DNA of 64,000 nt. Origin: Nocardia spumae (GTDB lineage Bacteria; Actinomycetota; Actinomycetes; Mycobacteriales; Mycobacteriaceae). Below the pieces are notes generated by a model. The model did no database searches and was not told the DNA's origin. It saw only the letters and a program-made list of their open reading frames with translations. The stretch spans positions 3,968,001 through 4,032,000 of the forward strand of contig NZ_JAJFZL010000001.1 in assembly GCF_020733635.1 (NCBI RefSeq), in the 5' to 3' direction. Of this stretch, positions 1 through 64,000 are shown piece by piece. A program made the position numbers and the translations under genes. Each line of letters begins with the position of its first letter. The stretch's first letter is position 1.

Positions 1-2223
1 CAGGTCGGCCTCGGTGTAGATCCGGGCCAGGCGACGCCCGTCGGCGGTGACCTCCCCGGCGTCGACGTACCCGCGTTCGGTCAGCAACGCCACGATCCGA
101 TCGAAAGTGCGCGCCAGTGAATTGGTGGTGGTGGCGACCTTCTGGCGCATCGACTCGGTCTCGCGCTCGAGCCGGTTGTACCGCTCCCCCAGCCGGGCCA
201 GCTGTTCCCGGTCGGGCCGGGTGTGCGCCGGATGGGCGCGCAGGGCACGACGCAGCGTGGCCAGCTCCCGATCGTCGGCCGCTCGCGCCCGGGCACCGCG
301 GCGGCCACGACCGGGTACCGAGATTCCGGTGCTGCGCAGCGCGGACGCCAGATCGCGGCGCGCCCGGGCCGTGCGGTGGTCGACATGGCGGGGCAACCGC
401 ATCCGGCCCAGCGGCTGCGCGGGGGTCGGAAAGTCGGCCGCCGACACGCGTCCGGCCCAGGTGTCGGCGGTGAGCACCAGCGGCCGCGGATCACCGGGAC
501 TCGAATCCGGTTCCAGAATCACCGCCAGTCCCTGGCGGCGACCGGTGGGAATGGCCACCACATCGCCGCGGCGCAAAGAGGTGAGTGACGCCACCGCGGC
601 CCCGCGCCGATCGGCCCGGCCCTGCCGCTCGAGTTCCCGCTCCCGCTGTTTGATCCGCTCACGCAGCGACAGATACTCGAGGAAATCGTCATCGCCGATC
701 TGGGTGCGTACCTTGCGGATCTGGGCCTCGTTGCGCTCGATCCCCCGCACCAGACCCACGACCGAGCGATCGGCCTGGAACTGCGCGAAGGACCGTTCCA
801 GCAGTTCGCGTGACTGCGCCGCCCCCATCCGGTCGATGAGGTTGATCGACATGTTGTATCCGGGCCGGAACGAACTGCGCAGCGGATAAGTCCGGGTGGA
901 GGCCAGACCGGCCACCGCACTGGTATCGACATCGGGATGCCACATCACCACGGCATGCCCCTCCACGTCGATACCGCGACGCCCGGCGCGACCGGTGAGC
1001 TGGGTGTATTCGCCCGGCGTCAGTTCGGCGTGGGTTTCCCCGTTGAATTTCACCAGCCGCTCCAGCACCACCGTCCGGGCCGGCATGTTGATGCCCAGAG
1101 CCAGTGTCTCCGTTGCGAATACGGCCCGCACCAGACCTCGTACGAACAACTCCTCGACGGTGTGGCGGAAGGCGGGCAGCATCCCGGCGTGATGGGCGGC
1201 CAGACCCCGAAACAGCGCCTCCCGCCATTCCCAGTAGCCGAGCACGTCCAGATCGGCGCGCGGCAGATCACCGGTGTGGCGCTCGATGACGGCCTCGATC
1301 TCCGTCGCGTCGTCGGGGCGGCTCAGATCCAGCCGTGACCGCAGGCACTGGGCCAGCGCACCGTCGCATCCCGCCCGGCTGAAGATAAAGGTGATCGCCG
1401 GAAGCAGCCCCTCCTCGTCGAGGCGGGCGAGCATCTCCGGGCGTGGCACCGGGCGGTAATCACGGCGTGGTCCCCCGCGATGACGCGGATTCGACCAGCC
1501 GTTCATCCGATCGGCCGCTTCGCGATGCTTGATGTAGCGGACCAGATCCTCGTCGACGAGCACCTTCTGATCGCTGGATTTCGCATCGAACAGATCGAAC
1601 ATCCGGCGGCCGACCATGACGTGCTGCCACAGCGGCACCGGGCGCGTCTCGTCGACGATGACCGCGGTATCCCCGCGCACGGTCTCCATCCAGGCGCCGA
1701 ACTCCTCGGCGTTGCTCACCGTCGCCGACAGGCTGACCAGCCGTACCTCCGGCGGCAGATGCAGGATGACCTCCTCCCACACCGCCCCGCGGAAACGGTC
1801 GGCCAGGTAGTGCACCTCGTCCATGACGACATACGACAGCGCGGCCAGCGCATCGGAACCCGCGTAGAGCATGTTGCGCAGCACTTCGGTGGTCATGACC
1901 ACCACCTGCGCGTCCGGGTTGATCGACTGATCGCCGGTCAGCAGCCCGACCGCGTCGCGGCCATAGCGATCCACCAGGTCGGCGTACTTCTGGTTCGACA
2001 GTGCCTTGATCGGAGTGGTGTAGAAGCACTTCCTGCCCGCTACCCGGGCCAGGTGCACCGCGAACTCACCGACCACCGTCTTGCCGGCGCCGGTCGGGGC
2101 GCAGACGAGCACACTGTGACCGTTCTGCAGCGCCGCGCAGGCCTGCTGCTGAAACGGATCCAGAGAGAATTTCAGGTCGGCGGCGAATGCCGCGAGTTCG
2201 CCAGTCAGCGACGGTTGTCCCAC
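1..2223 (-). CDS. helY: Ski2-like DEAD/DEAH-box RNA helicase HelY (C-terminus cut by window edge)
   Basis: ATP-dependent helicase of the Ski2/Mtr4-like superfamily 2 group, presumed to act on RNA in the cytoplasm. Reading on the minus strand from GTG 2223, the first 741 codons are open to the window edge. The N-terminus has a Walker A motif APTGAGKT near residue 45, then TTPIKALSNQKY (motif Ia region) and a Walker B motif DEVHYL near residue 137. The last visible residues, EVTADGRRLARIY, match the family's C-terminal half. HelY proteins are about 900 residues, so roughly 160 are missing beyond the window; this is not a biological truncation. The start lies 2 bp after the tatC stop, so the gene is probably co-transcribed with tatA-tatC, as in mycobacteria. 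Confidence 0.93.
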   Translation of the reverse strand, partial: MGQPSLTGELAAFAADLKFSLDPFQQQACAALQNGHSVLVCAPTGAGKTVVGEFAVHLARVAGRKCFYTTPIKALSNQKYADLVDRYGRDAVGLLTGDQSINPDAQVVVMTTEVLRNMLYAGSDALAALSYVVMDEVHYLADRFRGAVWEEVILHLPPEVRLVSLSATVSNAEEFGAWMETVRGDTAVIVDETRPVPLWQHVMVGRRMFDLFDAKSSDQKVLVDEDLVRYIKHREAADRMNGWSNPRHRGGPRRDYRPVPRPEMLARLDEEGLLPAITFIFSRAGCDGALAQCLRSRLDLSRPDDATEIEAVIERHTGDLPRADLDVLGYWEWREALFRGLAAHHAGMLPAFRHTVEELFVRGLVRAVFATETLALGINMPARTVVLERLVKFNGETHAELTPGEYTQLTGRAGRRGIDVEGHAVVMWHPDVDTSAVAGLASTRTYPLRSSFRPGYNMSINLIDRMGAAQSRELLERSFAQFQADRSVVGLVRGIERNEAQIRKVRTQIGDDDFLEYLSLRERIKQRERELERQGRADRRGAAVASLTSLRRGDVVAIPTGRRQGLAVILEPDSSPGDPRPLVLTADTWAGRVSAADFPTPAQPLGRMRLPRHVDHRTARARRDLASALRSTGISVPGRGRRGARARAADDRELATLRRALRAHPAHTRPDREQLARLGERYNRLERETESMRQKVATTTNSLARTFDRIVALLTERGYVDAGEVTADGRRLARIYTEADL

Positions 2224-2225
2224 GT

Positions 2226-3218
2226 TCAGAGGGTATCGGAGTAGTCCGACACCGGGCGCGGGGTTTTCCGCGGTACGCCGTTCGCCGATACCGGCCCGCT
2301 CGATGTCACCGGTTGCGCGGAATCGACCGGTGTCACCCCGTCGACCCCGTCCGGCCCGTGCAGCGGGGAGGCCTCGTCGTCCGACAGCGCACCCCAGTTG
2401 TCACCGCGGCGGGCCCGGCGACGGTCGTTGACCCGGGCCACCTGGACCGCCACCTCGAACAGCACGGTCAGCGCGGCGGCCAGCGCCAGCATCGAGAACG
2501 GGTCCTGCGGGGTGACGATCGCGGCGAAGACGAACAGGCCGAAGATCATGCCGCGGCGCCATTTCTTCAGCCGCTCGTAGGTCAGCACACCGACCATGTT
2601 CAGCCCGATGATCAGCAACGGAGTCTCGAAACTGAAACCGAAGATGATCAGCAACTTGATGATGAACCCGAAGTACTGGGTACCGCTGAGCGCGGTGATC
2701 TGCACATTGCTGCCGATGCCCATCAGGAAGCTCAGGGCGTGGGCCACCACCCAGTACGCCAGTACCGCACCGGTCACGAACAGCACGACCCCGGAGGCGA
2801 CGAAGCTGATCGCGTACTTGCGCTCCTTCGCGTACAGCCCCGGGGTGACGAATGCCCACAGCTGATACAGCCAGATCGGGCAGGCCATCACCACACCCGC
2901 GGTCAGGGCCACCTTGAAGCGGAGCATGAACTGTTCGAACGGCGCGGTCGCCAGCAGCCGGCAGGTACCGTCGACGGTCAGCTGCGCGCGATGCTCCGGC
3001 GGTAGCGAACAGTACGGTCCCCGCAGGATGTCACCCAGGCTGTCGATCCCGAGGAACGAATGCGAGTACCAGAGGAATCCGAGCACCGAGGTCAGCGCGA
3101 CCGCCAGCAAGGCCTTCAACAACCGCGAACGCAACTCGTGCAGATGGTCGACCAACGACATGGTGCCGTCGGGATTCGTCCTGCGCCGACTGCGGCGGGG
3201 GTCGAACGGAATGCGCAT
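2226..3218 (-). CDS. tatC: Sec-independent protein translocase subunit TatC
   Basis: Polytopic inner-membrane receptor of the twin-arginine translocase, which recognises RR signal peptides of folded exported proteins and recruits TatA. The N-terminal family motif [13 protein letters not shown] is present, followed by six hydrophobic segments and the conserved [16 protein letters not shown] stretch of the third periplasmic/TM4 region. From ATG 3218 the protein has 330 residues, with a hydrophilic C-terminal tail of about 60 residues as in mycobacterial TatC. A GTG at 3272 in the same frame would add 18 residues; I prefer 3218 because a GAGG lies about 11 nt upstream and the homologous region begins there. 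It sits 113 bp downstream of tatA and 2 bp upstream of helY. Confidence 0.95.
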
Positions 3219-3331
3219 GGATGTGACTGCCTCGCTGATCACCTGGCGACCGGATCCGGATGAAGCGCCCACTCCTCATCGGGCCGTCTCCGCGGGCGCG
3301 GCTGGAGTGACGGCCTCGTGGCGAGGGCGGA

Positions 3332-3598
3332 TCAGGCCGTGTGGCGATCCTTGTCGGCCTGCGGTGCGGGATTCGCCGGCTGCGCGGACGGCAGCTCGGC
3401 GGCCGGAGCCGACTGCTGTGCGGTGCCGGATGCGGTCGCCGACCCGGAGCCCTCGGACTGCATCTCGCTCATCTCACTCTTGAAGATGCGCAAGGAACGT
3501 CCGAGACCTCGGGCGGCGTCGGGCAGCCGCTTGGCGCCGAACAGCAGCAGGATCACCAACGCAATGATGAGCCAGTGCGTCGGGCTCAATGAACCCAT
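3332..3598 (-). CDS. tatA: Sec-independent protein translocase subunit TatA
   Basis: Pore-forming subunit of the twin-arginine translocase. The 88-aa protein has the standard layout: one N-terminal membrane helix ([19 protein letters not shown]), the FGxKRLP hinge, an amphipathic helix ([17 protein letters not shown]), and an unstructured Ala/Ser/Pro-rich tail. The ATG at 3598 is preceded by a strong ribosome site, GGGAGG seven bases upstream. TatC follows on the same strand, so the two translocase genes form a unit. TatB is not in the window; in actinobacteria it lies elsewhere. Confidence 0.95.
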
Positions 3599-3724
3599 CG
3601 AAAACCTCCCAAGACTGTGGTATGTCCGATGCTACCGGACCGGAATCCGCCGGTGGCGAGGGTCGCCGCTCTCGGCGTCGGCGCCGGCCACGCGGGCCAC
3701 CGGCCGGCGCTCGCCGCCACCGGG

Positions 3725-4768
3725 TCAGCGCTCGCCCGCGCCCACCCGCCCGGAACCGCTCGCATCGCGCAACCGGGCCAGCAGATCCGCCCCCGACCAG
3801 CGGCGATCATCGCCGTTCTCCGCCGCCCGGATCAACTCGGTCAGCCGGGCGTTGACCGGAGTAGGTACCCCGACGATCCGGCCGAGATTCACGATTTCCC
3901 CGCAGAGCCAATCGATTTCGGTGCGGCGCCCCAGGGCCAGATCATCGGCCATCGAGGAGCGGGCCATCGGATCCACCGCCAGCACCCGCCCCGCGACCCG
4001 GGTGAAGATCGCGTCCGGAACCGGCAGCAACCGCACCATCGCGCGCGGCCGCAGCGTGGTCAGCCGGGCCGGCCGGATGCCCGCGCGGCGCATCACGGCC
4101 AGGGCTTCGGCCTGTGCCAGTGCCAGACAGCGACGGTAGTCACGGTCGCCCAGTTCGTCGCGCAGCGGACGGCCCGACAGGGCGTTGATCGGATTGTTCA
4201 GGTTGAGCAGCAGTTTCGCCCACTGCACCGGGCGCAGATCCGGATGACGCTCCAGCGGCAGACCGGCCCGATCGAACAGCGGCGCGAACCGGGCCAGCGC
4301 GGGATCGTCGGCGACGGCCACCCCGCCATCGGTACCGCGATGGAAATGGCCCGCCCCGCGATGGACGACGTTGAACATCACCATCCCGGCCGACACCACC
4401 GGCGCCGGCAGCGCCTCCCGGATCACGGCATCGTTGCCGATGCCGTTCTGCAGGCTGATCACCACCGTGTCGGCCCGCACCCGATCGCGCAGTTGTGCCG
4501 CGGCCGCCGCGGTCTGCGCGGATTTCACCGTGATCAACACCAGATCGGCGGTCGCGGCGCTGCCGGGTTCGGTTTCGGTGCGAAACCCGCTCGTGGCCAC
4601 TCGATCGTCACCACCGTCGAGGTCGGTCAGCCGCAGCCCGTGCGCACCGATCTCGTCCAGCATCCGCGGGCGGCCCACGAAACTCACCTGTGCGCCGGCC
4701 GCCGCCAGCTTCCCGCCCACGAACAGGCCGATACTTCCGGCGCCGAGCACCGTCACCCGAAATGTCAA
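3725..4768 (-). CDS. Ketopantoate reductase family (ApbA/PanE-like) oxidoreductase
   Basis: Predicted NADP-dependent reductase of the 2-dehydropantoate 2-reductase family, the pantothenate step that reduces ketopantoate to pantoate. The N-terminus has the Rossmann fingerprint VTVLGAGSIGLFVGGKLAAAG, residues LVLITVKSAQT of the family's second conserved block, the SLQNGIGN loop and the KLLLNLNNPINALSG helix carrying the catalytic-lysine region. At 347 aa it is slightly longer than E. coli PanE (303). The TTG start at 4768 overlaps the pafC stop (TTGA); GTG 4756 is an alternative. The family contains many members with other substrates, so the exact reaction is not certain. It is translationally coupled to pafC but has no obvious link to Pup biology. 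Confidence 0.82.
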   Translation of the reverse strand: MTFRVTVLGAGSIGLFVGGKLAAAGAQVSFVGRPRMLDEIGAHGLRLTDLDGGDDRVATSGFRTETEPGSAATADLVLITVKSAQTAAAAAQLRDRVRADTVVISLQNGIGNDAVIREALPAPVVSAGMVMFNVVHRGAGHFHRGTDGGVAVADDPALARFAPLFDRAGLPLERHPDLRPVQWAKLLLNLNNPINALSGRPLRDELGDRDYRRCLALAQAEALAVMRRAGIRPARLTTLRPRAMVRLLPVPDAIFTRVAGRVLAVDPMARSSMADDLALGRRTEIDWLCGEIVNLGRIVGVPTPVNARLTELIRAAENGDDRRWSGADLLARLRDASGSGRVGAGER

Positions 4769-5769
4769 GCGGGACCCACCTCCTCGATCACGGCCTCGTC
4801 GTAGCCCAGGTCGCCGAGATCGTCGTAGGCTGCCAGCGCGGCGGCCGACCGATCACGCACCGCGTTCACCAGTTCCGGCGGACCGAGGACCGTGACTCCC
4901 GAACCGAACCCCAGCAGCAGCCGCGCGATCCAGTCCAGCGTGGCGAAGCGCATCGTCGCCTCCACGCTGCCGTCGGGGTGGACCACCACCGGATGCATCG
5001 GATACTGGTCGAGCACCCATCCGTAGTCCCCGCGAATCCGCAAGCGCGCCAAGGCCACCGCCGGATCATCGGAGAACAGGTCCAGACCCGCCGATTCCTC
5101 GGTGGCGTGGCTGGGCGGGTCGGCCGGCTCCTCGAGTTCGGTGGCCTCCTCGATCCGATCGAACCGGAACAACCGCACGCCCTCGGCCTGCCGGCACCAT
5201 GCCTGTAAATAGGAGTTGTTGTCCACCAGCACGATCCGGATCGGATCCACGATCCGCTCGGATACCACGTCCCGGCTCGCGGAGTAGTACACCAGCCGTA
5301 AGGCCCGCCCGTCGGCCAGCGCCGAACGCACCGTCGTCACCGCGGGTGCCTCGGCCGGCACCGCGGAATCCGGTTCGCCGCGGTGGTCGGCCTCACCGGA
5401 GATGGCGGATTCGATCTTCGCGATCGCCGAACGCGCGGCGGTCGGATCCACCATGCCGGGCAGATCCGCGATCGACCGCAGCGCCACCAGCAGTGCCGTC
5501 GCCTCGATCGAGGTCAGTCGCAGTGGCCGGTCGATCCCGGCCGAGAAGGTGACCTCGATACTCTCCTCGGAGAACGACAGGTCGATCAGGTCGCCGGGCC
5601 CGTACCCGGGCAGTCCGCACATCCACAGCTGGTTGAGATCGCTCATCAGCTGCTTGGTGCTGACCCCGAGCTCCCCCGCCGCCTCCGCCGCGCTGATGCC
5701 CGGATTCGCCAGGAAATACGGAACCATGTTCAGCAGCCGCGACAATCGCGTCGACAGTCGACTGCTCAT
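4765..5769 (-). CDS. pafC: WYL-domain transcriptional regulator PafC
   Basis: Second subunit of the PafBC activator, which in mycobacteria drives the LexA-independent DNA-damage response (recA P1 and many repair genes). The N-terminal winged helix (residues about 5-70, LLNMVPYFLANPGISAAEAAGELG) is followed by a WYL domain; the region reading SYLQAWCRQAEGVRLFRFDRI is its conserved core. A WCX-like C-terminal domain completes the 334 residues. Start is ATG 5769 (GTG 5775 adds two residues). It follows pafB by about 40 bp and overlaps the next reductase gene by 4 bp. Confidence 0.93.
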   Translation of the reverse strand: MSSRLSTRLSRLLNMVPYFLANPGISAAEAAGELGVSTKQLMSDLNQLWMCGLPGYGPGDLIDLSFSEESIEVTFSAGIDRPLRLTSIEATALLVALRSIADLPGMVDPTAARSAIAKIESAISGEADHRGEPDSAVPAEAPAVTTVRSALADGRALRLVYYSASRDVVSERIVDPIRIVLVDNNSYLQAWCRQAEGVRLFRFDRIEEATELEEPADPPSHATEESAGLDLFSDDPAVALARLRIRGDYGWVLDQYPMHPVVVHPDGSVEATMRFATLDWIARLLLGFGSGVTVLGPPELVNAVRDRSAAALAAYDDLGDLGYDEAVIEEVGPA

Positions 5770-5809
5770 CGCCACACCACACCCCCGGTCGTCACGCCCG
5801 TCACGCCCC

Positions 5810-6805
5810 TCACGCCGACACCTCCGTCCGCTCCAGCACCGACCGCAGCCGCGAGATCACGTCGGCCCGCAGATCCTCCGGCGCCAGTACCAGCGCATCC
5901 GGCCCCAGACCGGTGATCAGCCGGGCCAGCCAGTCGCGCGAGCGCACCGGGACCTCCACCACCGACCCGGACCGGCCGTCGACCGTACGCTCGGCGAGCA
6001 CCACGCCCAACCGGCGAATCTCCTGCCCCCGGCCCTGAGCGACCCAGACCGTCGCCGACCCGGTGACCGGCGACGCGCCCGTCACCTGCGCCACGATCCG
6101 CCGCAGATCGACCTCCGCCGGTTTGTGCACGGCGTTCTCGGGACCGTAGACCTCGACCTCCGCGCCGATCCGCGACAGGCGGAACGTGCGAACCGCGTCC
6201 CGATCGCGATCGTGCCCGACCAGATACCAGCGGCCGTGCCGCGTCACCACACCCCACGGTTCCACATCGCGCATCGCGTACGGCGCGTTATGGGTCACCC
6301 GATGCTGGAATCGCACCGCCCGGCCGGCATCGATCGCCGCCAGCAAGCGGCCCAGCGCCGCTTCGGAGCCACGGGTGCGCGCCGGCACCGACGGCACCGA
6401 CGCCGAGGCCGCATCCGGATCGACGTGCACGCCGGCCGCCCGCAACTTCAGTACCGCGCTCTCGGCGGCGCTGGCCAGCTCCGGAGACTCCCACAATTGC
6501 ACCGCCACCGCGACCGCCGCCGTTTCCGCGCTGGTCAGATCGATATCGGGCAGTTCGTAGGCATCGCGGTTGATCCGATACCCCTCCTGGCCGGAGTATC
6601 GGCCCACCGGGCCGACCTCCAGCGGGATACCGAGATCCCGTAATTCGTTCTTGTCGCGCTCGAACATCCGGCTGAACGCCTCATCGCTGGCCGACTCCTC
6701 ATAACCGGCGACGCTGTCGCGAATCCGCTCCGCGGTGAGGAACTGCCGGGTCGACAGCAGCGCGATCACCAGATTCATCAGCCGTTCGACCTTGGAAATC
6801 GCCAC
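5810..6805 (-). CDS. pafB: WYL-domain transcriptional regulator PafB
   Basis: Partner of PafC in the heterodimeric DNA-damage activator. The protein begins VAISKVERLMNLVIALLSTR, nearly the same as mycobacterial PafB, with an HTH over residues 5-75, a WYL domain in the middle (PWGVVTRHGRWYLVGHDRDR) and a C-terminal WCX region, 331 aa in all. An in-frame upstream GTG at 6847 exists, but GTG 6805 matches the family N-terminus and sits exactly 7 nt below a TACTCT -10 box, so a leaderless transcript from 6805 is expected. A strong hairpin separates it from pafA, so pafBC probably has its own promoter. Confidence 0.94.
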   Translation of the reverse strand: MAISKVERLMNLVIALLSTRQFLTAERIRDSVAGYEESASDEAFSRMFERDKNELRDLGIPLEVGPVGRYSGQEGYRINRDAYELPDIDLTSAETAAVAVAVQLWESPELASAAESAVLKLRAAGVHVDPDAASASVPSVPARTRGSEAALGRLLAAIDAGRAVRFQHRVTHNAPYAMRDVEPWGVVTRHGRWYLVGHDRDRDAVRTFRLSRIGAEVEVYGPENAVHKPAEVDLRRIVAQVTGASPVTGSATVWVAQGRGQEIRRLGVVLAERTVDGRSGSVVEVPVRSRDWLARLITGLGPDALVLAPEDLRADVISRLRSVLERTEVSA

Positions 6806-6812
6806 CCGACAC

Positions 6813-6818
6813 AGAGTA
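6813..6818 (-). promoter_or_regulatory. -10 element of leaderless pafB
   Basis: TACTCT on the minus strand ends 7 nt before the GTG start of pafB. This fits the actinobacterial leaderless pattern (TANNNT placed so that transcription begins at the start codon). Confidence 0.55.
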
Positions 6819-6893
6819 ATCGGCATGCCGCGACGACGATGCGCCACCGCACCGATCAGCCTCGAATCCTGCGCGCCGGCCCCGGCGCGGCAT

Positions 6894-6920
6894 TGAGCCC
6901 CGGGGGCTTCCCGGGGCTCA
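6894..6920 (-). terminator. Hairpin terminator after pafA
   Basis: Perfect 11-bp stem (TGAGCCCCGGG with its complement, loop of 5 nt) beginning 6 bp after the pafA stop. There is no U-run, as is usual for actinobacterial terminators. A second perfect 8-bp inverted repeat lies at 6872-6889. Confidence 0.65.
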
Positions 6921-6925
6921 TGTAC

Positions 6926-8284
6926 TCACATCGAGGCGATCAGCCGATCCACCCGTTCGTCGACCGAACGGAACGGGTCCTTGCACAGCACCGTGCGCTG
7001 CGCCTGATCGTTCAACTTCAGATGCACCCAGTCGACCGTGAAGTCCCGGCCGGCCTCTTGCGCCGCGGTGATGAAATCACCACGCAACTTCGCGCGGGTG
7101 GTCTGTGGCGGCGTCGTGACCGCCGCGTCGACGGAATCGTCCTCGGTGATCCGCTTGACCAGCCCCTTGCGCTGCAGCAGATCGAAGACACCACGACCAC
7201 GCTTGATGTCGTGATAGGCCAGATCGAGCTGAGCGATCTTCGGATCCGACAGCTCCATCGAATACCGGTCCTGATACCGCTGGAACAGCTTGCGCTTGAT
7301 CACCCAGTCGATCTCGGTGTCGACCTTCGCGAAATCCTGCGCCTCCACCGCGTCGAGGGTGCGGCCCCACAGATCCACCACCGCGTCCACCTGCGGATCA
7401 CGCTCACGATTGCGCAGATGCTCGACCGCGCGGGCGTAGTACTCCCGTTGGATCTCGAGCGCGCTGGCCTGCCGACCGCCCGCCAGCCGCACCGGACGGC
7501 GGCCGGTCAGATCGTGGCTGACCTCGCGGATCGCGCGGATCGGATTGTCGAGCGCGAAATCGCGGAACGACACACCCGCCTCGATCATCTCCAGCACCAG
7601 CGCCGCGGTGCCCACCTTCAACATGGTGGTCGACTCGGCCATATTGGAATCGCCGACGATCACGTGCAGGCGGCGGTATTTCTCCGCGTCGGCGTGCGGC
7701 TCGTCGCGGGTGTTGATGATCGGCCGCGACCGCGTCGTCGCCGAGGACACCCCCTCCCAGATGTGCTCGGCCCGCTGCGACAGGCAGAACGTCGCCGCCT
7801 TGGGCGTCTGCAGGATCTTGCCCGCACCGCAGATCAGCTGTCTGGTCACCAGGAACGGCAACAGGACATCGGAAATCCTCGAGAACTCCCCGGCACGGAC
7901 CACGAGGAAGTTCTCGTGGCAGCCGTAGGAGTTGCCCGCGGAATCGGTGTTGTTCTTGAACAGATAGATGTCACCGCCGATCCCTTCCTCCGCCAAGCGT
8001 TGCTCGGCGTCGATCAGCAACTCCTCGAGCACTCGCTCACCCGCACGATCGTGGGTGACCAGCTGCACCAGCGAGTCGCATTCGGCCGTCGCATACTCCG
8101 GATGGGAACCGACATCGAGATAGAGCCGCGCTCCGTTGCGGAGAAATACGTTCGAACTACGGCCCCAGGACACCACCCGGCGGAACAGATACCGGGCCAC
8201 CTCGTCAGGACTCAACCGACGGTGACCGTGGAACGTGCACGTCACCCCGAACTCGGTCTCGATCCCCATAATTCGTCGCTGCAC
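6926..8284 (-). CDS. pafA: Pup-protein ligase PafA
   Basis: Joins the C-terminal Glu of Pup to lysine side chains of target proteins using ATP, marking them for the mycobacterial-type proteasome. From GTG 8284 the protein is 452 aa, exactly the length of M. tuberculosis PafA, and begins [16 protein letters not shown]. The GIETEFG motif supplies metal/ATP-binding glutamates and [10 protein letters not shown] carries the catalytic aspartate region of the carboxylate-amine ligase fold shared with Dop; the C-terminal small domain follows (residues about 400-452). Longer in-frame starts exist as far up as 8455, but only the 8284 start matches the family and lies 7 nt below a TACTGT box. It is separated from prcA by a 376-bp gap, so it is transcribed independently. 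Confidence 0.96.
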
Positions 8285-8291
8285 ACCATCG

Positions 8292-8297
8292 ACAGTA
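8292..8297 (-). promoter_or_regulatory. -10 element of leaderless pafA
   Basis: TACTGT on the minus strand, 7 nt before the GTG start codon; it supports the 452-aa start over longer alternatives. Confidence 0.55.
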
Positions 8298-8595
8298 CAG
8301 CCAAGCGAACTCCGAAAGTGGCTGTGCGAGCAGACGGTTGCATACGGCTTCACAACAATATCGGCGGCCCCACCGCCGTGGGGGCGGGGTTTGCGGTCCC
8401 CGCGCCTGGCCAGGACGCCGGACCGCGGAGAGCGCGGCCGCGGTCGACAGGCCACCGGGTTGATGCGGGATACCTATATCGCCAGGTAGAGGCGCCGACC
8501 GAGCGGATGGCATACCGACTCCGCGGCAATGGCCGACGCCAGTGGCTCCGAGCCGGGTGGGCGCGCAGGCGAACAGCGGCGTGCCCGGACGCCGA
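8298..8595. other. Gene-free stretch between prcA and pafA
   Basis: The 376 bp between the pafA start and the prcA stop contain the pafA -10 box at one end and the prcA terminator at the other. In between I see no conserved reading frame, repeat or RNA element. In M. tuberculosis this position is filled by a group of unrelated genes, including PE/PPE genes. Confidence 0.5.
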
Positions 8596-8631
8596 CCGGC
8601 CCCGCGCACCGCGTGTGGTGCACGGGGCCGG
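8596..8631 (-). terminator. Hairpin terminator after prcA
   Basis: 15-bp stem with one mismatch (left arm CCGGCCCCGCGCACC, loop GCGTGT) 30 bp after the prcA stop. It should end the dop/pup/prcB/prcA transcript. Confidence 0.65.
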
Positions 8632-8660
8632 CCCGGATACTTCGCCTCGCCTGCCGGTGC

Positions 8661-9437
8661 CTACGCGTTGGACGGATCGCCGGCGGAGGGAGTTTCCGGC
8701 TCGGCGTTCTCGTCGGCGGCCGCACCGTCGGCGGACAGCAGCGATTCCAGTGTGGCGTGCGGAACCCGCCGGAACGCCCGGCGGGGGCGGGCCTGCTCGA
8801 GGGTCGCCACCTCGAGCGAGGACACCGCGATCGTGCGCTTGTCCTTGTCGCCGTTGTCGGGCGCACCCTGCTGCAGGGCGTCCACGGCGGTCCGGATCGC
8901 GGCGCGCAGTTCCAGCCCCGGCTGATAGCTGTCCTTGAGCGCGGTGCTGATGGGCTCGGTATTGCCACCCATCACCACGAAATCACGCTCGTCGACGATC
9001 GAGCCGTCGAAGTTGATCCGGTACAGCACCGAATTGGATGTCTGTTCCGGATACCCGACCTCACCGATGCAGATCTCCACCTCGTAGGGCTTGAGCTGAT
9101 CGGTGAAGATCGTGCCCAGCGTGGAGGCGTACATGTTCGCCAGCGCCCGGCCCGCCACATCGCGCCGGTCGTACTGGTATCCCCGCAGGTCGGCCTGCAG
9201 GATGCCGCCACGACGCAGACTCTCGAACTCGTTGTACTTACCGACCGCGGCGAATCCGATGCGGTCGTAGAGTTCGCTCACCTTGTGCAGTGTCGCCGAC
9301 GGATTCTCGGCGACGAACAGCACACCCTTGTCGTACACCAACACCACGACACTGCGGCCCCGGGCGATGCCTTTGCGCGCAAGTTCGGTCTTGTCGCGCA
9401 TGATCTGTTCGGCCGACGCGTAGTACGGCAGTGTCAT
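8661..9437 (-). CDS. prcA: 20S proteasome alpha subunit PrcA
   Basis: Forms the outer heptameric rings of the actinobacterial 20S core; its N-terminus gates the channel and its pockets receive the C-terminal tail of Mpa. The 258-aa sequence begins [19 protein letters not shown], the gating N-terminal segment, then [19 protein letters not shown] (helix H0 and the first strand) and the alpha-type core [20 protein letters not shown]. No N-terminal threonine processing site is present, as expected for an alpha subunit. The acidic C-terminal tail (about 25 residues) is poorly conserved. ATG 9437 overlaps the prcB stop by 4 bp, so the two subunits are translationally coupled. Confidence 0.97.
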
Positions 9438-10282
9438 GGACGCGCACCCCCTTCTTCGGCCGCACGTTCGTCGACGATCGAGCGCGCGATCTGCTCGAGC
9501 CGCTCGTCGGTAACGTCCAGTGCCCCTTCGGCATTGATGACCACCGCGGTGGGGTAGATCCCCCGCAGCAGGTCCGGTCCGCCGGTCGCGGTGTCGTCGT
9601 CGGAGGCGTCCAGCAGCGATTCCACGGCGATGCGCAGAGCGCCGTCTTCGTCCATGCCGCGGCTGTAGGTCTTCTTCAACGACGACTTCGCGAACATCGA
9701 GCCCGAACCGGTGGCGGTGTAGCCGAAGCGCTCTTCGCTGCGGCCCCCGACCACGTCGTAGGACACGATACGGCCGGCCCGTTCCGGATCGGTGGCCTCG
9801 AGGTCATAGCCGACCAGGATCGGCACCACCGCCAGGCCCTGGAGCGCGGCGGGCAGGTTGTCACGGACCATCTTCGACAGCTTGTTGGCCTTACCGTCGA
9901 AGGTCAGCGGCACGCCCTCGATCTTCTCGTAGTACTCGAGCTCCACGGCGAACAGCCGGATCATCTCCACCGCGACCCCGGCGGTACCGGCGATCCCGGC
10001 CGCGGAGAAGGTGTCGGTGATGTACACCTTCTCCATATCGCGGCTGGCCAGCAGGTTGCCCTGGGTGGCACGGCGGTCACCGGCGATCAGCACACCGCCG
10101 CGGTAGGTCACCGCGACGATGGTGGTGCCGTGGGGCGCCAAGTCCTCGGCCCTTCCGGAGGCCTTGGCGGCCGCGCCGAAACCGTTGCCCGGCAACAGTT
10201 CCGGCGCGTTTTCCCGTAGATATTCGGAGAATGACGAGAGGGCGTACCCCATGTGGAGCCGCAAGGGGTCACCTGATGTCAC
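9434..10282 (-). CDS. prcB: 20S proteasome beta subunit PrcB (with propeptide)
   Basis: Catalytic subunit of the inner beta rings. A propeptide of 52 residues precedes the autocleavage site [13 protein letters not shown], freeing Thr53 as the N-terminal nucleophile; the GDRRAT and KVYITD blocks that follow are typical of active beta subunits. Length is 282 aa, close to the 291 aa of M. tuberculosis PrcB. The GTG start at 10282 overlaps the pup stop by 4 bp (GTGA) and the stop overlaps prcA by 4 bp, giving a tight pup-prcB-prcA unit. Confidence 0.97.
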
Positions 10283-10473
10283 TGGCCGCCTTTCTGGACG
10301 TAGGCACGCACGAAGTCCTCCGCGTTCTCTTCGAGCACGTCATCGATCTCGTCGAGCAGGTCGTCGGTCTCGTCGGCCAGCTTCTCGCGGCGCTCCTGTC
10401 CCGCGGCATCGACACCGGCCGCGTCGTCGTCCTCGTCGCCACCACCGGCGCGCTTGGTCTGCTCTTGTGCCAT
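10279..10473 (-). CDS. pup: Prokaryotic ubiquitin-like protein Pup
   Basis: Small, intrinsically disordered protein modifier that is attached to lysines of proteasome substrates. It has 64 residues, as in mycobacteria, a charged N-terminal half rich in Asp and Gly, the Mpa-binding coiled-coil segment ([20 protein letters not shown]) and the C-terminus YVQKGGQ. Because it ends in Gln rather than Glu, Dop must deamidate it before PafA can use it. ATG 10473 follows a strong ribosome site (GAGGAGG, 9 nt upstream). It overlaps prcB by 4 bp. Confidence 0.98.
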
Positions 10474-10502
10474 AGCAGCCGACCTCCTCTACTGATCATC
10501 GG

Positions 10503-10528
10503 CGAGCATCGGATATGTCCGATGCTCG
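10503..10528. promoter_or_regulatory. Perfect 26-bp palindrome upstream of pup
   Basis: Two perfect 11-bp arms (left arm CGAGCATCGGA) around a 4-bp centre TATG, 30 bp upstream of the pup start codon and just above its ribosome site. It may be an operator for pup-prcBA or a dop terminator/attenuator hairpin in the dop-pup RNA; no U-run follows. Confidence 0.45.
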
Positions 10529-10630
10529 TGTCTCAACACTACCCAGCGACGGCGACAACATGCCGGATTACCTCGCAATGTGCCCCCGCCGCAACGTCAC
10601 CGCACGGTCGGACCTCACCCCGCGAACCGA

Positions 10631-12130
10631 TCAAGAAGTGAGCTGCTTGACCAGCTCGGCGGCGGTGCCGGCCCCCTCGAGCAGCTTGCCGACGTGGGAC
10701 TTCGTGCCGCGCCGCGGCTCCAGGGTGGGAATACGGACCAGCGAGTCACCGCCCAGATCGAAGATCACCGAATCCCAGCTCGCCGCCGCGATATCGGCGC
10801 CGAAACGGCGCAGGCATTCGCCGCGGAAATAGGCGCGGGTATCGGTCGGCGGGGCCGTCATCGCCTCGGTGACCTGCTGTTCGGTGACCAGGCGTTCCAT
10901 CGAGCCACGCGCCACCAGACGGTTGTAGAGCCCCTTGTCCAGGCGCACGTCGGAGTACTGCAGGTCCATCAGATGCAGCTTGGGCGCCGCCCACCCCAGA
11001 CCCTCGCGGTTGCGCATCCCCTCGAGCAGGCGCAGCTTGGCCGGCCAGTCCAGCAGATGCGCGCATTCCATGGGATCGCGTTCCAGCAGGTCGAGCACGT
11101 GCGCCCACTTCTCGAGCACATCGGTGACCCGGGCATCGGCGGTGCCTTCGCGATCATGGAACTTCTCGACCCGATCGAGGTAGATGCGTTGCAGCGCAAG
11201 GCCGGTCAGCTCGCGGCCGTCGACCAGGGCCACGGTGGCGCGCAGGGTCGGATCGTGGCTGATGGTGTGTACCGCGGTCACCGGGCGCGCCAGCTGCAGA
11301 TCCGACAGATCCTCGCCCGCCTCGATGAGGTCGAGCACCAGCGCGGTGGTCCCGACCTTGAGATAGGTCGACCATTCCGCCAGGTTGGCGTCACCGATGA
11401 TGACATGCAGGCGCCGATACTTGTCGGCATCGGCATGCGGTTCGTCGCGGGTGTTGATGATGCCGCGCTTGAGGGTGGTCTCGAGACCCACCTCGACCTC
11501 GATGTAGTCCGCGCGCTGCGAGAGCTGGAATCCGGCGTGATCACCGGACTGGCCGATGCCGACGCGGCCCGAACCGGACACCACCTGGCGGGAGACGAAG
11601 AACGGGGTCAGGCCGACGATGATCTGGTTGAACGGCGTATCGCGGTTCATCAGATAGTTCTCGTGGGTGCCGTAGGAGGCGCCCTTGCCGTCGACGTTGT
11701 TCTTGTACAGCTGCATGGGCGGCGCTCCGGGCACGCTCGAGGCGTACCGCGCGGCGGCCTCCATCACACGCTCGCCCGCCTTGTCCCAGATCACCGCGTC
11801 GAGCGGGTCGACGACCTCGGGAGCGGAGTACTCCGGATGCGCGTGGTCGACATAGAGCCGGGCACCGTTGGTGAGGATCATGTTCGCCGCGCCGACCTCG
11901 TCGGCGTCGATCACCGGCGCCGGCCCGTTGAGCCGGCCCAGATCGAAACCACGCGCATCGCGCAGCGGCGATTCCACCTCGTAGTCCCAGCGTGTGCGCT
12001 TGGCCCTGGGCACGCCCTCGGCCGCCGCATAGGCCAGCACCGCCTGGGTGGATGTGAGAATCGGGTTGGCCGAGGGTTCGGTGGGCGTGGAGATGCCGTA
12101 CTCGACCTCGATTCCGATGATGCGCTGCAT
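10631..12130 (-). CDS. dop: Pup deamidase/depupylase Dop
   Basis: Converts the C-terminal Gln of Pup to Glu and also removes Pup from conjugates; homologous to PafA. The 499-aa protein starts [15 protein letters not shown], with the metal/ATP-binding GIEVEYG motif and, unlike PafA, the Dop-specific loop at about residues 38-80 ([16 protein letters not shown] through [12 protein letters not shown]). The [15 protein letters not shown] motif carries the catalytic aspartate region. Start ATG 12130 has a TAGGCT box 6 nt above it. The gap to pup is 157 bp and contains a large palindrome. Confidence 0.96.
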
Positions 12131-12136
12131 GCGTCG

Positions 12137-12142
12137 AGCCTA
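12137..12142 (-). promoter_or_regulatory. -10 element of leaderless dop
   Basis: TAGGCT on the minus strand, 6 nt before the ATG of dop; the same box is found at the same spacing before the Nudix and PAC2 genes in this window. Confidence 0.55.
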
Positions 12143-12213
12143 TGCGACGCGCACGATTCCCGGGGACGTCCGGGTGTCCGGAAACGTCCGGGGTACCGCG
12201 CGGCGACGCGAAT

Positions 12214-12969
12214 TCAGTTGACCGCCAGCGGGTCCGGAACCGGTGCCTCCGACGGTGCGACCAGGTCGGCGACGGTCGAATCACGGTCCAGCGGCACCCC
12301 GAGACTGCGCGCGTTGCTCTCCAGCAGCCCCAGCACCGATTCGGTCACGATCGCCTCGATCTGTTCCGAACCGAGTTCCGCGGCGGTGTCGGCCCGCCAG
12401 CTGTTGACCACGCCGTCGACGAATCCGACGATGCCGAAGGCCATCGGCCGCGCCCGCACCGGATCGATGCCGACACGGGCCGCGGCCGTGGCGAACAGAT
12501 CCGCCAGCCGGGCGCCGATCCGGTCCCGCGCTCCGGCCAGGGCATGTGACGAATCCCCCTGCGGCGCACCGGCGGCGAGGAATCTGTGCAGCTGCGGGTG
12601 GGATGCCACCCAGCCCACGTAGGTACCGACCGCGCCGCTCACGGCATCGCGAACGGTCCCGTCCGCACGCAGCGTGGGCAGTATCGCGGTAAGCAGTGAT
12701 TCCAGGATCCGGCCGCGGATCTGCTCGTCGAGATCGGCACGGCCGTCGAAATGGCGGTAGACCACCGGACGCGGCAGACCGAGCCGATCGGCGATCTGCT
12801 GGACCGACACCTCGGCGCCGCTGTCCTCGATCACCGCCACCGCGGCATCGATCACCTCGATACGGCGCCGCTGTTTATGACTGTTCCAGCGCGTGCTGCG
12901 GCCGTCCACACCGGCCTGCGCGCCCCGCTGGGCCGGCCGCGCGGGGCGCTTGGCACTGGTCTCGCTCAC
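12214..12969 (-). CDS. TetR-family transcriptional regulator
   Basis: 251-aa repressor-type protein. After a basic disordered N-terminus of about 30 residues, the TetR HTH spans about residues 36-82 (IEVIDAAVAVIEDSGAEVSVQQIADRLGLPRPVVYRHFDG). The C-terminal ligand domain has TYVGWVASHPQLHRFLAAG and ARPMAFGIVGFVDGVVNSW, the TetR_C pattern of mycobacterial fatty-acid or xenobiotic regulators. GTG 12969 lies 6 nt below a TATCGT box. It is divergent from the AurF-like oxygenase gene; an inverted repeat sits inside that gene's promoter, so local repression of the neighbour and possibly of itself is likely. The inducer is unknown. Confidence 0.9.
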   Translation of the reverse strand: MSETSAKRPARPAQRGAQAGVDGRSTRWNSHKQRRRIEVIDAAVAVIEDSGAEVSVQQIADRLGLPRPVVYRHFDGRADLDEQIRGRILESLLTAILPTLRADGTVRDAVSGAVGTYVGWVASHPQLHRFLAAGAPQGDSSHALAGARDRIGARLADLFATAAARVGIDPVRARPMAFGIVGFVDGVVNSWRADTAAELGSEQIEAIVTESVLGLLESNARSLGVPLDRDSTVADLVAPSEAPVPDPLAVN

Positions 12970-12975
12970 AGGTCA

Positions 12976-12981
12976 ACGATA
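12976..12981 (-). promoter_or_regulatory. -10 element of leaderless tetR gene
   Basis: TATCGT on the minus strand, 6 nt before GTG 12969. Confidence 0.5.
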
Positions 12982-12992
12982 CCCGCGCGGTA

Positions 12993-13021
12993 TTGACTGA
13001 GACATGCCGTCTCACTAATAT
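12993..13021 (+). promoter_or_regulatory. SigA-type promoter with TetR operator in its spacer
   Basis: TTGACT (12993-12998) and TAATAT (13016-13021) are separated by exactly 17 bp, an unusually good housekeeping promoter for this genome. The spacer holds the perfect inverted repeat TGAGAC-ATGCC-GTCTCA (12998-13014), so a bound TetR dimer would block RNA polymerase. It drives the AurF-like gene 47 bp downstream. Confidence 0.75.
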
Positions 13022-13067
13022 TGGTGTGACACGACGTATCGGTAATTCGAACATTCGGAGCGCAACC

Positions 13068-13967
13068 ATGGGCAACGACGCCACCCTGCTCCCCCGGGAC
13101 TCCTTCGCACAGCGCCTGCTACTGGGCTCGGTGCGCAAGTCCTACGACCCCGTGGTCGATCTGGATTGGGACGCCCCGCTGGATCCGGACAAACTGTTCC
13201 TGCCGCCGGAGGTCGTCTCCCTCTACGGCACCGAGATCTGGGAAACACTCACCCCGCGGCAGCGCCGCGAGCTGTCCCGCCAGGAGCTGGCGAACATCCT
13301 GTCGGTAGGGATCTGGTTCGAGAACATCCTGAACCGATTGCTGTTGCGGGAGTTGATGAACGGCGATCCGTCCTCGCACCGCTCGCACTACACGCTCACC
13401 GAGATGGCCGACGAATGCCGGCACATGACCATGTTCGGCAAGCTGATCGACCATATCGACGCGCGACCCTACTGGCCGAAAGCTCCGGCCCGGCTGGCGA
13501 TCTCGTCGCTGCAACTGCTCCTGCACGGCCCGATGGTGTGGGTGGGCGCGCTGGTGGGCGAGGAGATCTTCGATGCTCTGCAGCGCCGGACCATCGACGA
13601 TCCGCAGTTGCAGCCGGTGGTGGCGCGGACCTTCCGCATCCACGTCACCGAGGAGGCGCGCCACATCGGATTCGCCCGTGATTCGCTCGCACGCCGCGTG
13701 CCCTCGATGTCGACGGCCGAACGGATCTACGTCCGGACGTGCGTGGCGGTGGCGGCGCCGCTGTTCGTCCGCCTGATCATCAACCCGCACATGTACGTTC
13801 GCGCGGGGCTCGACGGCCGGGCGGCCCGGCGGGTCGCGGTGGCCAACCCGCACGCCCGGCGCGCACTGGCGGCCGGGGCGGCCGATCTCGGCGCCTTCCT
13901 CGGCGAGCACGGACTGCTGGGCCCGATCGGTCAGCGGATCTGGCGGCGCTGCGGACTCCTCGGATGA
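13068..13967 (+). CDS. AurF-like diiron N-oxygenase family protein
   Basis: 299-aa four-helix-bundle diiron protein of the p-aminobenzoate N-oxygenase AurF family, which oxidises aryl amines to nitro compounds in some pathways. Metal ligands are visible in the expected order: Glu in WFENILNRLLLREL, the E-x-x-H pair in EMADECRHMTMFGK, Glu in VGEEIFDAL, and the E-x-x-x-H pair in TEEARHIGFARDSL. The ATG at 13068 follows GGAG by 7 nt. It lies under a strong promoter with a TetR operator, and its stop overlaps the start of the DUF4873 gene (ATGA), so the two are a unit. Actinomycete genomes carry many AurF-like proteins of unknown substrate, so the reaction is not assigned. Confidence 0.88.
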   Translation: MGNDATLLPRDSFAQRLLLGSVRKSYDPVVDLDWDAPLDPDKLFLPPEVVSLYGTEIWETLTPRQRRELSRQELANILSVGIWFENILNRLLLRELMNGDPSSHRSHYTLTEMADECRHMTMFGKLIDHIDARPYWPKAPARLAISSLQLLLHGPMVWVGALVGEEIFDALQRRTIDDPQLQPVVARTFRIHVTEEARHIGFARDSLARRVPSMSTAERIYVRTCVAVAAPLFVRLIINPHMYVRAGLDGRAARRVAVANPHARRALAAGAADLGAFLGEHGLLGPIGQRIWRRCGLLG

Positions 13968-14881
13968 GGCCGCATCGACGAACCGGGCGCGCGACCACCG
14001 GCCGGCCGGGGCGCGGCGTGATCGTGGTGGCCGAACGCCCGGCCGCACCCGTGGTCGTGGCAGCCCTGCGGCGCCACGGGATCGACGATGTGACGGTGCT
14101 GGGCTCGGCCCCCTCCCACGCCACCGCGGCACCGGAATCGGTGCACCGCATGGAATTCGACGGTACCCGCGATATCTGGCACCTGCACACCGCGGCCGGC
14201 ATCGTGACGGCCGCGGTGGTGATCATGTCCGATGCCGTCGTGGACGAACGCCGCGTCCTCGGCGCCGACGGCCGCACCCTGCGCGAGGTCCTCGACCGCG
14301 GACCGGCGGCTCATCTCGGGGTGGCGCTGCACGACCTGCCGAACCTGTTCTGGACACACACCCCCGCATCGGCGGTGTGGCCGGGGTATTCGAGCACCGC
14401 ACGCGCCGAGTACGCGGCCCGATGCACGGCGGAAATGCGTCGTACCGGATGTACCCGCATCCGGCTGCGCCGTGCGGTGCAGCACGAATCGGCTCGGCGC
14501 TGGGCCGCGGATCCGCGTCCGCGACGCCATATGCCCAGTCCGGACGACGTCCATTTCGATCTGACGGTGGCCGCCGATCGGGTTCCGGCCCACGACTACG
14601 CGGGTCCCGCGATACTCGACGCTCCCGGCGCCGAGGTGGCGGTGACGGCCACGCTCAGCGGACACTCCGATCCGATCGACGGCCGATATCACTGGTACGG
14701 TCGCCTCCACGGATCCGATGCCGACGCGCTGCCCGCCCCCGGCCGCGGCGCCGTATCGCTGCGAGTGCCCGGCGCACCGCCCGCGACGGGCCGCCTGCAG
14801 GAGCGCGACCCGTGGGGCAATCTGCGTATCGCCGGTATCGGGCGACCGCCGTTTCCCATGGCGGACACCGATATTCGATGA
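13964..14881 (+). CDS. DUF4873 protein with degenerate flavin-monooxygenase N-terminus
   Basis: 305 aa. The C-terminal 100 residues form a DUF4873 domain (YAGPAILDAPGAEVAV through SDPIDGRYHWYGRL and LQERDPWGNLRIAGIG). The N-terminal 200 residues resemble a Baeyer-Villiger/FAD monooxygenase: VIVVAERPAAP followed by ALRRHGIDDVTVLG aligns with the usual FAD fingerprint, and HDLPNLFWTHTPAS with the family's late motif. However, the GxGxxG glycines are missing and the central NADPH domain is absent, so it is probably not a working oxygenase. It overlaps the AurF-like gene by 4 bp, hence co-translated and co-regulated by the TetR protein. Role unknown; a binding or accessory role for the oxygenase is an inference. 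Confidence 0.78.
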   Translation: MRPHRRTGRATTGRPGRGVIVVAERPAAPVVVAALRRHGIDDVTVLGSAPSHATAAPESVHRMEFDGTRDIWHLHTAAGIVTAAVVIMSDAVVDERRVLGADGRTLREVLDRGPAAHLGVALHDLPNLFWTHTPASAVWPGYSSTARAEYAARCTAEMRRTGCTRIRLRRAVQHESARRWAADPRPRRHMPSPDDVHFDLTVAADRVPAHDYAGPAILDAPGAEVAVTATLSGHSDPIDGRYHWYGRLHGSDADALPAPGRGAVSLRVPGAPPATGRLQERDPWGNLRIAGIGRPPFPMADTDIR

Positions 14882-14885
14882 CCGG

Positions 14886-15251
14886 TCAGGACGGCACCCG
14901 GTCCAGGAATCCGTAGACCGAGGCGATGCGGTCGCCGTCGCGCACGATCACATCGAAGCCGACGATCAGCGGTTCGGCATCCGGCAGTCCCAGACTCCAG
15001 GTGAACCGCGCCTGATCGTGGTGTCCGTCGACCGGACCGAGGGTGAAACGCATCCCGGCGAACTGCTGCCGGACCCCGGCGATCATCTCGCCGATCTCGG
15101 CGACGCCGGTGACCGCGGCGAGCGGATCGGTATAGGTGGCCCCGGGCAGATACAGTTCGTCGAGCAGCTTGCGCCGGACCGCGTCGTCGCCCTCGTTCCA
15201 GGTCTCGATGTAGCGCTCGGCAATGGTGGTGTGGGTTTCGTATTCGCTCAT
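14886..15251 (-). CDS. SnoaL/NTF2-like protein
   Basis: 121-aa cone-shaped alpha+beta barrel protein of the NTF2-like superfamily. The N-terminal helix IAERYIETWNEGDDAVRRKLL, the YTDPLAAVTGVAEIGEMIAG block and the strands RFTWSLGLPDAEPLIVGFDVIV match the small nuclear transport factor 2 family proteins common in actinobacteria. Start is taken as ATG 15251 (an upstream in-frame start at 15269 adds six residues). It converges tail to tail with the DUF4873 gene, with only 4 bp between stops. Substrate or partner unknown; members are often isomerases, hydrolases or binding proteins. Confidence 0.82.
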   Translation of the reverse strand: MSEYETHTTIAERYIETWNEGDDAVRRKLLDELYLPGATYTDPLAAVTGVAEIGEMIAGVRQQFAGMRFTLGPVDGHHDQARFTWSLGLPDAEPLIVGFDVIVRDGDRIASVYGFLDRVPS

Positions 15252-15357
15252 GTATCGAGCATGTTCCACGGCGGGCGCACAGTCGATTACCCGTCGGGTA
15301 ATGCGCTCGCGAACCGAAGCCGTTGCCGCGCAGCCGAATCGATTCGGCGCGAGCGTG

Positions 15358-15726
15358 CTACAGCACCGATTTCAGCGCCTGCTCATCGCGCGCCACCACG
15401 GCCCGGCCGTCGGCGGTGACCACGATCGGCCGCTGGATCAGTGTCGGATTGGCGGCCAGCGTCTCGATCCACTGTTCCCGGTCGGCCGCTGTCCGCGACC
15501 AGCCGGAGACGCCCAGCTGCTTGGCGTCGGGTTCGGCGGTCCGGGTGATATCCCACGGTTCCAGGCCGAGTTGGGCCAGCACCGCCCGCAGATCGTCGGT
15601 GGTGGGCGGATCCTCGAGGTAGCGCCGCTCGATGTAGTTCACGCCGGCCTCGTCCAGCGCCGTCTTGGCGGCACGGCTCTTCGAGCATCGGGGGTTGTGC
15701 CAGATCTGCACCTGTCCGGAGGTCAT
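15358..15726 (-). CDS. ArsC/Spx/YffB-family thioredoxin-fold reductase
   Basis: 122-aa protein with the ArsC-type start VQIWHNPRCSKSRAAKTAL, whose Cys (CSKS) is the catalytic cysteine of glutaredoxin-coupled arsenate reductases, and the RPIVVTADGRAVVAR segment that contains the arsenate-binding Arg. No ars operon genes (efflux pump, ArsR) lie nearby, so an arsenate-resistance role cannot be assumed. It is the last gene of a minus-strand run after the GT39 glycosyltransferase, but has its own TAGGGT box 7 nt before the ATG. Confidence 0.85.
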   Translation of the reverse strand: MTSGQVQIWHNPRCSKSRAAKTALDEAGVNYIERRYLEDPPTTDDLRAVLAQLGLEPWDITRTAEPDAKQLGVSGWSRTAADREQWIETLAANPTLIQRPIVVTADGRAVVARDEQALKSVL

Positions 15727-15733
15727 ACGCGCA

Positions 15734-15739
15734 ACCCTA
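15734..15739 (-). promoter_or_regulatory. -10 element of leaderless arsC-like gene
   Basis: TAGGGT on the minus strand, 7 nt before ATG 15726. Confidence 0.5.
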
Positions 15740-15784
15740 GCGCGCGGATCCGGCCCGCTCGGAAAGCCGGCCCATCACTCCGCG

Positions 15785-17329
15785 TCACAGATGCATCCAG
15801 CCCGGCCAGACCCGGGACCAGGGGCGGCGTGGTCCCGAACAGTCGTACAGGGTGACATCCCGGGTGTTTCCGGCGAAACCCAGCCGGGTGTCGACGCGGC
15901 CGATCGCGGTGAGCGACGCGCATTGGCCGCGCAACGCGGCCTCGTTGCCACCCACGATCAGCGCGGTGCTCGCGGTGTCCGGTGGGGTCGCGAAGTAACC
16001 GAAGCCGCGACTGGGGCTGTAGACCCGCGGCAGGTCGGCGCGGCCCAACTGGTCCAGCGCGCTCGCCTGCCAATACGTGTCGGTGATGACCACGGCATGC
16101 TCGCGGCGATCGGCAGGCAGGCCACGATAGGCGGTGACGACCGCGGTCGTGAGCTCCGGCCAGCCGAACTGTCCGTAGGTGCCGATCTGGATCGCTGCGG
16201 CCGCATCGTCGCGGGGCTGCGCGATCGCCGACGCCGGCTGCCACGGCAGCGATACCGCGATCGAGGCCACCGCCGCGGCCGCCACCAGAGCGGTCACCGC
16301 GGACCCGATGCGCACGCGCCTCGACGAGCGCGCGCGCAGCCAGTGCACGAGGCCGACCGCGCCCGCCGCCATCACCGCCGCGTACAGCCCGGCCGGGTAG
16401 TACACCCGGCCACCGGTGATCAAAAAGGCGATCTCCACCAGAATCAGGGTCGCACCGAGGAATCGGTAGGGCCGCAGCGGTTTCCACCGCAGCAGAGCCC
16501 ACACCCCGCACAGCAGCACCGGCAGTCCGAGCACACCGGCCAGCATCAACGACATCGGCACGAACAGCAGGCGGCCACCCAGCACTGCCTGTTCGGACGC
16601 GATTTCCGCGCCCATCGACAGCTGCGGCCAGCTGTGGCGCGCCTGCCAGATCAGCTGTGGCACCGCCGAAACCACGGTCAGCGCCGCACCGGCCCACAGG
16701 AGCGGGCGCCGCGGCAACTCCCGTGGCCCGAACACCACGCAGCTCACGGCCAGGGCGAGCCAGAAGAACGGGATGAGCCACTTGATCTGCAGATCCAGTG
16801 CCGTGACCACGCCCGCGAACAGCAGCAGCCGATCGCGGCGCGTGCGTACCCAGCGCACCACCAGCCAGGTGATCAGCACCCACAGCGCGGTATCGATGGC
16901 GTTGGTGGTGAGCATCGCACCCTGCAGCAGGAGAAACGGCGAGCACGCATACGCCAGTGCGGCGATGGCCTGCCCCGCGCGCTCGCCACCGAATTCGCGA
17001 GCGATCATCGCGGACAGCACGATCGCGGCGACCGTGATCAGCACCGCGGGCCAGCGCAACGCGGGATAGGAATCCGGTACCAGCACGTCCATCGTCCGGG
17101 CCAGGAGCGGCAGCACCGGCCCCTGATCGGCGTAGCCCCAGCTCGGACGTCGGCCGGCCGCCAGAAAGTACAGCTCATCGCCGAAATAGCCGTATTTCGA
17201 GGCCGCGAACGACACGGCCGCGCCGCCGACCGCGGCGATCGGCACGACGACCGCCCACGCGAGTGCCGGGACTACCTCCGGTGTCGCCGCGCCACGAGTT
17301 TCGGCGTCGGAATCGAGTACTTCGGTCAC
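15785..17329 (-). CDS. GT39-type (ArnT/PMT-like) membrane glycosyltransferase
   Basis: 514-aa polytopic membrane protein of the GT-C fold. It has about 11 hydrophobic segments; the first periplasmic loop contains YFGDELYFLAAG, with the Asp-Glu pair used by GT39 family enzymes for catalysis and metal binding, followed by WGYADQGPVLPLLAR. The C-terminal 120 residues are a soluble periplasmic domain. Such enzymes transfer a sugar from a polyprenyl-phosphate donor to an exported acceptor; donor and acceptor cannot be deduced here. GTG 17329 follows GGAGG by 6 nt. It lies 134 bp downstream of pxpC and is not obviously related to it. Confidence 0.85.
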   Translation of the reverse strand: MTEVLDSDAETRGAATPEVVPALAWAVVVPIAAVGGAAVSFAASKYGYFGDELYFLAAGRRPSWGYADQGPVLPLLARTMDVLVPDSYPALRWPAVLITVAAIVLSAMIAREFGGERAGQAIAALAYACSPFLLLQGAMLTTNAIDTALWVLITWLVVRWVRTRRDRLLLFAGVVTALDLQIKWLIPFFWLALAVSCVVFGPRELPRRPLLWAGAALTVVSAVPQLIWQARHSWPQLSMGAEIASEQAVLGGRLLFVPMSLMLAGVLGLPVLLCGVWALLRWKPLRPYRFLGATLILVEIAFLITGGRVYYPAGLYAAVMAAGAVGLVHWLRARSSRRVRIGSAVTALVAAAAVASIAVSLPWQPASAIAQPRDDAAAAIQIGTYGQFGWPELTTAVVTAYRGLPADRREHAVVITDTYWQASALDQLGRADLPRVYSPSRGFGYFATPPDTASTALIVGGNEAALRGQCASLTAIGRVDTRLGFAGNTRDVTLYDCSGPRRPWSRVWPGWMHL

Positions 17330-17463
17330 CGGTTCCCTCCTGTACCGCCCCTGTGCAGTGAATCCTCGGTGACACTATCGATCCCGCACGGCCGTGTCGT
17401 CGCCCCACAGACCGATCCGGGATCAGCCTCGAGAGGTACGCCCTGCCGCGCCCCGGCCTCGGA

Positions 17464-18360
17464 TCACGGCGGCCGCGAACGGAATTCGACGAGTTGGCCG
17501 GGGCGGGCCTGACCGAGCAGATCGATATCGGCGTCGATGACGGTCCCGACGACCGGATAGCCGCCGGTAATGGGACGATCGGCCAGCAGGACCACCGGGC
17601 GGCCCGCTGGTGGCACCTGAATCGCACCCAATGCCATTCCCTCGGTAGGTAATTCGGCGTCGTCGACGCGCCGCAAAGACGGCGCGCCACCGCAGCGGTC
17701 CAGCCGGATTCCGATCCGGTCGGCATCGGCCGAGACCCGCCACGCACCGGCGAACAGGGCCTCGGGATTGACGAACCAGTCCGCACGCGGGCCGAGCAGC
17801 ACACGCGGGCGCAGCGGATCGTCGCTGATCGGCGCGACGGGTGCGATGTCGACATTCGGCCAATCGCGCGGTGGCACCCCCACCGGGATCGTGTCACCCC
17901 GGCGCAGCGGTTCCGGACCGAGCCCCGCCATGGTGTCCCGGCTGCGCGAGCCGAGTACCGGCTCCACCGCGATACCGCCGCGCACCGCCAGATAGCAGCG
18001 CAGACCGGTCACGGCGGTGCCGAGGCGCACCCGCTGCCCCGCACCGACGAACAGCACCGAGGCCGGTGGCTCCCGGCGGCCGTCGACGGTGATCGGCGCG
18101 GGCGCGCCCGTCACCGCCACCATCGTGGGCAGATCGAACTCCACGCTCAGCCCGCCCAGTACACATTCGATGGCCGCGGCGGATTCCGCATTGCCCACCA
18201 GCCGGTTCGCCAGCCGCAGCGCACCGCGGTCGACCGCGCCGGAGACGCCCACCCCCGCGCGGAACCAGCCCGGGCGCCCGAGGTCCTGCACGGTGCTCGA
18301 CGCACCGGGTTCGAGCACTCGCATGCGCGGGGTCGGATACGACCTGCGGGTGGGACTCAC
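17464..18360 (-). CDS. pxpC: 5-oxoprolinase subunit PxpC
   Basis: One of the three subunits of the ATP-dependent bacterial 5-oxoprolinase, which opens 5-oxoproline (pyroglutamate) to glutamate and so clears a spontaneous damage product of glutamine. The protein (298 aa) contains the family's VLEPGASSTVQDLGRPGWF opening, the GLRCYLAVRGGIAV strand and the ITGGYPVVGTVIDADIDLLGQ C-terminal motif. GTG 18360 overlaps the pxpB stop by 4 bp (GTGA). Older annotation would call it urea amidolyase-related or KipA. Confidence 0.92.
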   Translation of the reverse strand: MSPTRRSYPTPRMRVLEPGASSTVQDLGRPGWFRAGVGVSGAVDRGALRLANRLVGNAESAAAIECVLGGLSVEFDLPTMVAVTGAPAPITVDGRREPPASVLFVGAGQRVRLGTAVTGLRCYLAVRGGIAVEPVLGSRSRDTMAGLGPEPLRRGDTIPVGVPPRDWPNVDIAPVAPISDDPLRPRVLLGPRADWFVNPEALFAGAWRVSADADRIGIRLDRCGGAPSLRRVDDAELPTEGMALGAIQVPPAGRPVVLLADRPITGGYPVVGTVIDADIDLLGQARPGQLVEFRSRPP

Positions 18361-18989
18361 CGATCCACCGCCTCGAAGCGGACCTCGATGCCGGCCCGCA
18401 GCAACGCCGGTTCGGTGCGGCCGGGGTCCCACAGGGCCAGCTCGGTATGCCCGATGATCTGCCAGCCGCCCGGCGAGTCCCGCGGATAGACGGCGCTGTA
18501 TCCGCCGGCCAGGGCCACCGAACCGGCCGGCACGACGGTGCGGGCCTGCGCTCGGCGCGGCACCGACAGGCCGGGCCCGGGTGCCTGCAGATATCCGAAA
18601 CCGGGTGCGAATCCGATGAACGCGCATCGCCACCGCGCCCCGGTGTGCCGCTCGACCAGTCGGTCGGGGGGTATGCCGAGCAGGGCGGCGGTTTCGGCCA
18701 GATCGGGTCCGTCGTATCGCACCGGCACCGTCACCACCTCCGCGGCAGCCGAGACCGGCGAATCGGCGCCGGGGGTGAGAACCAGTGCGCGCACACGGGT
18801 TTCGACCACGGCGGGATCGACTCCGGGACACAGGGTCAGCAGGACGGTCCGGGCCGCGGGCAGCAGATCGACCACTCCGTCGATCGGCGCGCGCCGCAGA
18901 TTGTCGAGCAGCAGGGGCAACTGTGCGGCGTCGGCCGGTTCGATCAGCAGCGCGCGGTCGCCCGCCTGCCGGACGATGACGCCATTCAT
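18357..18989 (-). CDS. pxpB: 5-oxoprolinase subunit PxpB
   Basis: KipI-like subunit of 5-oxoprolinase, 210 aa. The conserved blocks GDRALLIEPAD, VTVPVRYDGPDLAETAALLG, CAFIGFAPGFGYLQ and SVPRRAQARTVVPAGSVALA are all present, together with YPRDSPGGWQIIGHTE near the end. ATG 18989 overlaps the pxpA stop by 4 bp and its own stop overlaps pxpC by 4 bp. The order A-B-C differs from the common B-C-A order, but coupling is equally tight. Confidence 0.93.
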   Translation of the reverse strand: MNGVIVRQAGDRALLIEPADAAQLPLLLDNLRRAPIDGVVDLLPAARTVLLTLCPGVDPAVVETRVRALVLTPGADSPVSAAAEVVTVPVRYDGPDLAETAALLGIPPDRLVERHTGARWRCAFIGFAPGFGYLQAPGPGLSVPRRAQARTVVPAGSVALAGGYSAVYPRDSPGGWQIIGHTELALWDPGRTEPALLRAGIEVRFEAVDR

Positions 18990-19735
18990 GTGAAGCTCCG
19001 CAGTTCGACGCCCTGGTCCAGTAACGACTGCCGGATCGATCGGGCCATGTGCACGGCATCGGGGGAATCACCGTGCACACACAGGCTGCGCACCTCGACT
19101 CGCACCTCGTCCCCCGCGGCGGTGCGAGCCCGCCCGTCCACCGCGATCGATATCGCCTGCCGCAACGCGGCATCCGACGCCAGTACCGCGTCCTCCCGGC
19201 CGCGGGGCACCAGTGTGGCCTCGGGGGTATAGCCGCGGTCGGCGAAACCCTCGGCGTGAAACGGTATCCCGGCAGCGGCAGCGGCGGAGGCCAGAGCGGA
19301 ATCGGCGGGCCCGAGCAGGCTCAGACCCCCGAAGGCCACCAGCGCCGCGACCACGGCCTCGGCGGCGGATCGGTCGCTCGCGGCCGAATGATAGAGCGCC
19401 CCGTGTGGTTTCACATACCGCACCCGGTCGCCCGCGGCCCGCGCGAGCGCGTCGAGGGCTCCGATCTGATAGAGCGATTCCGCGGTCAATTCCGCCGGGG
19501 GCACCTCGACGCGGCGACGGCCGAATCCGGCGAGATCGCGATAGGAGATGTGGGCACCGATCCGCACCTGGTGCGCGACGGCCAGCTCACAGGTGCGGCG
19601 CATGATCGCCGGATCACCGGCGTGGAATCCGCAGGCGATGTTGGCGCTGGTGACAATGTCGAGCAGCGCCGCGTCGTCGCCCATCGTCCACGCGCCGAAT
19701 CCCTCCCCCAGATCGCTGTTCAGATCGATCACCAC
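18986..19735 (-). CDS. pxpA: 5-oxoprolinase subunit PxpA
   Basis: LamB/YcsF family subunit of 5-oxoprolinase, 249 aa. It starts VVIDLNSDLGEGFGAW, the metal/substrate-binding N-terminus of the family, followed by SANIACGFHAGDPAIMRRT, GAHISYRDLAGFGRR and KPHGALYH, the conserved His/Asp/Lys motifs. Longer in-frame starts exist up to 19855, overlapping the divergent Nudix gene, but GTG 19735 has a clear ribosome site (GGGAGG 9 nt upstream) and the usual length. First gene of the pxpABC operon. Confidence 0.93.
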   Translation of the reverse strand: MVIDLNSDLGEGFGAWTMGDDAALLDIVTSANIACGFHAGDPAIMRRTCELAVAHQVRIGAHISYRDLAGFGRRRVEVPPAELTAESLYQIGALDALARAAGDRVRYVKPHGALYHSAASDRSAAEAVVAALVAFGGLSLLGPADSALASAAAAAGIPFHAEGFADRGYTPEATLVPRGREDAVLASDAALRQAISIAVDGRARTAAGDEVRVEVRSLCVHGDSPDAVHMARSIRQSLLDQGVELRSFT

Positions 19736-19829
19736 GGATTGCCGCCTCCCGTCTCTCACCGACTTCCCCACCATCATCTCCCGCGGCGGCGGCCCGTGTG
19801 CCGCCGTCCCGCGATCTCGGCCCACCACA

Positions 19830-19835
19830 TAGGCT
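19830..19835 (+). promoter_or_regulatory. -10 element of leaderless Nudix gene
   Basis: TAGGCT, 6 nt before ATG 19842. Confidence 0.55.
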
Positions 19836-19841
19836 GCGGCA

Positions 19842-20360
19842 ATGGGTGAGGTCATCGCCGTCTACGACAACCTCGGTGCCGAAATCGGGAGCGCGGACCG
19901 CGCCGAGGTATACGAACGGGGTCTGTGGCACGCCAGCGCCGGCGTGCTGGTGCGCTCGCTGGACGGGCACCGGCTCTACGTTCATCGGCGCACGGAGACC
20001 AAGATGGTCTTCGCGGGAATGCACGATTGCCTGGCCGGAGGTGTCCTGGCGCCCGGAGAGGATCCCGGGGCTGCCGCGGCGCGGGAACTCGCCGAGGAAC
20101 TGGGCATCGTCGCCTCCGCGCCCGGTCCGCGACCGCTGGCGCGCACCGCCTGGGACGGCCTGTGGAACGGGCGGCCGATGCGATGTCACCTGTTCGCCTA
20201 CGAGGTCCGCTCCGACGGGCCGATCACACATCAGCGCGACGAGATCGCCGCGGGATGGTGGTGGACCGACGCGCAATTGCGCGGCCACCTGGCCGATCCG
20301 TCCTGGCCGTTCGTCCCGGACACCCGCGTCCTGGTCGACCGGCTCCTGCGCGACCGGTGA
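19842..20360 (+). CDS. Nudix hydrolase
   Basis: 172-aa member of the Nudix superfamily, which hydrolyses nucleoside diphosphates linked to another group. The complete Nudix box GX5EX7REUXEEXGU is present as GVLAPGEDPGAAAARELAEELGI (residues about 67-89), so catalytic glutamates and the metal site are intact. The N-terminal LYVHRRTETKMVFAGMHDC segment resembles the YfcD/isopentenyl-isomerase-like subgroup, but the substrate cannot be told. It is divergent from pxpA and convergent with the AIM24 gene (9-bp gap). Confidence 0.93.
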   Translation: MGEVIAVYDNLGAEIGSADRAEVYERGLWHASAGVLVRSLDGHRLYVHRRTETKMVFAGMHDCLAGGVLAPGEDPGAAAARELAEELGIVASAPGPRPLARTAWDGLWNGRPMRCHLFAYEVRSDGPITHQRDEIAAGWWWTDAQLRGHLADPSWPFVPDTRVLVDRLLRDR

Positions 20361-20369
20361 TCCGGCCCG

Positions 20370-21050
20370 CTAACCCGAGGAGGTGACCGCGCCCGCCCAG
20401 GCCGCGAACGCGCCGGGGTTGCGGGTCTGCAACAGGACCCGGCCGGGACCGGAGAAGTCGAACACCAGCCCTTCGCCGGAGGTGAACGACTGCAGCGAGC
20501 GGCCCGAAACCGCCCGGCGGATACTGAATTTCATCGCCAGGTCGTAGGCGACGACATGCCCGCAGTCGATGGTGACCGATTCCCCCGGCTGCAGGTCGAT
20601 CCCGTCGATCGCACCGAAGACTCCGACGACCACTTCCCCCTCGCCGTGGGCGCGCAGGCCGAATCCGCCCTCACCACCGAACATGTTGGTGAACCCGCCC
20701 CATTTCGCCTCCACCTGGACGCCATGGGAATTGGCGATCCAGCTGCCGCGGCTGATGAAGTACGGGCGGTCCGCGGCGATCGGCAGTGACAGCATGTCCC
20801 CCGGCAGTGCGGGTGCGACGTCGACCCAGCCGCCCTGCGGTGGTGCGGTGAACGTCGAGACGAAGAACGACTCCCCCGCCAGCATCGAACGCTTCAGCCC
20901 CGCCAGGAATCCGCCCTCGGCTTTGACCGTGAGGTTCACTCCCGCCGAATGGGCCACCATCGCACCGGTTTCCGCGCGCAGCGACTCCCCGCCGGCGAGA
21001 AAGCACCGTGCGACCGTAGACGACGGATTATGCCGCAACACCACCTTCAT
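20370..21050 (-). CDS. AIM24 family protein
   Basis: 226-aa beta-rich protein of the AIM24 (TIGR00266-like) family, found as soluble trimers or oligomers of unknown function in bacteria and in mitochondria. Characteristic stretches are FLAGGESLRAETGAMVAHS near the start, GEVVVGVFGAIDGIDLQPGESV in the middle and GPGRVLLQTRNPGAFAAW at the C-terminus. No signal peptide. ATG 21050 is supported by a TAACGT box 7 nt upstream; a start at 21089 would be upstream of that box. Confidence 0.9.
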   Translation of the reverse strand: MKVVLRHNPSSTVARCFLAGGESLRAETGAMVAHSAGVNLTVKAEGGFLAGLKRSMLAGESFFVSTFTAPPQGGWVDVAPALPGDMLSLPIAADRPYFISRGSWIANSHGVQVEAKWGGFTNMFGGEGGFGLRAHGEGEVVVGVFGAIDGIDLQPGESVTIDCGHVVAYDLAMKFSIRRAVSGRSLQSFTSGEGLVFDFSGPGRVLLQTRNPGAFAAWAGAVTSSG

Positions 21051-21057
21051 GTCCGCG

Positions 21058-21063
21058 ACGTTA
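21058..21063 (-). promoter_or_regulatory. -10 element of leaderless AIM24 gene
   Basis: TAACGT on the minus strand, 7 nt before ATG 21050. Confidence 0.5.
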
Positions 21064-21209
21064 GCAGCGGCGAGCCCGCGATGTCCCATTCACCTGCGTC
21101 CCTGTCCCGGGCATGCGATGATGCCGGGCATCGTGGCGCGGCCGGACCGAATCGGCCGCGCCACGATCGAACCCGATACCCACGATACGAATCTCGGAGG
21201 CCCGCCCCG

Positions 21210-21929
21210 GTGCATATCGAAAGCCGAATTCCGCAGCCCGATCACGACCACACCGCCCGCCGATCGCGCAGACCGGCGGTGCGCAGCGTCCTGGCGGCGG
21301 CGGGAGCGGCGATCGCCCTGCTGGCGAGCGGAACCGCCGCGGCGGCCCCGATGCCACTGCACGCCCAGGCGCCCGGATGCATGACTCCCGGCGACGCCCA
21401 GCCCAACGGCAAGCAGTGGCCGGCCCCGCCCGGGATGACCGTCGATCCCAACGCCGGCTACGACGCGACGCTGGAAACCAACTGCGGCACAATCACCATC
21501 GCACTCGACGCCGCCCACGCCCCGCAGACGGTCAACTCGTTCTCCTTCCTGTCCGGTGAGAAGTTCTTCGACCACACCCGCTGCCACCGCCTGACCACCG
21601 AGGGCATCTTCGTCCTGCAGTGCGGCGATCCCACCGGCACCGGCCGCGGCGGACCGGGCTACCAGTTCGGGGACGAGAACCTCGCCGGGGCCACCTACCC
21701 CGCCGGTACGGTCGCGATGGCCAACGCCGGCCCGAACACCGACGGCAGCCAGTTCTTCCTGGTCTACGCCGACAGCCAGCTGCCGCCCCGCTACACCCCG
21801 TTCGGCCGGATCACCGGCGGCCTGGATGTGCTGCAGAACATCGCCGCGGGTGGTACCAAGGACGGATCCGGCGACGGCGCACCGGCCACCGATATTGTGC
21901 TCGACTCGGTAGCCACTGCCCGGCGCTGA
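21210..21929 (+). CDS. Exported cyclophilin-type peptidyl-prolyl isomerase
   Basis: Peptidyl-prolyl cis-trans isomerase assisting folding of secreted or cell-envelope proteins. From GTG 21210 (GGAGG 9 nt upstream) the 239-aa protein has a long basic N-terminus, a hydrophobic core (VLAAAGAAIALLASGTAAAA) ending in an Ala-rich cleavage site, then a cyclophilin domain: TITIALDAAHAPQTVNSF, FFDHTRCHRL, PGYQFGDENL and the active-site stretch GPNTDGSQFFLVYADSQLPP. Basic Arg pairs (RRSRR) before the hydrophobic stretch could make it a Tat or Sec signal. Two Cys pairs in the mature part may form disulfides. It ends at a bidirectional hairpin facing mpa. Confidence 0.93.
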   Translation: MHIESRIPQPDHDHTARRSRRPAVRSVLAAAGAAIALLASGTAAAAPMPLHAQAPGCMTPGDAQPNGKQWPAPPGMTVDPNAGYDATLETNCGTITIALDAAHAPQTVNSFSFLSGEKFFDHTRCHRLTTEGIFVLQCGDPTGTGRGGPGYQFGDENLAGATYPAGTVAMANAGPNTDGSQFFLVYADSQLPPRYTPFGRITGGLDVLQNIAAGGTKDGSGDGAPATDIVLDSVATARR

Positions 21930-21943
21930 CACCGGATACGGCG

Positions 21944-21984
21944 AAGGCCGCGCTCGCAGTTGCGGGCGCGGCCTTCGTGTTTTC
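21944..21984. terminator. Bidirectional terminator between cyclophilin gene and mpa
   Basis: Perfect 11-bp stem (GAAGGCCGCGC and its complement, 12-nt loop) followed on the plus strand by GTGTTTT. It lies between two convergent genes and can serve both. Confidence 0.75.
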
Positions 21985-22003
21985 GGACGGTTGTGCGGTA
22001 CTC

Positions 22004-23764
22004 CTAGAGGTACTGACCCGTATTGGACTCGGTGTCGATCGCCCGGCTGGCCGAAGCGTTCTTACCGGTAACCAGCGTCCGGATGTAGACGATCCGTTCG
22101 CCCTTCTTACCCGAAATACGTGCCCAGTCATCCGGATTCGTGGTGTTGGGCAGGTCCTCGTTCTCGGAGAACTCGTCGACTATCGAATCGAACAGGTGCT
22201 GGATGCGCAGACCCGGGCTCCCGGTCTCGAGCACCGACTTGATCGCGTACTTCTTCGAGCGGTCCACGATGTTCTGGATCATGGCGCCGGAGTTGAAGTC
22301 CTTGAAGTACAGGACCTCCTTGTCACCGTTGGCGTAGGTGACCTCCAGGAAGCGGTTGTCCTCGCTCTCGGCGTACATCCGGTCCACGACCCGCTCGATC
22401 ATCGCCTTCACGCACTTGGCGTGATCGCCGGCGAACTCGGCCAGATCGTCGGAATGCAGCGGCAGCCCCTCGGTGAGGTACTTCGAGAAGATGTCCTGTG
22501 CCGCTTCGGCATCCGGGCGCTCGATCTTGATCTTCACATCGAGGCGGCCGGGTCGCAGGATCGCCGGATCGATCATGTCCTCACGGTTGGAGGCACCGAT
22601 CACGATGACGTTCTCGAGGCCCTCGACACCGTCGATCTCCGACAGCAACTGGGGCACCACGGTGGTCTCCACATCCGAGGACACACCGGAACCGCGGGTG
22701 CGGAAGATCGAGTCCATCTCGTCGAAGAACACGATCACCGGGGTACCTTCCGAGGCCTTCTCACGGGCCCGCTGGAAGATGATCCGGATGTGGCGCTCGG
22801 TCTCACCGACGAACTTGTTCAGCAGCTCGGGGCCCTTGATGTTGAGGAAGAAGGACTTGGCCTCCTTGGCGTCCTCACCGCGTGCCTCGGCGATCTTCTT
22901 CGCCAGTGAGTTGGCGACCGCCTTGGCGATCAGCGTCTTACCGCAGCCCGGCGGGCCGTAGAGCAGCACACCCTTGGGCGGGCGCAGCGCGTACTCGCGG
23001 AACAGGTCCTTGTGCAGGAACGGCAGTTCGACGGCGTCGCGGATCTGCTCGATCTGGCGGCCCAGACCGCCGATGTCCTCGTAACCGACATCGGGCACCT
23101 CTTCGAGGACCAGATCCTCGACCTCGGCCTTGGGGATGCGCTCGAACGCGAATCCGGCCTTGGTGTCCACCAGCAGCGAATCACCGGGGCGCAGGCGCCG
23201 CGTGGGCGCCAGCGGGTCACCGACGTCGTCGGCGTCGACCAGGGCCGACAGCGGGCCCGACAGCCACACCACCCGCTCCTCGTCGGCGTGCCCGACCACC
23301 AGGGCGCGGCGGCCGTCGTCGAGAACCTCGCGCAGGGTCCCGATCTCACCGGTCTGGTCGAAGGCACCGGCCTCGACCACCGTCAGCGCCTCGTTCAGGC
23401 GTACGGACTGGCCGTAGTGCAGTTCGGAGGTGTCGATATTCGGCGAGCACGTCAGGCGCATCTTGCGTCCGGAGGTGAACACGTCGACCGTCTGGTCCTC
23501 GTACACACCGATCAGCACGCCGTAGCCGCTGGGCGGCTGGCCCAAGCGGTCGACCTCCTCACGCAGCGCCACCAATTGCTGACGGGCCTCTTTCAGGGTG
23601 TCCATCAGTTTGGTGTTGCGAATCGTCAGCGAATCGATACGAGCTTCCAATTCCCTTGAACGATCCGGCGAGTCGGCGAGTTGCCTACGGAGTGCAGCCG
23701 CCTCGGCGCGTACCACCTCGAGTTCTCTCCAGGCCGCCGAATCCGAATTCTCGATGGGGCTCAT
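22004..23764 (-). CDS. mpa: Proteasome-associated AAA+ ATPase Mpa (ARC)
   Basis: Hexameric ring ATPase that captures pupylated proteins, unfolds them and feeds them to the 20S proteasome. The 586-aa protein has an N-terminal coiled coil (residues about 10-75) that binds Pup, two OB folds (about 80-215), then the AAA+ module with Walker A GPPGCGKT at 270-277, Walker B FFDEMDS near 340 and the SRH region [11 protein letters not shown]. The C-terminus is GQYL, the tail that docks into the alpha-ring pockets. ATG 23764 follows GGAGGAG by about 8 nt. It is 9.9 kb from dop because of an accessory block, whereas in M. tuberculosis only two genes separate them. Confidence 0.97.
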
Positions 23765-23883
23765 GATGCTGCTCCTCCCAGTCCCGGTCTATCAACGCTA
23801 CCGGGCGCGAACCGTTCTCGCTTTCCGACATGGTTTCGTCGTGATCACATCTCAGCTGCGGTCTACCTGCTCTGGCAACCATG

Positions 23884-23900
23884 TTAGCCTGCCCTAACCT
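23884..23900. promoter_or_regulatory. Possible IdeR/DtxR iron box in the mpa-lppK intergenic region
   Basis: TTAGCCTGCCCTAACCT matches 12 of 17 positions of the IdeR consensus core TTAGGTTAGGCTAACCT, with both conserved ends (TTAG and CTAACCT) kept. It lies between the divergent mpa and lipoprotein genes, about 50 bp before the lipoprotein start. Confidence 0.4.
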
Positions 23901-23946
23901 GCATTCGGCGAGTGAATTCGCCGGACCGAACCGAAAGGTCTAGTCG

Positions 23947-24540
23947 ATGCTCCTTCCTACCCGCCACAGTGCTGCTCCCTCCAGTGGCAGTACCCACACC
24001 AGGAGCAACGCCAACCGGGCCACCACTGTTTCCCGGAAGCGGCGCCCCGGCTTCCGTCTTGCCACGGCTACCGCGTTCGCGGCGCTCGCCGTCACCGCTA
24101 TGACAGCATGCGGGTCCGACAATTCCGAGGACTCCACGCCGACGAGCAGCGCTCCGGCAACCTCGGCCGCCGCGTCCGCGACCGGGGCCGCCACCGTCGC
24201 GACGCCCGGCGCCGAGGAGCTACAGGCCACCCTCAACGGCTTCGTCGACCCGGCCAAGCCGACCGCCGACAAGGAGAAACTGGTGGTCGGAGGCGATAAG
24301 CGCGCCGCCAACATCGACACCATGACCAAGGGGCTGGCCAACTACGGGACCATCACCTTCACCGTCGCCGACATCAAGACCGAGGGCGACCAGGCCACCG
24401 GCCAGGTGACCATCACCTCGCCGCACGGGCCCGCCGGCCCGATGCCGATGACCTGGCAGCACTCCGCCGCAGGCTGGCAGCTCTCCGATGCCTCGGCCTG
24501 CCAGATCCTGGCCATGGGCATGGCGCCCTGCCAGCCCTGA
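23947..24540 (+). CDS. lppK: LppK-like lipoprotein
   Basis: 197-aa predicted lipoprotein. A basic N-terminus of about 35 residues is followed by a hydrophobic signal (ATATAFAALAVTAM) and the lipobox MTAC, with Cys as the lipidated residue, then a Ser/Ala/Thr-rich linker and a globular domain of about 120 residues (ELQATLNGFVDPAKPTADKEK through SACQILAMGMAPCQP). The position next to mpa is that of Rv2116 (lppK) in M. tuberculosis, and the domain looks like the low-molecular-weight antigen MTB12-type fold; both points are inference from context and pattern. Function unknown, cell-surface location expected. Confidence 0.78.
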   Translation: MLLPTRHSAAPSSGSTHTRSNANRATTVSRKRRPGFRLATATAFAALAVTAMTACGSDNSEDSTPTSSAPATSAAASATGAATVATPGAEELQATLNGFVDPAKPTADKEKLVVGGDKRAANIDTMTKGLANYGTITFTVADIKTEGDQATGQVTITSPHGPAGPMPMTWQHSAAGWQLSDASACQILAMGMAPCQP

Positions 24541-24553
24541 TTCCCTCGACGGG

Positions 24554-24590
24554 CTCGGCCCCGGTGCGCCGAGAGCGAACCGGGGCCGAG
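24554..24590. terminator. Bidirectional terminator between lppK and trmI
   Basis: Perfect 12-bp stem (CTCGGCCCCGGT and its complement, 13-nt loop) in the 77-bp gap between convergent genes. Confidence 0.7.
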
Positions 24591-24617
24591 TCGTCGACAT
24601 CGGGCGTATTCGGCCGC

Positions 24618-25472
<855 letters not shown>

Positions 25473-25521
25473 TCATTTCCGCGGGCGGTATCGCGCCGCC
25501 GAATGTGTCGGTACCCGCGGA

Positions 25522-25527
25522 TAGCCT
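25522..25527 (+). promoter_or_regulatory. -10 element of leaderless recB-like gene
   Basis: TAGCCT, 7 nt before ATG 25535. Confidence 0.5.
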
Positions 25528-25534
25528 GCCAGGT

Positions 25535-26398
25535 ATGTCCGCACCACCGACGGCGACCCCGCCCGAATTGCCGGCCGTTTCCAGCGGCCCGGCGTTGTCG
25601 CCCTCTCGGGCAATGGATTTCAAACAATGTCCGCTGAAATACCGATTACGCGCGATCGACCGCATTCCGGAAACTCCCGGCCGCGACGCCGTGCGCGGCA
25701 CGGTCGTGCACGCGGTCCTGGAATCGCTGTACGGGCTACCCAGCGGTGAACGCGTTCCCGCCCGCGCGGCAGCACTCGTGAAACCGGCGTGGCAGCGTTT
25801 GCTGGAAGATCGCCCGGAGATCGAGGTGGTACTCGAACAGGGCGGTCTCACACCATTTCTGGACGAGGTGGCCCAGCTGGTACACGGCTACTACCGGCTC
25901 GAGAACCCCACCGGGTTCGACCCGGAATCCTGCGAATCGCTGGTGGAGGTCCGCCTCGCCGACGGCTCCCCACTGCGCGGCTATGTCGATCGGATCGATA
26001 TCGCTCCCGACGGCCGGCTGCGGGTAGTCGACTACAAGACCGGCCGCGTCCCGGCGCCCGATGCCGAACAGCGCGCACTGTTCCAGCTCAAGTTCTACGC
26101 CCTGATCGTCTACCGCACCCGCGGGGTGACACCGTCGCAACTACGGCTGATCTACCTGCGCGACGGTGAGATCCTCACCTACGCCCCGGAGTCGGACGAA
26201 CTCGAGCGGTTCGAGCGCATCGTGTCGGCACTGTGGTCGGCGATCACCACCGCGGGGCGCGACGGAGACTTCCCGCCACGCCCCGGATGGATGTGCAAAT
26301 TCTGCGACTACCAGCCGCTGTGCCCCGCCTTCGGCGGCACACCGCCGCCGTACCCCGGATGGCCCGCCGATGCCGCCGGCACCGTGCCCCGGCCCTGA
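25535..26398 (+). CDS. RecB-family PD-(D/E)XK exonuclease with Fe-S cysteines
   Basis: 287-aa nuclease-fold protein of the Cas4/RecB/AddB group, equivalent to Rv2119. Active-site pieces in order: His in RGTVVHAVLESL, Asp in RLADGSPLRGYVDRID, and Asp-x-Lys in LRVVDYKTGR. Four cysteines are placed as in Fe-S RecB nucleases: one near the N-terminus in FKQCPLKYRL and three at the C-terminus in CKFCDYQPLC, so a 4Fe-4S cluster tying the two ends is likely. Stand-alone, without a helicase domain or Cas genes nearby. Probably acts on DNA ends; its role in actinobacteria is not established to my knowledge. Confidence 0.9.
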   Translation: MSAPPTATPPELPAVSSGPALSPSRAMDFKQCPLKYRLRAIDRIPETPGRDAVRGTVVHAVLESLYGLPSGERVPARAAALVKPAWQRLLEDRPEIEVVLEQGGLTPFLDEVAQLVHGYYRLENPTGFDPESCESLVEVRLADGSPLRGYVDRIDIAPDGRLRVVDYKTGRVPAPDAEQRALFQLKFYALIVYRTRGVTPSQLRLIYLRDGEILTYAPESDELERFERIVSALWSAITTAGRDGDFPPRPGWMCKFCDYQPLCPAFGGTPPPYPGWPADAAGTVPRP

Positions 26399-26407
26399 CC
26401 GGCCCGC

Positions 26408-27259
26408 TCAGAACGCGCGGCAGGACCGGATATCGGTGGCGAGAATCGCCTTGGCACCCAGTTCGGCGAGCTGATCCATCAGGTCGTTGCCGGCCGAGCG
26501 CGGCACCAGCGCCCGCACGGCGACCCACCCCGGATCCGTCAGCGGCGAGACCGTCGGCGACTCCAGCCCGGGGGTGATCGCGGCGGCGCGCTCGAGCAGG
26601 TCCTTGGGGCAGTCGTAGTCGAGCATCAGGTACTGCTGCGCGAAGACCACGCCCTTGATCCGGGCGACGAGCTGATTGCGAACCTTGTCGGTGCGATCGG
26701 AACCGCCGCCCTCGATCAGCACCGCCTCCGAATCGCACAGCGAATCCCCGAACGGTACGAGGTTGTGCTGGCGCAGCGTGCGCCCGGAGCCGACCACATC
26801 GGCGATGGCGTCCGCGACACCCAGCTGGATGGAGATCTCCACCGCACCATCGAGCCGGATGACCTCGGCCTGGATTCCGCGGCGCTGCAGATCGGCCAGC
26901 ACCAGGTTCGGGTAGGAGGTGGCGATGCGCTTGTCGTAGAGATCGTCGGGCTTCCAGTCCCGGCCCGCGGGAGCCGCGTAGCGGAACGTCGAACGGCCGA
27001 AGCCCAGCGCCAGCCGCTCCCGCACCGGCGCACCCGAGTCGAGGGCGAGGTCACGCCCGGTGATGCCGAGATCGAGCTCGCCCGAACCGACGTAGATGGC
27101 GATGTCCTTGGGGCGCAGGAAGAAGAACTCGACCTGATTGGCGTTATCGAGTACCGACAGATCGCGAGAATCGCTGCGCTTGCGATAACCGGCCTCGGTC
27201 AGGATCTCGACGGCCGATTCGGAGAGGGCGCCTTTGTTGGGGACTGCGACGCGAAGCAT
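26408..27259 (-). CDS. hisG: ATP phosphoribosyltransferase HisG (long form)
   Basis: First enzyme of histidine biosynthesis, joining ATP and PRPP. The 283-aa length and a C-terminal domain of about 75 residues ([16 protein letters not shown] to the end) identify the long, HisZ-independent form with its own histidine-feedback domain. Catalytic-domain motifs are [34 protein letters not shown] and the PRPP loop region [18 protein letters not shown]. It follows hisE by 48 bp on the same strand, the usual hisE-hisG pair of mycobacteria. Confidence 0.96.
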
Positions 27260-27307
27260 GGATGGATGTCCTTTCGGGACGAGTGACGGACAGGACGGAC
27301 GCGGCCG

Positions 27308-27571
27308 TCACAGATGTCGGTACACATCCTCGAGCCGCAGACCGCGGCCCACCATCAGCACCTGCACCCAGTAGAGGAGCTGAGAGATCTCCTCGGCCAG
27401 CTGATCGTCGGTCTCGTGTTCGGCCGCGATCCACACCTCGCCGGCCTCTTCGATCACCTTCTTGCCCTGCGCATGCACCCCGGCGTCCAATGCCGCGACG
27501 GTTGCGGAACCTTCCGGACGGTTGGCCGCACGATCCTGCAGCTCGGCGAACAGGGATTCGAAAGTCTTCAC
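27308..27571 (-). CDS. hisE: Phosphoribosyl-ATP pyrophosphatase HisE
   Basis: Second step of histidine biosynthesis: removes pyrophosphate from phosphoribosyl-ATP. A MazG-like all-alpha protein of 87 aa starting [19 protein letters not shown], with the metal-binding helices [18 protein letters not shown] and [20 protein letters not shown] 27571 gives the family length and N-terminus; a longer frame running to 27661 has no homologous counterpart and would overlap the upstream GNAT gene. Confidence 0.95.
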
Positions 27572-27617
27572 GGGACGCCATTCTTTCAGACGACCGCATA
27601 TGTCCCGCAATCGGTTA

Positions 27618-28235
27618 TCACGGCGCGCCGGCGTCGTGACCGGCGATGTGGGCGCGCTCACTACCGCCGGCCGGATCCTGGGCCGGACGATCGACGCGAT
27701 AGATGTAGTGCCACCCGTCGTCGATCGGATTGTCGGGCGGGAGCGGCCCCTCGGCGACCCGGCGCAGCCCGGCCTTCTCGAGCGCTCGCCGAGAAGCCCG
27801 GTTGGCCGCGGCCACGGGAATCACCACCGCTCCGGCGCGCGGGTAATCCGCCCAGGTCGCGGCCACCACGGCCCGCACCATGGCCGAACCGAGTCCGCGG
27901 CCGACACGCAGCGGGTCACCGATCAGATAGTCCAGCGAGACCGCCTCGTCGGGCAGTGCGACTATCGGCCGCATCTCGTCCACGTAGTCCGGCCAATCCG
28001 ACCACCGGATCCGCTGCACCAAACCGAGGGGTTCGGCGCCGATGCTGACGAGCAGATCCTCGGCCGCGACCTCACCACGGGCAGTGGGCCCGAAGTCACG
28101 CTCGATCGACGCGGGATCGTGGTCGTGATTCCACCAGCGCCGCACATGCGGCTGGGCCAGCCACTGCCCGAGCAGGGCGAAATCCCCGGGCGTGACCGCG
28201 CGCCAAGTGAACCGCGGCGGTACCGACTCGACCAC
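27618..28235 (-). CDS. GNAT acetyltransferase (AAC(6')-Ib/siderophore-acetylase-like fold)
   Basis: 205-aa GNAT protein. The sequence [20 protein letters not shown] and the acetyl-CoA motif [19 protein letters not shown] followed by [17 protein letters not shown] fit the Acetyltransf_8 group, which includes aminoglycoside 6'-acetyltransferases and siderophore or amino-acid N-acetylases. GTG 28235 is 42 bp after the carnitine-acyltransferase-like gene, so it may be the fourth gene of the oxygenase/methyltransferase/acyltransferase operon; hisE follows 46 bp later. Substrate unknown; drug resistance cannot be inferred from sequence alone. Confidence 0.87.
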
Positions 28236-28277
28236 ACGGCCGAGAGTAACAACCGCGGTCCGGCCGTGACGCTGGGA

Positions 28278-30095
28278 TCAGGACGCCGAGTCCAGCAGCG
28301 CCTCCAGTTCCGATACCGCCCGGCGCAATTCCTCCGCGAACCGGAACATCTGGTCCGCCACGGTCGTCGGAGTGGCGAGGTAGAGGTTCCACCGATCGGG
28401 CAGCAGAACATAGGCCACACCGATACAGGTGGGGCTGGTGCAGCCGAAACCGAAATATTCGACATTCACCGACGGGGCGGAGCTGGTGCTCAGGTAGTCG
28501 TCGCGGGTGATCACCCAGCCGGGGCTGGTGTAGAACGGCATCGTCTCGGTAGCGCCCAGCTCTGCGCCGCGCCGACGCTGAATCCACTCCAGTTCCCACA
28601 GATGCTGTTCGGGCGCCTCACCGCGCTGGCACTGCTTGGCCCGTTCGACGTGCGCGGTGGCCGCCGCCCGCGCGGCCGCCAGCCGGGTAGCCGGATCGGC
28701 CGACGAATCATCCATGGCGGCAACGAATTCCAGCAGCTGCGGGGTGACCACCCGCATGGCCTCGGTGCGGCCGTTGCGGTACTGGCGGGTGGCGATCGAT
28801 TCGTAGGTCGCCCCGAGCTTGCCCTTACTGCGCTGATGGGCGAGCTGATAGCTCAACTGAGCGAACGCGTCCGGCGAAATGCCGAGCTGCTTGGCCCGGC
28901 TCGTGCCGAAGCCGTCGAACGACACCGTCGTGGTGGCGTTGTCGGCGACGAACTGCGCGAATGCGGCGGCCGCCCCGGAGATCTCCGCGCGCATCGAGTC
29001 GTCGAGACGGAATTCCACCGGTTCCACCGAGGGCAGGCCCTGCGCTCGCGCGCCCGAGCCGGCGGCGTGTTCGGCGACCGGCGTCTCGAGCAGGAAGTCG
29101 ACGAACGACAGAATCGTCGTACCGTCCAGCCCGCAGTGCTCGACGTTGATTCCGGCAGTGCCGTCGGCGAAGACGATCAGCGAGACGGCCTTGTCGAACC
29201 ACCGGTTGCCGCTGTCACCGTGCAGCAGCTGATCACACGCCGCCAGCTCGTCGGCGGGTGTCACATCGTCGAGACAGACGGCGAACAGCGCGGTCTCGAT
29301 CGTCTCCAGCGCGGCCGCGTTGACCGGATCGGCGGCCAACCGGCCACGGACCCCGGCCCATTCGGCCCGCGCCATCGTCGTCAGGTGTCCGGCCGAGGTC
29401 TCGATCGGCGCCTGTTCGGGTGCGGCCTTGAGTACCGCGCGCAGTCCGTCGGCGAGATCCTCGGGTGCGTGCGGCGCGCCGTCCGCACCGATGACCTCCA
29501 TCCGGAACATGGTGCCGTGATGGAAGACCACGATGTGGCGCGCCTGCGAGGGGCCGGGCCACTCGTCGCTGTAGGGCACCCGGACGCTGTCCTGCGGATC
29601 TCCAGGAATTCTGGTCTCGGAGAACAGGAATTTGTTCTGTGCCATCGAAAAGTGCGCCCCGCGTTGCACGACCGGCGGGATCGCCTCCCGGTCGAGCAGC
29701 AGCTTGTAGTTCACCGCCGCGGTGATGAGGCCGGCCGCGCGATCGGCCTGCTGATCCGAACTCGACTGTGCCAGTGCGGTGTCGTTGCGGAACAAGAAGA
29801 AGAAGTTGGCGTTCACGGCGATCCGGTCGCGCCGGCCCAGATACCGCGACGGCCAGAATTCGTCGAGCCAGCTGCCTACCCCGGGAGTCCGGTCGAACCG
29901 CTCCAGGTCGGCGTGCAGGGTGCGGGCCGGGCCGTCGGCGCGCAGCAGATCGGCGACCGCCTCCTCGGTGGCGGCGTATTCGTCCTCCGACAGCAGCGGC
30001 CGCGACCACTGCAGGAAACGCGCACAACTGTCGTCGAGCGTGGGCAGCGGCACACGCGGCAGCTGGTCGTCGAAGGCGAAGGTACGGTCTGTCAC
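28278..30095 (-). CDS. Choline/carnitine O-acyltransferase family protein
   Basis: 605-aa homologue of eukaryotic choline acetyltransferase and carnitine acyltransferases, which exchange acyl groups between CoA and the hydroxyl of a quaternary amino alcohol. The catalytic motif EHCGLDGTT is intact (His320 as general base), preceded by HHGTMFRMEV and followed by DGFGTSRAKQLGISPDAFAQLSYQLAHQR, the CoA- and substrate-binding region, and SPTCIGVAYVLLPDRWNLYL. GTG 30095 overlaps the methyltransferase stop by 4 bp and has GAGG 7 nt upstream. Complete acyltransferases of this family are uncommon in bacteria. With an oxygenase and a methyltransferase in the same operon, an O-acylated hydroxy-betaine product is plausible but unproven. 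Confidence 0.9.
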   Translation of the reverse strand: MTDRTFAFDDQLPRVPLPTLDDSCARFLQWSRPLLSEDEYAATEEAVADLLRADGPARTLHADLERFDRTPGVGSWLDEFWPSRYLGRRDRIAVNANFFFLFRNDTALAQSSSDQQADRAAGLITAAVNYKLLLDREAIPPVVQRGAHFSMAQNKFLFSETRIPGDPQDSVRVPYSDEWPGPSQARHIVVFHHGTMFRMEVIGADGAPHAPEDLADGLRAVLKAAPEQAPIETSAGHLTTMARAEWAGVRGRLAADPVNAAALETIETALFAVCLDDVTPADELAACDQLLHGDSGNRWFDKAVSLIVFADGTAGINVEHCGLDGTTILSFVDFLLETPVAEHAAGSGARAQGLPSVEPVEFRLDDSMRAEISGAAAAFAQFVADNATTTVSFDGFGTSRAKQLGISPDAFAQLSYQLAHQRSKGKLGATYESIATRQYRNGRTEAMRVVTPQLLEFVAAMDDSSADPATRLAAARAAATAHVERAKQCQRGEAPEQHLWELEWIQRRRGAELGATETMPFYTSPGWVITRDDYLSTSSAPSVNVEYFGFGCTSPTCIGVAYVLLPDRWNLYLATPTTVADQMFRFAEELRRAVSELEALLDSAS

Positions 30096-30907
30096 TGGCG
30101 GTCCTCGAGGGTCGATGCGGGCTTGGATATGTAGAGCTGGGCATGCAGCCAGCCGTCGGATTCGTAACCGGTGGCGTCGATTCCGCCGGCGGCCAAGGTG
30201 TTCACGACCTGTTGCTGTTCGGCGGCGGATGCGAAGCGGCGCTGCCGGAAGGTACCGGGGCGGCGCTCGGTCCGGTAGCCCAATGCGGCGAGCTCGCGCG
30301 CGATCGGTTCGAAGGCGTACATCCGCAGGACGAAGTGTGCCATCCACGGTAGCCGCGTACCGTGCGCACGGGCCACCCGTGTCAGGGTACGGCCGGTGAC
30401 GTAGCCGACGCATCCGGTGGACACCACCAGATCCGCCGATCCGAGTATCCGCCGCTGCGTTTCGGTCGGATCCCCGGATTCGAGGTCGGCGTGCACGGTC
30501 TCGTGCAGCAGACCGGTGGCGGCCGCGTAGTCCAACGCCGGCGCCGACGCGTCCATTCCGATCATCCGCAGCCCGGGCAGCCTGTCGTCGGCGCTCAGCC
30601 GGGCGCGGTCGCGGGCGATACAGGTGGCGGTGTCGGCATCACCGTAGTGCTCCGCCAGTTCCGCGACGGTGGTGCCGAACCGCAGCACCGCCGCGTTCAC
30701 GCCATAGGAACAACCGAGGTCCAGGACGGTCGGCACGGCGCCGGTCTCGGCCTCGTAGTCCGCCACCAGATCCAGGAAGGTCGGTTTCGCCAACTCCGGT
30801 ATGCAGTAATCCAATTCGGCCATACGCCTGCAGTAGGCGCTCGGATCCGGGCGATCGTAGATATCGTCGAACGAGGCTTTTCCGGTGCTGTGCATGGAAA
30901 CCGTCAC
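30092..30907 (-). CDS. Class I SAM-dependent methyltransferase
   Basis: 271-aa Rossmann methyltransferase. SAM motif I is VPTVLDLGCSYGVNAAVLRFG, the acidic strand is LRMIGMDASAPALDYA, and ADLVVSTGCVGYVTGRTL is motif IV. The N-terminal ASFDDIYDRPDPSAYCRRM and the C-terminal RRPGTFRQRRFASAAEQQ regions do not match a family I can name. GTG 30907 follows AGGAGG by 8 nt; ATG 30895 is a possible start inside. It lies 29 bp after the oxygenase gene and overlaps the acyltransferase by 4 bp. An N-methylation role on an amino acid or amine would fit the neighbours, but is inference. Confidence 0.87.
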   Translation of the reverse strand: MTVSMHSTGKASFDDIYDRPDPSAYCRRMAELDYCIPELAKPTFLDLVADYEAETGAVPTVLDLGCSYGVNAAVLRFGTTVAELAEHYGDADTATCIARDRARLSADDRLPGLRMIGMDASAPALDYAAATGLLHETVHADLESGDPTETQRRILGSADLVVSTGCVGYVTGRTLTRVARAHGTRLPWMAHFVLRMYAFEPIARELAALGYRTERRPGTFRQRRFASAAEQQQVVNTLAAGGIDATGYESDGWLHAQLYISKPASTLEDRQ

Positions 30908-30936
30908 GGGCGATCCTCCTGAGTCGAACGGGGTGA

Positions 30937-31890
30937 TCAGTCGAGAAGTCGGTCACCGCGCACGGCATTACCCGCGGCGGCCAGATGGTCCGGCAGGACC
31001 CGCCCGAACAGCTGCCGGGTACGTTCGACCGCACCCACGATGCCGGGGCGGTCGCTGTAGGCGAAGATCGCGCTGTGCCGCTGGGCGGTGCCCTCCACCG
31101 GCGATACCCGGTGCAGGGAAAACCTGCCCTGGAACAGTTGCAGATCTCCAGGGCGCAGTGTCAGCCTCCGGACGAGCCGCTCACCGGATCCGGTGAGTAC
31201 GGCCCGGACATCGTCCAGATTCTCCGATTCCGGCGTGCGGATGCGCGGGCAGTATTCGAACACTCCGCCCGCGTCGGGCTCCTGGGTCAGCATGGACACC
31301 GTGAACTCGTTGGTGTCGAAATGCCACGGATGCGACATACCGGGGGCCACCACATTCAGGCACAGCCCGGCCAGAGGATCGGTGTATTCGTGCAAACGCG
31401 GCAGACCGAAACATTCGGCGATCAGCCGCTGGAACGGCGCGCTGGTGTAGAGGACCTGGATCAGCGCGGCCGGAGGGATGAGATCGCGTGCGACGAACGC
31501 GTTTCCGCGTTCGAGCACGATCGTGGCCGGATGATCGGGTGCGAGCTCGCTGTCGAGCGGAATGTTGTAGGCGTTGACCTTCTCCACCGTGTAATACGCG
31601 TGCGGGGCCAGTTCCGCTCCCTCGGCACGCAGTCTGGCGCACATCTCCGGTCGCACGAAACCCGTCAGGACGGTGCATCCATCGGCGGCGAGTTCGGCCC
31701 TGGCGCGCGACACCACCTCGTCCCACCGCTCGCCACCCGGCGCGTCGAGCGGATACCGTTGGGTATCGACGATGGTGGTGAGCCTGTCCACCGCCGCTGG
31801 GATTTCTCCCGAAGACCGTTCTCCCTCAGCGTTTTCCCTGCTCGCCCGGCTCGATTCACCCACGTTGCCACAACCCCCTGTCGCCGCCAT
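30937..31890 (-). CDS. HalD/BesD-like 2-oxoglutarate/Fe(II)-dependent oxygenase
   Basis: About 317-aa cupin-fold oxygenase related to the HalD/BesD (ArpA-like) group that acts on free amino acids. Iron ligands: His and Asp in HPWHFDTNEFTVSM and the distal His in FSLHRVSPVEG; the Arg in TAQRHSAIF should bind 2-oxoglutarate. Because the H-x-D carboxylate is present, this should be a hydroxylase rather than a halogenase (which carry Gly there). The start is uncertain: ATG 31890, ATG 31899 and GTG 31935 are in frame and the first 45 residues are low-complexity, so the true start could be still further in. It is the first gene of the operon with the methyltransferase and acyltransferase. Substrate unknown. 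Confidence 0.85.
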   Translation of the reverse strand: MAATGGCGNVGESSRASRENAEGERSSGEIPAAVDRLTTIVDTQRYPLDAPGGERWDEVVSRARAELAADGCTVLTGFVRPEMCARLRAEGAELAPHAYYTVEKVNAYNIPLDSELAPDHPATIVLERGNAFVARDLIPPAALIQVLYTSAPFQRLIAECFGLPRLHEYTDPLAGLCLNVVAPGMSHPWHFDTNEFTVSMLTQEPDAGGVFEYCPRIRTPESENLDDVRAVLTGSGERLVRRLTLRPGDLQLFQGRFSLHRVSPVEGTAQRHSAIFAYSDRPGIVGAVERTRQLFGRVLPDHLAAAGNAVRGDRLLD

Positions 31891-32009
31891 GAAGATCATT
31901 GTGACCCGCCGGACGCGGTTGTACCGCCGATTCACGGATATCGTTGGGAAAGGTCACAAACTCTCGAGTAACCCTGCGCGCCAGCGATATTCGCCACCAC
32001 AACGATAGC

Positions 32010-32030
32010 GCGCGCGATCATCTCGCGCGC
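32010..32030. terminator. GC-rich hairpin between HAD gene and oxygenase operon
   Basis: Perfect 8-bp stem GCGCGCGA/TCGCGCGC with loop TCATC, about 100 bp after the HAD phosphatase stop on the minus strand. It could end the HAD transcript, leaving the remainder of the gap for the oxygenase promoter. No other element was recognised in 31936-32128. Confidence 0.45.
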
Positions 32031-32128
32031 TGTGAGCGGCACACGGCCGCACGGAATACGGACCGGTCGGACTCCACGCGACGCGGAGGAACGTGGTCCG
32101 GCTCGACGGTGAATCGTTCGCGCCGGCG

Positions 32129-32794
32129 TCAGCTCGCGCCGGCGTGCACCTCGTCCAGATCGCCGACGGTGAGCCCCACCAGCGACTCGCGGAAGTTCAG
32201 GCCCGGCCGGCGCGGAACCTCGATCTCGCAGGGCACCACCAGCACCTGACACCCGGCGGCCAGCGCGGCGGCCGATCCGGTGGGCGAATCCTCCACGGCC
32301 ACACAGTCGCCCGGGGCGACGCCGAGCAGCCGCGCCGCGCGCAGATACGGGTCGGGTGCGGGCTTACCGTAATCGACCTCGTCGCCGCACACCGATACCT
32401 CGAACATGTCCCGGCCCAGGGTTTCCAGGCAGAGCTCGGTGATCGATCGCTTGGTATTGGTGACCAGCGCGGCGGGTAGTCCCGCCGTGCGCAAGGTCGT
32501 CAGCGCTTCACGCGCGCCCGGCCGCCACGGCACGGGTCCCGCCATCAGTTCGGTGACCCTGCGCTCGAGCCAGTGCCCCGCCGCCGTCATCGCCGCGGGA
32601 TCGCGCTCCAGCCCCAGCCCCTCGAACAGGATGCGCAGCGCGCTGGGGCCGTCGGCGCCGATCAGCGCGTGCCGCAGTGGATCGGTCATCCGGCCGCCCA
32701 GCTCCACGGCGAGTTCGCGCACCCCGATATCCCAGAGCTTCTCCGAATCCAGCAGGGTGCCGTCCATATCCCACAGCACCGCGACCACGCTCAC
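32129..32794 (-). CDS. HAD-superfamily phosphatase (beta-phosphoglucomutase-like subfamily)
   Basis: 221-aa HAD hydrolase. Motif I WDMDGTLLDSE (nucleophile Asp, acid/base Asp), motif II LVTNTKRS, motif III Lys in DYGKPAPDPYL and motif IV EDSPTG are complete, with a helical cap between residues 20 and 85. This layout is typical of sugar-phosphate phosphatases and phosphoglycolate phosphatases; substrate not determinable. GTG 32794 follows AAGGAG by 8 nt; the gene starts 25 bp after the Ser/Thr kinase stop and is probably co-transcribed. Confidence 0.92.
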   Translation of the reverse strand: MSVVAVLWDMDGTLLDSEKLWDIGVRELAVELGGRMTDPLRHALIGADGPSALRILFEGLGLERDPAAMTAAGHWLERRVTELMAGPVPWRPGAREALTTLRTAGLPAALVTNTKRSITELCLETLGRDMFEVSVCGDEVDYGKPAPDPYLRAARLLGVAPGDCVAVEDSPTGSAAALAAGCQVLVVPCEIEVPRRPGLNFRESLVGLTVGDLDEVHAGAS

Positions 32795-32819
32795 CCGGAG
32801 CTCTCCTTTCGAGGCCGCA

Positions 32820-34439
32820 TCAGGTTCCCGACGCGGTGATGAGCATCCGGCCGGTGGCCGTATCCACCGTGAACCAGCGGCTCTCGGAGGTGACGGTCCC
32901 GTCCCTCAGCGTATAGGTGAGGGTCGCGACGGCCCGGCCGGGACCGCTCTCACTCACCCCGCCGACGCGGACCGCCGAGATCGTCGACCAGAAGTTCGAA
33001 TACTGCGCGAACCCACCCGTCTGGGACTGGTACGACGGGGCCAGTTGCGCCCAGGCGCCGCTGGTGTTGCCGGGCAGCATGCTGTAGTACCCGGAGATGA
33101 AGCTCGCGACATCGGCCGGGCGGGCCGGTGCGGCGCTGCTGCGCGGCGCCCCGCTCGTGCCCGGAGCCGGGACACCCGCCGTCCCGCTCGGCGCCGGGGC
33201 GGACGAGCTGCGGCCGTCGGGCTGCGGATTGCCCAGCGAGGCGCTGCCGCCGGAACCGTTGGCCGAGGAGCCGCCGGGCGCGTCGGGCGGGGCGCCAGCC
33301 GTCGCGGACGGCTGCGCGGCGCCATCCGTGGCGGTGGCGACCGTCCCACCGGCCGCGGATCGGCCGTGGTCATCGGATCCCGAGGTCGACACCAGCCCGA
33401 CGACCACCGCGATGACGACCACGGCCACGGCGGCAGCCGGCCAGAGGCGACGATCGCGCAGCACTCCCGATTTCTCCGGTGCCACCGCGGTGCGCGCGGT
33501 GGGCGTGACCGGCGCCGGGGCGGGCGAGGCCTGTTCGGGTGTGGACAGCACCGCGGTCTCGGCCGCATCCGCGCCCGGATACGGCAGCACCTTCGTCGCG
33601 GCGGGCACGAGCCCCGCGGAACGACCCTCGGCGACGGCCTCGAGCGCCTGTTGCGCCTCGCGCATGGTCGGCCGGTCGGCGGCGTCCGGCGCGAGCAGGC
33701 TCATCAGCACCGGGCCGAGCGCACCCGCCCGCTTCGGTTCGGGCACCTTGGCGCTCACCACCGAATGCAGTACCGCCAGCGGATTGTCACCCTCGCCGAA
33801 CGGCGGCGCGCCCTCGACCGCCGCATACAGCGTCGAGCCCAGCGCGAAGACGTCGGAGGCCGGTTCCGGATCCTCGCCGCGGGCGATCTCCGGGGACAGA
33901 TACGCCGGTGTCCCGGCCAGGAAGCCGGTGGAGGTGACCGTGACATCGCCGACGGCGCGGGAGATGCCGAAGTCGGTGATCTTCACGGTGCCGTTGTCGG
34001 CGACGAGGATGTTGGCGGGCTTCACATCCCGGTGCACGATGCCCGCGTCGTGCGCCGCCGCCAGCGCGGCCGCGACCTTCGCGCCGATCCGGGCGACCTC
34101 GTGCGGATCGAGCGGGCCCTTGTCGCGCATCAGGGCCGCCAGACTCGGCGCGTCGACGTACTCCATGACGAGCCACGGCTGGCCATCCTCCTCGGCGACG
34201 TCGAAGACGGTCACCGCGTTCTGATGATGCAGCCGCGCGGCGATACGCCCCTCGCGCATCGCGCGCATCTTCGCCTCGAGTGCCTGGGCCTTGGTCAGCC
34301 CCGGCGCCAGCAGCAGCTGTTTGACCGCGACGGTGCGGCGCAGCCGGACATCACTGGCGCGCCACACCACCCCCATGGCCCCGCTGCCGATGGGATCGGC
34401 CAGTCGATACCGCCCGGAGATCAGCCGATCTGAAGTCAT
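32820..34439 (-). CDS. Membrane Ser/Thr protein kinase with non-PASTA sensor domain
   Basis: 539-aa Hanks-type kinase. Kinase domain residues about 10-265: GSGAMGVVW P-loop, catalytic Lys40 in VAVKQ, HRDVKPANIL (Asp138), DFG (Asp156) and the activation loop with several Thr/Ser (VTVTSTGFLAGTPAYLSPE). A Pro/Ala-rich juxtamembrane segment precedes one membrane helix (about residues 335-355, LWPAAAVAVVVIAVVVGLV). The outside part has a long Ser/Gly/Pro linker and a C-terminal domain of about 105 residues (FISGYYSMLPGNTSGAWAQL to the end) that looks like an NTF2/SnoaL fold, not PASTA repeats. It follows metH by 149 bp and precedes the HAD gene by 25 bp. Confidence 0.93.
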   Translation of the reverse strand: MTSDRLISGRYRLADPIGSGAMGVVWRASDVRLRRTVAVKQLLLAPGLTKAQALEAKMRAMREGRIAARLHHQNAVTVFDVAEEDGQPWLVMEYVDAPSLAALMRDKGPLDPHEVARIGAKVAAALAAAHDAGIVHRDVKPANILVADNGTVKITDFGISRAVGDVTVTSTGFLAGTPAYLSPEIARGEDPEPASDVFALGSTLYAAVEGAPPFGEGDNPLAVLHSVVSAKVPEPKRAGALGPVLMSLLAPDAADRPTMREAQQALEAVAEGRSAGLVPAATKVLPYPGADAAETAVLSTPEQASPAPAPVTPTARTAVAPEKSGVLRDRRLWPAAAVAVVVIAVVVGLVSTSGSDDHGRSAAGGTVATATDGAAQPSATAGAPPDAPGGSSANGSGGSASLGNPQPDGRSSSAPAPSGTAGVPAPGTSGAPRSSAAPARPADVASFISGYYSMLPGNTSGAWAQLAPSYQSQTGGFAQYSNFWSTISAVRVGGVSESGPGRAVATLTYTLRDGTVTSESRWFTVDTATGRMLITASGT

Positions 34440-34588
34440 GCAGTTCTACCCCTCTTGCGCTCACACGCAGTGTCTTCGCGCCATGAGCCCCGGCCCTGCG
34501 TGGTGACGCTCCGCTGCCGCCTCCGGACCTGCCGGCTCATGTCGGGCCGTCCAGCCACTCTGCGTGAAAGCCCGGAAACGCCAAAAGT

Positions 34589-37500
34589 TTACGCGTTGAA
34601 GTATTTTGCTTCCGGATGCAGGAGGACGAAGGCATCGGTGGACTGTTCCGGATGCAGCTGCAGCTCCTCCGACAGCGACACTCCGATGCGGTCGGCCTCG
34701 AGCAGCGACACCAGCTTCGCCCGGTCCTCGAGATCGGGGCAGGCACCGTAGCCGAAGGAGTAGCGGGCGCCGCGGTACCCCAGTTTGAAGTAGTCCGTCA
34801 CCTCGGCCGGATCCTCCTCGGCGACCGAATGCCCTTCCAGCACAAGCTCTTCCCGGATTCGGCGATGCCAGTACTCCGCCAGCGCCTCGGTGAGCTGCAC
34901 CCCGATTCCGTGCACCTCGAGATAGTCGCGATAGTTGTTCGCGGCGAACAGCTCGTTGGCGAAATCGGCGATCGGCTGCCCCATGGTGACCAGCTGGAAC
35001 GGCAGGACGTCGACCTGGCCGCGCTGCGCCGCCAGCTCACGTGAGCGCACGAAGTCGGCGATGCACAGGAAGCGATCGCGCTGCTGACGCGGGAAGGTGA
35101 ATCGATACCGTTGCGGCGCGGCCGGATCGGGCTCGGTGAGAACGATCACGTCATCGCCCTCGGAGACCACCGGGAAGTATCCGTAGACGACGGCGGCGTG
35201 CTGGAGCACGCCCTCGGTCGACAACCGGTCCAGCCAGTATCGCAGCCGCGGGCGGCCGTCGGTTTCGACCAGTTCCTCGTAGCTGGGCCCTTCCCCGCCA
35301 CGCTGGCCGCGCAGTCCCCACTGCCCCAGGAACAGTGCGCGCTCGTCCAGCAGGCCCGAATACTCGTTCACCGCAAGCCCTTTGACGACCCTGGTACCCC
35401 AGAACGGCGGCAGCGGCACGGGCAGATCCGCCGCCACGTCGGAACGCTCGGGCACCTCGACGGGCACCTCGTTGGCCCGGCGCTCGGCGGCGATGCGCTG
35501 GGACCGCTCGTGGCGAGCCTTGCGTTCGGCGGCCTTGGCACGTTCGGCGAGTGCCTCCGGGCTGTCGGGATCGACGGCGCCCCCGCGCTTGCGGGTCATG
35601 ATGTCGTCCATCAGGCGCAGGCCCTCGAAGGCGTCGCGCGCGTAGTGCACATCGCCGGCGTAGACGTCGGTCAGGTCGTTCTCGACATAGGCGCGGGTCA
35701 GCGCGGCGCCGCCCAGCAGCACCGGGAACTGGTCGGCGACCCCGCGGGTGTTCATCTCCTCGAGGTTCTCCTTCATCACCACCGTCGACTTGACCAGCAG
35801 TCCCGACATGCCGATGACATCGGCCTTCTTGTCGGTGGCGGCGTCCAGAATCGCCGCGATGGGCTGTTTGATACCGAGATTGACGACCTCGTAGCCGTTG
35901 TTCGACAAGATGATGTCGACCAGATTCTTGCCGATATCGTGCACATCGCCCTTGACCGTGGCCAGCACGATACGGCCCTTGCCCGAATCGTCGGTGGCCT
36001 CCATATGCGGTTCCAGATGCGCCACCGCGGTCTTCATGACCTCCGCGGACTGCAGGACGAACGGCAGCTGCATCTGACCCGAGCCGAACAGCTCACCGAC
36101 GGTCTTCATCCCCGACAGCAGCGTTTCGTTGATGATCTGCAGCGGCGGCACCTCCTGCATCGCCGCGTCCAGATCGGCTTCCAGGCCGTTGCGGTCGCCG
36201 TCGACGATGCGCCGTTCCAGCCGTTCGAACAGCGGCAGAGCGGCCAGTTCGTCGGCGCGCGAGGCCTTCGCCGAGGCCGCCGACACCCCTTCGAACATCG
36301 CCATCAGGGTCTGCAGCGGGTCGTAGCCCTCGCGCCGGCGGTCGTACACCAGATCCAGGGCCGCCGTGCGCTGATCCTCGGGAATCCGGCTGATCGGCAG
36401 GATCTTGGAGGCGTGCACGATCGCCGAGTCCAGTCCGGCCTCCACGCATTCGTGCATGAAGACCGAATTCAGCACTTGACGAGCGGCCGGATTGAGGCCG
36501 AAGGAGATATTCGACAGACCCAGCGTCGTCTGCACCTGCGGATGGCGGCGTTTGAGCTCGCGGATGCCCTCGATGGTCTCGACGCCGTCGCGCCGGGATT
36601 CCTCCTGCCCGGTGCCCAGGGTGAAGGTCAGGCAGTCGACGATGATGTCGCTCTCGGCCAGCCCCCAGTTGCCGCTGATGTCGGCGATCAGCCGTTCGGC
36701 GATCTCGACCTTCTTCTCCGCCGTACGGGCCTGACCCTCCTCGTCGATGGTCAGCGCCACCACGGCGGCGCCGTGTTCGGCGACCAGCCGCATGATCTGC
36801 TGGAATCGCGAATCCGGACCGGCACCGTCCTCGTAGTTGACCGAGTTGACCGCGCACCGCCCGCCCAGATGTTCCAGACCGGCCCGCAGCACCGGCGGCT
36901 CGGTGGAGTCGAGCATGATCGGCAGCGTCGAGGCGGTGGCCAGCCGACTCGCCACCTCGGCCATGTCCAGACTGCCGTCGCGGCCGACGTAGTCGACACA
37001 CAGGTCGAGCATGTGCGCGCCGTCGCGGGTCTGGTCCTTGGCGATATCGAGGCATTTCTGCCAGTCGCCGGCGAGCATGGCCTCGCGGAATGCCTTGGAG
37101 CCGTTGGCGTTGGTGCGCTCGCCGATCATCAGGACCGAGGCATCCTGCTCGAACGGGACCGCGGTGTACATCGAGGACACACTCGGCTCGTGTTGCGGAT
37201 CGCGCACCGCCGGAGCCACATTCGCGACCGCGTCGGCGACCTCGCGGATGTGCTGCGGGGTGGTGCCGCAGCACCCGCCCACCAGCGCCAGTCCGAACTC
37301 GGTGACGAACCCGTGCAGCGCCGACGCCAATTCGCCCGGCGTCAGCGGATATTCGGCGCCGTTGGCGCCCAGCACCGGCAGGCCGGCGTTCGGCATGACC
37401 GAGACCGGGAGCCGGGCGTGCTTGGACAGGTGGCGCAGATGTTCACTCATCTCGTCCGGGCCGGTGGCGCAGTTGAGACCGATCAGATCGACGCCGAGCG

Positions 37501-38167
37501 GTTCGATCGCCGTGAGCGCGGCCCCGATCTCACTGCCGACCAGCATGGTGCCGGTGGTCTCGACGGTGACGTGGGTGATGATGGGAATGCGCCGCCCCGC
37601 CCGCTCCATGGCCCGGCGGCTACCGGTCACCGCGGCCTTGACCTGTAGCAGGTCCTGACACGTCTCGATCAGGATGGCGTCGGCGCCACCGTCGAGCATG
37701 CCGAGGGCGGCCTCGGCGTAGGCGTCGCGCAGGGCGACATAGGGCGCGTGCCCGAGTGTCGGCAGTTTGGTACCCGGGCCCATCGACCCGAGCACATAGC
37801 GGGGTGCGCCGTCGGCGGCCGGGCCCATCTCGTCGGCGACCTCGCGGGCCAGCCGGGTACCGCGTTCGGACAGATCCCGGATGCGGTCGGCGATGTCGTA
37901 GTCGGCCAGGTTGGGCAGATTGCAGCCGAAGGTATTGGTCTCGACCGCGTCGGCTCCGGCCTCGAAGTAGGCGCGGTGAATGGCGCGCAGCACGTCGGGC
38001 CGGGTGTCGTTGAGAATCTCGTTACAGCCCTCGAGACCGCGGAAATCGTCCAGGGTCAGGTCCGCGGCCTGCAACATGGTGCCCATCGCACCGTCGCCGA
38101 TCACAACACGCCGGGCGAGCGTGTCGAGAAACGTGGTATCGAACTCGGCGCGGGAGGACACAGACAT
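34589..38167 (-). CDS. metH: Cobalamin-dependent methionine synthase MetH
   Basis: Transfers a methyl group from methyltetrahydrofolate via cobalamin to homocysteine, giving methionine. All four modules are present in 1192 aa: the homocysteine/zinc domain (about 1-325; zinc cysteines in GLNCATGP and GGCCGTTP), the pterin domain (about 345-620; GERTNANGSKAFREAM), the cobalamin domain (about 650-880; DVHDIGKN at about 740-747 supplies the lower axial His), and the SAM activation domain at the C-terminus (RYSFGYGACPDLEDR). ATG 38167 lies 7 nt below a TACTCT box. The short promoter gap has no room for, and no sign of, a cobalamin riboswitch. Confidence 0.97.
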   Translation of the reverse strand: MSVSSRAEFDTTFLDTLARRVVIGDGAMGTMLQAADLTLDDFRGLEGCNEILNDTRPDVLRAIHRAYFEAGADAVETNTFGCNLPNLADYDIADRIRDLSERGTRLAREVADEMGPAADGAPRYVLGSMGPGTKLPTLGHAPYVALRDAYAEAALGMLDGGADAILIETCQDLLQVKAAVTGSRRAMERAGRRIPIITHVTVETTGTMLVGSEIGAALTAIEPLGVDLIGLNCATGPDEMSEHLRHLSKHARLPVSVMPNAGLPVLGANGAEYPLTPGELASALHGFVTEFGLALVGGCCGTTPQHIREVADAVANVAPAVRDPQHEPSVSSMYTAVPFEQDASVLMIGERTNANGSKAFREAMLAGDWQKCLDIAKDQTRDGAHMLDLCVDYVGRDGSLDMAEVASRLATASTLPIMLDSTEPPVLRAGLEHLGGRCAVNSVNYEDGAGPDSRFQQIMRLVAEHGAAVVALTIDEEGQARTAEKKVEIAERLIADISGNWGLAESDIIVDCLTFTLGTGQEESRRDGVETIEGIRELKRRHPQVQTTLGLSNISFGLNPAARQVLNSVFMHECVEAGLDSAIVHASKILPISRIPEDQRTAALDLVYDRRREGYDPLQTLMAMFEGVSAASAKASRADELAALPLFERLERRIVDGDRNGLEADLDAAMQEVPPLQIINETLLSGMKTVGELFGSGQMQLPFVLQSAEVMKTAVAHLEPHMEATDDSGKGRIVLATVKGDVHDIGKNLVDIILSNNGYEVVNLGIKQPIAAILDAATDKKADVIGMSGLLVKSTVVMKENLEEMNTRGVADQFPVLLGGAALTRAYVENDLTDVYAGDVHYARDAFEGLRLMDDIMTRKRGGAVDPDSPEALAERAKAAERKARHERSQRIAAERRANEVPVEVPERSDVAADLPVPLPPFWGTRVVKGLAVNEYSGLLDERALFLGQWGLRGQRGGEGPSYEELVETDGRPRLRYWLDRLSTEGVLQHAAVVYGYFPVVSEGDDVIVLTEPDPAAPQRYRFTFPRQQRDRFLCIADFVRSRELAAQRGQVDVLPFQLVTMGQPIADFANELFAANNYRDYLEVHGIGVQLTEALAEYWHRRIREELVLEGHSVAEEDPAEVTDYFKLGYRGARYSFGYGACPDLEDRAKLVSLLEADRIGVSLSEELQLHPEQSTDAFVLLHPEAKYFNA

Positions 38168-38174
38168 GTACTCC

Positions 38175-38180
38175 AGAGTA
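38175..38180 (-). promoter_or_regulatory. -10 element of leaderless metH
   Basis: TACTCT on the minus strand, 7 nt before ATG 38167. Confidence 0.5.
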
Positions 38181-38296
38181 GTGGGCGGCCCCGACGATCC
38201 CGACCACCGGACCGGGCGGCCCGCACCACACCCACCTCACCCACCTCGACACGCGGCATCCCACGATATGCGGTGAACGACACCGCCACCACGCCG

Positions 38297-38302
38297 TAGG
38301 CT
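38297..38302 (+). promoter_or_regulatory. -10 element of leaderless PAC2 gene
   Basis: TAGGCT, 6 nt before GTG 38309. Confidence 0.5.
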
Positions 38303-38308
38303 GACCGG

Positions 38309-39199
38309 GTGAACCCCAGTGCCTCATCCGATCCGGCCATGCCGGCGTTGCGTGACCCGGTTCTCGTCGCCGCCTTCGAAGGCTGGAACGACGCCGCCGA
38401 CGCCGCCAGCGGTGCTGTCGAACATCTGGAACTGATCTGGGACGCCGAACCGCTGGCCGAGCTCGATTCCGAGGATTACTACGATTACCAGGTCAACCGG
38501 CCGACCGTCCGCCAGGTAGACGGCGTCACCCGCGAGATCCAATGGCCCTCGACCACCCTGTCGGTGTGCTCACCGCCGGGCAGTGAACGCGATATCGTCC
38601 TGCTGCACGGCATCGAGCCGAATATGCGCTGGCGCGCGTTCTGCTCCGACATCATCGAGTTGATCGAACAACTGCAGGTCTCGACCGTGGTGATCCTCGG
38701 CGCACTGCTCGCCGACACCCCGCACACCCGGCCCGTTCCGGTCACCGGCACCGCCTACAGCAAGGAGGCGGCCGAGCAGTTCAACCTGGAGCAGACCCGC
38801 TACGAGGGACCGACCGGGATCACCGGCGTGATGCAGGATGCCTGCGTGCGAGCGGGCGTCCCCGCCATCTCGTTCTGGGCGGCGGTTCCCCACTATGTGT
38901 CCCAGCCACCGAATCCGAAGGCGACCATCGCGCTGCTGCGCCGGGTCGAGGACGTCCTCGACATCGAGGTGCCGCTGGGTGAGCTGCCCGCCCAGGCCGA
39001 GGACTGGGAGTCCGCGGTCGACGAGATGACCGAGGGCGACGAAGAGGTCACCGAGTACGTGCGGTCGTTGGAGGAACGCGGCGACGCCGCGGTGGATCTC
39101 GACGATGCGATGGCCAAGATCGATGGCGATGCGATCGCCGCCGAATTCGAGAAGTACCTGCGCCGCCGCGGCGGCGGCAAGGGCGGGTTCGGCCTGTAG
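38309..39199 (+). CDS. PAC2-family protein (Rv2125-like)
   Basis: 296-aa protein of the PAC2 (proteasome assembly chaperone 2) fold, which resembles purine nucleoside phosphorylases. Signature stretches are PVLVAAFEGWNDAADAASGAV, VSTVVILGALLADTPHTRPV and GVPAISFWAAVPHYVSQPPNPKA. The C-terminal 60 residues are strongly acidic and then end in a basic Gly/Arg tail. Equivalent to Rv2125, also divergent from metH in M. tuberculosis. A part in proteasome assembly is suggested only by the family name; actinobacterial PAC2 proteins have no proven role that I know. Confidence 0.9.
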   Translation: MNPSASSDPAMPALRDPVLVAAFEGWNDAADAASGAVEHLELIWDAEPLAELDSEDYYDYQVNRPTVRQVDGVTREIQWPSTTLSVCSPPGSERDIVLLHGIEPNMRWRAFCSDIIELIEQLQVSTVVILGALLADTPHTRPVPVTGTAYSKEAAEQFNLEQTRYEGPTGITGVMQDACVRAGVPAISFWAAVPHYVSQPPNPKATIALLRRVEDVLDIEVPLGELPAQAEDWESAVDEMTEGDEEVTEYVRSLEERGDAAVDLDDAMAKIDGDAIAAEFEKYLRRRGGGKGGFGL

Positions 39200-39209
39200 G
39201 AGTAAGGGC

Positions 39210-39261
39210 GGCGCCGGATACGTTGGCCGCGGGCGGATCCCGCGAGCCGGTGTCCGGCGCC
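39210..39261. terminator. Terminator hairpin between convergent PAC2 and resolvase-like genes
   Basis: 12-bp stem GGCGCCGGATAC paired with GTGTCCGGCGCC (one G-U), with a smaller hairpin GCGGG/CCCGC in its loop; no U-run. Confidence 0.6.
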
Positions 39262-39276
39262 CGGTCGCGCACGGGG

Positions 39277-39582
39277 TCAGCTGTCGATGGTCAACACCTG
39301 GGCCTCCGCGTCGTGCGCCAGCTTCGCGATCAGAATGTCACGCGGAATGGTCTGGCCCGCAAGATGATCGAGTGACGGAACCACGACGTGGTGTGCCTCG
39401 GCGCGCTTGAGCTCGGCCGTCAGCTCCGCGAACGCGGCGCCGTCACCCTGGGTCGATTCATGGAACGTTGCGGCGAAGCAGAGGCCCACCTCGCTGGCGA
39501 GGGTGCACATGGCATCCTCGAGTTCGGCGGCGTGACCGTCGGCTAAGTCGTCACGCACGTATCCATAGATCAACGCTTCCAC
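39277..39582 (-). CDS. Resolvase-fold protein lacking the catalytic serine
   Basis: 101-aa protein equal to the N-terminal domain of serine recombinases only. ALIYGYVRDDLADG aligns with the resolvase start (YxRVSTxxQ), and AHHVVVPSLDHLAGQ with the VVxSLDRLxR block. The active-site Ser is replaced by Asp, the SLDRL arginine is His, and there is no DNA-binding HTH, so it cannot recombine DNA. GTG 39582 has GGAGG 5 nt upstream, better than the in-frame start at 39633. It is divergent from an HTH/TPR regulator across a repeat-rich gap, suggesting a two-gene regulatory module. Function unknown. Confidence 0.78.
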   Translation of the reverse strand: MEALIYGYVRDDLADGHAAELEDAMCTLASEVGLCFAATFHESTQGDGAAFAELTAELKRAEAHHVVVPSLDHLAGQTIPRDILIAKLAHDAEAQVLTIDS

Positions 39583-39656
39583 CCGAACCTCCGTTTGGAT
39601 GTGTAAGGGACTCGCTGTTCTGTTGTGGATCACCCCGCAGTCGCGGGGTCCTGCTG

Positions 39657-39688
39657 TAACGAGTTACTGCGCTAACGAGTTACTGCGC
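39657..39688. repeat. Perfect tandem duplication of a 16-bp palindromic site
   Basis: TAACGAGTTACTGCGC occurs twice back to back. Each copy carries an inverted repeat TAAC-GA-GTTA, so this looks like a doubled operator, 75 bp upstream of the resolvase-like gene's start. Confidence 0.75.
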
Positions 39689-39735
39689 TGCGAAATCCGG
39701 TCCTGCGGTAGGCGGAATCCCGCCTGATTCGAGCA

Positions 39736-39783
39736 TCCGTCATCTGCAAATGCAATTGCAGATGTCAATGACGGACATCTGCA
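39736..39783. promoter_or_regulatory. Nested inverted repeats upstream of HTH/TPR regulator
   Basis: Inner perfect inverted repeat CATCTGCAA-6 bp-TTGCAGATG (39741-39764), outer arms TCCGTCAT (39736-39743) and ATGACGGA (39768-39775), and a further direct copy of CATCTGCA at 39776-39783. The arrangement suggests cooperative binding by a dimeric HTH protein, most simply the adjacent regulator. This AT-richer stretch differs in base composition from its surroundings. Confidence 0.6.
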
Positions 39784-39817
39784 TGCCCTCTTGGGTCCAT
39801 CCCGCGTTAACTGGTGG

Positions 39818-39823
39818 GATACT
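39818..39823 (+). promoter_or_regulatory. Probable -10 element of HTH/TPR regulator gene
   Basis: GATACT, 6 nt before GTG 39830; a weaker match than the TANNNT boxes elsewhere, but at leaderless spacing. Confidence 0.35.
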
Positions 39824-39829
39824 ACAGCC

Positions 39830-41062
39830 GTGGCCGTGAGTGATGATCGACCCGTCTGGGCTGTCAGGATGCGCTCCGAACGCGATGCACGGGGGTGGTC
39901 CCAAGCGGATGCCGTCCGCGCTATGCGCGCCAAGTCATCCCACAACCTGCCGACAGACAGTACTCTGCTGCGCAACTGGCGCCGCTGGGAATCGGGCGAG
40001 TCGCGCCCCGACGATTTCTACGCGCCGATCATCGCCGCGGCGTTCGACACCGTCACGGCCGCTTTCTTTCCGAAGGCGCGACCGAATCGTGATGATGAGC
40101 TGTTGTCGTCTACCGGGATGGACACGCTCGAATTCATCGGCCGGCTGCGGATGTCCGACATCTCTTCGGCCACACTGGATGCCATTCGCATCACCGCCGA
40201 GCGGCTGTGCTGCGAGTACCCCTTCGCCGATCCACACGAACTGCACACCGAGGGCGCCGCGTGGCTCCGGCGCATCACCTCGCTGCTGGACGGGCGGCTC
40301 ACCCTGGCCCAGCATCGGGAGGTGCTGGTCCTCGCCGGGTGGGTGGCACTGCTGGTGGGCTGCGTCGACTACGACCTGGGCCGGCGGACCGCGGCCGAGG
40401 CGACCCGGCGCGCGGCGTTGTCGCTGGGCCAGGAGGCCGAACATCCCGAAATCATCGGCTGGGGTGCGGAAATGGCCGCCTGGTTCGCCATCACCCAGGG
40501 CAACTACCGGGGCGCGATCGAGGTCGCGGAGGGCGCACTGGACGACTGCCGCAGTCTCGGCGTCGGTGTGCAGCTCGCCGCGCAACAGGCCAAGGCATGG
40601 GCGCGCATCGGCGATCGCGAGGCGATGGAACGCGCCCTCGAACGCGGCCGGGATATCCTGCAGCGACTGGACAATCCGGTGAATCTGGACAATCACTTCG
40701 TGGTCGACGCGCAGAAGTTCGACTTCTACGCCATGGATTGCTGCCGGGTCGCGGGAGACAATCGCCCGGCGGAAAGCTATGCCCGCCAGGTGATCCGCAG
40801 TTCCATCGGGCTCGACGGCACCGTCCGCCAGCCGATGCGGGTGTCCGAGGCGCAGCTGACCCTGGCCGTGGTCGCGGTGCGCGATCGCGATCTGGAGCTC
40901 GCCGTCGACGAGGCCATGCGGGCCTTCGCGGGTAAACGGCGGTCGTTGCCCTCGCTGCTGTGGATCGCCGGCGAGGCCGCGCGCGAGATGATCGAGCGCT
41001 ACCCCTCCGATCCACGGACCCGCGCCTACCTCGAACAGATGCGAGTGCTGTCGGTCGGCTGA
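39830..41062 (+). CDS. XRE-type HTH regulator with TPR-like domain
   Basis: About 410-aa regulator. The N-terminal HTH (RSERDARGWSQADAVRAMRA, residues about 13-32) is followed by NWRRWESGESRPDDFYAPIIAAAF, the recognition/linker part typical of actinobacterial XRE proteins. The C-terminal 300 residues are all-helical repeats (WVALLVGCVDYDLGRR, GWGAEMAAWFAITQGNYRGAIEVAEGAL and so on) resembling TPR domains that sense peptides or partner proteins. Start is GTG 39830 or GTG 39836. It is divergent from the resolvase-like gene, and the many palindromes between them are likely its operators. The target and signal are unknown. Confidence 0.85.
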   Translation: MAVSDDRPVWAVRMRSERDARGWSQADAVRAMRAKSSHNLPTDSTLLRNWRRWESGESRPDDFYAPIIAAAFDTVTAAFFPKARPNRDDELLSSTGMDTLEFIGRLRMSDISSATLDAIRITAERLCCEYPFADPHELHTEGAAWLRRITSLLDGRLTLAQHREVLVLAGWVALLVGCVDYDLGRRTAAEATRRAALSLGQEAEHPEIIGWGAEMAAWFAITQGNYRGAIEVAEGALDDCRSLGVGVQLAAQQAKAWARIGDREAMERALERGRDILQRLDNPVNLDNHFVVDAQKFDFYAMDCCRVAGDNRPAESYARQVIRSSIGLDGTVRQPMRVSEAQLTLAVVAVRDRDLELAVDEAMRAFAGKRRSLPSLLWIAGEAAREMIERYPSDPRTRAYLEQMRVLSVG

Positions 41063-41097
41063 GCTCGTCCGCCGGATCGACCTGCGGCAGCGGGTTG

Positions 41098-41103
41098 TAC
41101 GCT
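41098..41103 (+). promoter_or_regulatory. -10 element of leaderless DUF2127 gene
   Basis: TACGCT, 7 nt before ATG 41111. Confidence 0.5.
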
Positions 41104-41110
41104 GCGACGA

Positions 41111-41872
41111 ATGGATTTCAGTCTGCGCAGCTGTTCGTGGCACGGGCATGCCACCTACGCGCCCGACGAGGCCGAACTCGCTGCGCGCCTGCATGTTTCG
41201 ACACCCGCCGGGGAAGCGTGGCGGTGCCTGCGGTGCGGCACCTTCGTGATCGGCGCACCGCGAGGGCACGGTCCCGCCGATGCCGCGCCGGAGGTGCCAC
41301 GCGGGCGCTTGTTGCGCGATCGCCTGATCATGCGGCTGCTGGCCGCCGAACGCGTGGTGCGCGGCGTGGTCTTCGTGGTCCTGGCCGCAGGCGTGTTCAA
41401 GGTGCGCAATTCGCAGCAGCAGCTGCACGCCGCCTTCGATCGGGAGCTGCCGTTGATCCGCCCGCTCGCCGATCAGATCGGCTGGAATCCAGACAATTCC
41501 AAGATCGTGGAGTTCGTCGAGAAGGGCTGGACGCTGTCGCCCACCGTGCTCACCTGGATCGCGGCCGGTTTGCTGGCCTATGCGGCGATCGAGTTCATCG
41601 AGGCCGTCGGACTCTGGTACGTCAAGCGGTGGGGTGAATATTTCGCGGTGGTCGCCACCGCGCTGTTCCTGCCGCTCGAGATCTACGAGCTCACCGAGCG
41701 CATCACCGTCGTCCGGGCGGGCGCCCTGGTGATCAATATCGCCGCGGTGATCTGGCTGCTGTGGTCGAAGCGGTTGTTCGGCATCAATGGTGGTGCGGCC
41801 GCCTATCACGCCGAGCACAGCGAGGAGAGCCTGCTGACCGTGGAACGCGCCGCGGTGGCCGCCGCGGACTGA
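41111..41872 (+). CDS. DUF2127 membrane protein
   Basis: 253-aa integral membrane protein. A cytoplasmic N-terminus has a putative metal site (CSWHGHATY near residue 8 and CLRCGTF near residue 40, a Cys/His set). Four hydrophobic segments follow, with the DUF2127 pattern LLAAERVVRGVVFVVLAAGVFK, VLTWIAAGLLAYAAIEFIEAVGLWYVKRWGEYFAVV and LPLEIYELTERITVVRAGALVINIAAV. Function unknown. It precedes the Wadjet-like genes by 60 bp, but those have their own promoter, so a functional link is not shown. Confidence 0.87.
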   Translation: MDFSLRSCSWHGHATYAPDEAELAARLHVSTPAGEAWRCLRCGTFVIGAPRGHGPADAAPEVPRGRLLRDRLIMRLLAAERVVRGVVFVVLAAGVFKVRNSQQQLHAAFDRELPLIRPLADQIGWNPDNSKIVEFVEKGWTLSPTVLTWIAAGLLAYAAIEFIEAVGLWYVKRWGEYFAVVATALFLPLEIYELTERITVVRAGALVINIAAVIWLLWSKRLFGINGGAAAYHAEHSEESLLTVERAAVAAAD

Positions 41873-41919
41873 CGGCACGCCGATGCCCGGGTGCGCCGCC
41901 GTGGCGTGCGGGCAGGTAT

Positions 41920-41925
41920 TACGCT
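41920..41925 (+). promoter_or_regulatory. -10 element of leaderless jetA
   Basis: TACGCT, 7 nt before GTG 41933. It favours GTG 41933 over the in-frame upstream starts and implies that the three-gene jet operon has its own promoter. Confidence 0.5.
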
Positions 41926-41932
41926 CGTGCCG

Positions 41933-43540
41933 GTGACCGAGTCCGCTGACCGATTGCTGCCCGCCGAACCCGCACTGTTCGACGGCACCTCCCACGAGCG
42001 TCGCGGGCCCGAACTCGAGGGTGCGGACCGGTTGCGACTGTTCTCCTTCGCGACCGCCGACAAACGCAACGACTACCTGTGGGTACTGCGCGCCTTCGAT
42101 CAGGCGCGGGCCGCCTATGTCGTGCTGCTGCACGCCAGCGACGTGGCCGACACCCTGGCGCGCATGCCGGAGGCGCCGCATCCGACCGCGACCGAGGTCG
42201 GTCCCCTGCTCGAGCAACTGCACACCTGGGGTGTGCTGGAACGCAGCTACGACGGCACCCGCGCGGCCACACTCGCCGAATATCGCAATCGCCACTACGT
42301 CTATCAGTTCTCCCAGGCCGGTTATCAGGCGTACCGGGCGGTGAACGAGGTGCTGGGCGCGCGACTCGACGAGGCCTCGCTGTCGCGGCTGGTCCTTCCG
42401 GAACTGCTGGCCGATCTCCAGGCCCTCGCCCAGGCCAACCGCGACGGCGACGCCGAGCGGGTGTACCGGATCCTCAAGCGGCTCGATACCGCCCTGTCCG
42501 AACTCGCCGATCGCGCCGCGCATTTCTACCTGACCCTCGGCGACCTGGTACGCACGACCGAGGCCACACCGGAAGCCTTTCTCGCGCACAAGGACGCGCT
42601 GCTGGCCCACATGCGCGAATTCAGCATGGATCTGGCCCGCTACGCGCCCCGCCTGGCGGCGGCCATCGCCGAGGTGGACGACACCGGCGCCGAACCGCTC
42701 ATCACCCGCGCCGCGTCCTGTGACGAGCGGATACTTCTCGACGTCGCCGATCGGGAAGCCGATTGGCGTGCCCGCTGGCAGGGATTGCGCGGATGGTTCG
42801 TCGCGGTCCGCGACCGCGGCGCCGCCGACTCCGGCGCGGACAGCGCCCCGGCGACCGAGGCCGAGCGGTTGCGGGAGGCGACCATGAGTGCCATCGCGGC
42901 GGTGCTGTCGCTGCTGCGCCGGGTCACCGAGACCCGCAAGGGCGGGGTGAGCCGGGAGTCGGCACTGCGCCATCTGGCCGGCTGGTTCGCCGCCGCGCCC
43001 ACCACCGACAGCGCACATGCCCTGTTCGACGTCGTTTTCGGACTGGGCAAACCCCGGCATCTGTCGATGGAACATCCCGACGCCGACATCATTCCCCCGC
43101 ATCGATCCTGGTGGGAGGCAGCGCCGTTGGAGATCGCGCGCACCCTCGCCGAGACCGGCCGCGCACCCGGTCCCGGTGCGCCCGCGCGGCTGGTACGCAA
43201 CGACGCCGGAGTGCGGCGGCTGCGTCAGGCACAGCTGGAGGTGCAGCGCGCCCGGGCCGCGGCCGCGATGTCGCTGGCCTCCTCCGATATTCACGATCGG
43301 ATCCTCGACGAACGCGAGACCGAGGTGCTGCTGCGCCTGCTCGACGCCGCCTCGACCGCCTGGGTGCCGGTCAGCGGCAAGGTCGGTACCAGCGGCTCCG
43401 ATTCCGGTGTCACCCTGACCGTCTCGGCGCACTCCGGCTCCACCGTGGTGCGTACCGCGCGGGGGCTGCTGTATCTCGATCATCGCCGCCTGGACGTGCG
43501 GGAGAACTCGCGCGCCCGCAGCGGTTCCGGGCGGTCGTGA
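41933..43540 (+). CDS. jetA: Type II Wadjet-like JetA subunit (TIGR02677 family)
   Basis: 535-aa protein of the TIGR02677 family, the MukF-like kleisin of type II Wadjet systems, which are SMC complexes that exclude plasmids. Recognisable parts are the N-terminal winged helix LRLFSFATADKRNDYLWVLRAFDQA, YQFSQAGYQAYRAVNEVLGARLDEA, the helical middle (ILKRLDTALSELADRAAHFYLTLGDL), and a C-terminal wing with HLAGWFAAAPTTDSAHALFDVVFGLGKPRHL. First gene of a tight jetA-jetB-jetC run: its stop overlaps the jetB start by 4 bp (GTGA). The family name is from pattern recognition; sequence search would confirm it. Confidence 0.83.
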   Translation: MTESADRLLPAEPALFDGTSHERRGPELEGADRLRLFSFATADKRNDYLWVLRAFDQARAAYVVLLHASDVADTLARMPEAPHPTATEVGPLLEQLHTWGVLERSYDGTRAATLAEYRNRHYVYQFSQAGYQAYRAVNEVLGARLDEASLSRLVLPELLADLQALAQANRDGDAERVYRILKRLDTALSELADRAAHFYLTLGDLVRTTEATPEAFLAHKDALLAHMREFSMDLARYAPRLAAAIAEVDDTGAEPLITRAASCDERILLDVADREADWRARWQGLRGWFVAVRDRGAADSGADSAPATEAERLREATMSAIAAVLSLLRRVTETRKGGVSRESALRHLAGWFAAAPTTDSAHALFDVVFGLGKPRHLSMEHPDADIIPPHRSWWEAAPLEIARTLAETGRAPGPGAPARLVRNDAGVRRLRQAQLEVQRARAAAAMSLASSDIHDRILDERETEVLLRLLDAASTAWVPVSGKVGTSGSDSGVTLTVSAHSGSTVVRTARGLLYLDHRRLDVRENSRARSGSGRS

Positions 43541-44967
43541 TGCACGCGCGAACCATCGATCCGCTGACCCTGGACAGTTATCAGCGCGCCGCGCGGGTGC
43601 TGCTGGCCAATCATCTGGTCACCCGCACCTTCCCGGACCGCATCGCACTGCCGCTGATCCGGCGGTGGGCCACCGAACTTCGTGAGGATCTGTCCGATCT
43701 GCTCGGCTATCGCCTGGAGGTCACCGAAACCACGGCGCGGTTGTTTCCGATACCGGACCGCCTCGACAGCGGCCGGCCCGCACGCACCCCCGGCGACCGC
43801 GTCTTCGACCGGCGCCGCTACGCCTACCTGTCGCTGGCCCTGGCCGCGCTGGGTCGCGCCGGTGATCAGATCACCCTGTCCGAGCTGGCCGATCAGGTGG
43901 CCGCCTACGCCGGACGGGTGGACGGACTGGAACTGTCGACCGAACGAGCCGCCGACCGCGACGCCTTCGTCGACGCGGTGGCCTGGCTGGCCGCCCGCGG
44001 CGCCGTCGCTCTCGCCGACGGCGACGCCGGCGGCTGGGCCACCGATCCCGAAGCCGGTGAGGCGCTCTACGACATCGATCGCTCGGTGGTCTTCGCGATC
44101 TTCCGGCCACCGCGGGCTCTGCAGCATCTGCACAGCGTGCGGGCGCTGCTCGCCGATGACACCGAGTCCGGCGCTCCCGGCGGTCCGGGACGCACCGCCG
44201 CCGCCCGCCGGGTGCGGCGCGCACTGATCGAGCTGCCGGTGGTGTACACCGAAACCCTCGGTGCCGCAGAGCAATCCGCGCTCGGCAACGACAAAGTGGT
44301 GGCGGAGGTCGAACTGCTGACCGGCCTGCGCGCCGAACGCCGCGGTGAGGGCGTGGCGCTGATCGACACCTCCGGACGCTTCTCCGATGTGCGATTCCCC
44401 AGCACCGGAACCCTCGCCCAGGTCGCGCTGCTGCTGATCGGTGAGATCGCCGATCTGGTTCTGGACCTGGACAATCCGCTACCGCGCCGGGCGCGCCCGC
44501 CGGAATCCACCGCGGTCGCCGAAGGGCTCGACACCGCAATTCCCGCGGCGACCGTCTTCGCACCGCTGGCGACGCCCTCGCCGGAGCCGGATCCGGACGA
44601 GGATCTCGCCGACGGCGGCGACACCCCGGAACCGATCACCCATCCGTTCGTCGGCGACGACTGGATTCGCGCGACGGTTCACGCGCTGACCGAACGCTAC
44701 GGCTCGACCTTCGCCGCGCAGTGGCAGGCCGACGTCGCCGGGCTCACCGCCGAGGTGATCTCACTGCTGGCACGACAGGATCTGGTGGAAGTGGTCGACG
44801 GTGGGCTGCTGGCGCTGCCCGCACTGGCCCGCTACCGAGGGGCGGTCGTCACCGTGCGCACCCGCGCCGAGAGCGAATTGTTCGCCTCCGCACGCTCATT
44901 GGGCACCCACGCCACCGGCGAACCCGCGGCCACGAGCCCGAACACCTCAGGAAAGGGGACGGAGTAA
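43537..44967 (+). CDS. jetB: Type II Wadjet-like JetB subunit (TIGR02678 family)
   Basis: 476-aa protein of the TIGR02678 family, the MukE-like subunit that bridges kleisin and SMC heads. N-terminal YQRAARVLLANHLVTRTFPDRIALPLIRRWATELREDLSDLLGYRLEV is characteristic, with winged-helix segments RRRYAYLSLALAALGRAGDQITLSELADQV and a C-terminal DWIRATVHALTERYGSTFAAQWQAD. GTG 43537 overlaps the jetA stop; ATG 43540 is an equally possible start. JetC follows 3 bp after the stop, with GGAG at the right distance, so expression is coupled. Confidence 0.83.
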   Translation: MMHARTIDPLTLDSYQRAARVLLANHLVTRTFPDRIALPLIRRWATELREDLSDLLGYRLEVTETTARLFPIPDRLDSGRPARTPGDRVFDRRRYAYLSLALAALGRAGDQITLSELADQVAAYAGRVDGLELSTERAADRDAFVDAVAWLAARGAVALADGDAGGWATDPEAGEALYDIDRSVVFAIFRPPRALQHLHSVRALLADDTESGAPGGPGRTAAARRVRRALIELPVVYTETLGAAEQSALGNDKVVAEVELLTGLRAERRGEGVALIDTSGRFSDVRFPSTGTLAQVALLLIGEIADLVLDLDNPLPRRARPPESTAVAEGLDTAIPAATVFAPLATPSPEPDPDEDLADGGDTPEPITHPFVGDDWIRATVHALTERYGSTFAAQWQADVAGLTAEVISLLARQDLVEVVDGGLLALPALARYRGAVVTVRTRAESELFASARSLGTHATGEPAATSPNTSGKGTE

Positions 44968-44970
44968 CCC

Positions 44971-47900
44971 ATGGACCTCATTCATGGTGGTGTCCGCTTC
45001 ATTCCCACGCGCGCGGGAATCGTCAATCTCTGGGACTACCGCGATCAGGAATTCTGCTTCGCCGACGGCCGGCTGGTGCTGCGCGGCCCGAACGGCTCGG
45101 GGAAGACCAAGGCCCTCGAGGTCCTGTTCCCGTTCGTCTTCGACGGTCGCATCGAACCGCGGCGACTGAATCCGTTCGCCGGTGAAGAACGCACCATGAA
45201 GTCGAATCTTCTCTACCGCAAACAGGATTCGGCCTATTCGTATGTGTGGATGGAGTTCGCGCGCGGGCGGTGGTCCGAGCCCGAGGTGGTGACCGTCGGC
45301 ATCGGCATGCGCGCCACCCGCACCTCGGACAAGGTGACGCGCTGGTACTTCGTCGCCGACGGGCGGGTGGGCGTCGACTTCTCGCTGATCGGTCCGGACG
45401 ACCGGCCCTTCACCCGCAAGCAATTGGCCGAACAGATCGGCACGGACGCGATCGTGGATCGTCCGGTCGACTACCGCGCCGCGATCGATGCGCGCATGTT
45501 CGGTCTCGGCGTGCAGCGCTACGACCAGCTCATCAATCTTATTCTGACGCTGCGCCGCCCGCAGCTGGCCAAGAACCTCGATCCGCGCGGCCTGTCCCAG
45601 GCACTGACCGACGGTCTGCGCCCGCTCGACGACCAGCTGATTCTCGACGCGGCACGCTCGTTCAGCGATATGGAAGAGGTCGGGCGCACCCTCGAAGGGC
45701 TCGTCGCCGCCGACTCCGCCACCCGCACCTTCGTCGACGTCTATCGCAAATATCTCGCGGTGCAAGCCAAATCCGATGTGGAGCAGGTGCGTTCGCGGCT
45801 GGATACGGTCACCCACGGCAGTACCGCGCTGTTCGCCGCCGCCGCGCTGCGCGGAAAACGCGAAACCGAGCGCACGGCCGCCGAGCACCGGGCCGAGGAG
45901 GCCGACCGTGCCTACGAGCAGGCCCTCACCGATAGGGAGACGCTGCAGCGTTCCAGCGCCTACGAGGGCAAACAGCAACTCGACGATCTGGCCGATGCGG
46001 TCCGGCGGCTCGAGACCTCCGCTGCCGTGCATCGCGACAAGGCGACCAAGGCACAGCAGGCCGCCGATCAGCGCGCCGACGAATTCGAACGCGCCACCGC
46101 CGCGGTGACCACGGCCGCGGCCGCCCTCGCCCGGGGTGAGGACGAGTTGCGGGCGGCGGCCGAAGAGGCCGGTGTCGGATGGGCGGCGTTGCCGGAGCAG
46201 GCCCGCACCGAACAGCTGACCACCACGGTGCGCAGTCACGCCGAGGAACGCGACGCCGACGTGCGCGCGGTGCGGCAGGCTATGACGGTGGCCGACGCCG
46301 CGGCGGCCGAACGCACCCGGGCCGAACGTTCGGCCGAACGCGCGATCCGGCACCGCGATACCGCGGCCGCCGAACTGGCCGAGGCCGAGGCCGGGGTCGA
46401 GTTGGCTCGCGCGAATGCCGCCGCGGCACTGCGTACCTGGTGGGAGCGCCACCGTGATCTCCACGCCCCCGTCGCCGAGGGCTTGTTCGAAGCACTCGAC
46501 GCCGCACTGGGCCAGGCCGGCGCCGACGATGCGCCGACAGTGACGCAGGTCCTCGCCGAGCACAGCGGACCGCTCACCGAGGCGCTGCGGGATCGGCGGC
46601 GCCAAGCGCGCGCGGCCGCCGAGCACGCCCGGGATCGGGCCGCGGCGCTGCGGGCCGAACAGCAGTTGATCGCGGCCGAACAGGACGACGCGCCGCCGCC
46701 CACTCCCGGCCGCAGCGACTCGCGGGCGGATCGTGCGGGCGCGCCGCTGTGGCAGCTGGTGCGCTTCGCCGACGCGATCGACGCCGAGCGCGCGGCCGGG
46801 ATCGAGGCGGCCCTGCACGCGGCGGGACTGCTCGACGCCTGGGTGTGCGCCGATGACGAGGTGCCGCGCCAGGATTCGGATTCCTTCCTGATCGCCCTGC
46901 CCGACAGCGCACGCCCCGGCGGCCGCACACTGGCCGAGGTGCTGGTGATCGAGGACGGCGTCGGCGCGGCGTCGCGGGAGCGCCTCACCGGATTCCTTTC
47001 CTCCATCGCGCTGCGCGACGGCGATCTTCGCGCGGATACGGACGACCTCGCGGCCATCGGCGACGGCGGCGCCTTCCGCCACGGTGTGACCGTCGGGCGC
47101 CACCACAAACCGCAAGCCGAATTCATCGGCGCCACCGCGCGTTCCCGGCGACGGGAACGGCGGCTCGCCGATCTGGGCACGGAGATCGCCGCCGCCGAGC
47201 AGGCCGAGCGCAGCGCCGGCGAGGACGCCGACGACGCCTCGGCCCGGCTGTCGGAGCTGGCGGCAGCCGCCAAGGGCCTGCCGCGCAGCAATGCGGTCAC
47301 CGCCGCCCTGCGCGCGGTCTCGGAGGCCGCCGGTGTGCTGCGCTCACACACCGAGGCGGCCGTTCAGGCCGACCACGATCTGGATTCGGCGGTCGCGGGC
47401 TTCACCGCCGCCGACAAGAAGGTGCGCGCGGTGGCGGCGGCGCGCAACACACCTCGGGATCCGGCCGAGCTGGACGCGCTCGCCGCGGCGGTCCGCCACT
47501 TCGAGAACACCGGCACCGCTCTGCTGCGGCTGCGCGGCGATCAGCAACGCGAGACCGAACGCAGCCGCGAGGCCGGTGACCGGCTCGCCGAATCCCGCGA
47601 TCTGGCCGAGGCTTTCGCCGAGGAGGCCGAGATCGCCCGCGCCGGTTACGACGAGCAGGTACGCAAGCTCGACACGCTGCGTGAGGCGCTGGGCGCCGAT
47701 GCCGCCGATATCGATCGCGAACTCGAGCGGGCACGCGAACGCATCGAGGCCGCCCGCGCCGAACAGCGGGCCGCCCGGAAGGCGGCGGCGGAGGCGATCG
47801 AGGCGGTCGGGTCCGCGGAGGGCGCCTATCGTGCCGCGCACGAGGCACTGGGCACCGCCCTCACCGAATTGCTCACCGACGTCAGGGCGCTCGCCCCGTA

Positions 47901-49173
47901 CGCGCGCCCGGATCTGTTGTCGCTGCTGGGGGCGCCCACCGACGGCCGCTGGCCGAGTTCACCGGCCGCCTGGTCGACCGCGGATCAGCTGCTGTATCGC
48001 ATCGAATCCGGTGGCCCGGAGGCCGAACCGGCGGTGTTGCCCGCCGAGGTTCGCGAACTGTTCGACAATCTCGGCGCCGCGACCACCTCCGTACGCGCCG
48101 GTGAGTCGGCTCGCAAGTCGACCCGCAGCGCGGTGACCGCCGCACTGCAGGAGTTCGACGCCGCGCTGGCCGCGGCACGCCAGGACTATCGGCTGCAATG
48201 GGATGCCGCGGACGGCTTGACCGTGGTGCAGGTGCACGACGACGACGGCGTGGCCGCGCTGGCCGACTTCGCCGACCGGATCGCCGCCGCCCGATCGGAT
48301 CAGGAGTTGCTGCTCACCGATGCCGAACGCCGCATCCTCGAGGACGCGCTGCTGACCGGACTGGCCCAGCAGATCCACGAACGCACGTGCGACGCACGCG
48401 ATCTCATCGCCCGCATGGGTGCGGAGATGAAGCAGCGGCGGATGTCGTCGGGCAACACCATCGGGGTGCACTGGGTCCTGGCGGACACCCTGCCCGAGTC
48501 GGCGCGCGCGGTGTGCAAACTGCTCGATCGCGCTGCCGCCGATCTCGGCCCGGACGAATTGGCCACGGTGCGTGCGCATTTCGCCGCCGAGATCCGCGCC
48601 GCCCGGGCGGCCCATCCGGAACGGTCCTATCCGGAGATACTGGCGACGACCCTCGATTACCGGGCCTGGCGGGTGTTCTCGTTCACGCTGGTGACCGCCG
48701 ACGGTTCCGAGGACCGGTTGACGGTGGCCCGCCACAGCGCGCTCTCGGGCGGCGAGCAGTCGGTGTCCTTGCATCTGCCGCTGTTCGCGGCCGCCCACGT
48801 GATGCTGGATTCCGCCGATCCGCAGGCGCCGCGACTGCTCGCGCTCGACGAGGCGTTCGCCGGTGTCGACGACAACGGCCGCAGCGAATTGCTCGGCCTG
48901 TCCGTCGATTTCGATCTGGATCTGTTCATGACCGGCTACGACCTGTGGATCACCTACGATCACGTACCCGCCTGCGCGCATTACGATCTGGCGCACTCCG
49001 CGGCGGAGAACACGGTCAGCGCGACGCTACTGGTGTGGGACTCCGCGGCGCTGCTGGCCGAACACGACGGCACGGATCTGACCACGGCCCTCGGCTCCCC
49101 CAATCGGCGCCGCACCCCGCACACGGTGGAGGGCGGTATCACCTTCGACGAAGCCCTCGAACCGACGAGCTGA
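44971..49173 (+). CDS. jetC: Type II Wadjet-like JetC SMC/MukB-like ATPase (TIGR02680 family)
   Basis: 1400-aa SMC-like ATPase of the TIGR02680 family, the loop-extruding motor of type II Wadjet. The N-terminal half-ATPase has Walker A GPNGSGKT (Lys45) after GIVNLWDYRDQEFCFADGRL. Long Ala/Glu/Arg-rich coiled coils (about 260-600 and 740-1170) flank a central hinge-like globular part (about 590-700). The C-terminal half has the ABC signature LSGGEQS at 1258-1264 and Walker B LLALDEAFAG (Asp1293, Glu1294), so both half-sites are complete. No frameshift or stop was noticed, so this looks like a living gene. No JetD (TIGR02679) gene follows it: the next gene is 44 bp away on the other strand. Confidence 0.88.
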   Translation: MDLIHGGVRFIPTRAGIVNLWDYRDQEFCFADGRLVLRGPNGSGKTKALEVLFPFVFDGRIEPRRLNPFAGEERTMKSNLLYRKQDSAYSYVWMEFARGRWSEPEVVTVGIGMRATRTSDKVTRWYFVADGRVGVDFSLIGPDDRPFTRKQLAEQIGTDAIVDRPVDYRAAIDARMFGLGVQRYDQLINLILTLRRPQLAKNLDPRGLSQALTDGLRPLDDQLILDAARSFSDMEEVGRTLEGLVAADSATRTFVDVYRKYLAVQAKSDVEQVRSRLDTVTHGSTALFAAAALRGKRETERTAAEHRAEEADRAYEQALTDRETLQRSSAYEGKQQLDDLADAVRRLETSAAVHRDKATKAQQAADQRADEFERATAAVTTAAAALARGEDELRAAAEEAGVGWAALPEQARTEQLTTTVRSHAEERDADVRAVRQAMTVADAAAAERTRAERSAERAIRHRDTAAAELAEAEAGVELARANAAAALRTWWERHRDLHAPVAEGLFEALDAALGQAGADDAPTVTQVLAEHSGPLTEALRDRRRQARAAAEHARDRAAALRAEQQLIAAEQDDAPPPTPGRSDSRADRAGAPLWQLVRFADAIDAERAAGIEAALHAAGLLDAWVCADDEVPRQDSDSFLIALPDSARPGGRTLAEVLVIEDGVGAASRERLTGFLSSIALRDGDLRADTDDLAAIGDGGAFRHGVTVGRHHKPQAEFIGATARSRRRERRLADLGTEIAAAEQAERSAGEDADDASARLSELAAAAKGLPRSNAVTAALRAVSEAAGVLRSHTEAAVQADHDLDSAVAGFTAADKKVRAVAAARNTPRDPAELDALAAAVRHFENTGTALLRLRGDQQRETERSREAGDRLAESRDLAEAFAEEAEIARAGYDEQVRKLDTLREALGADAADIDRELERARERIEAARAEQRAARKAAAEAIEAVGSAEGAYRAAHEALGTALTELLTDVRALAPYARPDLLSLLGAPTDGRWPSSPAAWSTADQLLYRIESGGPEAEPAVLPAEVRELFDNLGAATTSVRAGESARKSTRSAVTAALQEFDAALAAARQDYRLQWDAADGLTVVQVHDDDGVAALADFADRIAAARSDQELLLTDAERRILEDALLTGLAQQIHERTCDARDLIARMGAEMKQRRMSSGNTIGVHWVLADTLPESARAVCKLLDRAAADLGPDELATVRAHFAAEIRAARAAHPERSYPEILATTLDYRAWRVFSFTLVTADGSEDRLTVARHSALSGGEQSVSLHLPLFAAAHVMLDSADPQAPRLLALDEAFAGVDDNGRSELLGLSVDFDLDLFMTGYDLWITYDHVPACAHYDLAHSAAENTVSATLLVWDSAALLAEHDGTDLTTALGSPNRRRTPHTVEGGITFDEALEPTS

Positions 49174-49217
49174 GCGTCGAAAGCGGTTGCTCGCCACTGC
49201 CGGTGGCCCGATTCGAC

Positions 49218-49682
49218 TCAGCGCTCACCGAAGGTGACCGACAGCGAATCCTGGCCACCGGGTGCGACGACCGCGGTGAGGGGTGGATCCGGCACCGGCC
49301 GGTCGGTGCCGGCGTAGCCCAGCCACCCGGTGCCGACGAACACCGCGAGCAGCAACGCCGTGGGCAGTTCCGGTAGTAGCCACCCGGCCGGAATCGAGGC
49401 CAGTCCGGTCTCGGGAACCAGCTGCACCGTGGGTATCTCCCGCCCCCGCCTGAGCGTGCCGGAATTGCCTGCCCGGGCATCGCCCGATGGCCGCACCCGC
49501 GCCTCGTAGTAATAGTCCAGCGCCGAACTCCCGGACCCTGCCTGCGAACTCGCGATCGATACCGCCCCGCTCCGCCGCCCCGGAACCCGCCCTCGCACCC
49601 GAACCTCCATCGCTTCGAGCGTCCCGGCCGGTTTGCCGGGATACCGCCAGAGATCACAGTGCCCGATCCGCGAGACCGCCAC
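49218..49682 (-). CDS. Hypothetical membrane protein
   Basis: 154-aa protein I do not recognise. Residues about 20-75 are a beta-rich polar domain (MEVRVRGRVPGRRSGAVSIA, YYYEARVRPSG), residues about 100-122 are one hydrophobic helix (LPELPTALLLAVFVGTGWLGYAG), and the last 30 residues are Pro/Val-rich. The GTG start at 49682 is tentative; ATG at codon 25 (49610) is an alternative. It is convergent with jetC and codirectional with the DD-carboxypeptidase gene upstream. Confidence 0.6.
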   Translation of the reverse strand: MAVSRIGHCDLWRYPGKPAGTLEAMEVRVRGRVPGRRSGAVSIASSQAGSGSSALDYYYEARVRPSGDARAGNSGTLRRGREIPTVQLVPETGLASIPAGWLLPELPTALLLAVFVGTGWLGYAGTDRPVPDPPLTAVVAPGGQDSLSVTFGER

Positions 49683-49764
49683 ACCGGTTATGGTCAGGAC
49701 AATCGGCGTGTCTCCGAAAGTTTGCTGAATACCGGTCGGTAGCTAACTTTTGAGGAAAGTGCCG

Positions 49765-50256
49765 TCAGACTTTCGGGCGGACGCTCGCATCGGGCCAGCG
49801 CGGCGGGCACACCCCGCCGGGGACGGTCTGCACCTCGAAATGCCAATACTCGTTGTCGAAGGTCCGGCACAGCCCCCAGCGATTTCCGTTGTCCTGCAAC
49901 CACTGTGCGCCCTGCTCCGGTCCGACGTCGATCGCCCTACCGGTGACATGGGTCGACTCGTCCGGCGGAAGCACCCACTGCCGGGCCGCCCCGGGACTGC
50001 CGTAGGTGGCGATGCCCTCTTCCCAGAGCCGCTCCTGCTCGGCGGGGCTACGGTGCCCGGAGGCGATCCACAGCGGTACGCCCTCCTGATGCGCCTGCCG
50101 TTCGGCCAGCGTGTAGGCCGTCGCGAGCATCGGTTCCAGCCCGTCGGTGCCGGCGGCCGACCCGGTAGGAGCGGGTTCCTCGGCCGCCGCCGGGGCGGCG
50201 ACCCCGGCCAGTGCGATACCGGCAACCAGGGCAGTTCCAGCGAGTCCTCGCAGCAT
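49765..50256 (-). CDS. Exported M15-family D,D-carboxypeptidase
   Basis: 163-aa exported zinc peptidase of the LAS/VanY type, which trims D-Ala or cross-bridges in peptidoglycan. Signal peptide: MLRGLAGTALVAGIALAGVAAPAAA. The mature part has WIASGHRSPAEQERLW, the zinc motif STHVTGRAIDVG (SxHxxGxAxD, His and Asp ligands) and EYWHFEV (catalytic Glu, zinc His), so it should be active. Cys in GLCRTF and GGVCPP may form a disulfide. ATG 50256 sits 7 nt below a TACGAT box; longer in-frame starts lie above that box. VanY-type activity here means wall remodelling and does not by itself indicate glycopeptide resistance. Confidence 0.92.
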   Translation of the reverse strand: MLRGLAGTALVAGIALAGVAAPAAAEEPAPTGSAAGTDGLEPMLATAYTLAERQAHQEGVPLWIASGHRSPAEQERLWEEGIATYGSPGAARQWVLPPDESTHVTGRAIDVGPEQGAQWLQDNGNRWGLCRTFDNEYWHFEVQTVPGGVCPPRWPDASVRPKV

Positions 50257-50263
50257 GCCCGCG

Positions 50264-50269
50264 ATCGTA
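50264..50269 (-). promoter_or_regulatory. -10 element of leaderless DD-carboxypeptidase gene
   Basis: TACGAT on the minus strand, 7 nt before ATG 50256. Confidence 0.5.
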
Positions 50270-50441
50270 ACCAGCGCCGATCGCCGGTCGGTCGAGGCCG
50301 CGCCGTGGCGGCTCACCGACAGCCGGTCCCGGCCGGATCCCGCGGAATTCCCGCACGCGTGTCGCACTGGTGCCGCGGGCGGCACCCGATAACGTGCGAA
50401 TCGGTCGCGTGTTCTGTCCGCCCGACGACGAGGAGGCTCAC

Positions 50442-50663
50442 ATGGCACTGCCGCTCACCGCGAATACGGTGGTGCCGTTGGCCGCCGCGCTCGGTGCGAG
50501 CGCACTGGTCGCCCTCGCCACACTCGCGCCCGGCCGCACCCGCCGGATCCCCGCCCGGGCCGACGAGCTGACCCGGCGCCGGCTGATGCGCCAGGGCGCG
50601 GTCGCGCCGGCGGGACGGCACCACGCCGCGCGCACCCGGCACCGGATGACCGTGTCGCACTGA
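50442..50663 (+). CDS. Small single-pass membrane protein
   Basis: 73-aa protein: one hydrophobic helix (NTVVPLAAALGASALVALATL) followed by a very basic, Arg-rich cytoplasmic tail of about 40 residues. ATG 50442 has GAGGAGG 5-6 nt upstream, one of the best ribosome sites in the window, which is the main reason for calling it real. No family recognised. It is convergent with the fumarase gene. Confidence 0.6.
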   Translation: MALPLTANTVVPLAAALGASALVALATLAPGRTRRIPARADELTRRRLMRQGAVAPAGRHHAARTRHRMTVSH

Positions 50664-50693
50664 CACATCCGGGCCGGGGGTCCTCCGGAACGG

Positions 50694-52370
<1,677 letters not shown>

Positions 52371-52446
52371 GAATCGCACTCCTTGTGTGTCTGCGGGCGC
52401 ACTCGGCCGGACGGGTTCCCTCTCGATCGGCCGAAACAACGAATCG

Positions 52447-52452
52447 ACTCTA
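52447..52452 (-). promoter_or_regulatory. Possible -10 element for fumarase
   Basis: TAGAGT on the minus strand about 77 bp above the fumarase start, just downstream (in transcription direction) of the iron-box-like site. Confidence 0.35.
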
Positions 52453-52474
52453 ATCACGGCGCCGGGTCCGGCCG

Positions 52475-52491
52475 AGGTGAGGCCAGCCTAA
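52475..52491. promoter_or_regulatory. Possible IdeR/DtxR iron box upstream of fumarase
   Basis: AGGTGAGGCCAGCCTAA agrees with the IdeR core AGGTTAGGCTAACCTAA at 14 of 17 positions. It covers the expected -35 region of the fumarase promoter. An iron-responsive control would suit an iron-sulfur enzyme. Confidence 0.45.
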
Positions 52492-52509
52492 TCTTCATTG
52501 CCGATCACA

Positions 52510-52522
52510 AAGGTTGCACCTT
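52510..52522. promoter_or_regulatory. Small inverted repeat AAGGT-TGC-ACCTT
   Basis: Perfect 5-bp arms around a 3-bp centre in the fumarase-MarR gap; a possible regulator site, too short to be sure. Confidence 0.3.
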
Positions 52523-52568
52523 CAATGTTGTGGGTGTAGGTGTCGTTTCCAGCGGCGACTTCGGGTAT

Positions 52569-52629
52569 CGCCGACAGTGCGCGACATCGGCTGTCGCCGA
52601 CAGCGCGCGACATCGGCTGTCGCCGACAG
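52569..52629. repeat. 2.4 copies of a 26-bp tandem repeat with internal palindrome
   Basis: Units start at 52569, 52595 and 52621 (partial); the first two differ by one base. Each junction creates the perfect palindrome CTGTCGCCGACAG (52591-52603 and 52617-52629), so two identical 13-bp sites lie 26 bp apart, about 45 bp before the MarR-gene start. Likely operators of the MarR regulator or of fumarase. Confidence 0.75.
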
Positions 52630-52673
52630 CGGGAAGGCCATACCATGACCACGCACAGACCTGGAGAGGAATC

Positions 52674-53210
52674 GTGACCGAATCCCGTTGGCTCGATGAT
52701 CTCGAAACGCGCGCCTGGCTCGGCTTCGTCTTCACCCGCGATCTCATCGCCGCGGCCGTGGGCCGCGATTCCCTGCGCGCGTCGAACCTCACCTATGTCG
52801 AGTACACGGTGCTGGCCCGGCTGGCCGACACCACCGACTACCGCCGCAGCTTCGCCGAACTGGCCGCCGTGCTCGAATGGTCGCAGAGCCGGCTGTCGCA
52901 CCAGATCACCCGGATGGAGAAGCGTGGCCTGGTCGCCCGCGAGGCCATTCCCGACGACGCCCGCCGTACCGCCGCGGTACTGACCCCGAAGGGGGCCGAG
53001 GTGCTGGCCACGGCCGCTCCCGCCCACGTCGACAGCGTGCGACGGCACATGATCGATGTCCTCGACCGTGACCAGCTGGCCGCGCTGGCCGACATCTACG
53101 ACACGCTGCTGACTCACCACCGCGCCCCCGATCACCACGGTGAGGGATGTATCGACCACCACGGCTCCCCCGCCCACGTCCGGCCCGAGCCCACACCGCA
53201 GCCGAGCTGA
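52674..53210 (+). CDS. MarR-family transcriptional regulator
   Basis: 178-aa MarR-type winged-helix dimer. N-terminal dimer helix LDDLETRAWLGFVFTRDLIAAAV, HTH LAAVLEWSQSRLSHQITRMEKRGLVAREAIPDDARRTAAVLTPKG (residues about 60-105, with the wing DDARR), and a C-terminal dimer helix. The tail is His/Pro-rich (HHRAPDHHGEGCIDHHGSPAH), which could bind metal. GTG 52674 follows GGAGAGGA closely. Divergent from class I fumarase across 303 bp of repeats; autoregulation is the simplest expectation. Confidence 0.9.
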   Translation: MTESRWLDDLETRAWLGFVFTRDLIAAAVGRDSLRASNLTYVEYTVLARLADTTDYRRSFAELAAVLEWSQSRLSHQITRMEKRGLVAREAIPDDARRTAAVLTPKGAEVLATAAPAHVDSVRRHMIDVLDRDQLAALADIYDTLLTHHRAPDHHGEGCIDHHGSPAHVRPEPTPQPS

Positions 53211-53240
53211 ACCGTGGCCGAGCACACACCCCCGCGGTGT

Positions 53241-53265
53241 GTTTGATTTGTTCACCAGCGGGTAC
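53241..53265 (+). promoter_or_regulatory. SigB/SigF-type promoter of the rsb operon
   Basis: GTTT (53241-53244), 15-bp spacer, GGGTAC (53260-53265) fits the consensus GTTT-N14-16-GGGTA of the SigB/SigF family. It lies 96 bp before rsbR. The stressosome operon would then be under the sigma factor it controls. Confidence 0.65.
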
Positions 53266-53360
53266 CGGGTAAGACTAGGCTCGACTGCGGCAGCGACGGC
53301 AGCCGCGCGTGAGCGAACCCGACGAACCGACCTCCCTTAACGAAAGGGGCACGAGTTTTC

Positions 53361-54254
53361 ATGTCCGACGTGTCCATCGGCCTCTCGCCGGATTCGCTAC
53401 CGGCCGGCCCGGTCGACAACTTGCTGCCACAACTGGTCGAACACCTGCGCCAGAACCGCACGGAACTGCGTGAGGAATGGGCACGTCGCATCGGGGACGC
53501 CGCACTGCTGACCGCGATGACCCCGGAGGAGATCTTCTCCGAGGCGACCTCGATCTACGACAACTACGTCGAGGCGCTGCAGACCGGTAGCGTCGAGGCA
53601 CTGCAGGCCTACGCCCGCGATCTGTCCGAGCGCATCATTCCCCGAGGCGTCGAGACCGACGAGGTCGTCGGCATCGTGCTCCTGCTACGAGATGTCCTCG
53701 CGCGCAGCCTGTTCGAGAAGTACCAGTCCGATTTCGAGCTGCTCAAGCGAGTGCTCGACGCCTACGAACCCGCGGCCAACCGCATCGCCAACACCGTGGC
53801 CATCTCGTTCGTGCAGGAGCGCGAGCGCGTCATCCGCCAGCAGCAGGAAGCCATCCGCGAGCTGTCGACGCCGGTGCTGCAGGTGCGCGAGCAGCTGCTG
53901 ATCCTGCCGATCATCGGCGTGCTCGACAGCCAGCGCGCCCGCCAGCTCACCGAACAGCTGCTGCGGGCCATCCGCGCCAATCGTGCCAAGGTAGTCGTCA
54001 TCGACATCACCGGTGTTCCGATGATCGACTCCACGGTCGCCAATCACCTGGTCCAGACCGTCGACGCCTCGAATCTCATGGGCGCCAACGTCATCATCAC
54101 CGGCTTGTCGTCGGAGATCGCGCTCGCCCTGGTCACCATCGGGCTCGATCTCACGAAGATGAACGCGGTCGGCGACCTGCAAGGTGGTATCGAGGAGGCG
54201 GAGCGGTTGCTCGGCTACGAGATCTCGAGACTCACCGACCGCGACGGACGGTAG
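53361..54254 (+). CDS. rsbR: Stressosome protein RsbR (globin-like sensor + STAS)
   Basis: 297-aa RsbR-type protein, the sensory building block of the stressosome. The N-terminal all-helical domain (about 20-165, LVEHLRQNRTELREEWARRIG and so on) is of the non-haem globin/RsbRD type; a helical linker (AISFVQERERVIRQQQEAIREL) leads into a STAS domain (about 172-288) with VVVIDITGVPMIDSTVANHL, where the Ser/Thr of the DST triplet corresponds to the RsbT phosphorylation site. First gene of the five-gene rsbRSTXU operon, preceded by a SigB/SigF-type promoter. Confidence 0.92.
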   Translation: MSDVSIGLSPDSLPAGPVDNLLPQLVEHLRQNRTELREEWARRIGDAALLTAMTPEEIFSEATSIYDNYVEALQTGSVEALQAYARDLSERIIPRGVETDEVVGIVLLLRDVLARSLFEKYQSDFELLKRVLDAYEPAANRIANTVAISFVQERERVIRQQQEAIRELSTPVLQVREQLLILPIIGVLDSQRARQLTEQLLRAIRANRAKVVVIDITGVPMIDSTVANHLVQTVDASNLMGANVIITGLSSEIALALVTIGLDLTKMNAVGDLQGGIEEAERLLGYEISRLTDRDGR

Positions 54255-54267
54255 TCAAGGCGCCCCC

Positions 54268-54645
54268 ATGCCGGTACCCATTCTGAAGCAGGGCACCTAC
54301 CTGATCGCGTCCGTGCAGTCGGCGCTGACCGACGCCGATACCGAACGGCTGCAGGACGACTTGATGACCTACGTCAGCAAGTACCGCGCTCAGGGAATCA
54401 TCGTCGACGTCACCGCGATCGATGTCATGGACTCGTTCGCGGCACGCTCACTGCGTACCATCGCGCACATGACCAAGCTGCGGGGTGCGGAGACGGTCAT
54501 CGTCGGCCTGCAGCCCGAAGTGGCATTCGCCATGGTGCAGCTGGGACTTACCTTCGAGGGGATGCATACTGCCCTCGATCTCGAGGAAGGGCTGGCCTGG
54601 CTCGACATACAGCTACGCCGCAACGGCCGACGAGACGGTCGGTGA
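54268..54645 (+). CDS. rsbS: Stressosome scaffold RsbS (STAS protein)
   Basis: 125-aa single STAS domain, which with RsbR forms the stressosome shell and holds RsbT inactive. The phosphorylation site is Ser56 in DVMDSFAARSL, matching B. subtilis RsbS Ser59. ATG 54268 starts 13 bp after the rsbR stop and has AAGG about 9 nt upstream; the stop overlaps rsbT (GTGA). Confidence 0.92.
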   Translation: MPVPILKQGTYLIASVQSALTDADTERLQDDLMTYVSKYRAQGIIVDVTAIDVMDSFAARSLRTIAHMTKLRGAETVIVGLQPEVAFAMVQLGLTFEGMHTALDLEEGLAWLDIQLRRNGRRDGR

Positions 54646-55061
54646 TCGTGGCCTCCGACAACATGGTGATCGCGGTGAAGGTGTCGGGCGACATCGTGAC
54701 CGCACGTCAAGCCGGGCGGGAGCTGGCCGCCGAGCTCGGCTTCACCCTCACCGACATCACCATGATCTCCACGGCCATCTCCGAGATCGCCCGCAACATC
54801 ACCAGCTATGCGGGCACCGGCGAGATCCGGGTCTCGGTGGCCGATCGTGAGGGTCGCCGGGCTCTGGTCGTGCAGGCACAGGATCAGGGACCGGGGATCA
54901 TCGACATCACTCGCGCGCTCGAGGACGGCTATTCGACCGGGCGCGGTCTCGGTCTCGGACTGCCGGGCGCGCGACGGTTGATGGATCGGCTGATCGTGGA
55001 ATCGGCGCCCGGGCAGGGAACGCTGGTGGAGATGTGGAAGTGGGTACCCGCCGGTGCGTGA
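54642..55061 (+). CDS. rsbT: Serine kinase / RsbU activator RsbT
   Basis: 139-aa GHKL-fold kinase that phosphorylates RsbS and RsbR under stress and, once released, activates the RsbU phosphatase. N box EIARNITSYAGTGEI, G1 box AQDQGPGI and G2 box STGRGLGLGLPGARRL are all intact. GTG 54642 overlaps rsbS by 4 bp, and its own stop overlaps rsbX by 8 bp. Confidence 0.93.
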   Translation: MIVASDNMVIAVKVSGDIVTARQAGRELAAELGFTLTDITMISTAISEIARNITSYAGTGEIRVSVADREGRRALVVQAQDQGPGIIDITRALEDGYSTGRGLGLGLPGARRLMDRLIVESAPGQGTLVEMWKWVPAGA

Positions 55062-55686
55062 GGACGGATCCCTCGGAACGGTGGAATGGGCGGTCGCCGG
55101 ACGCGCGCTGCCGGGGCAGCGGGTATCGGGTGATCGCTCCGTGGTGCTGGACGCGGGTGAGGGGTCGGTGCTGTTCGCGGTCCTCGACGGGCTCGGGCAC
55201 GGCGCGGCCGCCGCGGACGCCGCGGATCGGGCCGCCCAGGTGCTGGCGGACAATCGCGCCGAACCTCTCGATGTGCTGATGGTGCTGTGCCACCGAGCGA
55301 TGTCCGATACTCGCGGCGCGGCGGTGTCGCTGGTGTTGTTCGGCGGCGACGATCAGGTGCAGTGGCTCGGTGTCGGCAACGTCGAATCACGGGTCGTCGC
55401 AATCGGTCCCGGAAAGCCCGAGGTGCGCGCCACCGCGTTGCTGACCGGCGGCATCGTCGGCTATCTGCTACCGCCGAATCTGCAGACCCAGACCGTGCCG
55501 ATCCGGCCCGGCGATGTGCTGCTGATGTCCACCGACGGCATCGCCCCCGATTTCGTCGACACCCTCGATCTGGCGCAGCCGACCACCGATATCGCCGACG
55601 ACATTCTGCGTCAGCACGTCAAGGACACCGACGACGCGCTGGTACTGGCCGCCCGCCACCGCGGTCCCTCGGCGGGTGCGTCGTGA
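55054..55686 (+). CDS. rsbX: Feedback phosphatase RsbX
   Basis: 210-aa PP2C/SpoIIE-like phosphatase that resets the stressosome by removing phosphate from RsbS and RsbR. Metal-binding Asp residues lie in LFAVLDGLGHGAAAADAADRA and in VLLMSTDGIAPDF, and in the final DTDDALVLAARH. GTG 55054 overlaps rsbT. The short form without regulatory domains distinguishes it from the RsbU protein that follows. Confidence 0.9.
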   Translation: MREDGSLGTVEWAVAGRALPGQRVSGDRSVVLDAGEGSVLFAVLDGLGHGAAAADAADRAAQVLADNRAEPLDVLMVLCHRAMSDTRGAAVSLVLFGGDDQVQWLGVGNVESRVVAIGPGKPEVRATALLTGGIVGYLLPPNLQTQTVPIRPGDVLLMSTDGIAPDFVDTLDLAQPTTDIADDILRQHVKDTDDALVLAARHRGPSAGAS

Positions 55687-55729
55687 ACCCGGGCCGGCGG
55701 ATGAACGGTTCACAGCGGAGGCCGGTGCG

Positions 55730-58042
55730 ATGAGTGCGGTGCTGGCCGCATTTCGCGAGGCGTACGGCAATGCGCTTCGGCTGCATATGGATTCGCCCAC
55801 CCAGAACACGCTCGCCGAGGGGTATGAACTCGGCCGGCGAGCGCTGGTCGAGGGCGTCAGCATCCTGGATCTGACCGAGCACCACTTCCGCGTGCTCGAC
55901 GAACAGGGCCTCATCGCCCCCTCCGCGCCATCGCTCCCGAAGGCGGAGACGGCCTCGCGCGCGCAAGCGGCTCTGGAGTTCCTGCTGCAGACCCTCGCCG
56001 CGCTCGACGTCGCGACCCGCGGTTTCCTGGACAGCACGCGCAGCTACGAATTGCAGCGCCTGCGCGCCGAGGATCTCGCCGACCGCGACGCTTTCCGTAC
56101 CGCATTGGTGGAATCGCTGCAGGACGGATTCTTCGTCGCGGCTGCCGACGGCACCGTCACCGAGGTCAATTCCGCCTTCGGCGCGCTGACCGGATACGGA
56201 CCCGACACCGCGCCCTACCGGCAGCCGCATCCGTGGTCCGACGATTCCGAGTCCCGGTATCCGGCACTGGGCACCGAGGCGACCCGATTCGTGATGCCGG
56301 CCCGCCACCGCGACGGGCGGCGGGTGTGGCTGGCCGTGAGCACGTCCTCGCTGCGCCTTCCGGAGGACGACGAACGCATCTTCGTGGGCACGGTGCGCGA
56401 TGTGACCGCCGAACACGATGCGCAGGCTCGCGATCAGGCGGTCTCGCGGCTGGCCACGGCGGTCGGTGCCGCCACCACCGTGGCGGAGGTGCTGTCGGTG
56501 GGGCTCGAGGAGCTGCGCCGCGCCATCGGCGCCGAGACCGCCGTGGTGTCGATGTGGCCGAATACCCAGAACGCCCCGGAACTGTACGTCTCGGGTCCGG
56601 TCGCCGACGGCGAAACCGCCTCGGCGGCACCGTCACCGGGAACCGGCGCGGCCGGGGACGGCGCTGCGGCCATCTCACGGACGGTGCTCGACGCCCGGGC
56701 GCGGGCACTGCTGGATCGGACCCGGATGCGGCCGCATCGGGCGATGTTCCCCATCCCGGAGGGCGCGGCGAGCTCCGAGGGCATCGTGGCGCCGCTGGGT
56801 GAATTCGGCGACGCGGCACTGTGGGTGCGATTCGCCGCGCCGCGTGCCATCAGTCCCGGCGACTGGTCGTTGTTCTCCCTGCTGGTCGGTCATCTCAGCC
56901 TGGCCGTGCAGCGGGCCCGCAACTTCGATCAGGCTCGCTCGACGTCGTTGACCCTGCAGCGCGCCATGCTCGGCCCGATCGAACTGCCACCGGGTTTCGC
57001 GGTCCACTACGAACCGGCACTGCCCCCCTTGGAAATCGGCGGCGACTGGTACGACGTGGTGCAGTTGCGCGACGGCACCCTCGGAATCGTGGTCGGCGAC
57101 TGTGTCGGGCGCGGTCTGTCCGCAGCCGTGGTGATGGGCCAATTGCGTACCGCCGCACAGGCTCTCCTGCTGCGCGGCGCCGGGCCTGCCCAGCTCCTCG
57201 CCGAACTCGACACGGTGGCCGCCCGCATCCCCGGCGCCATGTGCACGACCGTATGCGCGGCCATTCTGGATCCGGTTCGCGGACTGGTCCGCTACTCGAG
57301 CGCCGGCCATATGCCGCCGGTGCTGGCCGCGCCCGGACGTACCGGCCGGCTGCTCGAGGGCGGCCGGGCGGTGCCGCTGGCGACCTTCGACACCCCGCAG
57401 CGGCCCGAGGCGACCACCGCGCTGGAACCGGGCTCGACGCTCGTGCTGTTCACCGACGGTCTGGTCGAACAGCGCGGCGTGGACATCGACGTCAGATTCG
57501 AGCAGATCGCCGACGAATTGTCCGGCGCCGCGCCGTATCCGCCGCGCGAGGTCACCGAGGCGGTGCTGAACCGGCTGCGTCCGGAAGCCGGCTACGACGA
57601 CGATATCGCGATGGTGGTGTACCGGCAGCCGCCGCGCCCGCTGCGGCTCGACATCCCCGCCGAGGCGGGCCGGCTGACCGGCGTGCGCCGTGCGCTGGCC
57701 GCGTGGCTGGCGTCCGCCGCCGTCGGACACGACCTGGCCGCCGATCTGGTCTCCGCCGCCAACGAAGCCTGTACCAACAGCATCGAGCACGCCTACCGAA
57801 CCGGCGCCGCGGGCCGGGTGGTGGTGACCGCCCAGTGCGCGCACGGATCGGTGCTCATCGAGGTGATCGATACCGGCACCTGGCGGCCGCTGCCCGAGGA
57901 TCCGGGTTACCGCGGCCGCGGATTGGCGATGATGCGCGCGCTCGCCGACGAGGTGGACATCGATCACACCGACACGGGCACCCGCGTCCGGCTGACCGCC
58001 GCCCTGCCCTCGGTGACGTTCTCCGCGGCCAGTACGGTGTGA
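55730..58042 (+). CDS. RsbU-type phosphatase fused to PAS/GAF and an RsbW-like kinase domain
   Basis: 770-aa multidomain protein. Order: an RsbU N-terminal RsbT-binding bundle (about 1-110, EGYELGRRALVEGVSILDLTEHH), a PAS domain (about 118-225, LQDGFFVAAADGTVTEVNSAF), a GAF domain (about 238-405), a SpoIIE/PP2C phosphatase (about 415-625; GGDWYDVV at about 438, VGDCVGRGLSAAVVM, LFTDGLVEQRG, GYDDDIAMVV), and a C-terminal GHKL anti-sigma-kinase-like domain (about 635-765; SAANEACTNSIEHAY, DTGTWRP, GRGLAMMRAL). It thus combines RsbU and RsbW functions in one chain. ATG 55730 has GGAGG 8 nt upstream; an earlier in-frame start at 55676 overlaps rsbX. No RsbV or sigma-factor gene is in the window. 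Confidence 0.9.
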   Translation: MSAVLAAFREAYGNALRLHMDSPTQNTLAEGYELGRRALVEGVSILDLTEHHFRVLDEQGLIAPSAPSLPKAETASRAQAALEFLLQTLAALDVATRGFLDSTRSYELQRLRAEDLADRDAFRTALVESLQDGFFVAAADGTVTEVNSAFGALTGYGPDTAPYRQPHPWSDDSESRYPALGTEATRFVMPARHRDGRRVWLAVSTSSLRLPEDDERIFVGTVRDVTAEHDAQARDQAVSRLATAVGAATTVAEVLSVGLEELRRAIGAETAVVSMWPNTQNAPELYVSGPVADGETASAAPSPGTGAAGDGAAAISRTVLDARARALLDRTRMRPHRAMFPIPEGAASSEGIVAPLGEFGDAALWVRFAAPRAISPGDWSLFSLLVGHLSLAVQRARNFDQARSTSLTLQRAMLGPIELPPGFAVHYEPALPPLEIGGDWYDVVQLRDGTLGIVVGDCVGRGLSAAVVMGQLRTAAQALLLRGAGPAQLLAELDTVAARIPGAMCTTVCAAILDPVRGLVRYSSAGHMPPVLAAPGRTGRLLEGGRAVPLATFDTPQRPEATTALEPGSTLVLFTDGLVEQRGVDIDVRFEQIADELSGAAPYPPREVTEAVLNRLRPEAGYDDDIAMVVYRQPPRPLRLDIPAEAGRLTGVRRALAAWLASAAVGHDLAADLVSAANEACTNSIEHAYRTGAAGRVVVTAQCAHGSVLIEVIDTGTWRPLPEDPGYRGRGLAMMRALADEVDIDHTDTGTRVRLTAALPSVTFSAASTV

Positions 58043-58143
58043 GCCCGGCGCCACCGGGTCGCGCGGGGCGCCGAATGTGACGGTTTGCTTACCGGGGCGG
58101 TTCGAGCCTGCCGCCACGCCGGCTCTGCGTCGACAATCACACC

Positions 58144-59202
58144 ATGCGGATTCTGCTGACAGGTGCGGCCGGGTTCATCGGATCTCGAATCCGGCAGGCG
58201 CTCGCCGAGGCCGGACACGAACTGGTGGCGATCGACGTGATGCTCGGCGCCGCTCACGGTCGCGATGCCCGGCCTCCCGACGGGGTGCGATGCGCCGACG
58301 TGCGCGATCCGGACGCGCTCGACACCGCGTTGCGCGGAGTCGATGTCGTCTGCCACCAGGCCGCCGTGGTCGGGGCCGGGGTGACCGTGCAGGACGCGCC
58401 CGCCTACGCCAGCCACAACGACCTGGGCACCGCGGTCCTGCTCGCCGCGATGGATCGTGCCCGATGCCGCCGGCTGGTACTGGCGTCATCGATGGTGGTG
58501 TACGGCGAAGGAGGTTATCGGACAGCGGATTCCATCGCGATGACACCGCGCCCACGCCGCCGCGTGGACCTCGAACACGGGGTGTTCGACCATCTCGATC
58601 CCGACACCGGTGCGCCGTTGCTGTGGTCGCCGGTGACCGAGGACGCCGCCCTGTGCCCGCGCAGCCTCTACGCCGCGAGCAAGCTGGCCCAGGAGAACTA
58701 CGCCGCCGCCTGGGCCGCCGCCACCGGATCGTCGGTCACGGCACTGCGCTACCACAACGTCTACGGCCCCGATATGCCAAGGGACACACCGTATTCCGGC
58801 GTCGCCGCCATCTTCCGCTCGGCACTCGAGGCGGGGTGCGCGCCGCGCGTGTTCGAAGACGGCGCCCAGATGCGCGATTTCGTCCACGTCGCCGATGTCG
58901 CCGCGGCCAACGTCCTGGCGGTCGAACGACCACTCGACGGATTCACGGCACTGAACATCGCCTCCGGGCACCCGATCGATATCGCTACCGTGGCAGGGGT
59001 ACTCGCCCGTGCGCATCGAGGCCCCGAACCGGTGGTGACCGGCGAATTCCGCCCGGGCGACGTCCGCCACATCGTCGCCAGCCCGGCTCGCGCGCGCGAA
59101 CTGCTCGGATTCAGCGCCGCCGTCGATCCCGCGCGCGGACTCACCGAATTCGCCGGCGCGCCGCTACGCGTGGCCGCCGGAACCGAACCCCCGCGATGGT
59201 GA
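58144..59202 (+). CDS. NAD-dependent epimerase/dehydratase (extended SDR)
   Basis: 352-aa extended short-chain dehydrogenase. TGAAGFIGSRI is the NAD-binding GxxGxxG motif, ASSMVVYGEGG supplies the catalytic Ser, and SLYAASKLAQE the Tyr-x-x-x-Lys pair; DFVHVADVAAANVLA is the usual downstream motif of nucleotide-sugar epimerases. ATG 58144 has a GACAAT box 6 nt upstream. The region at 58560-58640 (HLDPDTGAPLLWSPVTEDA) is an insertion also seen in related actinobacterial proteins. It is convergent with the histidine-kinase gene and near glycosyltransferases, so a sugar-nucleotide substrate is likely but unproven. Confidence 0.9.
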   Translation: MRILLTGAAGFIGSRIRQALAEAGHELVAIDVMLGAAHGRDARPPDGVRCADVRDPDALDTALRGVDVVCHQAAVVGAGVTVQDAPAYASHNDLGTAVLLAAMDRARCRRLVLASSMVVYGEGGYRTADSIAMTPRPRRRVDLEHGVFDHLDPDTGAPLLWSPVTEDAALCPRSLYAASKLAQENYAAAWAAATGSSVTALRYHNVYGPDMPRDTPYSGVAAIFRSALEAGCAPRVFEDGAQMRDFVHVADVAAANVLAVERPLDGFTALNIASGHPIDIATVAGVLARAHRGPEPVVTGEFRPGDVRHIVASPARARELLGFSAAVDPARGLTEFAGAPLRVAAGTEPPRW

Positions 59203-59215
59203 CCGCCGCCGGTGT

Positions 59216-60277
59216 TCAGACCGCCGTCTCCGAGTCGACGCGCGCCGGGTGCCCCGCCGCCGAATCGGTCAGCAGTGGAAGACGAATCTCGAAGCGGCAG
59301 CCTCGTTCTCGATTCCGCGCCGAGATCTCGCCGTGGTGCACCGACAGTAGCCCGGCGGCGATCGCCAGCCCCATACCGCCACCTCCCCCGTCGGCGGCCG
59401 GGGAGCGCGCGGTGGTGCCGCGATAACCGGCCTCGAAGATGCGGGGCAGATCCGACTCGGCGATACCGGGACCGGTGTCGTCGATCCGGGCCCAGGCTCG
59501 GCCGTGCTCACTCCCGGCGGCGATCTCGATCTCGCCGCCCGGTGGCGTGTGCGTGATCGCGTTCGCGAGCAGATTGGTCAGCACCCTGGTCAGCGCCTGA
59601 TCGCTGCCCGCCACCATGATCGCCGAATCCGGCTGCCGGGCCCGCACATTCAGCCCGGCCCGGGCAGCGGCCGGGCGGCTCGCGGCCAGGACATCGTCGA
59701 TCAGCTCACGCAGATCCAGGGGCTCGAGGCGCAACCGGAGGGCGCCCGCGTTGATCTTCGACATCTCGAACAGGTCGTCCACCATGCCCGACAGCCGGGT
59801 GGTCTCCCGGACGATCTGCGTCCCGTAGCGCCGCACGTCACCTGCCCCGGCGACCACGCCGTCGGCCAATGCCTCGCCCATCGCGCGGATCCCCGCCAGT
59901 GGGGTACGCAGATCGTGGCTGACCCAGGCGACGAGCTCGCGGCGCGAGGCCTCGGCCGCTCGCTCCTGATCCAGCATCTGCTTCTCCCACACCAGCGCTC
60001 GCGCCTGCACCCGGCCGAGTACGACCGCGGCCGGGACCGTGACGGCGGTGACGACGGCGAGCACCACCGCCATCCTGGCCAGCGCATCCGAGAACATCAG
60101 GCCGCTGACCGCGACGAAACCACACAGTGTCGCCACGGTCGGTATCAACACCAGGATGACCATCGACAGCCCCAGGGAGCGATTGCGGAACAGTCGCAGC
60201 CCGACCGCTCCGATCGCCACCACCGGCACGCAACCGGCGAGGGCCCATCCGATCAATCCCGCGACGTCATTCGGCAC
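59216..60277 (-). CDS. Membrane sensor histidine kinase
   Basis: 353-aa kinase with N-terminal membrane helices ([40 protein letters not shown] and one more) and no large periplasmic sensor domain. The HisKA domain has the H-box [19 protein letters not shown], followed by N box [19 protein letters not shown]1 IDDTGPGI and G2 [16 protein letters not shown] 60277 has GGGAGG 5 nt upstream and lies inside the end of the response-regulator gene (11-bp overlap), so the pair is translationally coupled. Signal unknown; the sensing part must be the membrane segment itself. Confidence 0.92.
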
Positions 60278-60965
60278 GATCGCCTCCCGTTCCGGTCCCC
60301 CAGGCATATCCGCGGCCCCACACCGTCTCGATGCGGTGCGCGGCGCCGAGTTTGGCGCGTAGCCGTTTGACATGGACCGTGACCGTCGACTGATCGCCGA
60401 AACTCCAGCCCCACACTCGCTCGAGCAGTTCCGCCCGGCTGAACACCCGCTGCTGATGAGCCAGCAGGAAGGCCAGCAGATCGAATTCCCGGGCGGTCAG
60501 CGCCACCGGGCGCCCGGCGACCTCGACCGTCGCCGCCGCGGGACGCAGCCGGATCTCACCACTGCTCAGTACCCCGGGCGCCGGTGCCGGACCGTGCGTG
60601 CGACGCAGCACCGAAGCGACTCGCAGCGCCAGTTCCCGGGGACTGAAGGGTTTGGTCAGATAGTCGTCCGCACCGGCGGTCAAGCCGACCACTCGATCCT
60701 CTTCCTCACCCAGCGCGGTGAGCATGATGATCGGCATCTCGCACCGATCCCCCTCGCGCACCGCCCGGCACAGTTCGATGCCGTCGGGCGCCGGCATCAT
60801 CACGTCCAGGATCGCGAGATCGATCGCACCGCCGGTGAGCTCGCGGGCGGCGTGTTCACCGTCGGCGACCTCGGTGACCTGCAATCCGTCCCGTTCGAGG
60901 TAGCGACGCACCACATCGCGCACCACCGGGTCGTCGTCGGCGATCAGAATCCGCATATCGGTCAC
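60267..60965 (-). CDS. OmpR-family response regulator
   Basis: 232-aa regulator. Receiver domain [20 protein letters not shown] with phospho-Asp in [13 protein letters not shown] and Lys in [12 protein letters not shown]-terminal winged helix [34 protein letters not shown] through [10 protein letters not shown]. The GTG at 60965 overlaps the stop of the upstream membrane-protein gene (GTGA); ATG 60956 is the alternative start. It forms a two-component pair with the kinase downstream, and the overlap implies co-expression with the membrane protein. Confidence 0.93.
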
Positions 60966-62368
60966 CAATTCGTGAGGACGAGGTGGGCGAGAACCAGTGT
61001 GCCGACCGCTTGCACGGCCAGCCACACGCGCGTGGTCCGGGCCGGCAGCAGCGCGGTGCCCGCCAGTACCCAGACGTCGAACGGCAGCCAGATCCGCTCG
61101 GTCTCGGCCTTGCTGAGGCCGCTGGCATCGGCGAGAAGCAGCGCCGCCAGACCGGCCGCGGCCAGCAGCGCCGCCGGATCGACGCGGTTGCGCCAACGCG
61201 CCAGCGCACGTCCGGGGCCCGCCCGCAGCTCACCCGGACCGGGCAGGCCGACACCGGCCGGCAACCGGTGCAGAGCCGCGGCGGCCGCCAACCCGACCGC
61301 GCACACGGTCGCCGCCAGATTCGCCCAGATCCAGTACGACACCGGCCGCGTGGTCGCGATGCCCTGGTAGTAGCGCCGCACCACGAGGTGATAGCCCTCC
61401 AGCCACCAGAATCCGGACAGCGTGAACGCCGCCACCACCGCCAGCGCGCCCAGCAACGCCGGCCACACCGCCCGCACCCCACGCACCGCGATCACGGCGG
61501 CAGCCGGGACCACCATCAGCACCAGCCCGTAATTGAGATAGATGCCGAATCCGAACAACACCCCGGCCACGCCGACCAGCACGGGACGGCGCCGCACGGA
61601 ACTCAGTCCGGCCGCCAGCGCCGCGACGGCCCACGCCGTCACGCCCGCGAAGAACGCGTCGGCCGAGACCGCCAGCCAGATCGCCGCGGGCGCGAGCGCG
61701 AGATACGGTGCGGCCGCACGCGCCCGATGCTCGGCGCCCAGCGCCCGCAGCGCCACCAGGACGGCCACCGACGCGCTGCATCCGACCAGGGTGCACACCG
61801 TGGAAGCCCATACGCCACCGCCCAATCCGAGACGATCCAGCCACACGAAAACCAGCAACGCACCCGGAGGATGACCGGAGACGTGAGTCGTCCAGGAGTC
61901 GGGCTGATAATCCAGGATCCGGCCCGCGAACCCGTGCAGCATCGCCGGGATATCGGTGACACCGCCGACCTCGTGCAGATATTCGTGGCCAGTGGTCAGT
62001 CGGCCCGCGAAGCCGCGCTGCCAGCCGTCGACCATGGCGAGTGCGAAGGCCCACGCCAGCGCCGTGATCCAGGTGACGAGCAACAGGCGACGCCAGCCGA
62101 CCGACGCGGCGACGGTGGGTCCCCGGACGACGACACCGACGGCGACCAGCACGGCCGGTCCGGTCCCCCAGCCGATATGCGGCAACCAGGAGCCGAAGAT
62201 CGGCGCCGACGCGGCGTACAACGAATCGCGATAGTGCGCGGTGCCGACCCACGGGACGACGAAGGCGGCGGCGACCAGTATCGCGGCGCCCACCGCGCAC
62301 GTGATGTCGGCGCGGATGCCGGAGACGGGCCGCGCGCGCGATTCGGTGGTGCTGCGGGTATCGCTCAC
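60962..62368 (-). CDS. Polytopic GT-C-like membrane protein
   Basis: 468-aa protein with about 11-12 hydrophobic helices. A loop after the first helices contains HYRDSLYAASAPIFGSW, and a later loop has DSWTTHVSGHPPGALLVFVWLDRL; the HPPG motif and overall layout resemble polyprenyl-phosphate-dependent mannosyl/arabinosyl transferases, but I cannot place it in a specific family. GTG 62368 has a TACGGT box 6 nt upstream. It is divergent from the GT2 gene and its end overlaps the response-regulator gene, suggesting control of envelope sugar metabolism by the two-component system. Confidence 0.75.
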   Translation of the reverse strand: MSDTRSTTESRARPVSGIRADITCAVGAAILVAAAFVVPWVGTAHYRDSLYAASAPIFGSWLPHIGWGTGPAVLVAVGVVVRGPTVAASVGWRRLLLVTWITALAWAFALAMVDGWQRGFAGRLTTGHEYLHEVGGVTDIPAMLHGFAGRILDYQPDSWTTHVSGHPPGALLVFVWLDRLGLGGGVWASTVCTLVGCSASVAVLVALRALGAEHRARAAAPYLALAPAAIWLAVSADAFFAGVTAWAVAALAAGLSSVRRRPVLVGVAGVLFGFGIYLNYGLVLMVVPAAAVIAVRGVRAVWPALLGALAVVAAFTLSGFWWLEGYHLVVRRYYQGIATTRPVSYWIWANLAATVCAVGLAAAAALHRLPAGVGLPGPGELRAGPGRALARWRNRVDPAALLAAAGLAALLLADASGLSKAETERIWLPFDVWVLAGTALLPARTTRVWLAVQAVGTLVLAHLVLTNW

Positions 62369-62374
62369 CGGTTC

Positions 62375-62380
62375 ACCGTA
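62375..62380 (-). promoter_or_regulatory. -10 element of leaderless GT-C-like gene
   Basis: TACGGT on the minus strand, 6 nt before GTG 62368; the divergent GT2 gene has the same hexamer. Confidence 0.5.
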
Positions 62381-62470
62381 GGCCCCGCCGGCCGCTGCTC
62401 CATGCTTCCGAGACCGTGCCGTCACAGTTTCGTCACCGTTGCGACCAGCTAATTTCCGACCGAGCGGGCA

Positions 62471-62476
62471 TACGGT
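62471..62476 (+). promoter_or_regulatory. -10 element of leaderless GT2 gene
   Basis: TACGGT, 7 nt before GTG 62484. Confidence 0.55.
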
Positions 62477-62483
62477 CGAACCT

Positions 62484-63146
62484 GTGAACCCAGTCGAGAC
62501 CTCGCCCCCGCTGACGGTGGTCATCCCGTGCCGCAACGAAGCGGGCGCCCTGCCCGGTGTGTTGTCGGCGGTGCCCGCCGAATACCGGGTCATCGTGGTG
62601 GACAACGGATCCACCGACGCCACCGCGCAGGTGGCTCGTGCCGCCGGGGCCACGGTCGTCACCGAACCCACCCCTGGATACGGGGCCGCCGTGCAGGCCG
62701 GGATCGCCGCCACCTCCACCGAACTGGTGGCGGTGCTCGACGGCGACGGCTCGATGGCCCCCGATGAACTCCCGCTGCTGGTCTCCGAACTCACCCCCGG
62801 GATCGCGATGGTCGCCGGTCGGCGGCGACCGGTGCCGGGCGCCTGGCCCTGGCATGCCCGGCTCGGAAACTGGTTGCTCGCTGGCTGGCTCCGGCACAGG
62901 TATCACCTGCCGGTGCACGATCTGGCGGCCATGCGGGTGATCCGCCGCGCCGAACTGCTCGCACTGGGACCGCTGCATCCCCGCTCGGGTTATCCGCTCG
63001 CGTTGCTGGCGGGGGCGGCGCGAGCCGACTGGCGGGTCGTCGAACGCGACGTCACCTACCGGCCGAGAACCCATGGGGTGTCCAAGGTGTCCGGTTCGGT
63101 AGTCGGCACGATCCGTGCCGCCCGCGACTTCTGGAGTGTGCGATGA
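62484..63146 (+). CDS. Family 2 glycosyltransferase
   Basis: 220-aa GT-A fold transferase of the polyprenol-phosphate sugar synthase type. LTVVIPCRNEAGALPGVL and VIVVDNGSTDATAQVA form the nucleotide-binding core, AVLDGDGSMAPDELPLL holds the DxD-like metal motif, and RPRTHGVSKVSGSV ends the catalytic domain. No membrane helix, so it is a cytosolic enzyme, perhaps supplying a lipid-linked sugar to the divergent GT-C-like protein. The stop overlaps the DUF2064 gene by 4 bp. Confidence 0.92.
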   Translation: MNPVETSPPLTVVIPCRNEAGALPGVLSAVPAEYRVIVVDNGSTDATAQVARAAGATVVTEPTPGYGAAVQAGIAATSTELVAVLDGDGSMAPDELPLLVSELTPGIAMVAGRRRPVPGAWPWHARLGNWLLAGWLRHRYHLPVHDLAAMRVIRRAELLALGPLHPRSGYPLALLAGAARADWRVVERDVTYRPRTHGVSKVSGSVVGTIRAARDFWSVR

Positions 63147-63826
63147 CAACACTGCCGTTCACGCTGCTCGTCGTGGCGAAGGCTCCGGTGGCCGGATTCG
63201 CCAAAACGCGGCTGACACCACCCCTGTCACCGGGTGAGGCCGCCGACCTGGCCGCCGCCTCACTGCTGGACACCCTGGCCGCGGTACGGGCCAGCAGCGC
63301 CGCGCGAGCGGTGGTGGCCTGGACCGGTGAGCTGGATCGCGCGCAGCGCCGGCGCGAGATCGACGCGGCGTTGCGGGATTTCGATATCGTCGCTCAGCGC
63401 GGGGCCGATTTCGGGATTCGGCTGGCCAACGCGCACGCCGATGCCGCCCGCGCCGGATTTCCGGTTCTGCAGATCGGGATGGACACCCCGCAGGCCGACT
63501 CGGTCCTGCTGACCGAATGCGGGAAAAGGCTGCTGTCGGAAGGCGATTCGGTTCTCGGACCGGCCGCCGACGGTGGCTGGTGGGCGCTCGGCCTGTCGGA
63601 TCCGCGCCATGCCAGAGTGCTCGCGGAGGTGCCGATGTCCACCGATCGGACCGGGCAGATGACTCGAGAGGCGCTGTCGCGTATCGGATGTCACATCGCA
63701 CTGCTTCCCGAGCTCGACGATGTCGACCGCTACGACGACATCGCCGGGGTCGCGGCCGGCTGCCAGGGATTGTTCGCCACCGCCGCGGCGCGGCTCATCT
63801 CGGCTGCCGCCGGCCACCACCGATGA
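63143..63826 (+). CDS. DUF2064 / TIGR04282-family nucleotidyltransferase-fold protein
   Basis: 227-aa protein with a nucleotide-diphospho-sugar transferase fold. FTLLVVAKAPVAGFAKTRLTPPLSPGEAADLAAA is the family opening, IGMDTPQADSVLLTE and LGPAADGGWWALGLSD are its other conserved motifs. Such proteins are commonly found beside GT2 glycosyltransferases, as here (4-bp overlaps at both ends). The TIGR04282 name mentions arsenosugar biosynthesis, which fits only some members; no arsenosugar genes are next to it. Confidence 0.9.
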   Translation: MTTLPFTLLVVAKAPVAGFAKTRLTPPLSPGEAADLAAASLLDTLAAVRASSAARAVVAWTGELDRAQRRREIDAALRDFDIVAQRGADFGIRLANAHADAARAGFPVLQIGMDTPQADSVLLTECGKRLLSEGDSVLGPAADGGWWALGLSDPRHARVLAEVPMSTDRTGQMTREALSRIGCHIALLPELDDVDRYDDIAGVAAGCQGLFATAAARLISAAAGHHR

Positions 63827-64000
63827 CGGCGGGCGCCGGGGATCGACTGCTGCTGCCCGCCGCGGTGCGCGCCCGCATCGCCGCGGCGCGCTCCCCGGAG
63901 GTCGCGGCACGGATCGGCATCGCGATCGGTGGCACGGTGACGCTGTGCTTCGTCACCGGCCTGATCAGCCACTGGATCCAGCATCCGCCCTCGTGGTTCG
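63823..64000 (+). CDS. Membrane molybdopterin-dependent oxidoreductase (N-terminus only)
   Basis: The first 59 codons before the window edge. After a short cytoplasmic start (MTAGAGDRLLLPAAVRARIA), a hydrophobic helix (IGIAIGGTVTLCFVTGLISHWIQ) is followed by HPPSWF. This start, with its HWIQHPPSWF motif, is typical of actinobacterial sulfite-oxidase-like molybdopterin proteins that carry an N-terminal cytochrome-b-like membrane part. ATG 63823 overlaps the DUF2064 stop by 4 bp, so it belongs to the same operon. The catalytic domain lies outside the window, so this call rests on the N-terminus only. Confidence 0.6.
   Translation, partial: MTAGAGDRLLLPAAVRARIAAARSPEVAARIGIAIGGTVTLCFVTGLISHWIQHPPSWF

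Follow-up and report, generated by a model that had tools for sequence, protein, structure and literature searches.

The 64,000-nucleotide window analysed here, part of the 7.07 Mb genome of Nocardia spumae, carries on its minus strand three closely packed genes for an oxygenase, a methyltransferase and an acyltransferase. Reading from a HAD hydrolase gene, the order is OXY (30937..31890), encoding a HalD/BesD-family Fe(II)/2-oxoglutarate oxygenase with the HxD...H motif of the hydroxylase type, MT (30092..30907), encoding a class I SAM-dependent methyltransferase that belongs to no curated family, and CAT (28278..30095), encoding a member of the choline/carnitine O-acyltransferase family whose catalytic His is intact and in which the presumed carnitine-carboxylate Arg is replaced by Gln497; a GNAT acetyltransferase gene (27618..28235, profile family Acetyltransf_8), hisE and hisG follow on the same strand. 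The spacing given in the earlier note on this DNA was confirmed from the coordinates: 29 bp separate OXY and MT, the first 4 bp of CAT lie within MT, and GNAT starts 42 bp past the end of CAT. The GTG start of MT is preceded by AGGAGG, a strong ribosome-binding sequence. The ATG at 31890 that had been taken as the start of OXY is possible, but translation more likely begins at a GTG at 31791, because residues 1-31 are unconserved and are modelled with a pLDDT below 50. The intergenic region between the HAD gene and this likelier start (31792..32128, minus strand) would presumably hold the module promoter; a search of it found no sigma-70-like promoter, terminator or Rfam match.

That these three genes belong together had been proposed from the sequence alone, and the genome-neighbourhood check suggested at the time excludes random co-occurrence. 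Of 150 Nocardia genomes, 149 carry CAT; the sole exception (G054) is a genome in ~1340 contigs that is also without OXY and MT. All three genes are present in each of the 31 loci closest to the window (30 genomes), and the order OXY-MT-CAT on one strand is kept in 80/80 of the best CAT loci, all of them Nocardia-titled and at most 90% identical; the genes lie more than 300 bp apart in only five of these, because of inserted genes. An order-wide sample of 397 genomes contained CAT in 47, OXY in 45 and MT in 41, counts that do not represent independent events, as the sample includes 10 Nocardia and kin within each genus. OXY and CAT occur together in 44 of these genomes and by coordinates are neighbours in every one, sharing a strand in 43 of them and transcribed towards each other in G296. 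CAT is without OXY only in G167, which has MT, and in G198 and G493, and the only OXY-like gene without CAT, in G197, is distant (37%).

MT is somewhat less constant, being present in 37 of the 44 genomes with both OXY and CAT, where it adjoins the others in 34 and lies elsewhere in three (G370, G415 and G517), and absent from seven (G296, G321, G373, G392, G430, G502 and G509); three genomes of the order-wide sample (G171, G189 and G229) have a relative of MT and no CAT. Outside Nocardia the genes flanking the module mostly change from genus to genus, so the module has stayed together in several separate surroundings. PF00755, the family of CAT, is rare in the phylum, occurring in 5 of 396 sampled genomes, of which three are Nocardia and one has only a weak fragment, yet it is almost universal in Nocardia; the plasmid collection searched has no member.

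Further evidence came from a second copy of the module in the single-contig genome of another Nocardia (G119, locus L222), in which MT and CAT are fused. Here one 888-residue open frame starts 41 bp after a relative of OXY (57% over residues 37-302), and its residues 8-269 correspond to MT (43%) and 305-886 to CAT (55%). A methyltransferase-acyltransferase fusion directly behind the oxygenase gives good reason to place all three in the same pathway, and we conclude that OXY, MT and CAT form a real module. The GNAT gene, which the earlier note had listed as following the set, is not part of it: a match was found in 21 of the 31 loci closest to the window, in only 19 of the 80 Nocardia loci (some truncated) and in none of 29 order loci.

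Eight other Nocardia (G001, G011, G017, G026, G052, G059, G082 and G101) carry a second CAT of 52-55% identity, unaccompanied by another OXY or MT at E values up to 1e-6, and the one inspected (L223) has Glu at the position of the catalytic His. Some copies are not whole: the reading frame of CAT is broken in two in G044 and G130, and internal stops interrupt CAT in G009, G096 and G134, MT in G036 and G055, and OXY in G392; either gene decay or errors in the sequences may be the cause. Across the six closest pairs that were tested, dN/dS was 0.096-0.115 for OXY, 0.104-0.143 for MT and 0.107-0.142 for CAT, much like hisG in the same pairs (0.094-0.151). In two more distant pairs the module genes gave 0.13-0.25, looser than hisG at about 0.11.

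The assignment of OXY as a HalD/BesD-like oxygenase held up well. It matches the HalD profile (PF23169) with 49 bits against a cut-off of 26, a profile that 14/14 members of its alignment also match, its Pfam matches comprise HalD and WelO5 and no other oxygenase family, and the folds nearest to it are those of HalB, HalD, BesD and the lysine hydroxylase Hydrox, all enzymes of free amino acids. The active site, described earlier as intact, is so throughout, with H190, D192, H260 and R271 kept in 175/175 distinct tblastn matches; the invariant iron-binding Asp192, where no match has the halogenase-type Gly, marks the enzyme as a hydroxylase. In BesD, according to PMC13244439, a His binds the substrate carboxylate, and D143 and E123 bind the ammonium groups of lysine. 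Measured against the residues named there, OXY keeps the carboxylate-binding His (H187, 174/175 matches), has Thr193 at the position of D143 (170/175) and has Leu173 (171/175) aligned with E123, this last position coming from a low-identity alignment. The expectation that OXY acts on free amino acids in the manner of BesD is thus partly borne out: the nearest folds agree with it, and lysine itself appears, from these substitutions, an unlikely substrate.

MT has the ordinary class I fold in its predicted model (pLDDT 91.5), and the profile search gave no curated family and only sub-cut-off class I matches (Methyltransf_25/12), which together bear out its identification as a SAM methyltransferase. 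Six residues (D63, S67, Y68, G69, D119 and E143) are kept in 128/128 matches. Its top structural matches include C-, N- and O-methyltransferases side by side, all within 1 Z unit, so that the modelled fold appears equally near to all three and does not allow the reaction to be named.

CAT, too, differs from its known relatives at specificity positions. It is a full-length member of PF00755 (530 bits, profile positions 1-573 of 574) with the catalytic His in 161/162 distinct sequences, and its family and intact active site, as first described, are not in question. Along its length it could be aligned with human carnitine acetyltransferase (CrAT; E 3.6e-68, 234 bits), and it also aligned with choline acetyltransferase (200 bits). 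In the former alignment CAT keeps the equivalents of Y452, T465, S554 and F566, residues to which we assign their roles in carnitine acyltransferases (CrAT numbering); the equivalent of T465 is Thr in 162/162 sequences, and S554 and F566 presumably surround the trimethylammonium group of carnitine. The equivalent of Arg518, which we take to bind the carboxylate of carnitine, is Gln497 in 136 of the 140 distinct CATs that cover the position. The remaining four have Arg: the CAT part of the fusion, one further paralogue from Nocardia, and a pair of distant CATs (L110 and L221, 25-26%) that do not belong to the module. This pair provides, as far as its sequences tell, an internal contrast, in that CATs of actinobacteria keep Arg when they stand outside the module. 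The Gln is retained in the examined loci of the seven genomes without MT and thus does not track the methyltransferase. Met564, presumably the acyl gate that limits acyl length in CrAT, is replaced by Phe548 in 130 of 134 CATs covering the position, a weak hint of short acyl groups that comes from one position in an enzyme where the equivalent of Lys419, which we take to be CoA-binding, is also not kept.

Some neighbours of the module hint at its substrate. A four-gene ABC transporter of the type that carries betaines and choline, with ProV/ProW-like parts and an OpuAC substrate-binding protein (162 and 182 bits), adjoins it in two of 40 loci, L102 (genome G437) and L108 (G296). The second of these lacks MT, an association that fits the import of a ready-made quaternary amine and is suggestive only. 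Among the genes next to the module in the loci surveyed, none for a carrier protein, an NRPS, a PKS or lipids is conserved.

We favor the interpretation, with a probability of roughly 0.42, that OXY, MT and CAT constitute a self-contained small-molecule pathway giving an O-acyl hydroxy-betaine or hydroxy-amine. OXY would hydroxylate a small amine that bears a carboxylate, at an unactivated carbon; MT would methylate the amine, most simply on nitrogen to give a quaternary ammonium group; and CAT would use acyl-CoA to esterify the new hydroxyl with a short acyl chain, the steps probably following one another in that order. The product, best read from the sequences as an O-acylated, hydroxylated, probably N-methylated small amine, would be a bacterial analogue of acylcarnitine or of acetylcholine-type esters; cells whose genome lacks MT may obtain the methylated amine from their surroundings. 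Since CAT is without the carnitine-carboxylate Arg, acylcarnitine in the strict sense is an unlikely product, and of the earlier note's O-acyl hydroxy-betaine proposal the outline survives, with GNAT removed, lysine and carnitine both unlikely and the site of methylation left open.

Several observations count against such a pathway: the seven of 44 OXY- and CAT-bearing genomes without MT, the lone second CAT of eight Nocardia, the three genomes with CAT (one also with MT) and no OXY, the presence of the transporter in only two of 40 loci, the missing carnitine Arg and Lys419 equivalents, an acyl length read from one position, and the ambiguous fold of MT. It is a more tentative proposition, and one we hold with less confidence than the pathway itself, that Nocardia and scattered related actinobacteria use the three enzymes to make a conserved, acylcarnitine-like, short-acyl hydroxylated quaternary amine from a primary metabolite.

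The same module might operate with MT as an O-methyltransferase, converting for example a carboxylate to its methyl ester, or as a C-methyltransferase, CAT then esterifying a hydroxylated, non-betaine derivative of an amino acid. We consider this unlikely, though it is the best of the alternatives. The methyltransferase has no specific family and its structural matches are mixed, and the loss of the carboxylate-binding Arg from 136/140 CATs would fit a masked carboxylate; weighing against it, CAT keeps the residues that presumably surround a trimethylammonium group, a quaternary-amine transporter lies beside the module in two loci, and the Gln persists where MT is missing. That the module instead modifies a larger target, such as a peptide, the head group of a lipid or an amino acid bound to a carrier, or produces a lipid with a long acyl chain, seems to us improbable. 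PF00755 enzymes can use long acyl-CoAs, the OXY pocket is unlike that of BesD, and Nocardia is lipid-rich; however, the surveyed neighborhoods hold no conserved gene for carriers, NRPS, PKS or lipids, the substrates of HalD/BesD enzymes are free amino acids, and the acyl-gate position carries a bulky Phe where long-chain enzymes have Gly. Least probable of all is a choline acetyltransferase-like role in which CAT acylates a ready-made amino alcohol, prepared or tailored by OXY and MT, to an acetylcholine-like ester, for although the change of Arg to Gln resembles the Arg-to-Asn change of choline acetyltransferase and CAT aligns with that enzyme, carnitine acetyltransferase scores higher, the invariant Thr stands where choline acetyltransferase has Val, and the obligate neighbor is an oxygenase, suggesting that OXY makes the hydroxyl.

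The enzyme families involved are already known; for their combination as a conserved three-gene pathway we found no description in a library of open-access papers, and papers outside it may contain one. A module that persists throughout a genus of opportunistic pathogens and natural-product producers, and that recurs elsewhere as a unit amid other genes, should make something that these cells use regularly. Were an acylated hydroxy-betaine to be the product, it would represent a conserved class of metabolite overlooked so far, which could serve as an acyl reserve, a compatible solute or a signal. It would also give BesD-type oxygenases a new role and provide three easily assayed enzymes, and the route would be a de novo bacterial one to acyl-betaines, in which a BesD-type hydroxylase is paired with a carnitine-type acyltransferase retuned by the Arg-to-Gln change.

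Among known systems, BesD, HalB, HalD and Hydrox are the nearest to OXY, at only 15-20% identity; OXY differs from the BesD-type halogenases in having Asp where these carry Gly, and from BesD, by the residues named in PMC13244439, in having Thr for D143 and a Leu aligned with E123. It is further set apart from these four enzymes by its grouping with a methyltransferase and an acyltransferase. CAT shares with CrAT, COT, CPT and ChAT the full-length PF00755 domain, the catalytic His and the Tyr452, Thr465, Ser554 and Phe566 equivalents, and differs from them in being bacterial and within a biosynthetic operon; relative to CrAT it has Gln for Arg518 and Phe for Met564, and relative to choline acetyltransferase Thr and Gln rather than Val and Asn. 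In eukaryotic carnitine biosynthesis the oxygenases TMLH and BBOX act first and carnitine acyltransferases follow. The module would resemble that route in its logic, the hydroxylation of a trimethylated amine and then esterification of the hydroxyl, but it uses an oxygenase of the HalD family, whose Pfam matches are to HalD and WelO5, has a free-standing methyltransferase, and includes no aldolase or dehydrogenase gene.

The order oxygenase (OXY), methyltransferase (MT) and choline/carnitine-type acyltransferase (CAT), usual in Nocardia, accommodates inserted genes at two points. In four Nocardia loci (L130, L137, L147 and L159) a gene that by eye we named NDH-2-like flavoprotein separates MT from CAT, and in a fifth, L171, OXY is separated from MT by a 3.9-kb insert holding MFS-, TetR- and NDH-2-like genes, likewise named by eye. 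In the two related genomes of L105 and L106, where CAT is followed by MT, a CocE/NonD-type S15 hydrolase gene (L105 10537-12378 and L106 10916-12736, both minus strand) overlaps OXY by 4 bp, and this hydrolase could possibly supply an additional esterase or peptidase step.

Relatives were also found apart from the module. One Nocardia genome has, as its second CAT, a paralogue (about 54%) that stands alone (L223 7888-9678, minus strand). In the alignment this protein shows Glu in place of the catalytic His and Arg at the carnitine position, and it may be inactive or repurposed. In L220 (6921-7739, minus strand) lies a remote relative of OXY (about 35%) that is accompanied by neither CAT nor MT; it retains the Fe ligands but carries Leu and Arg, respectively, at the positions of H187 and T193, the residues aligned with the substrate-carboxylate His and ammonium-binding D143 of BesD.

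The GNAT acetyltransferase gene that adjoins CAT in the window (27618-28235, minus strand) encodes a protein with no more than a weak likeness to AAC(6')-type aminoglycoside acetyltransferases, scoring 40.5 bits where the cut-off is 280.
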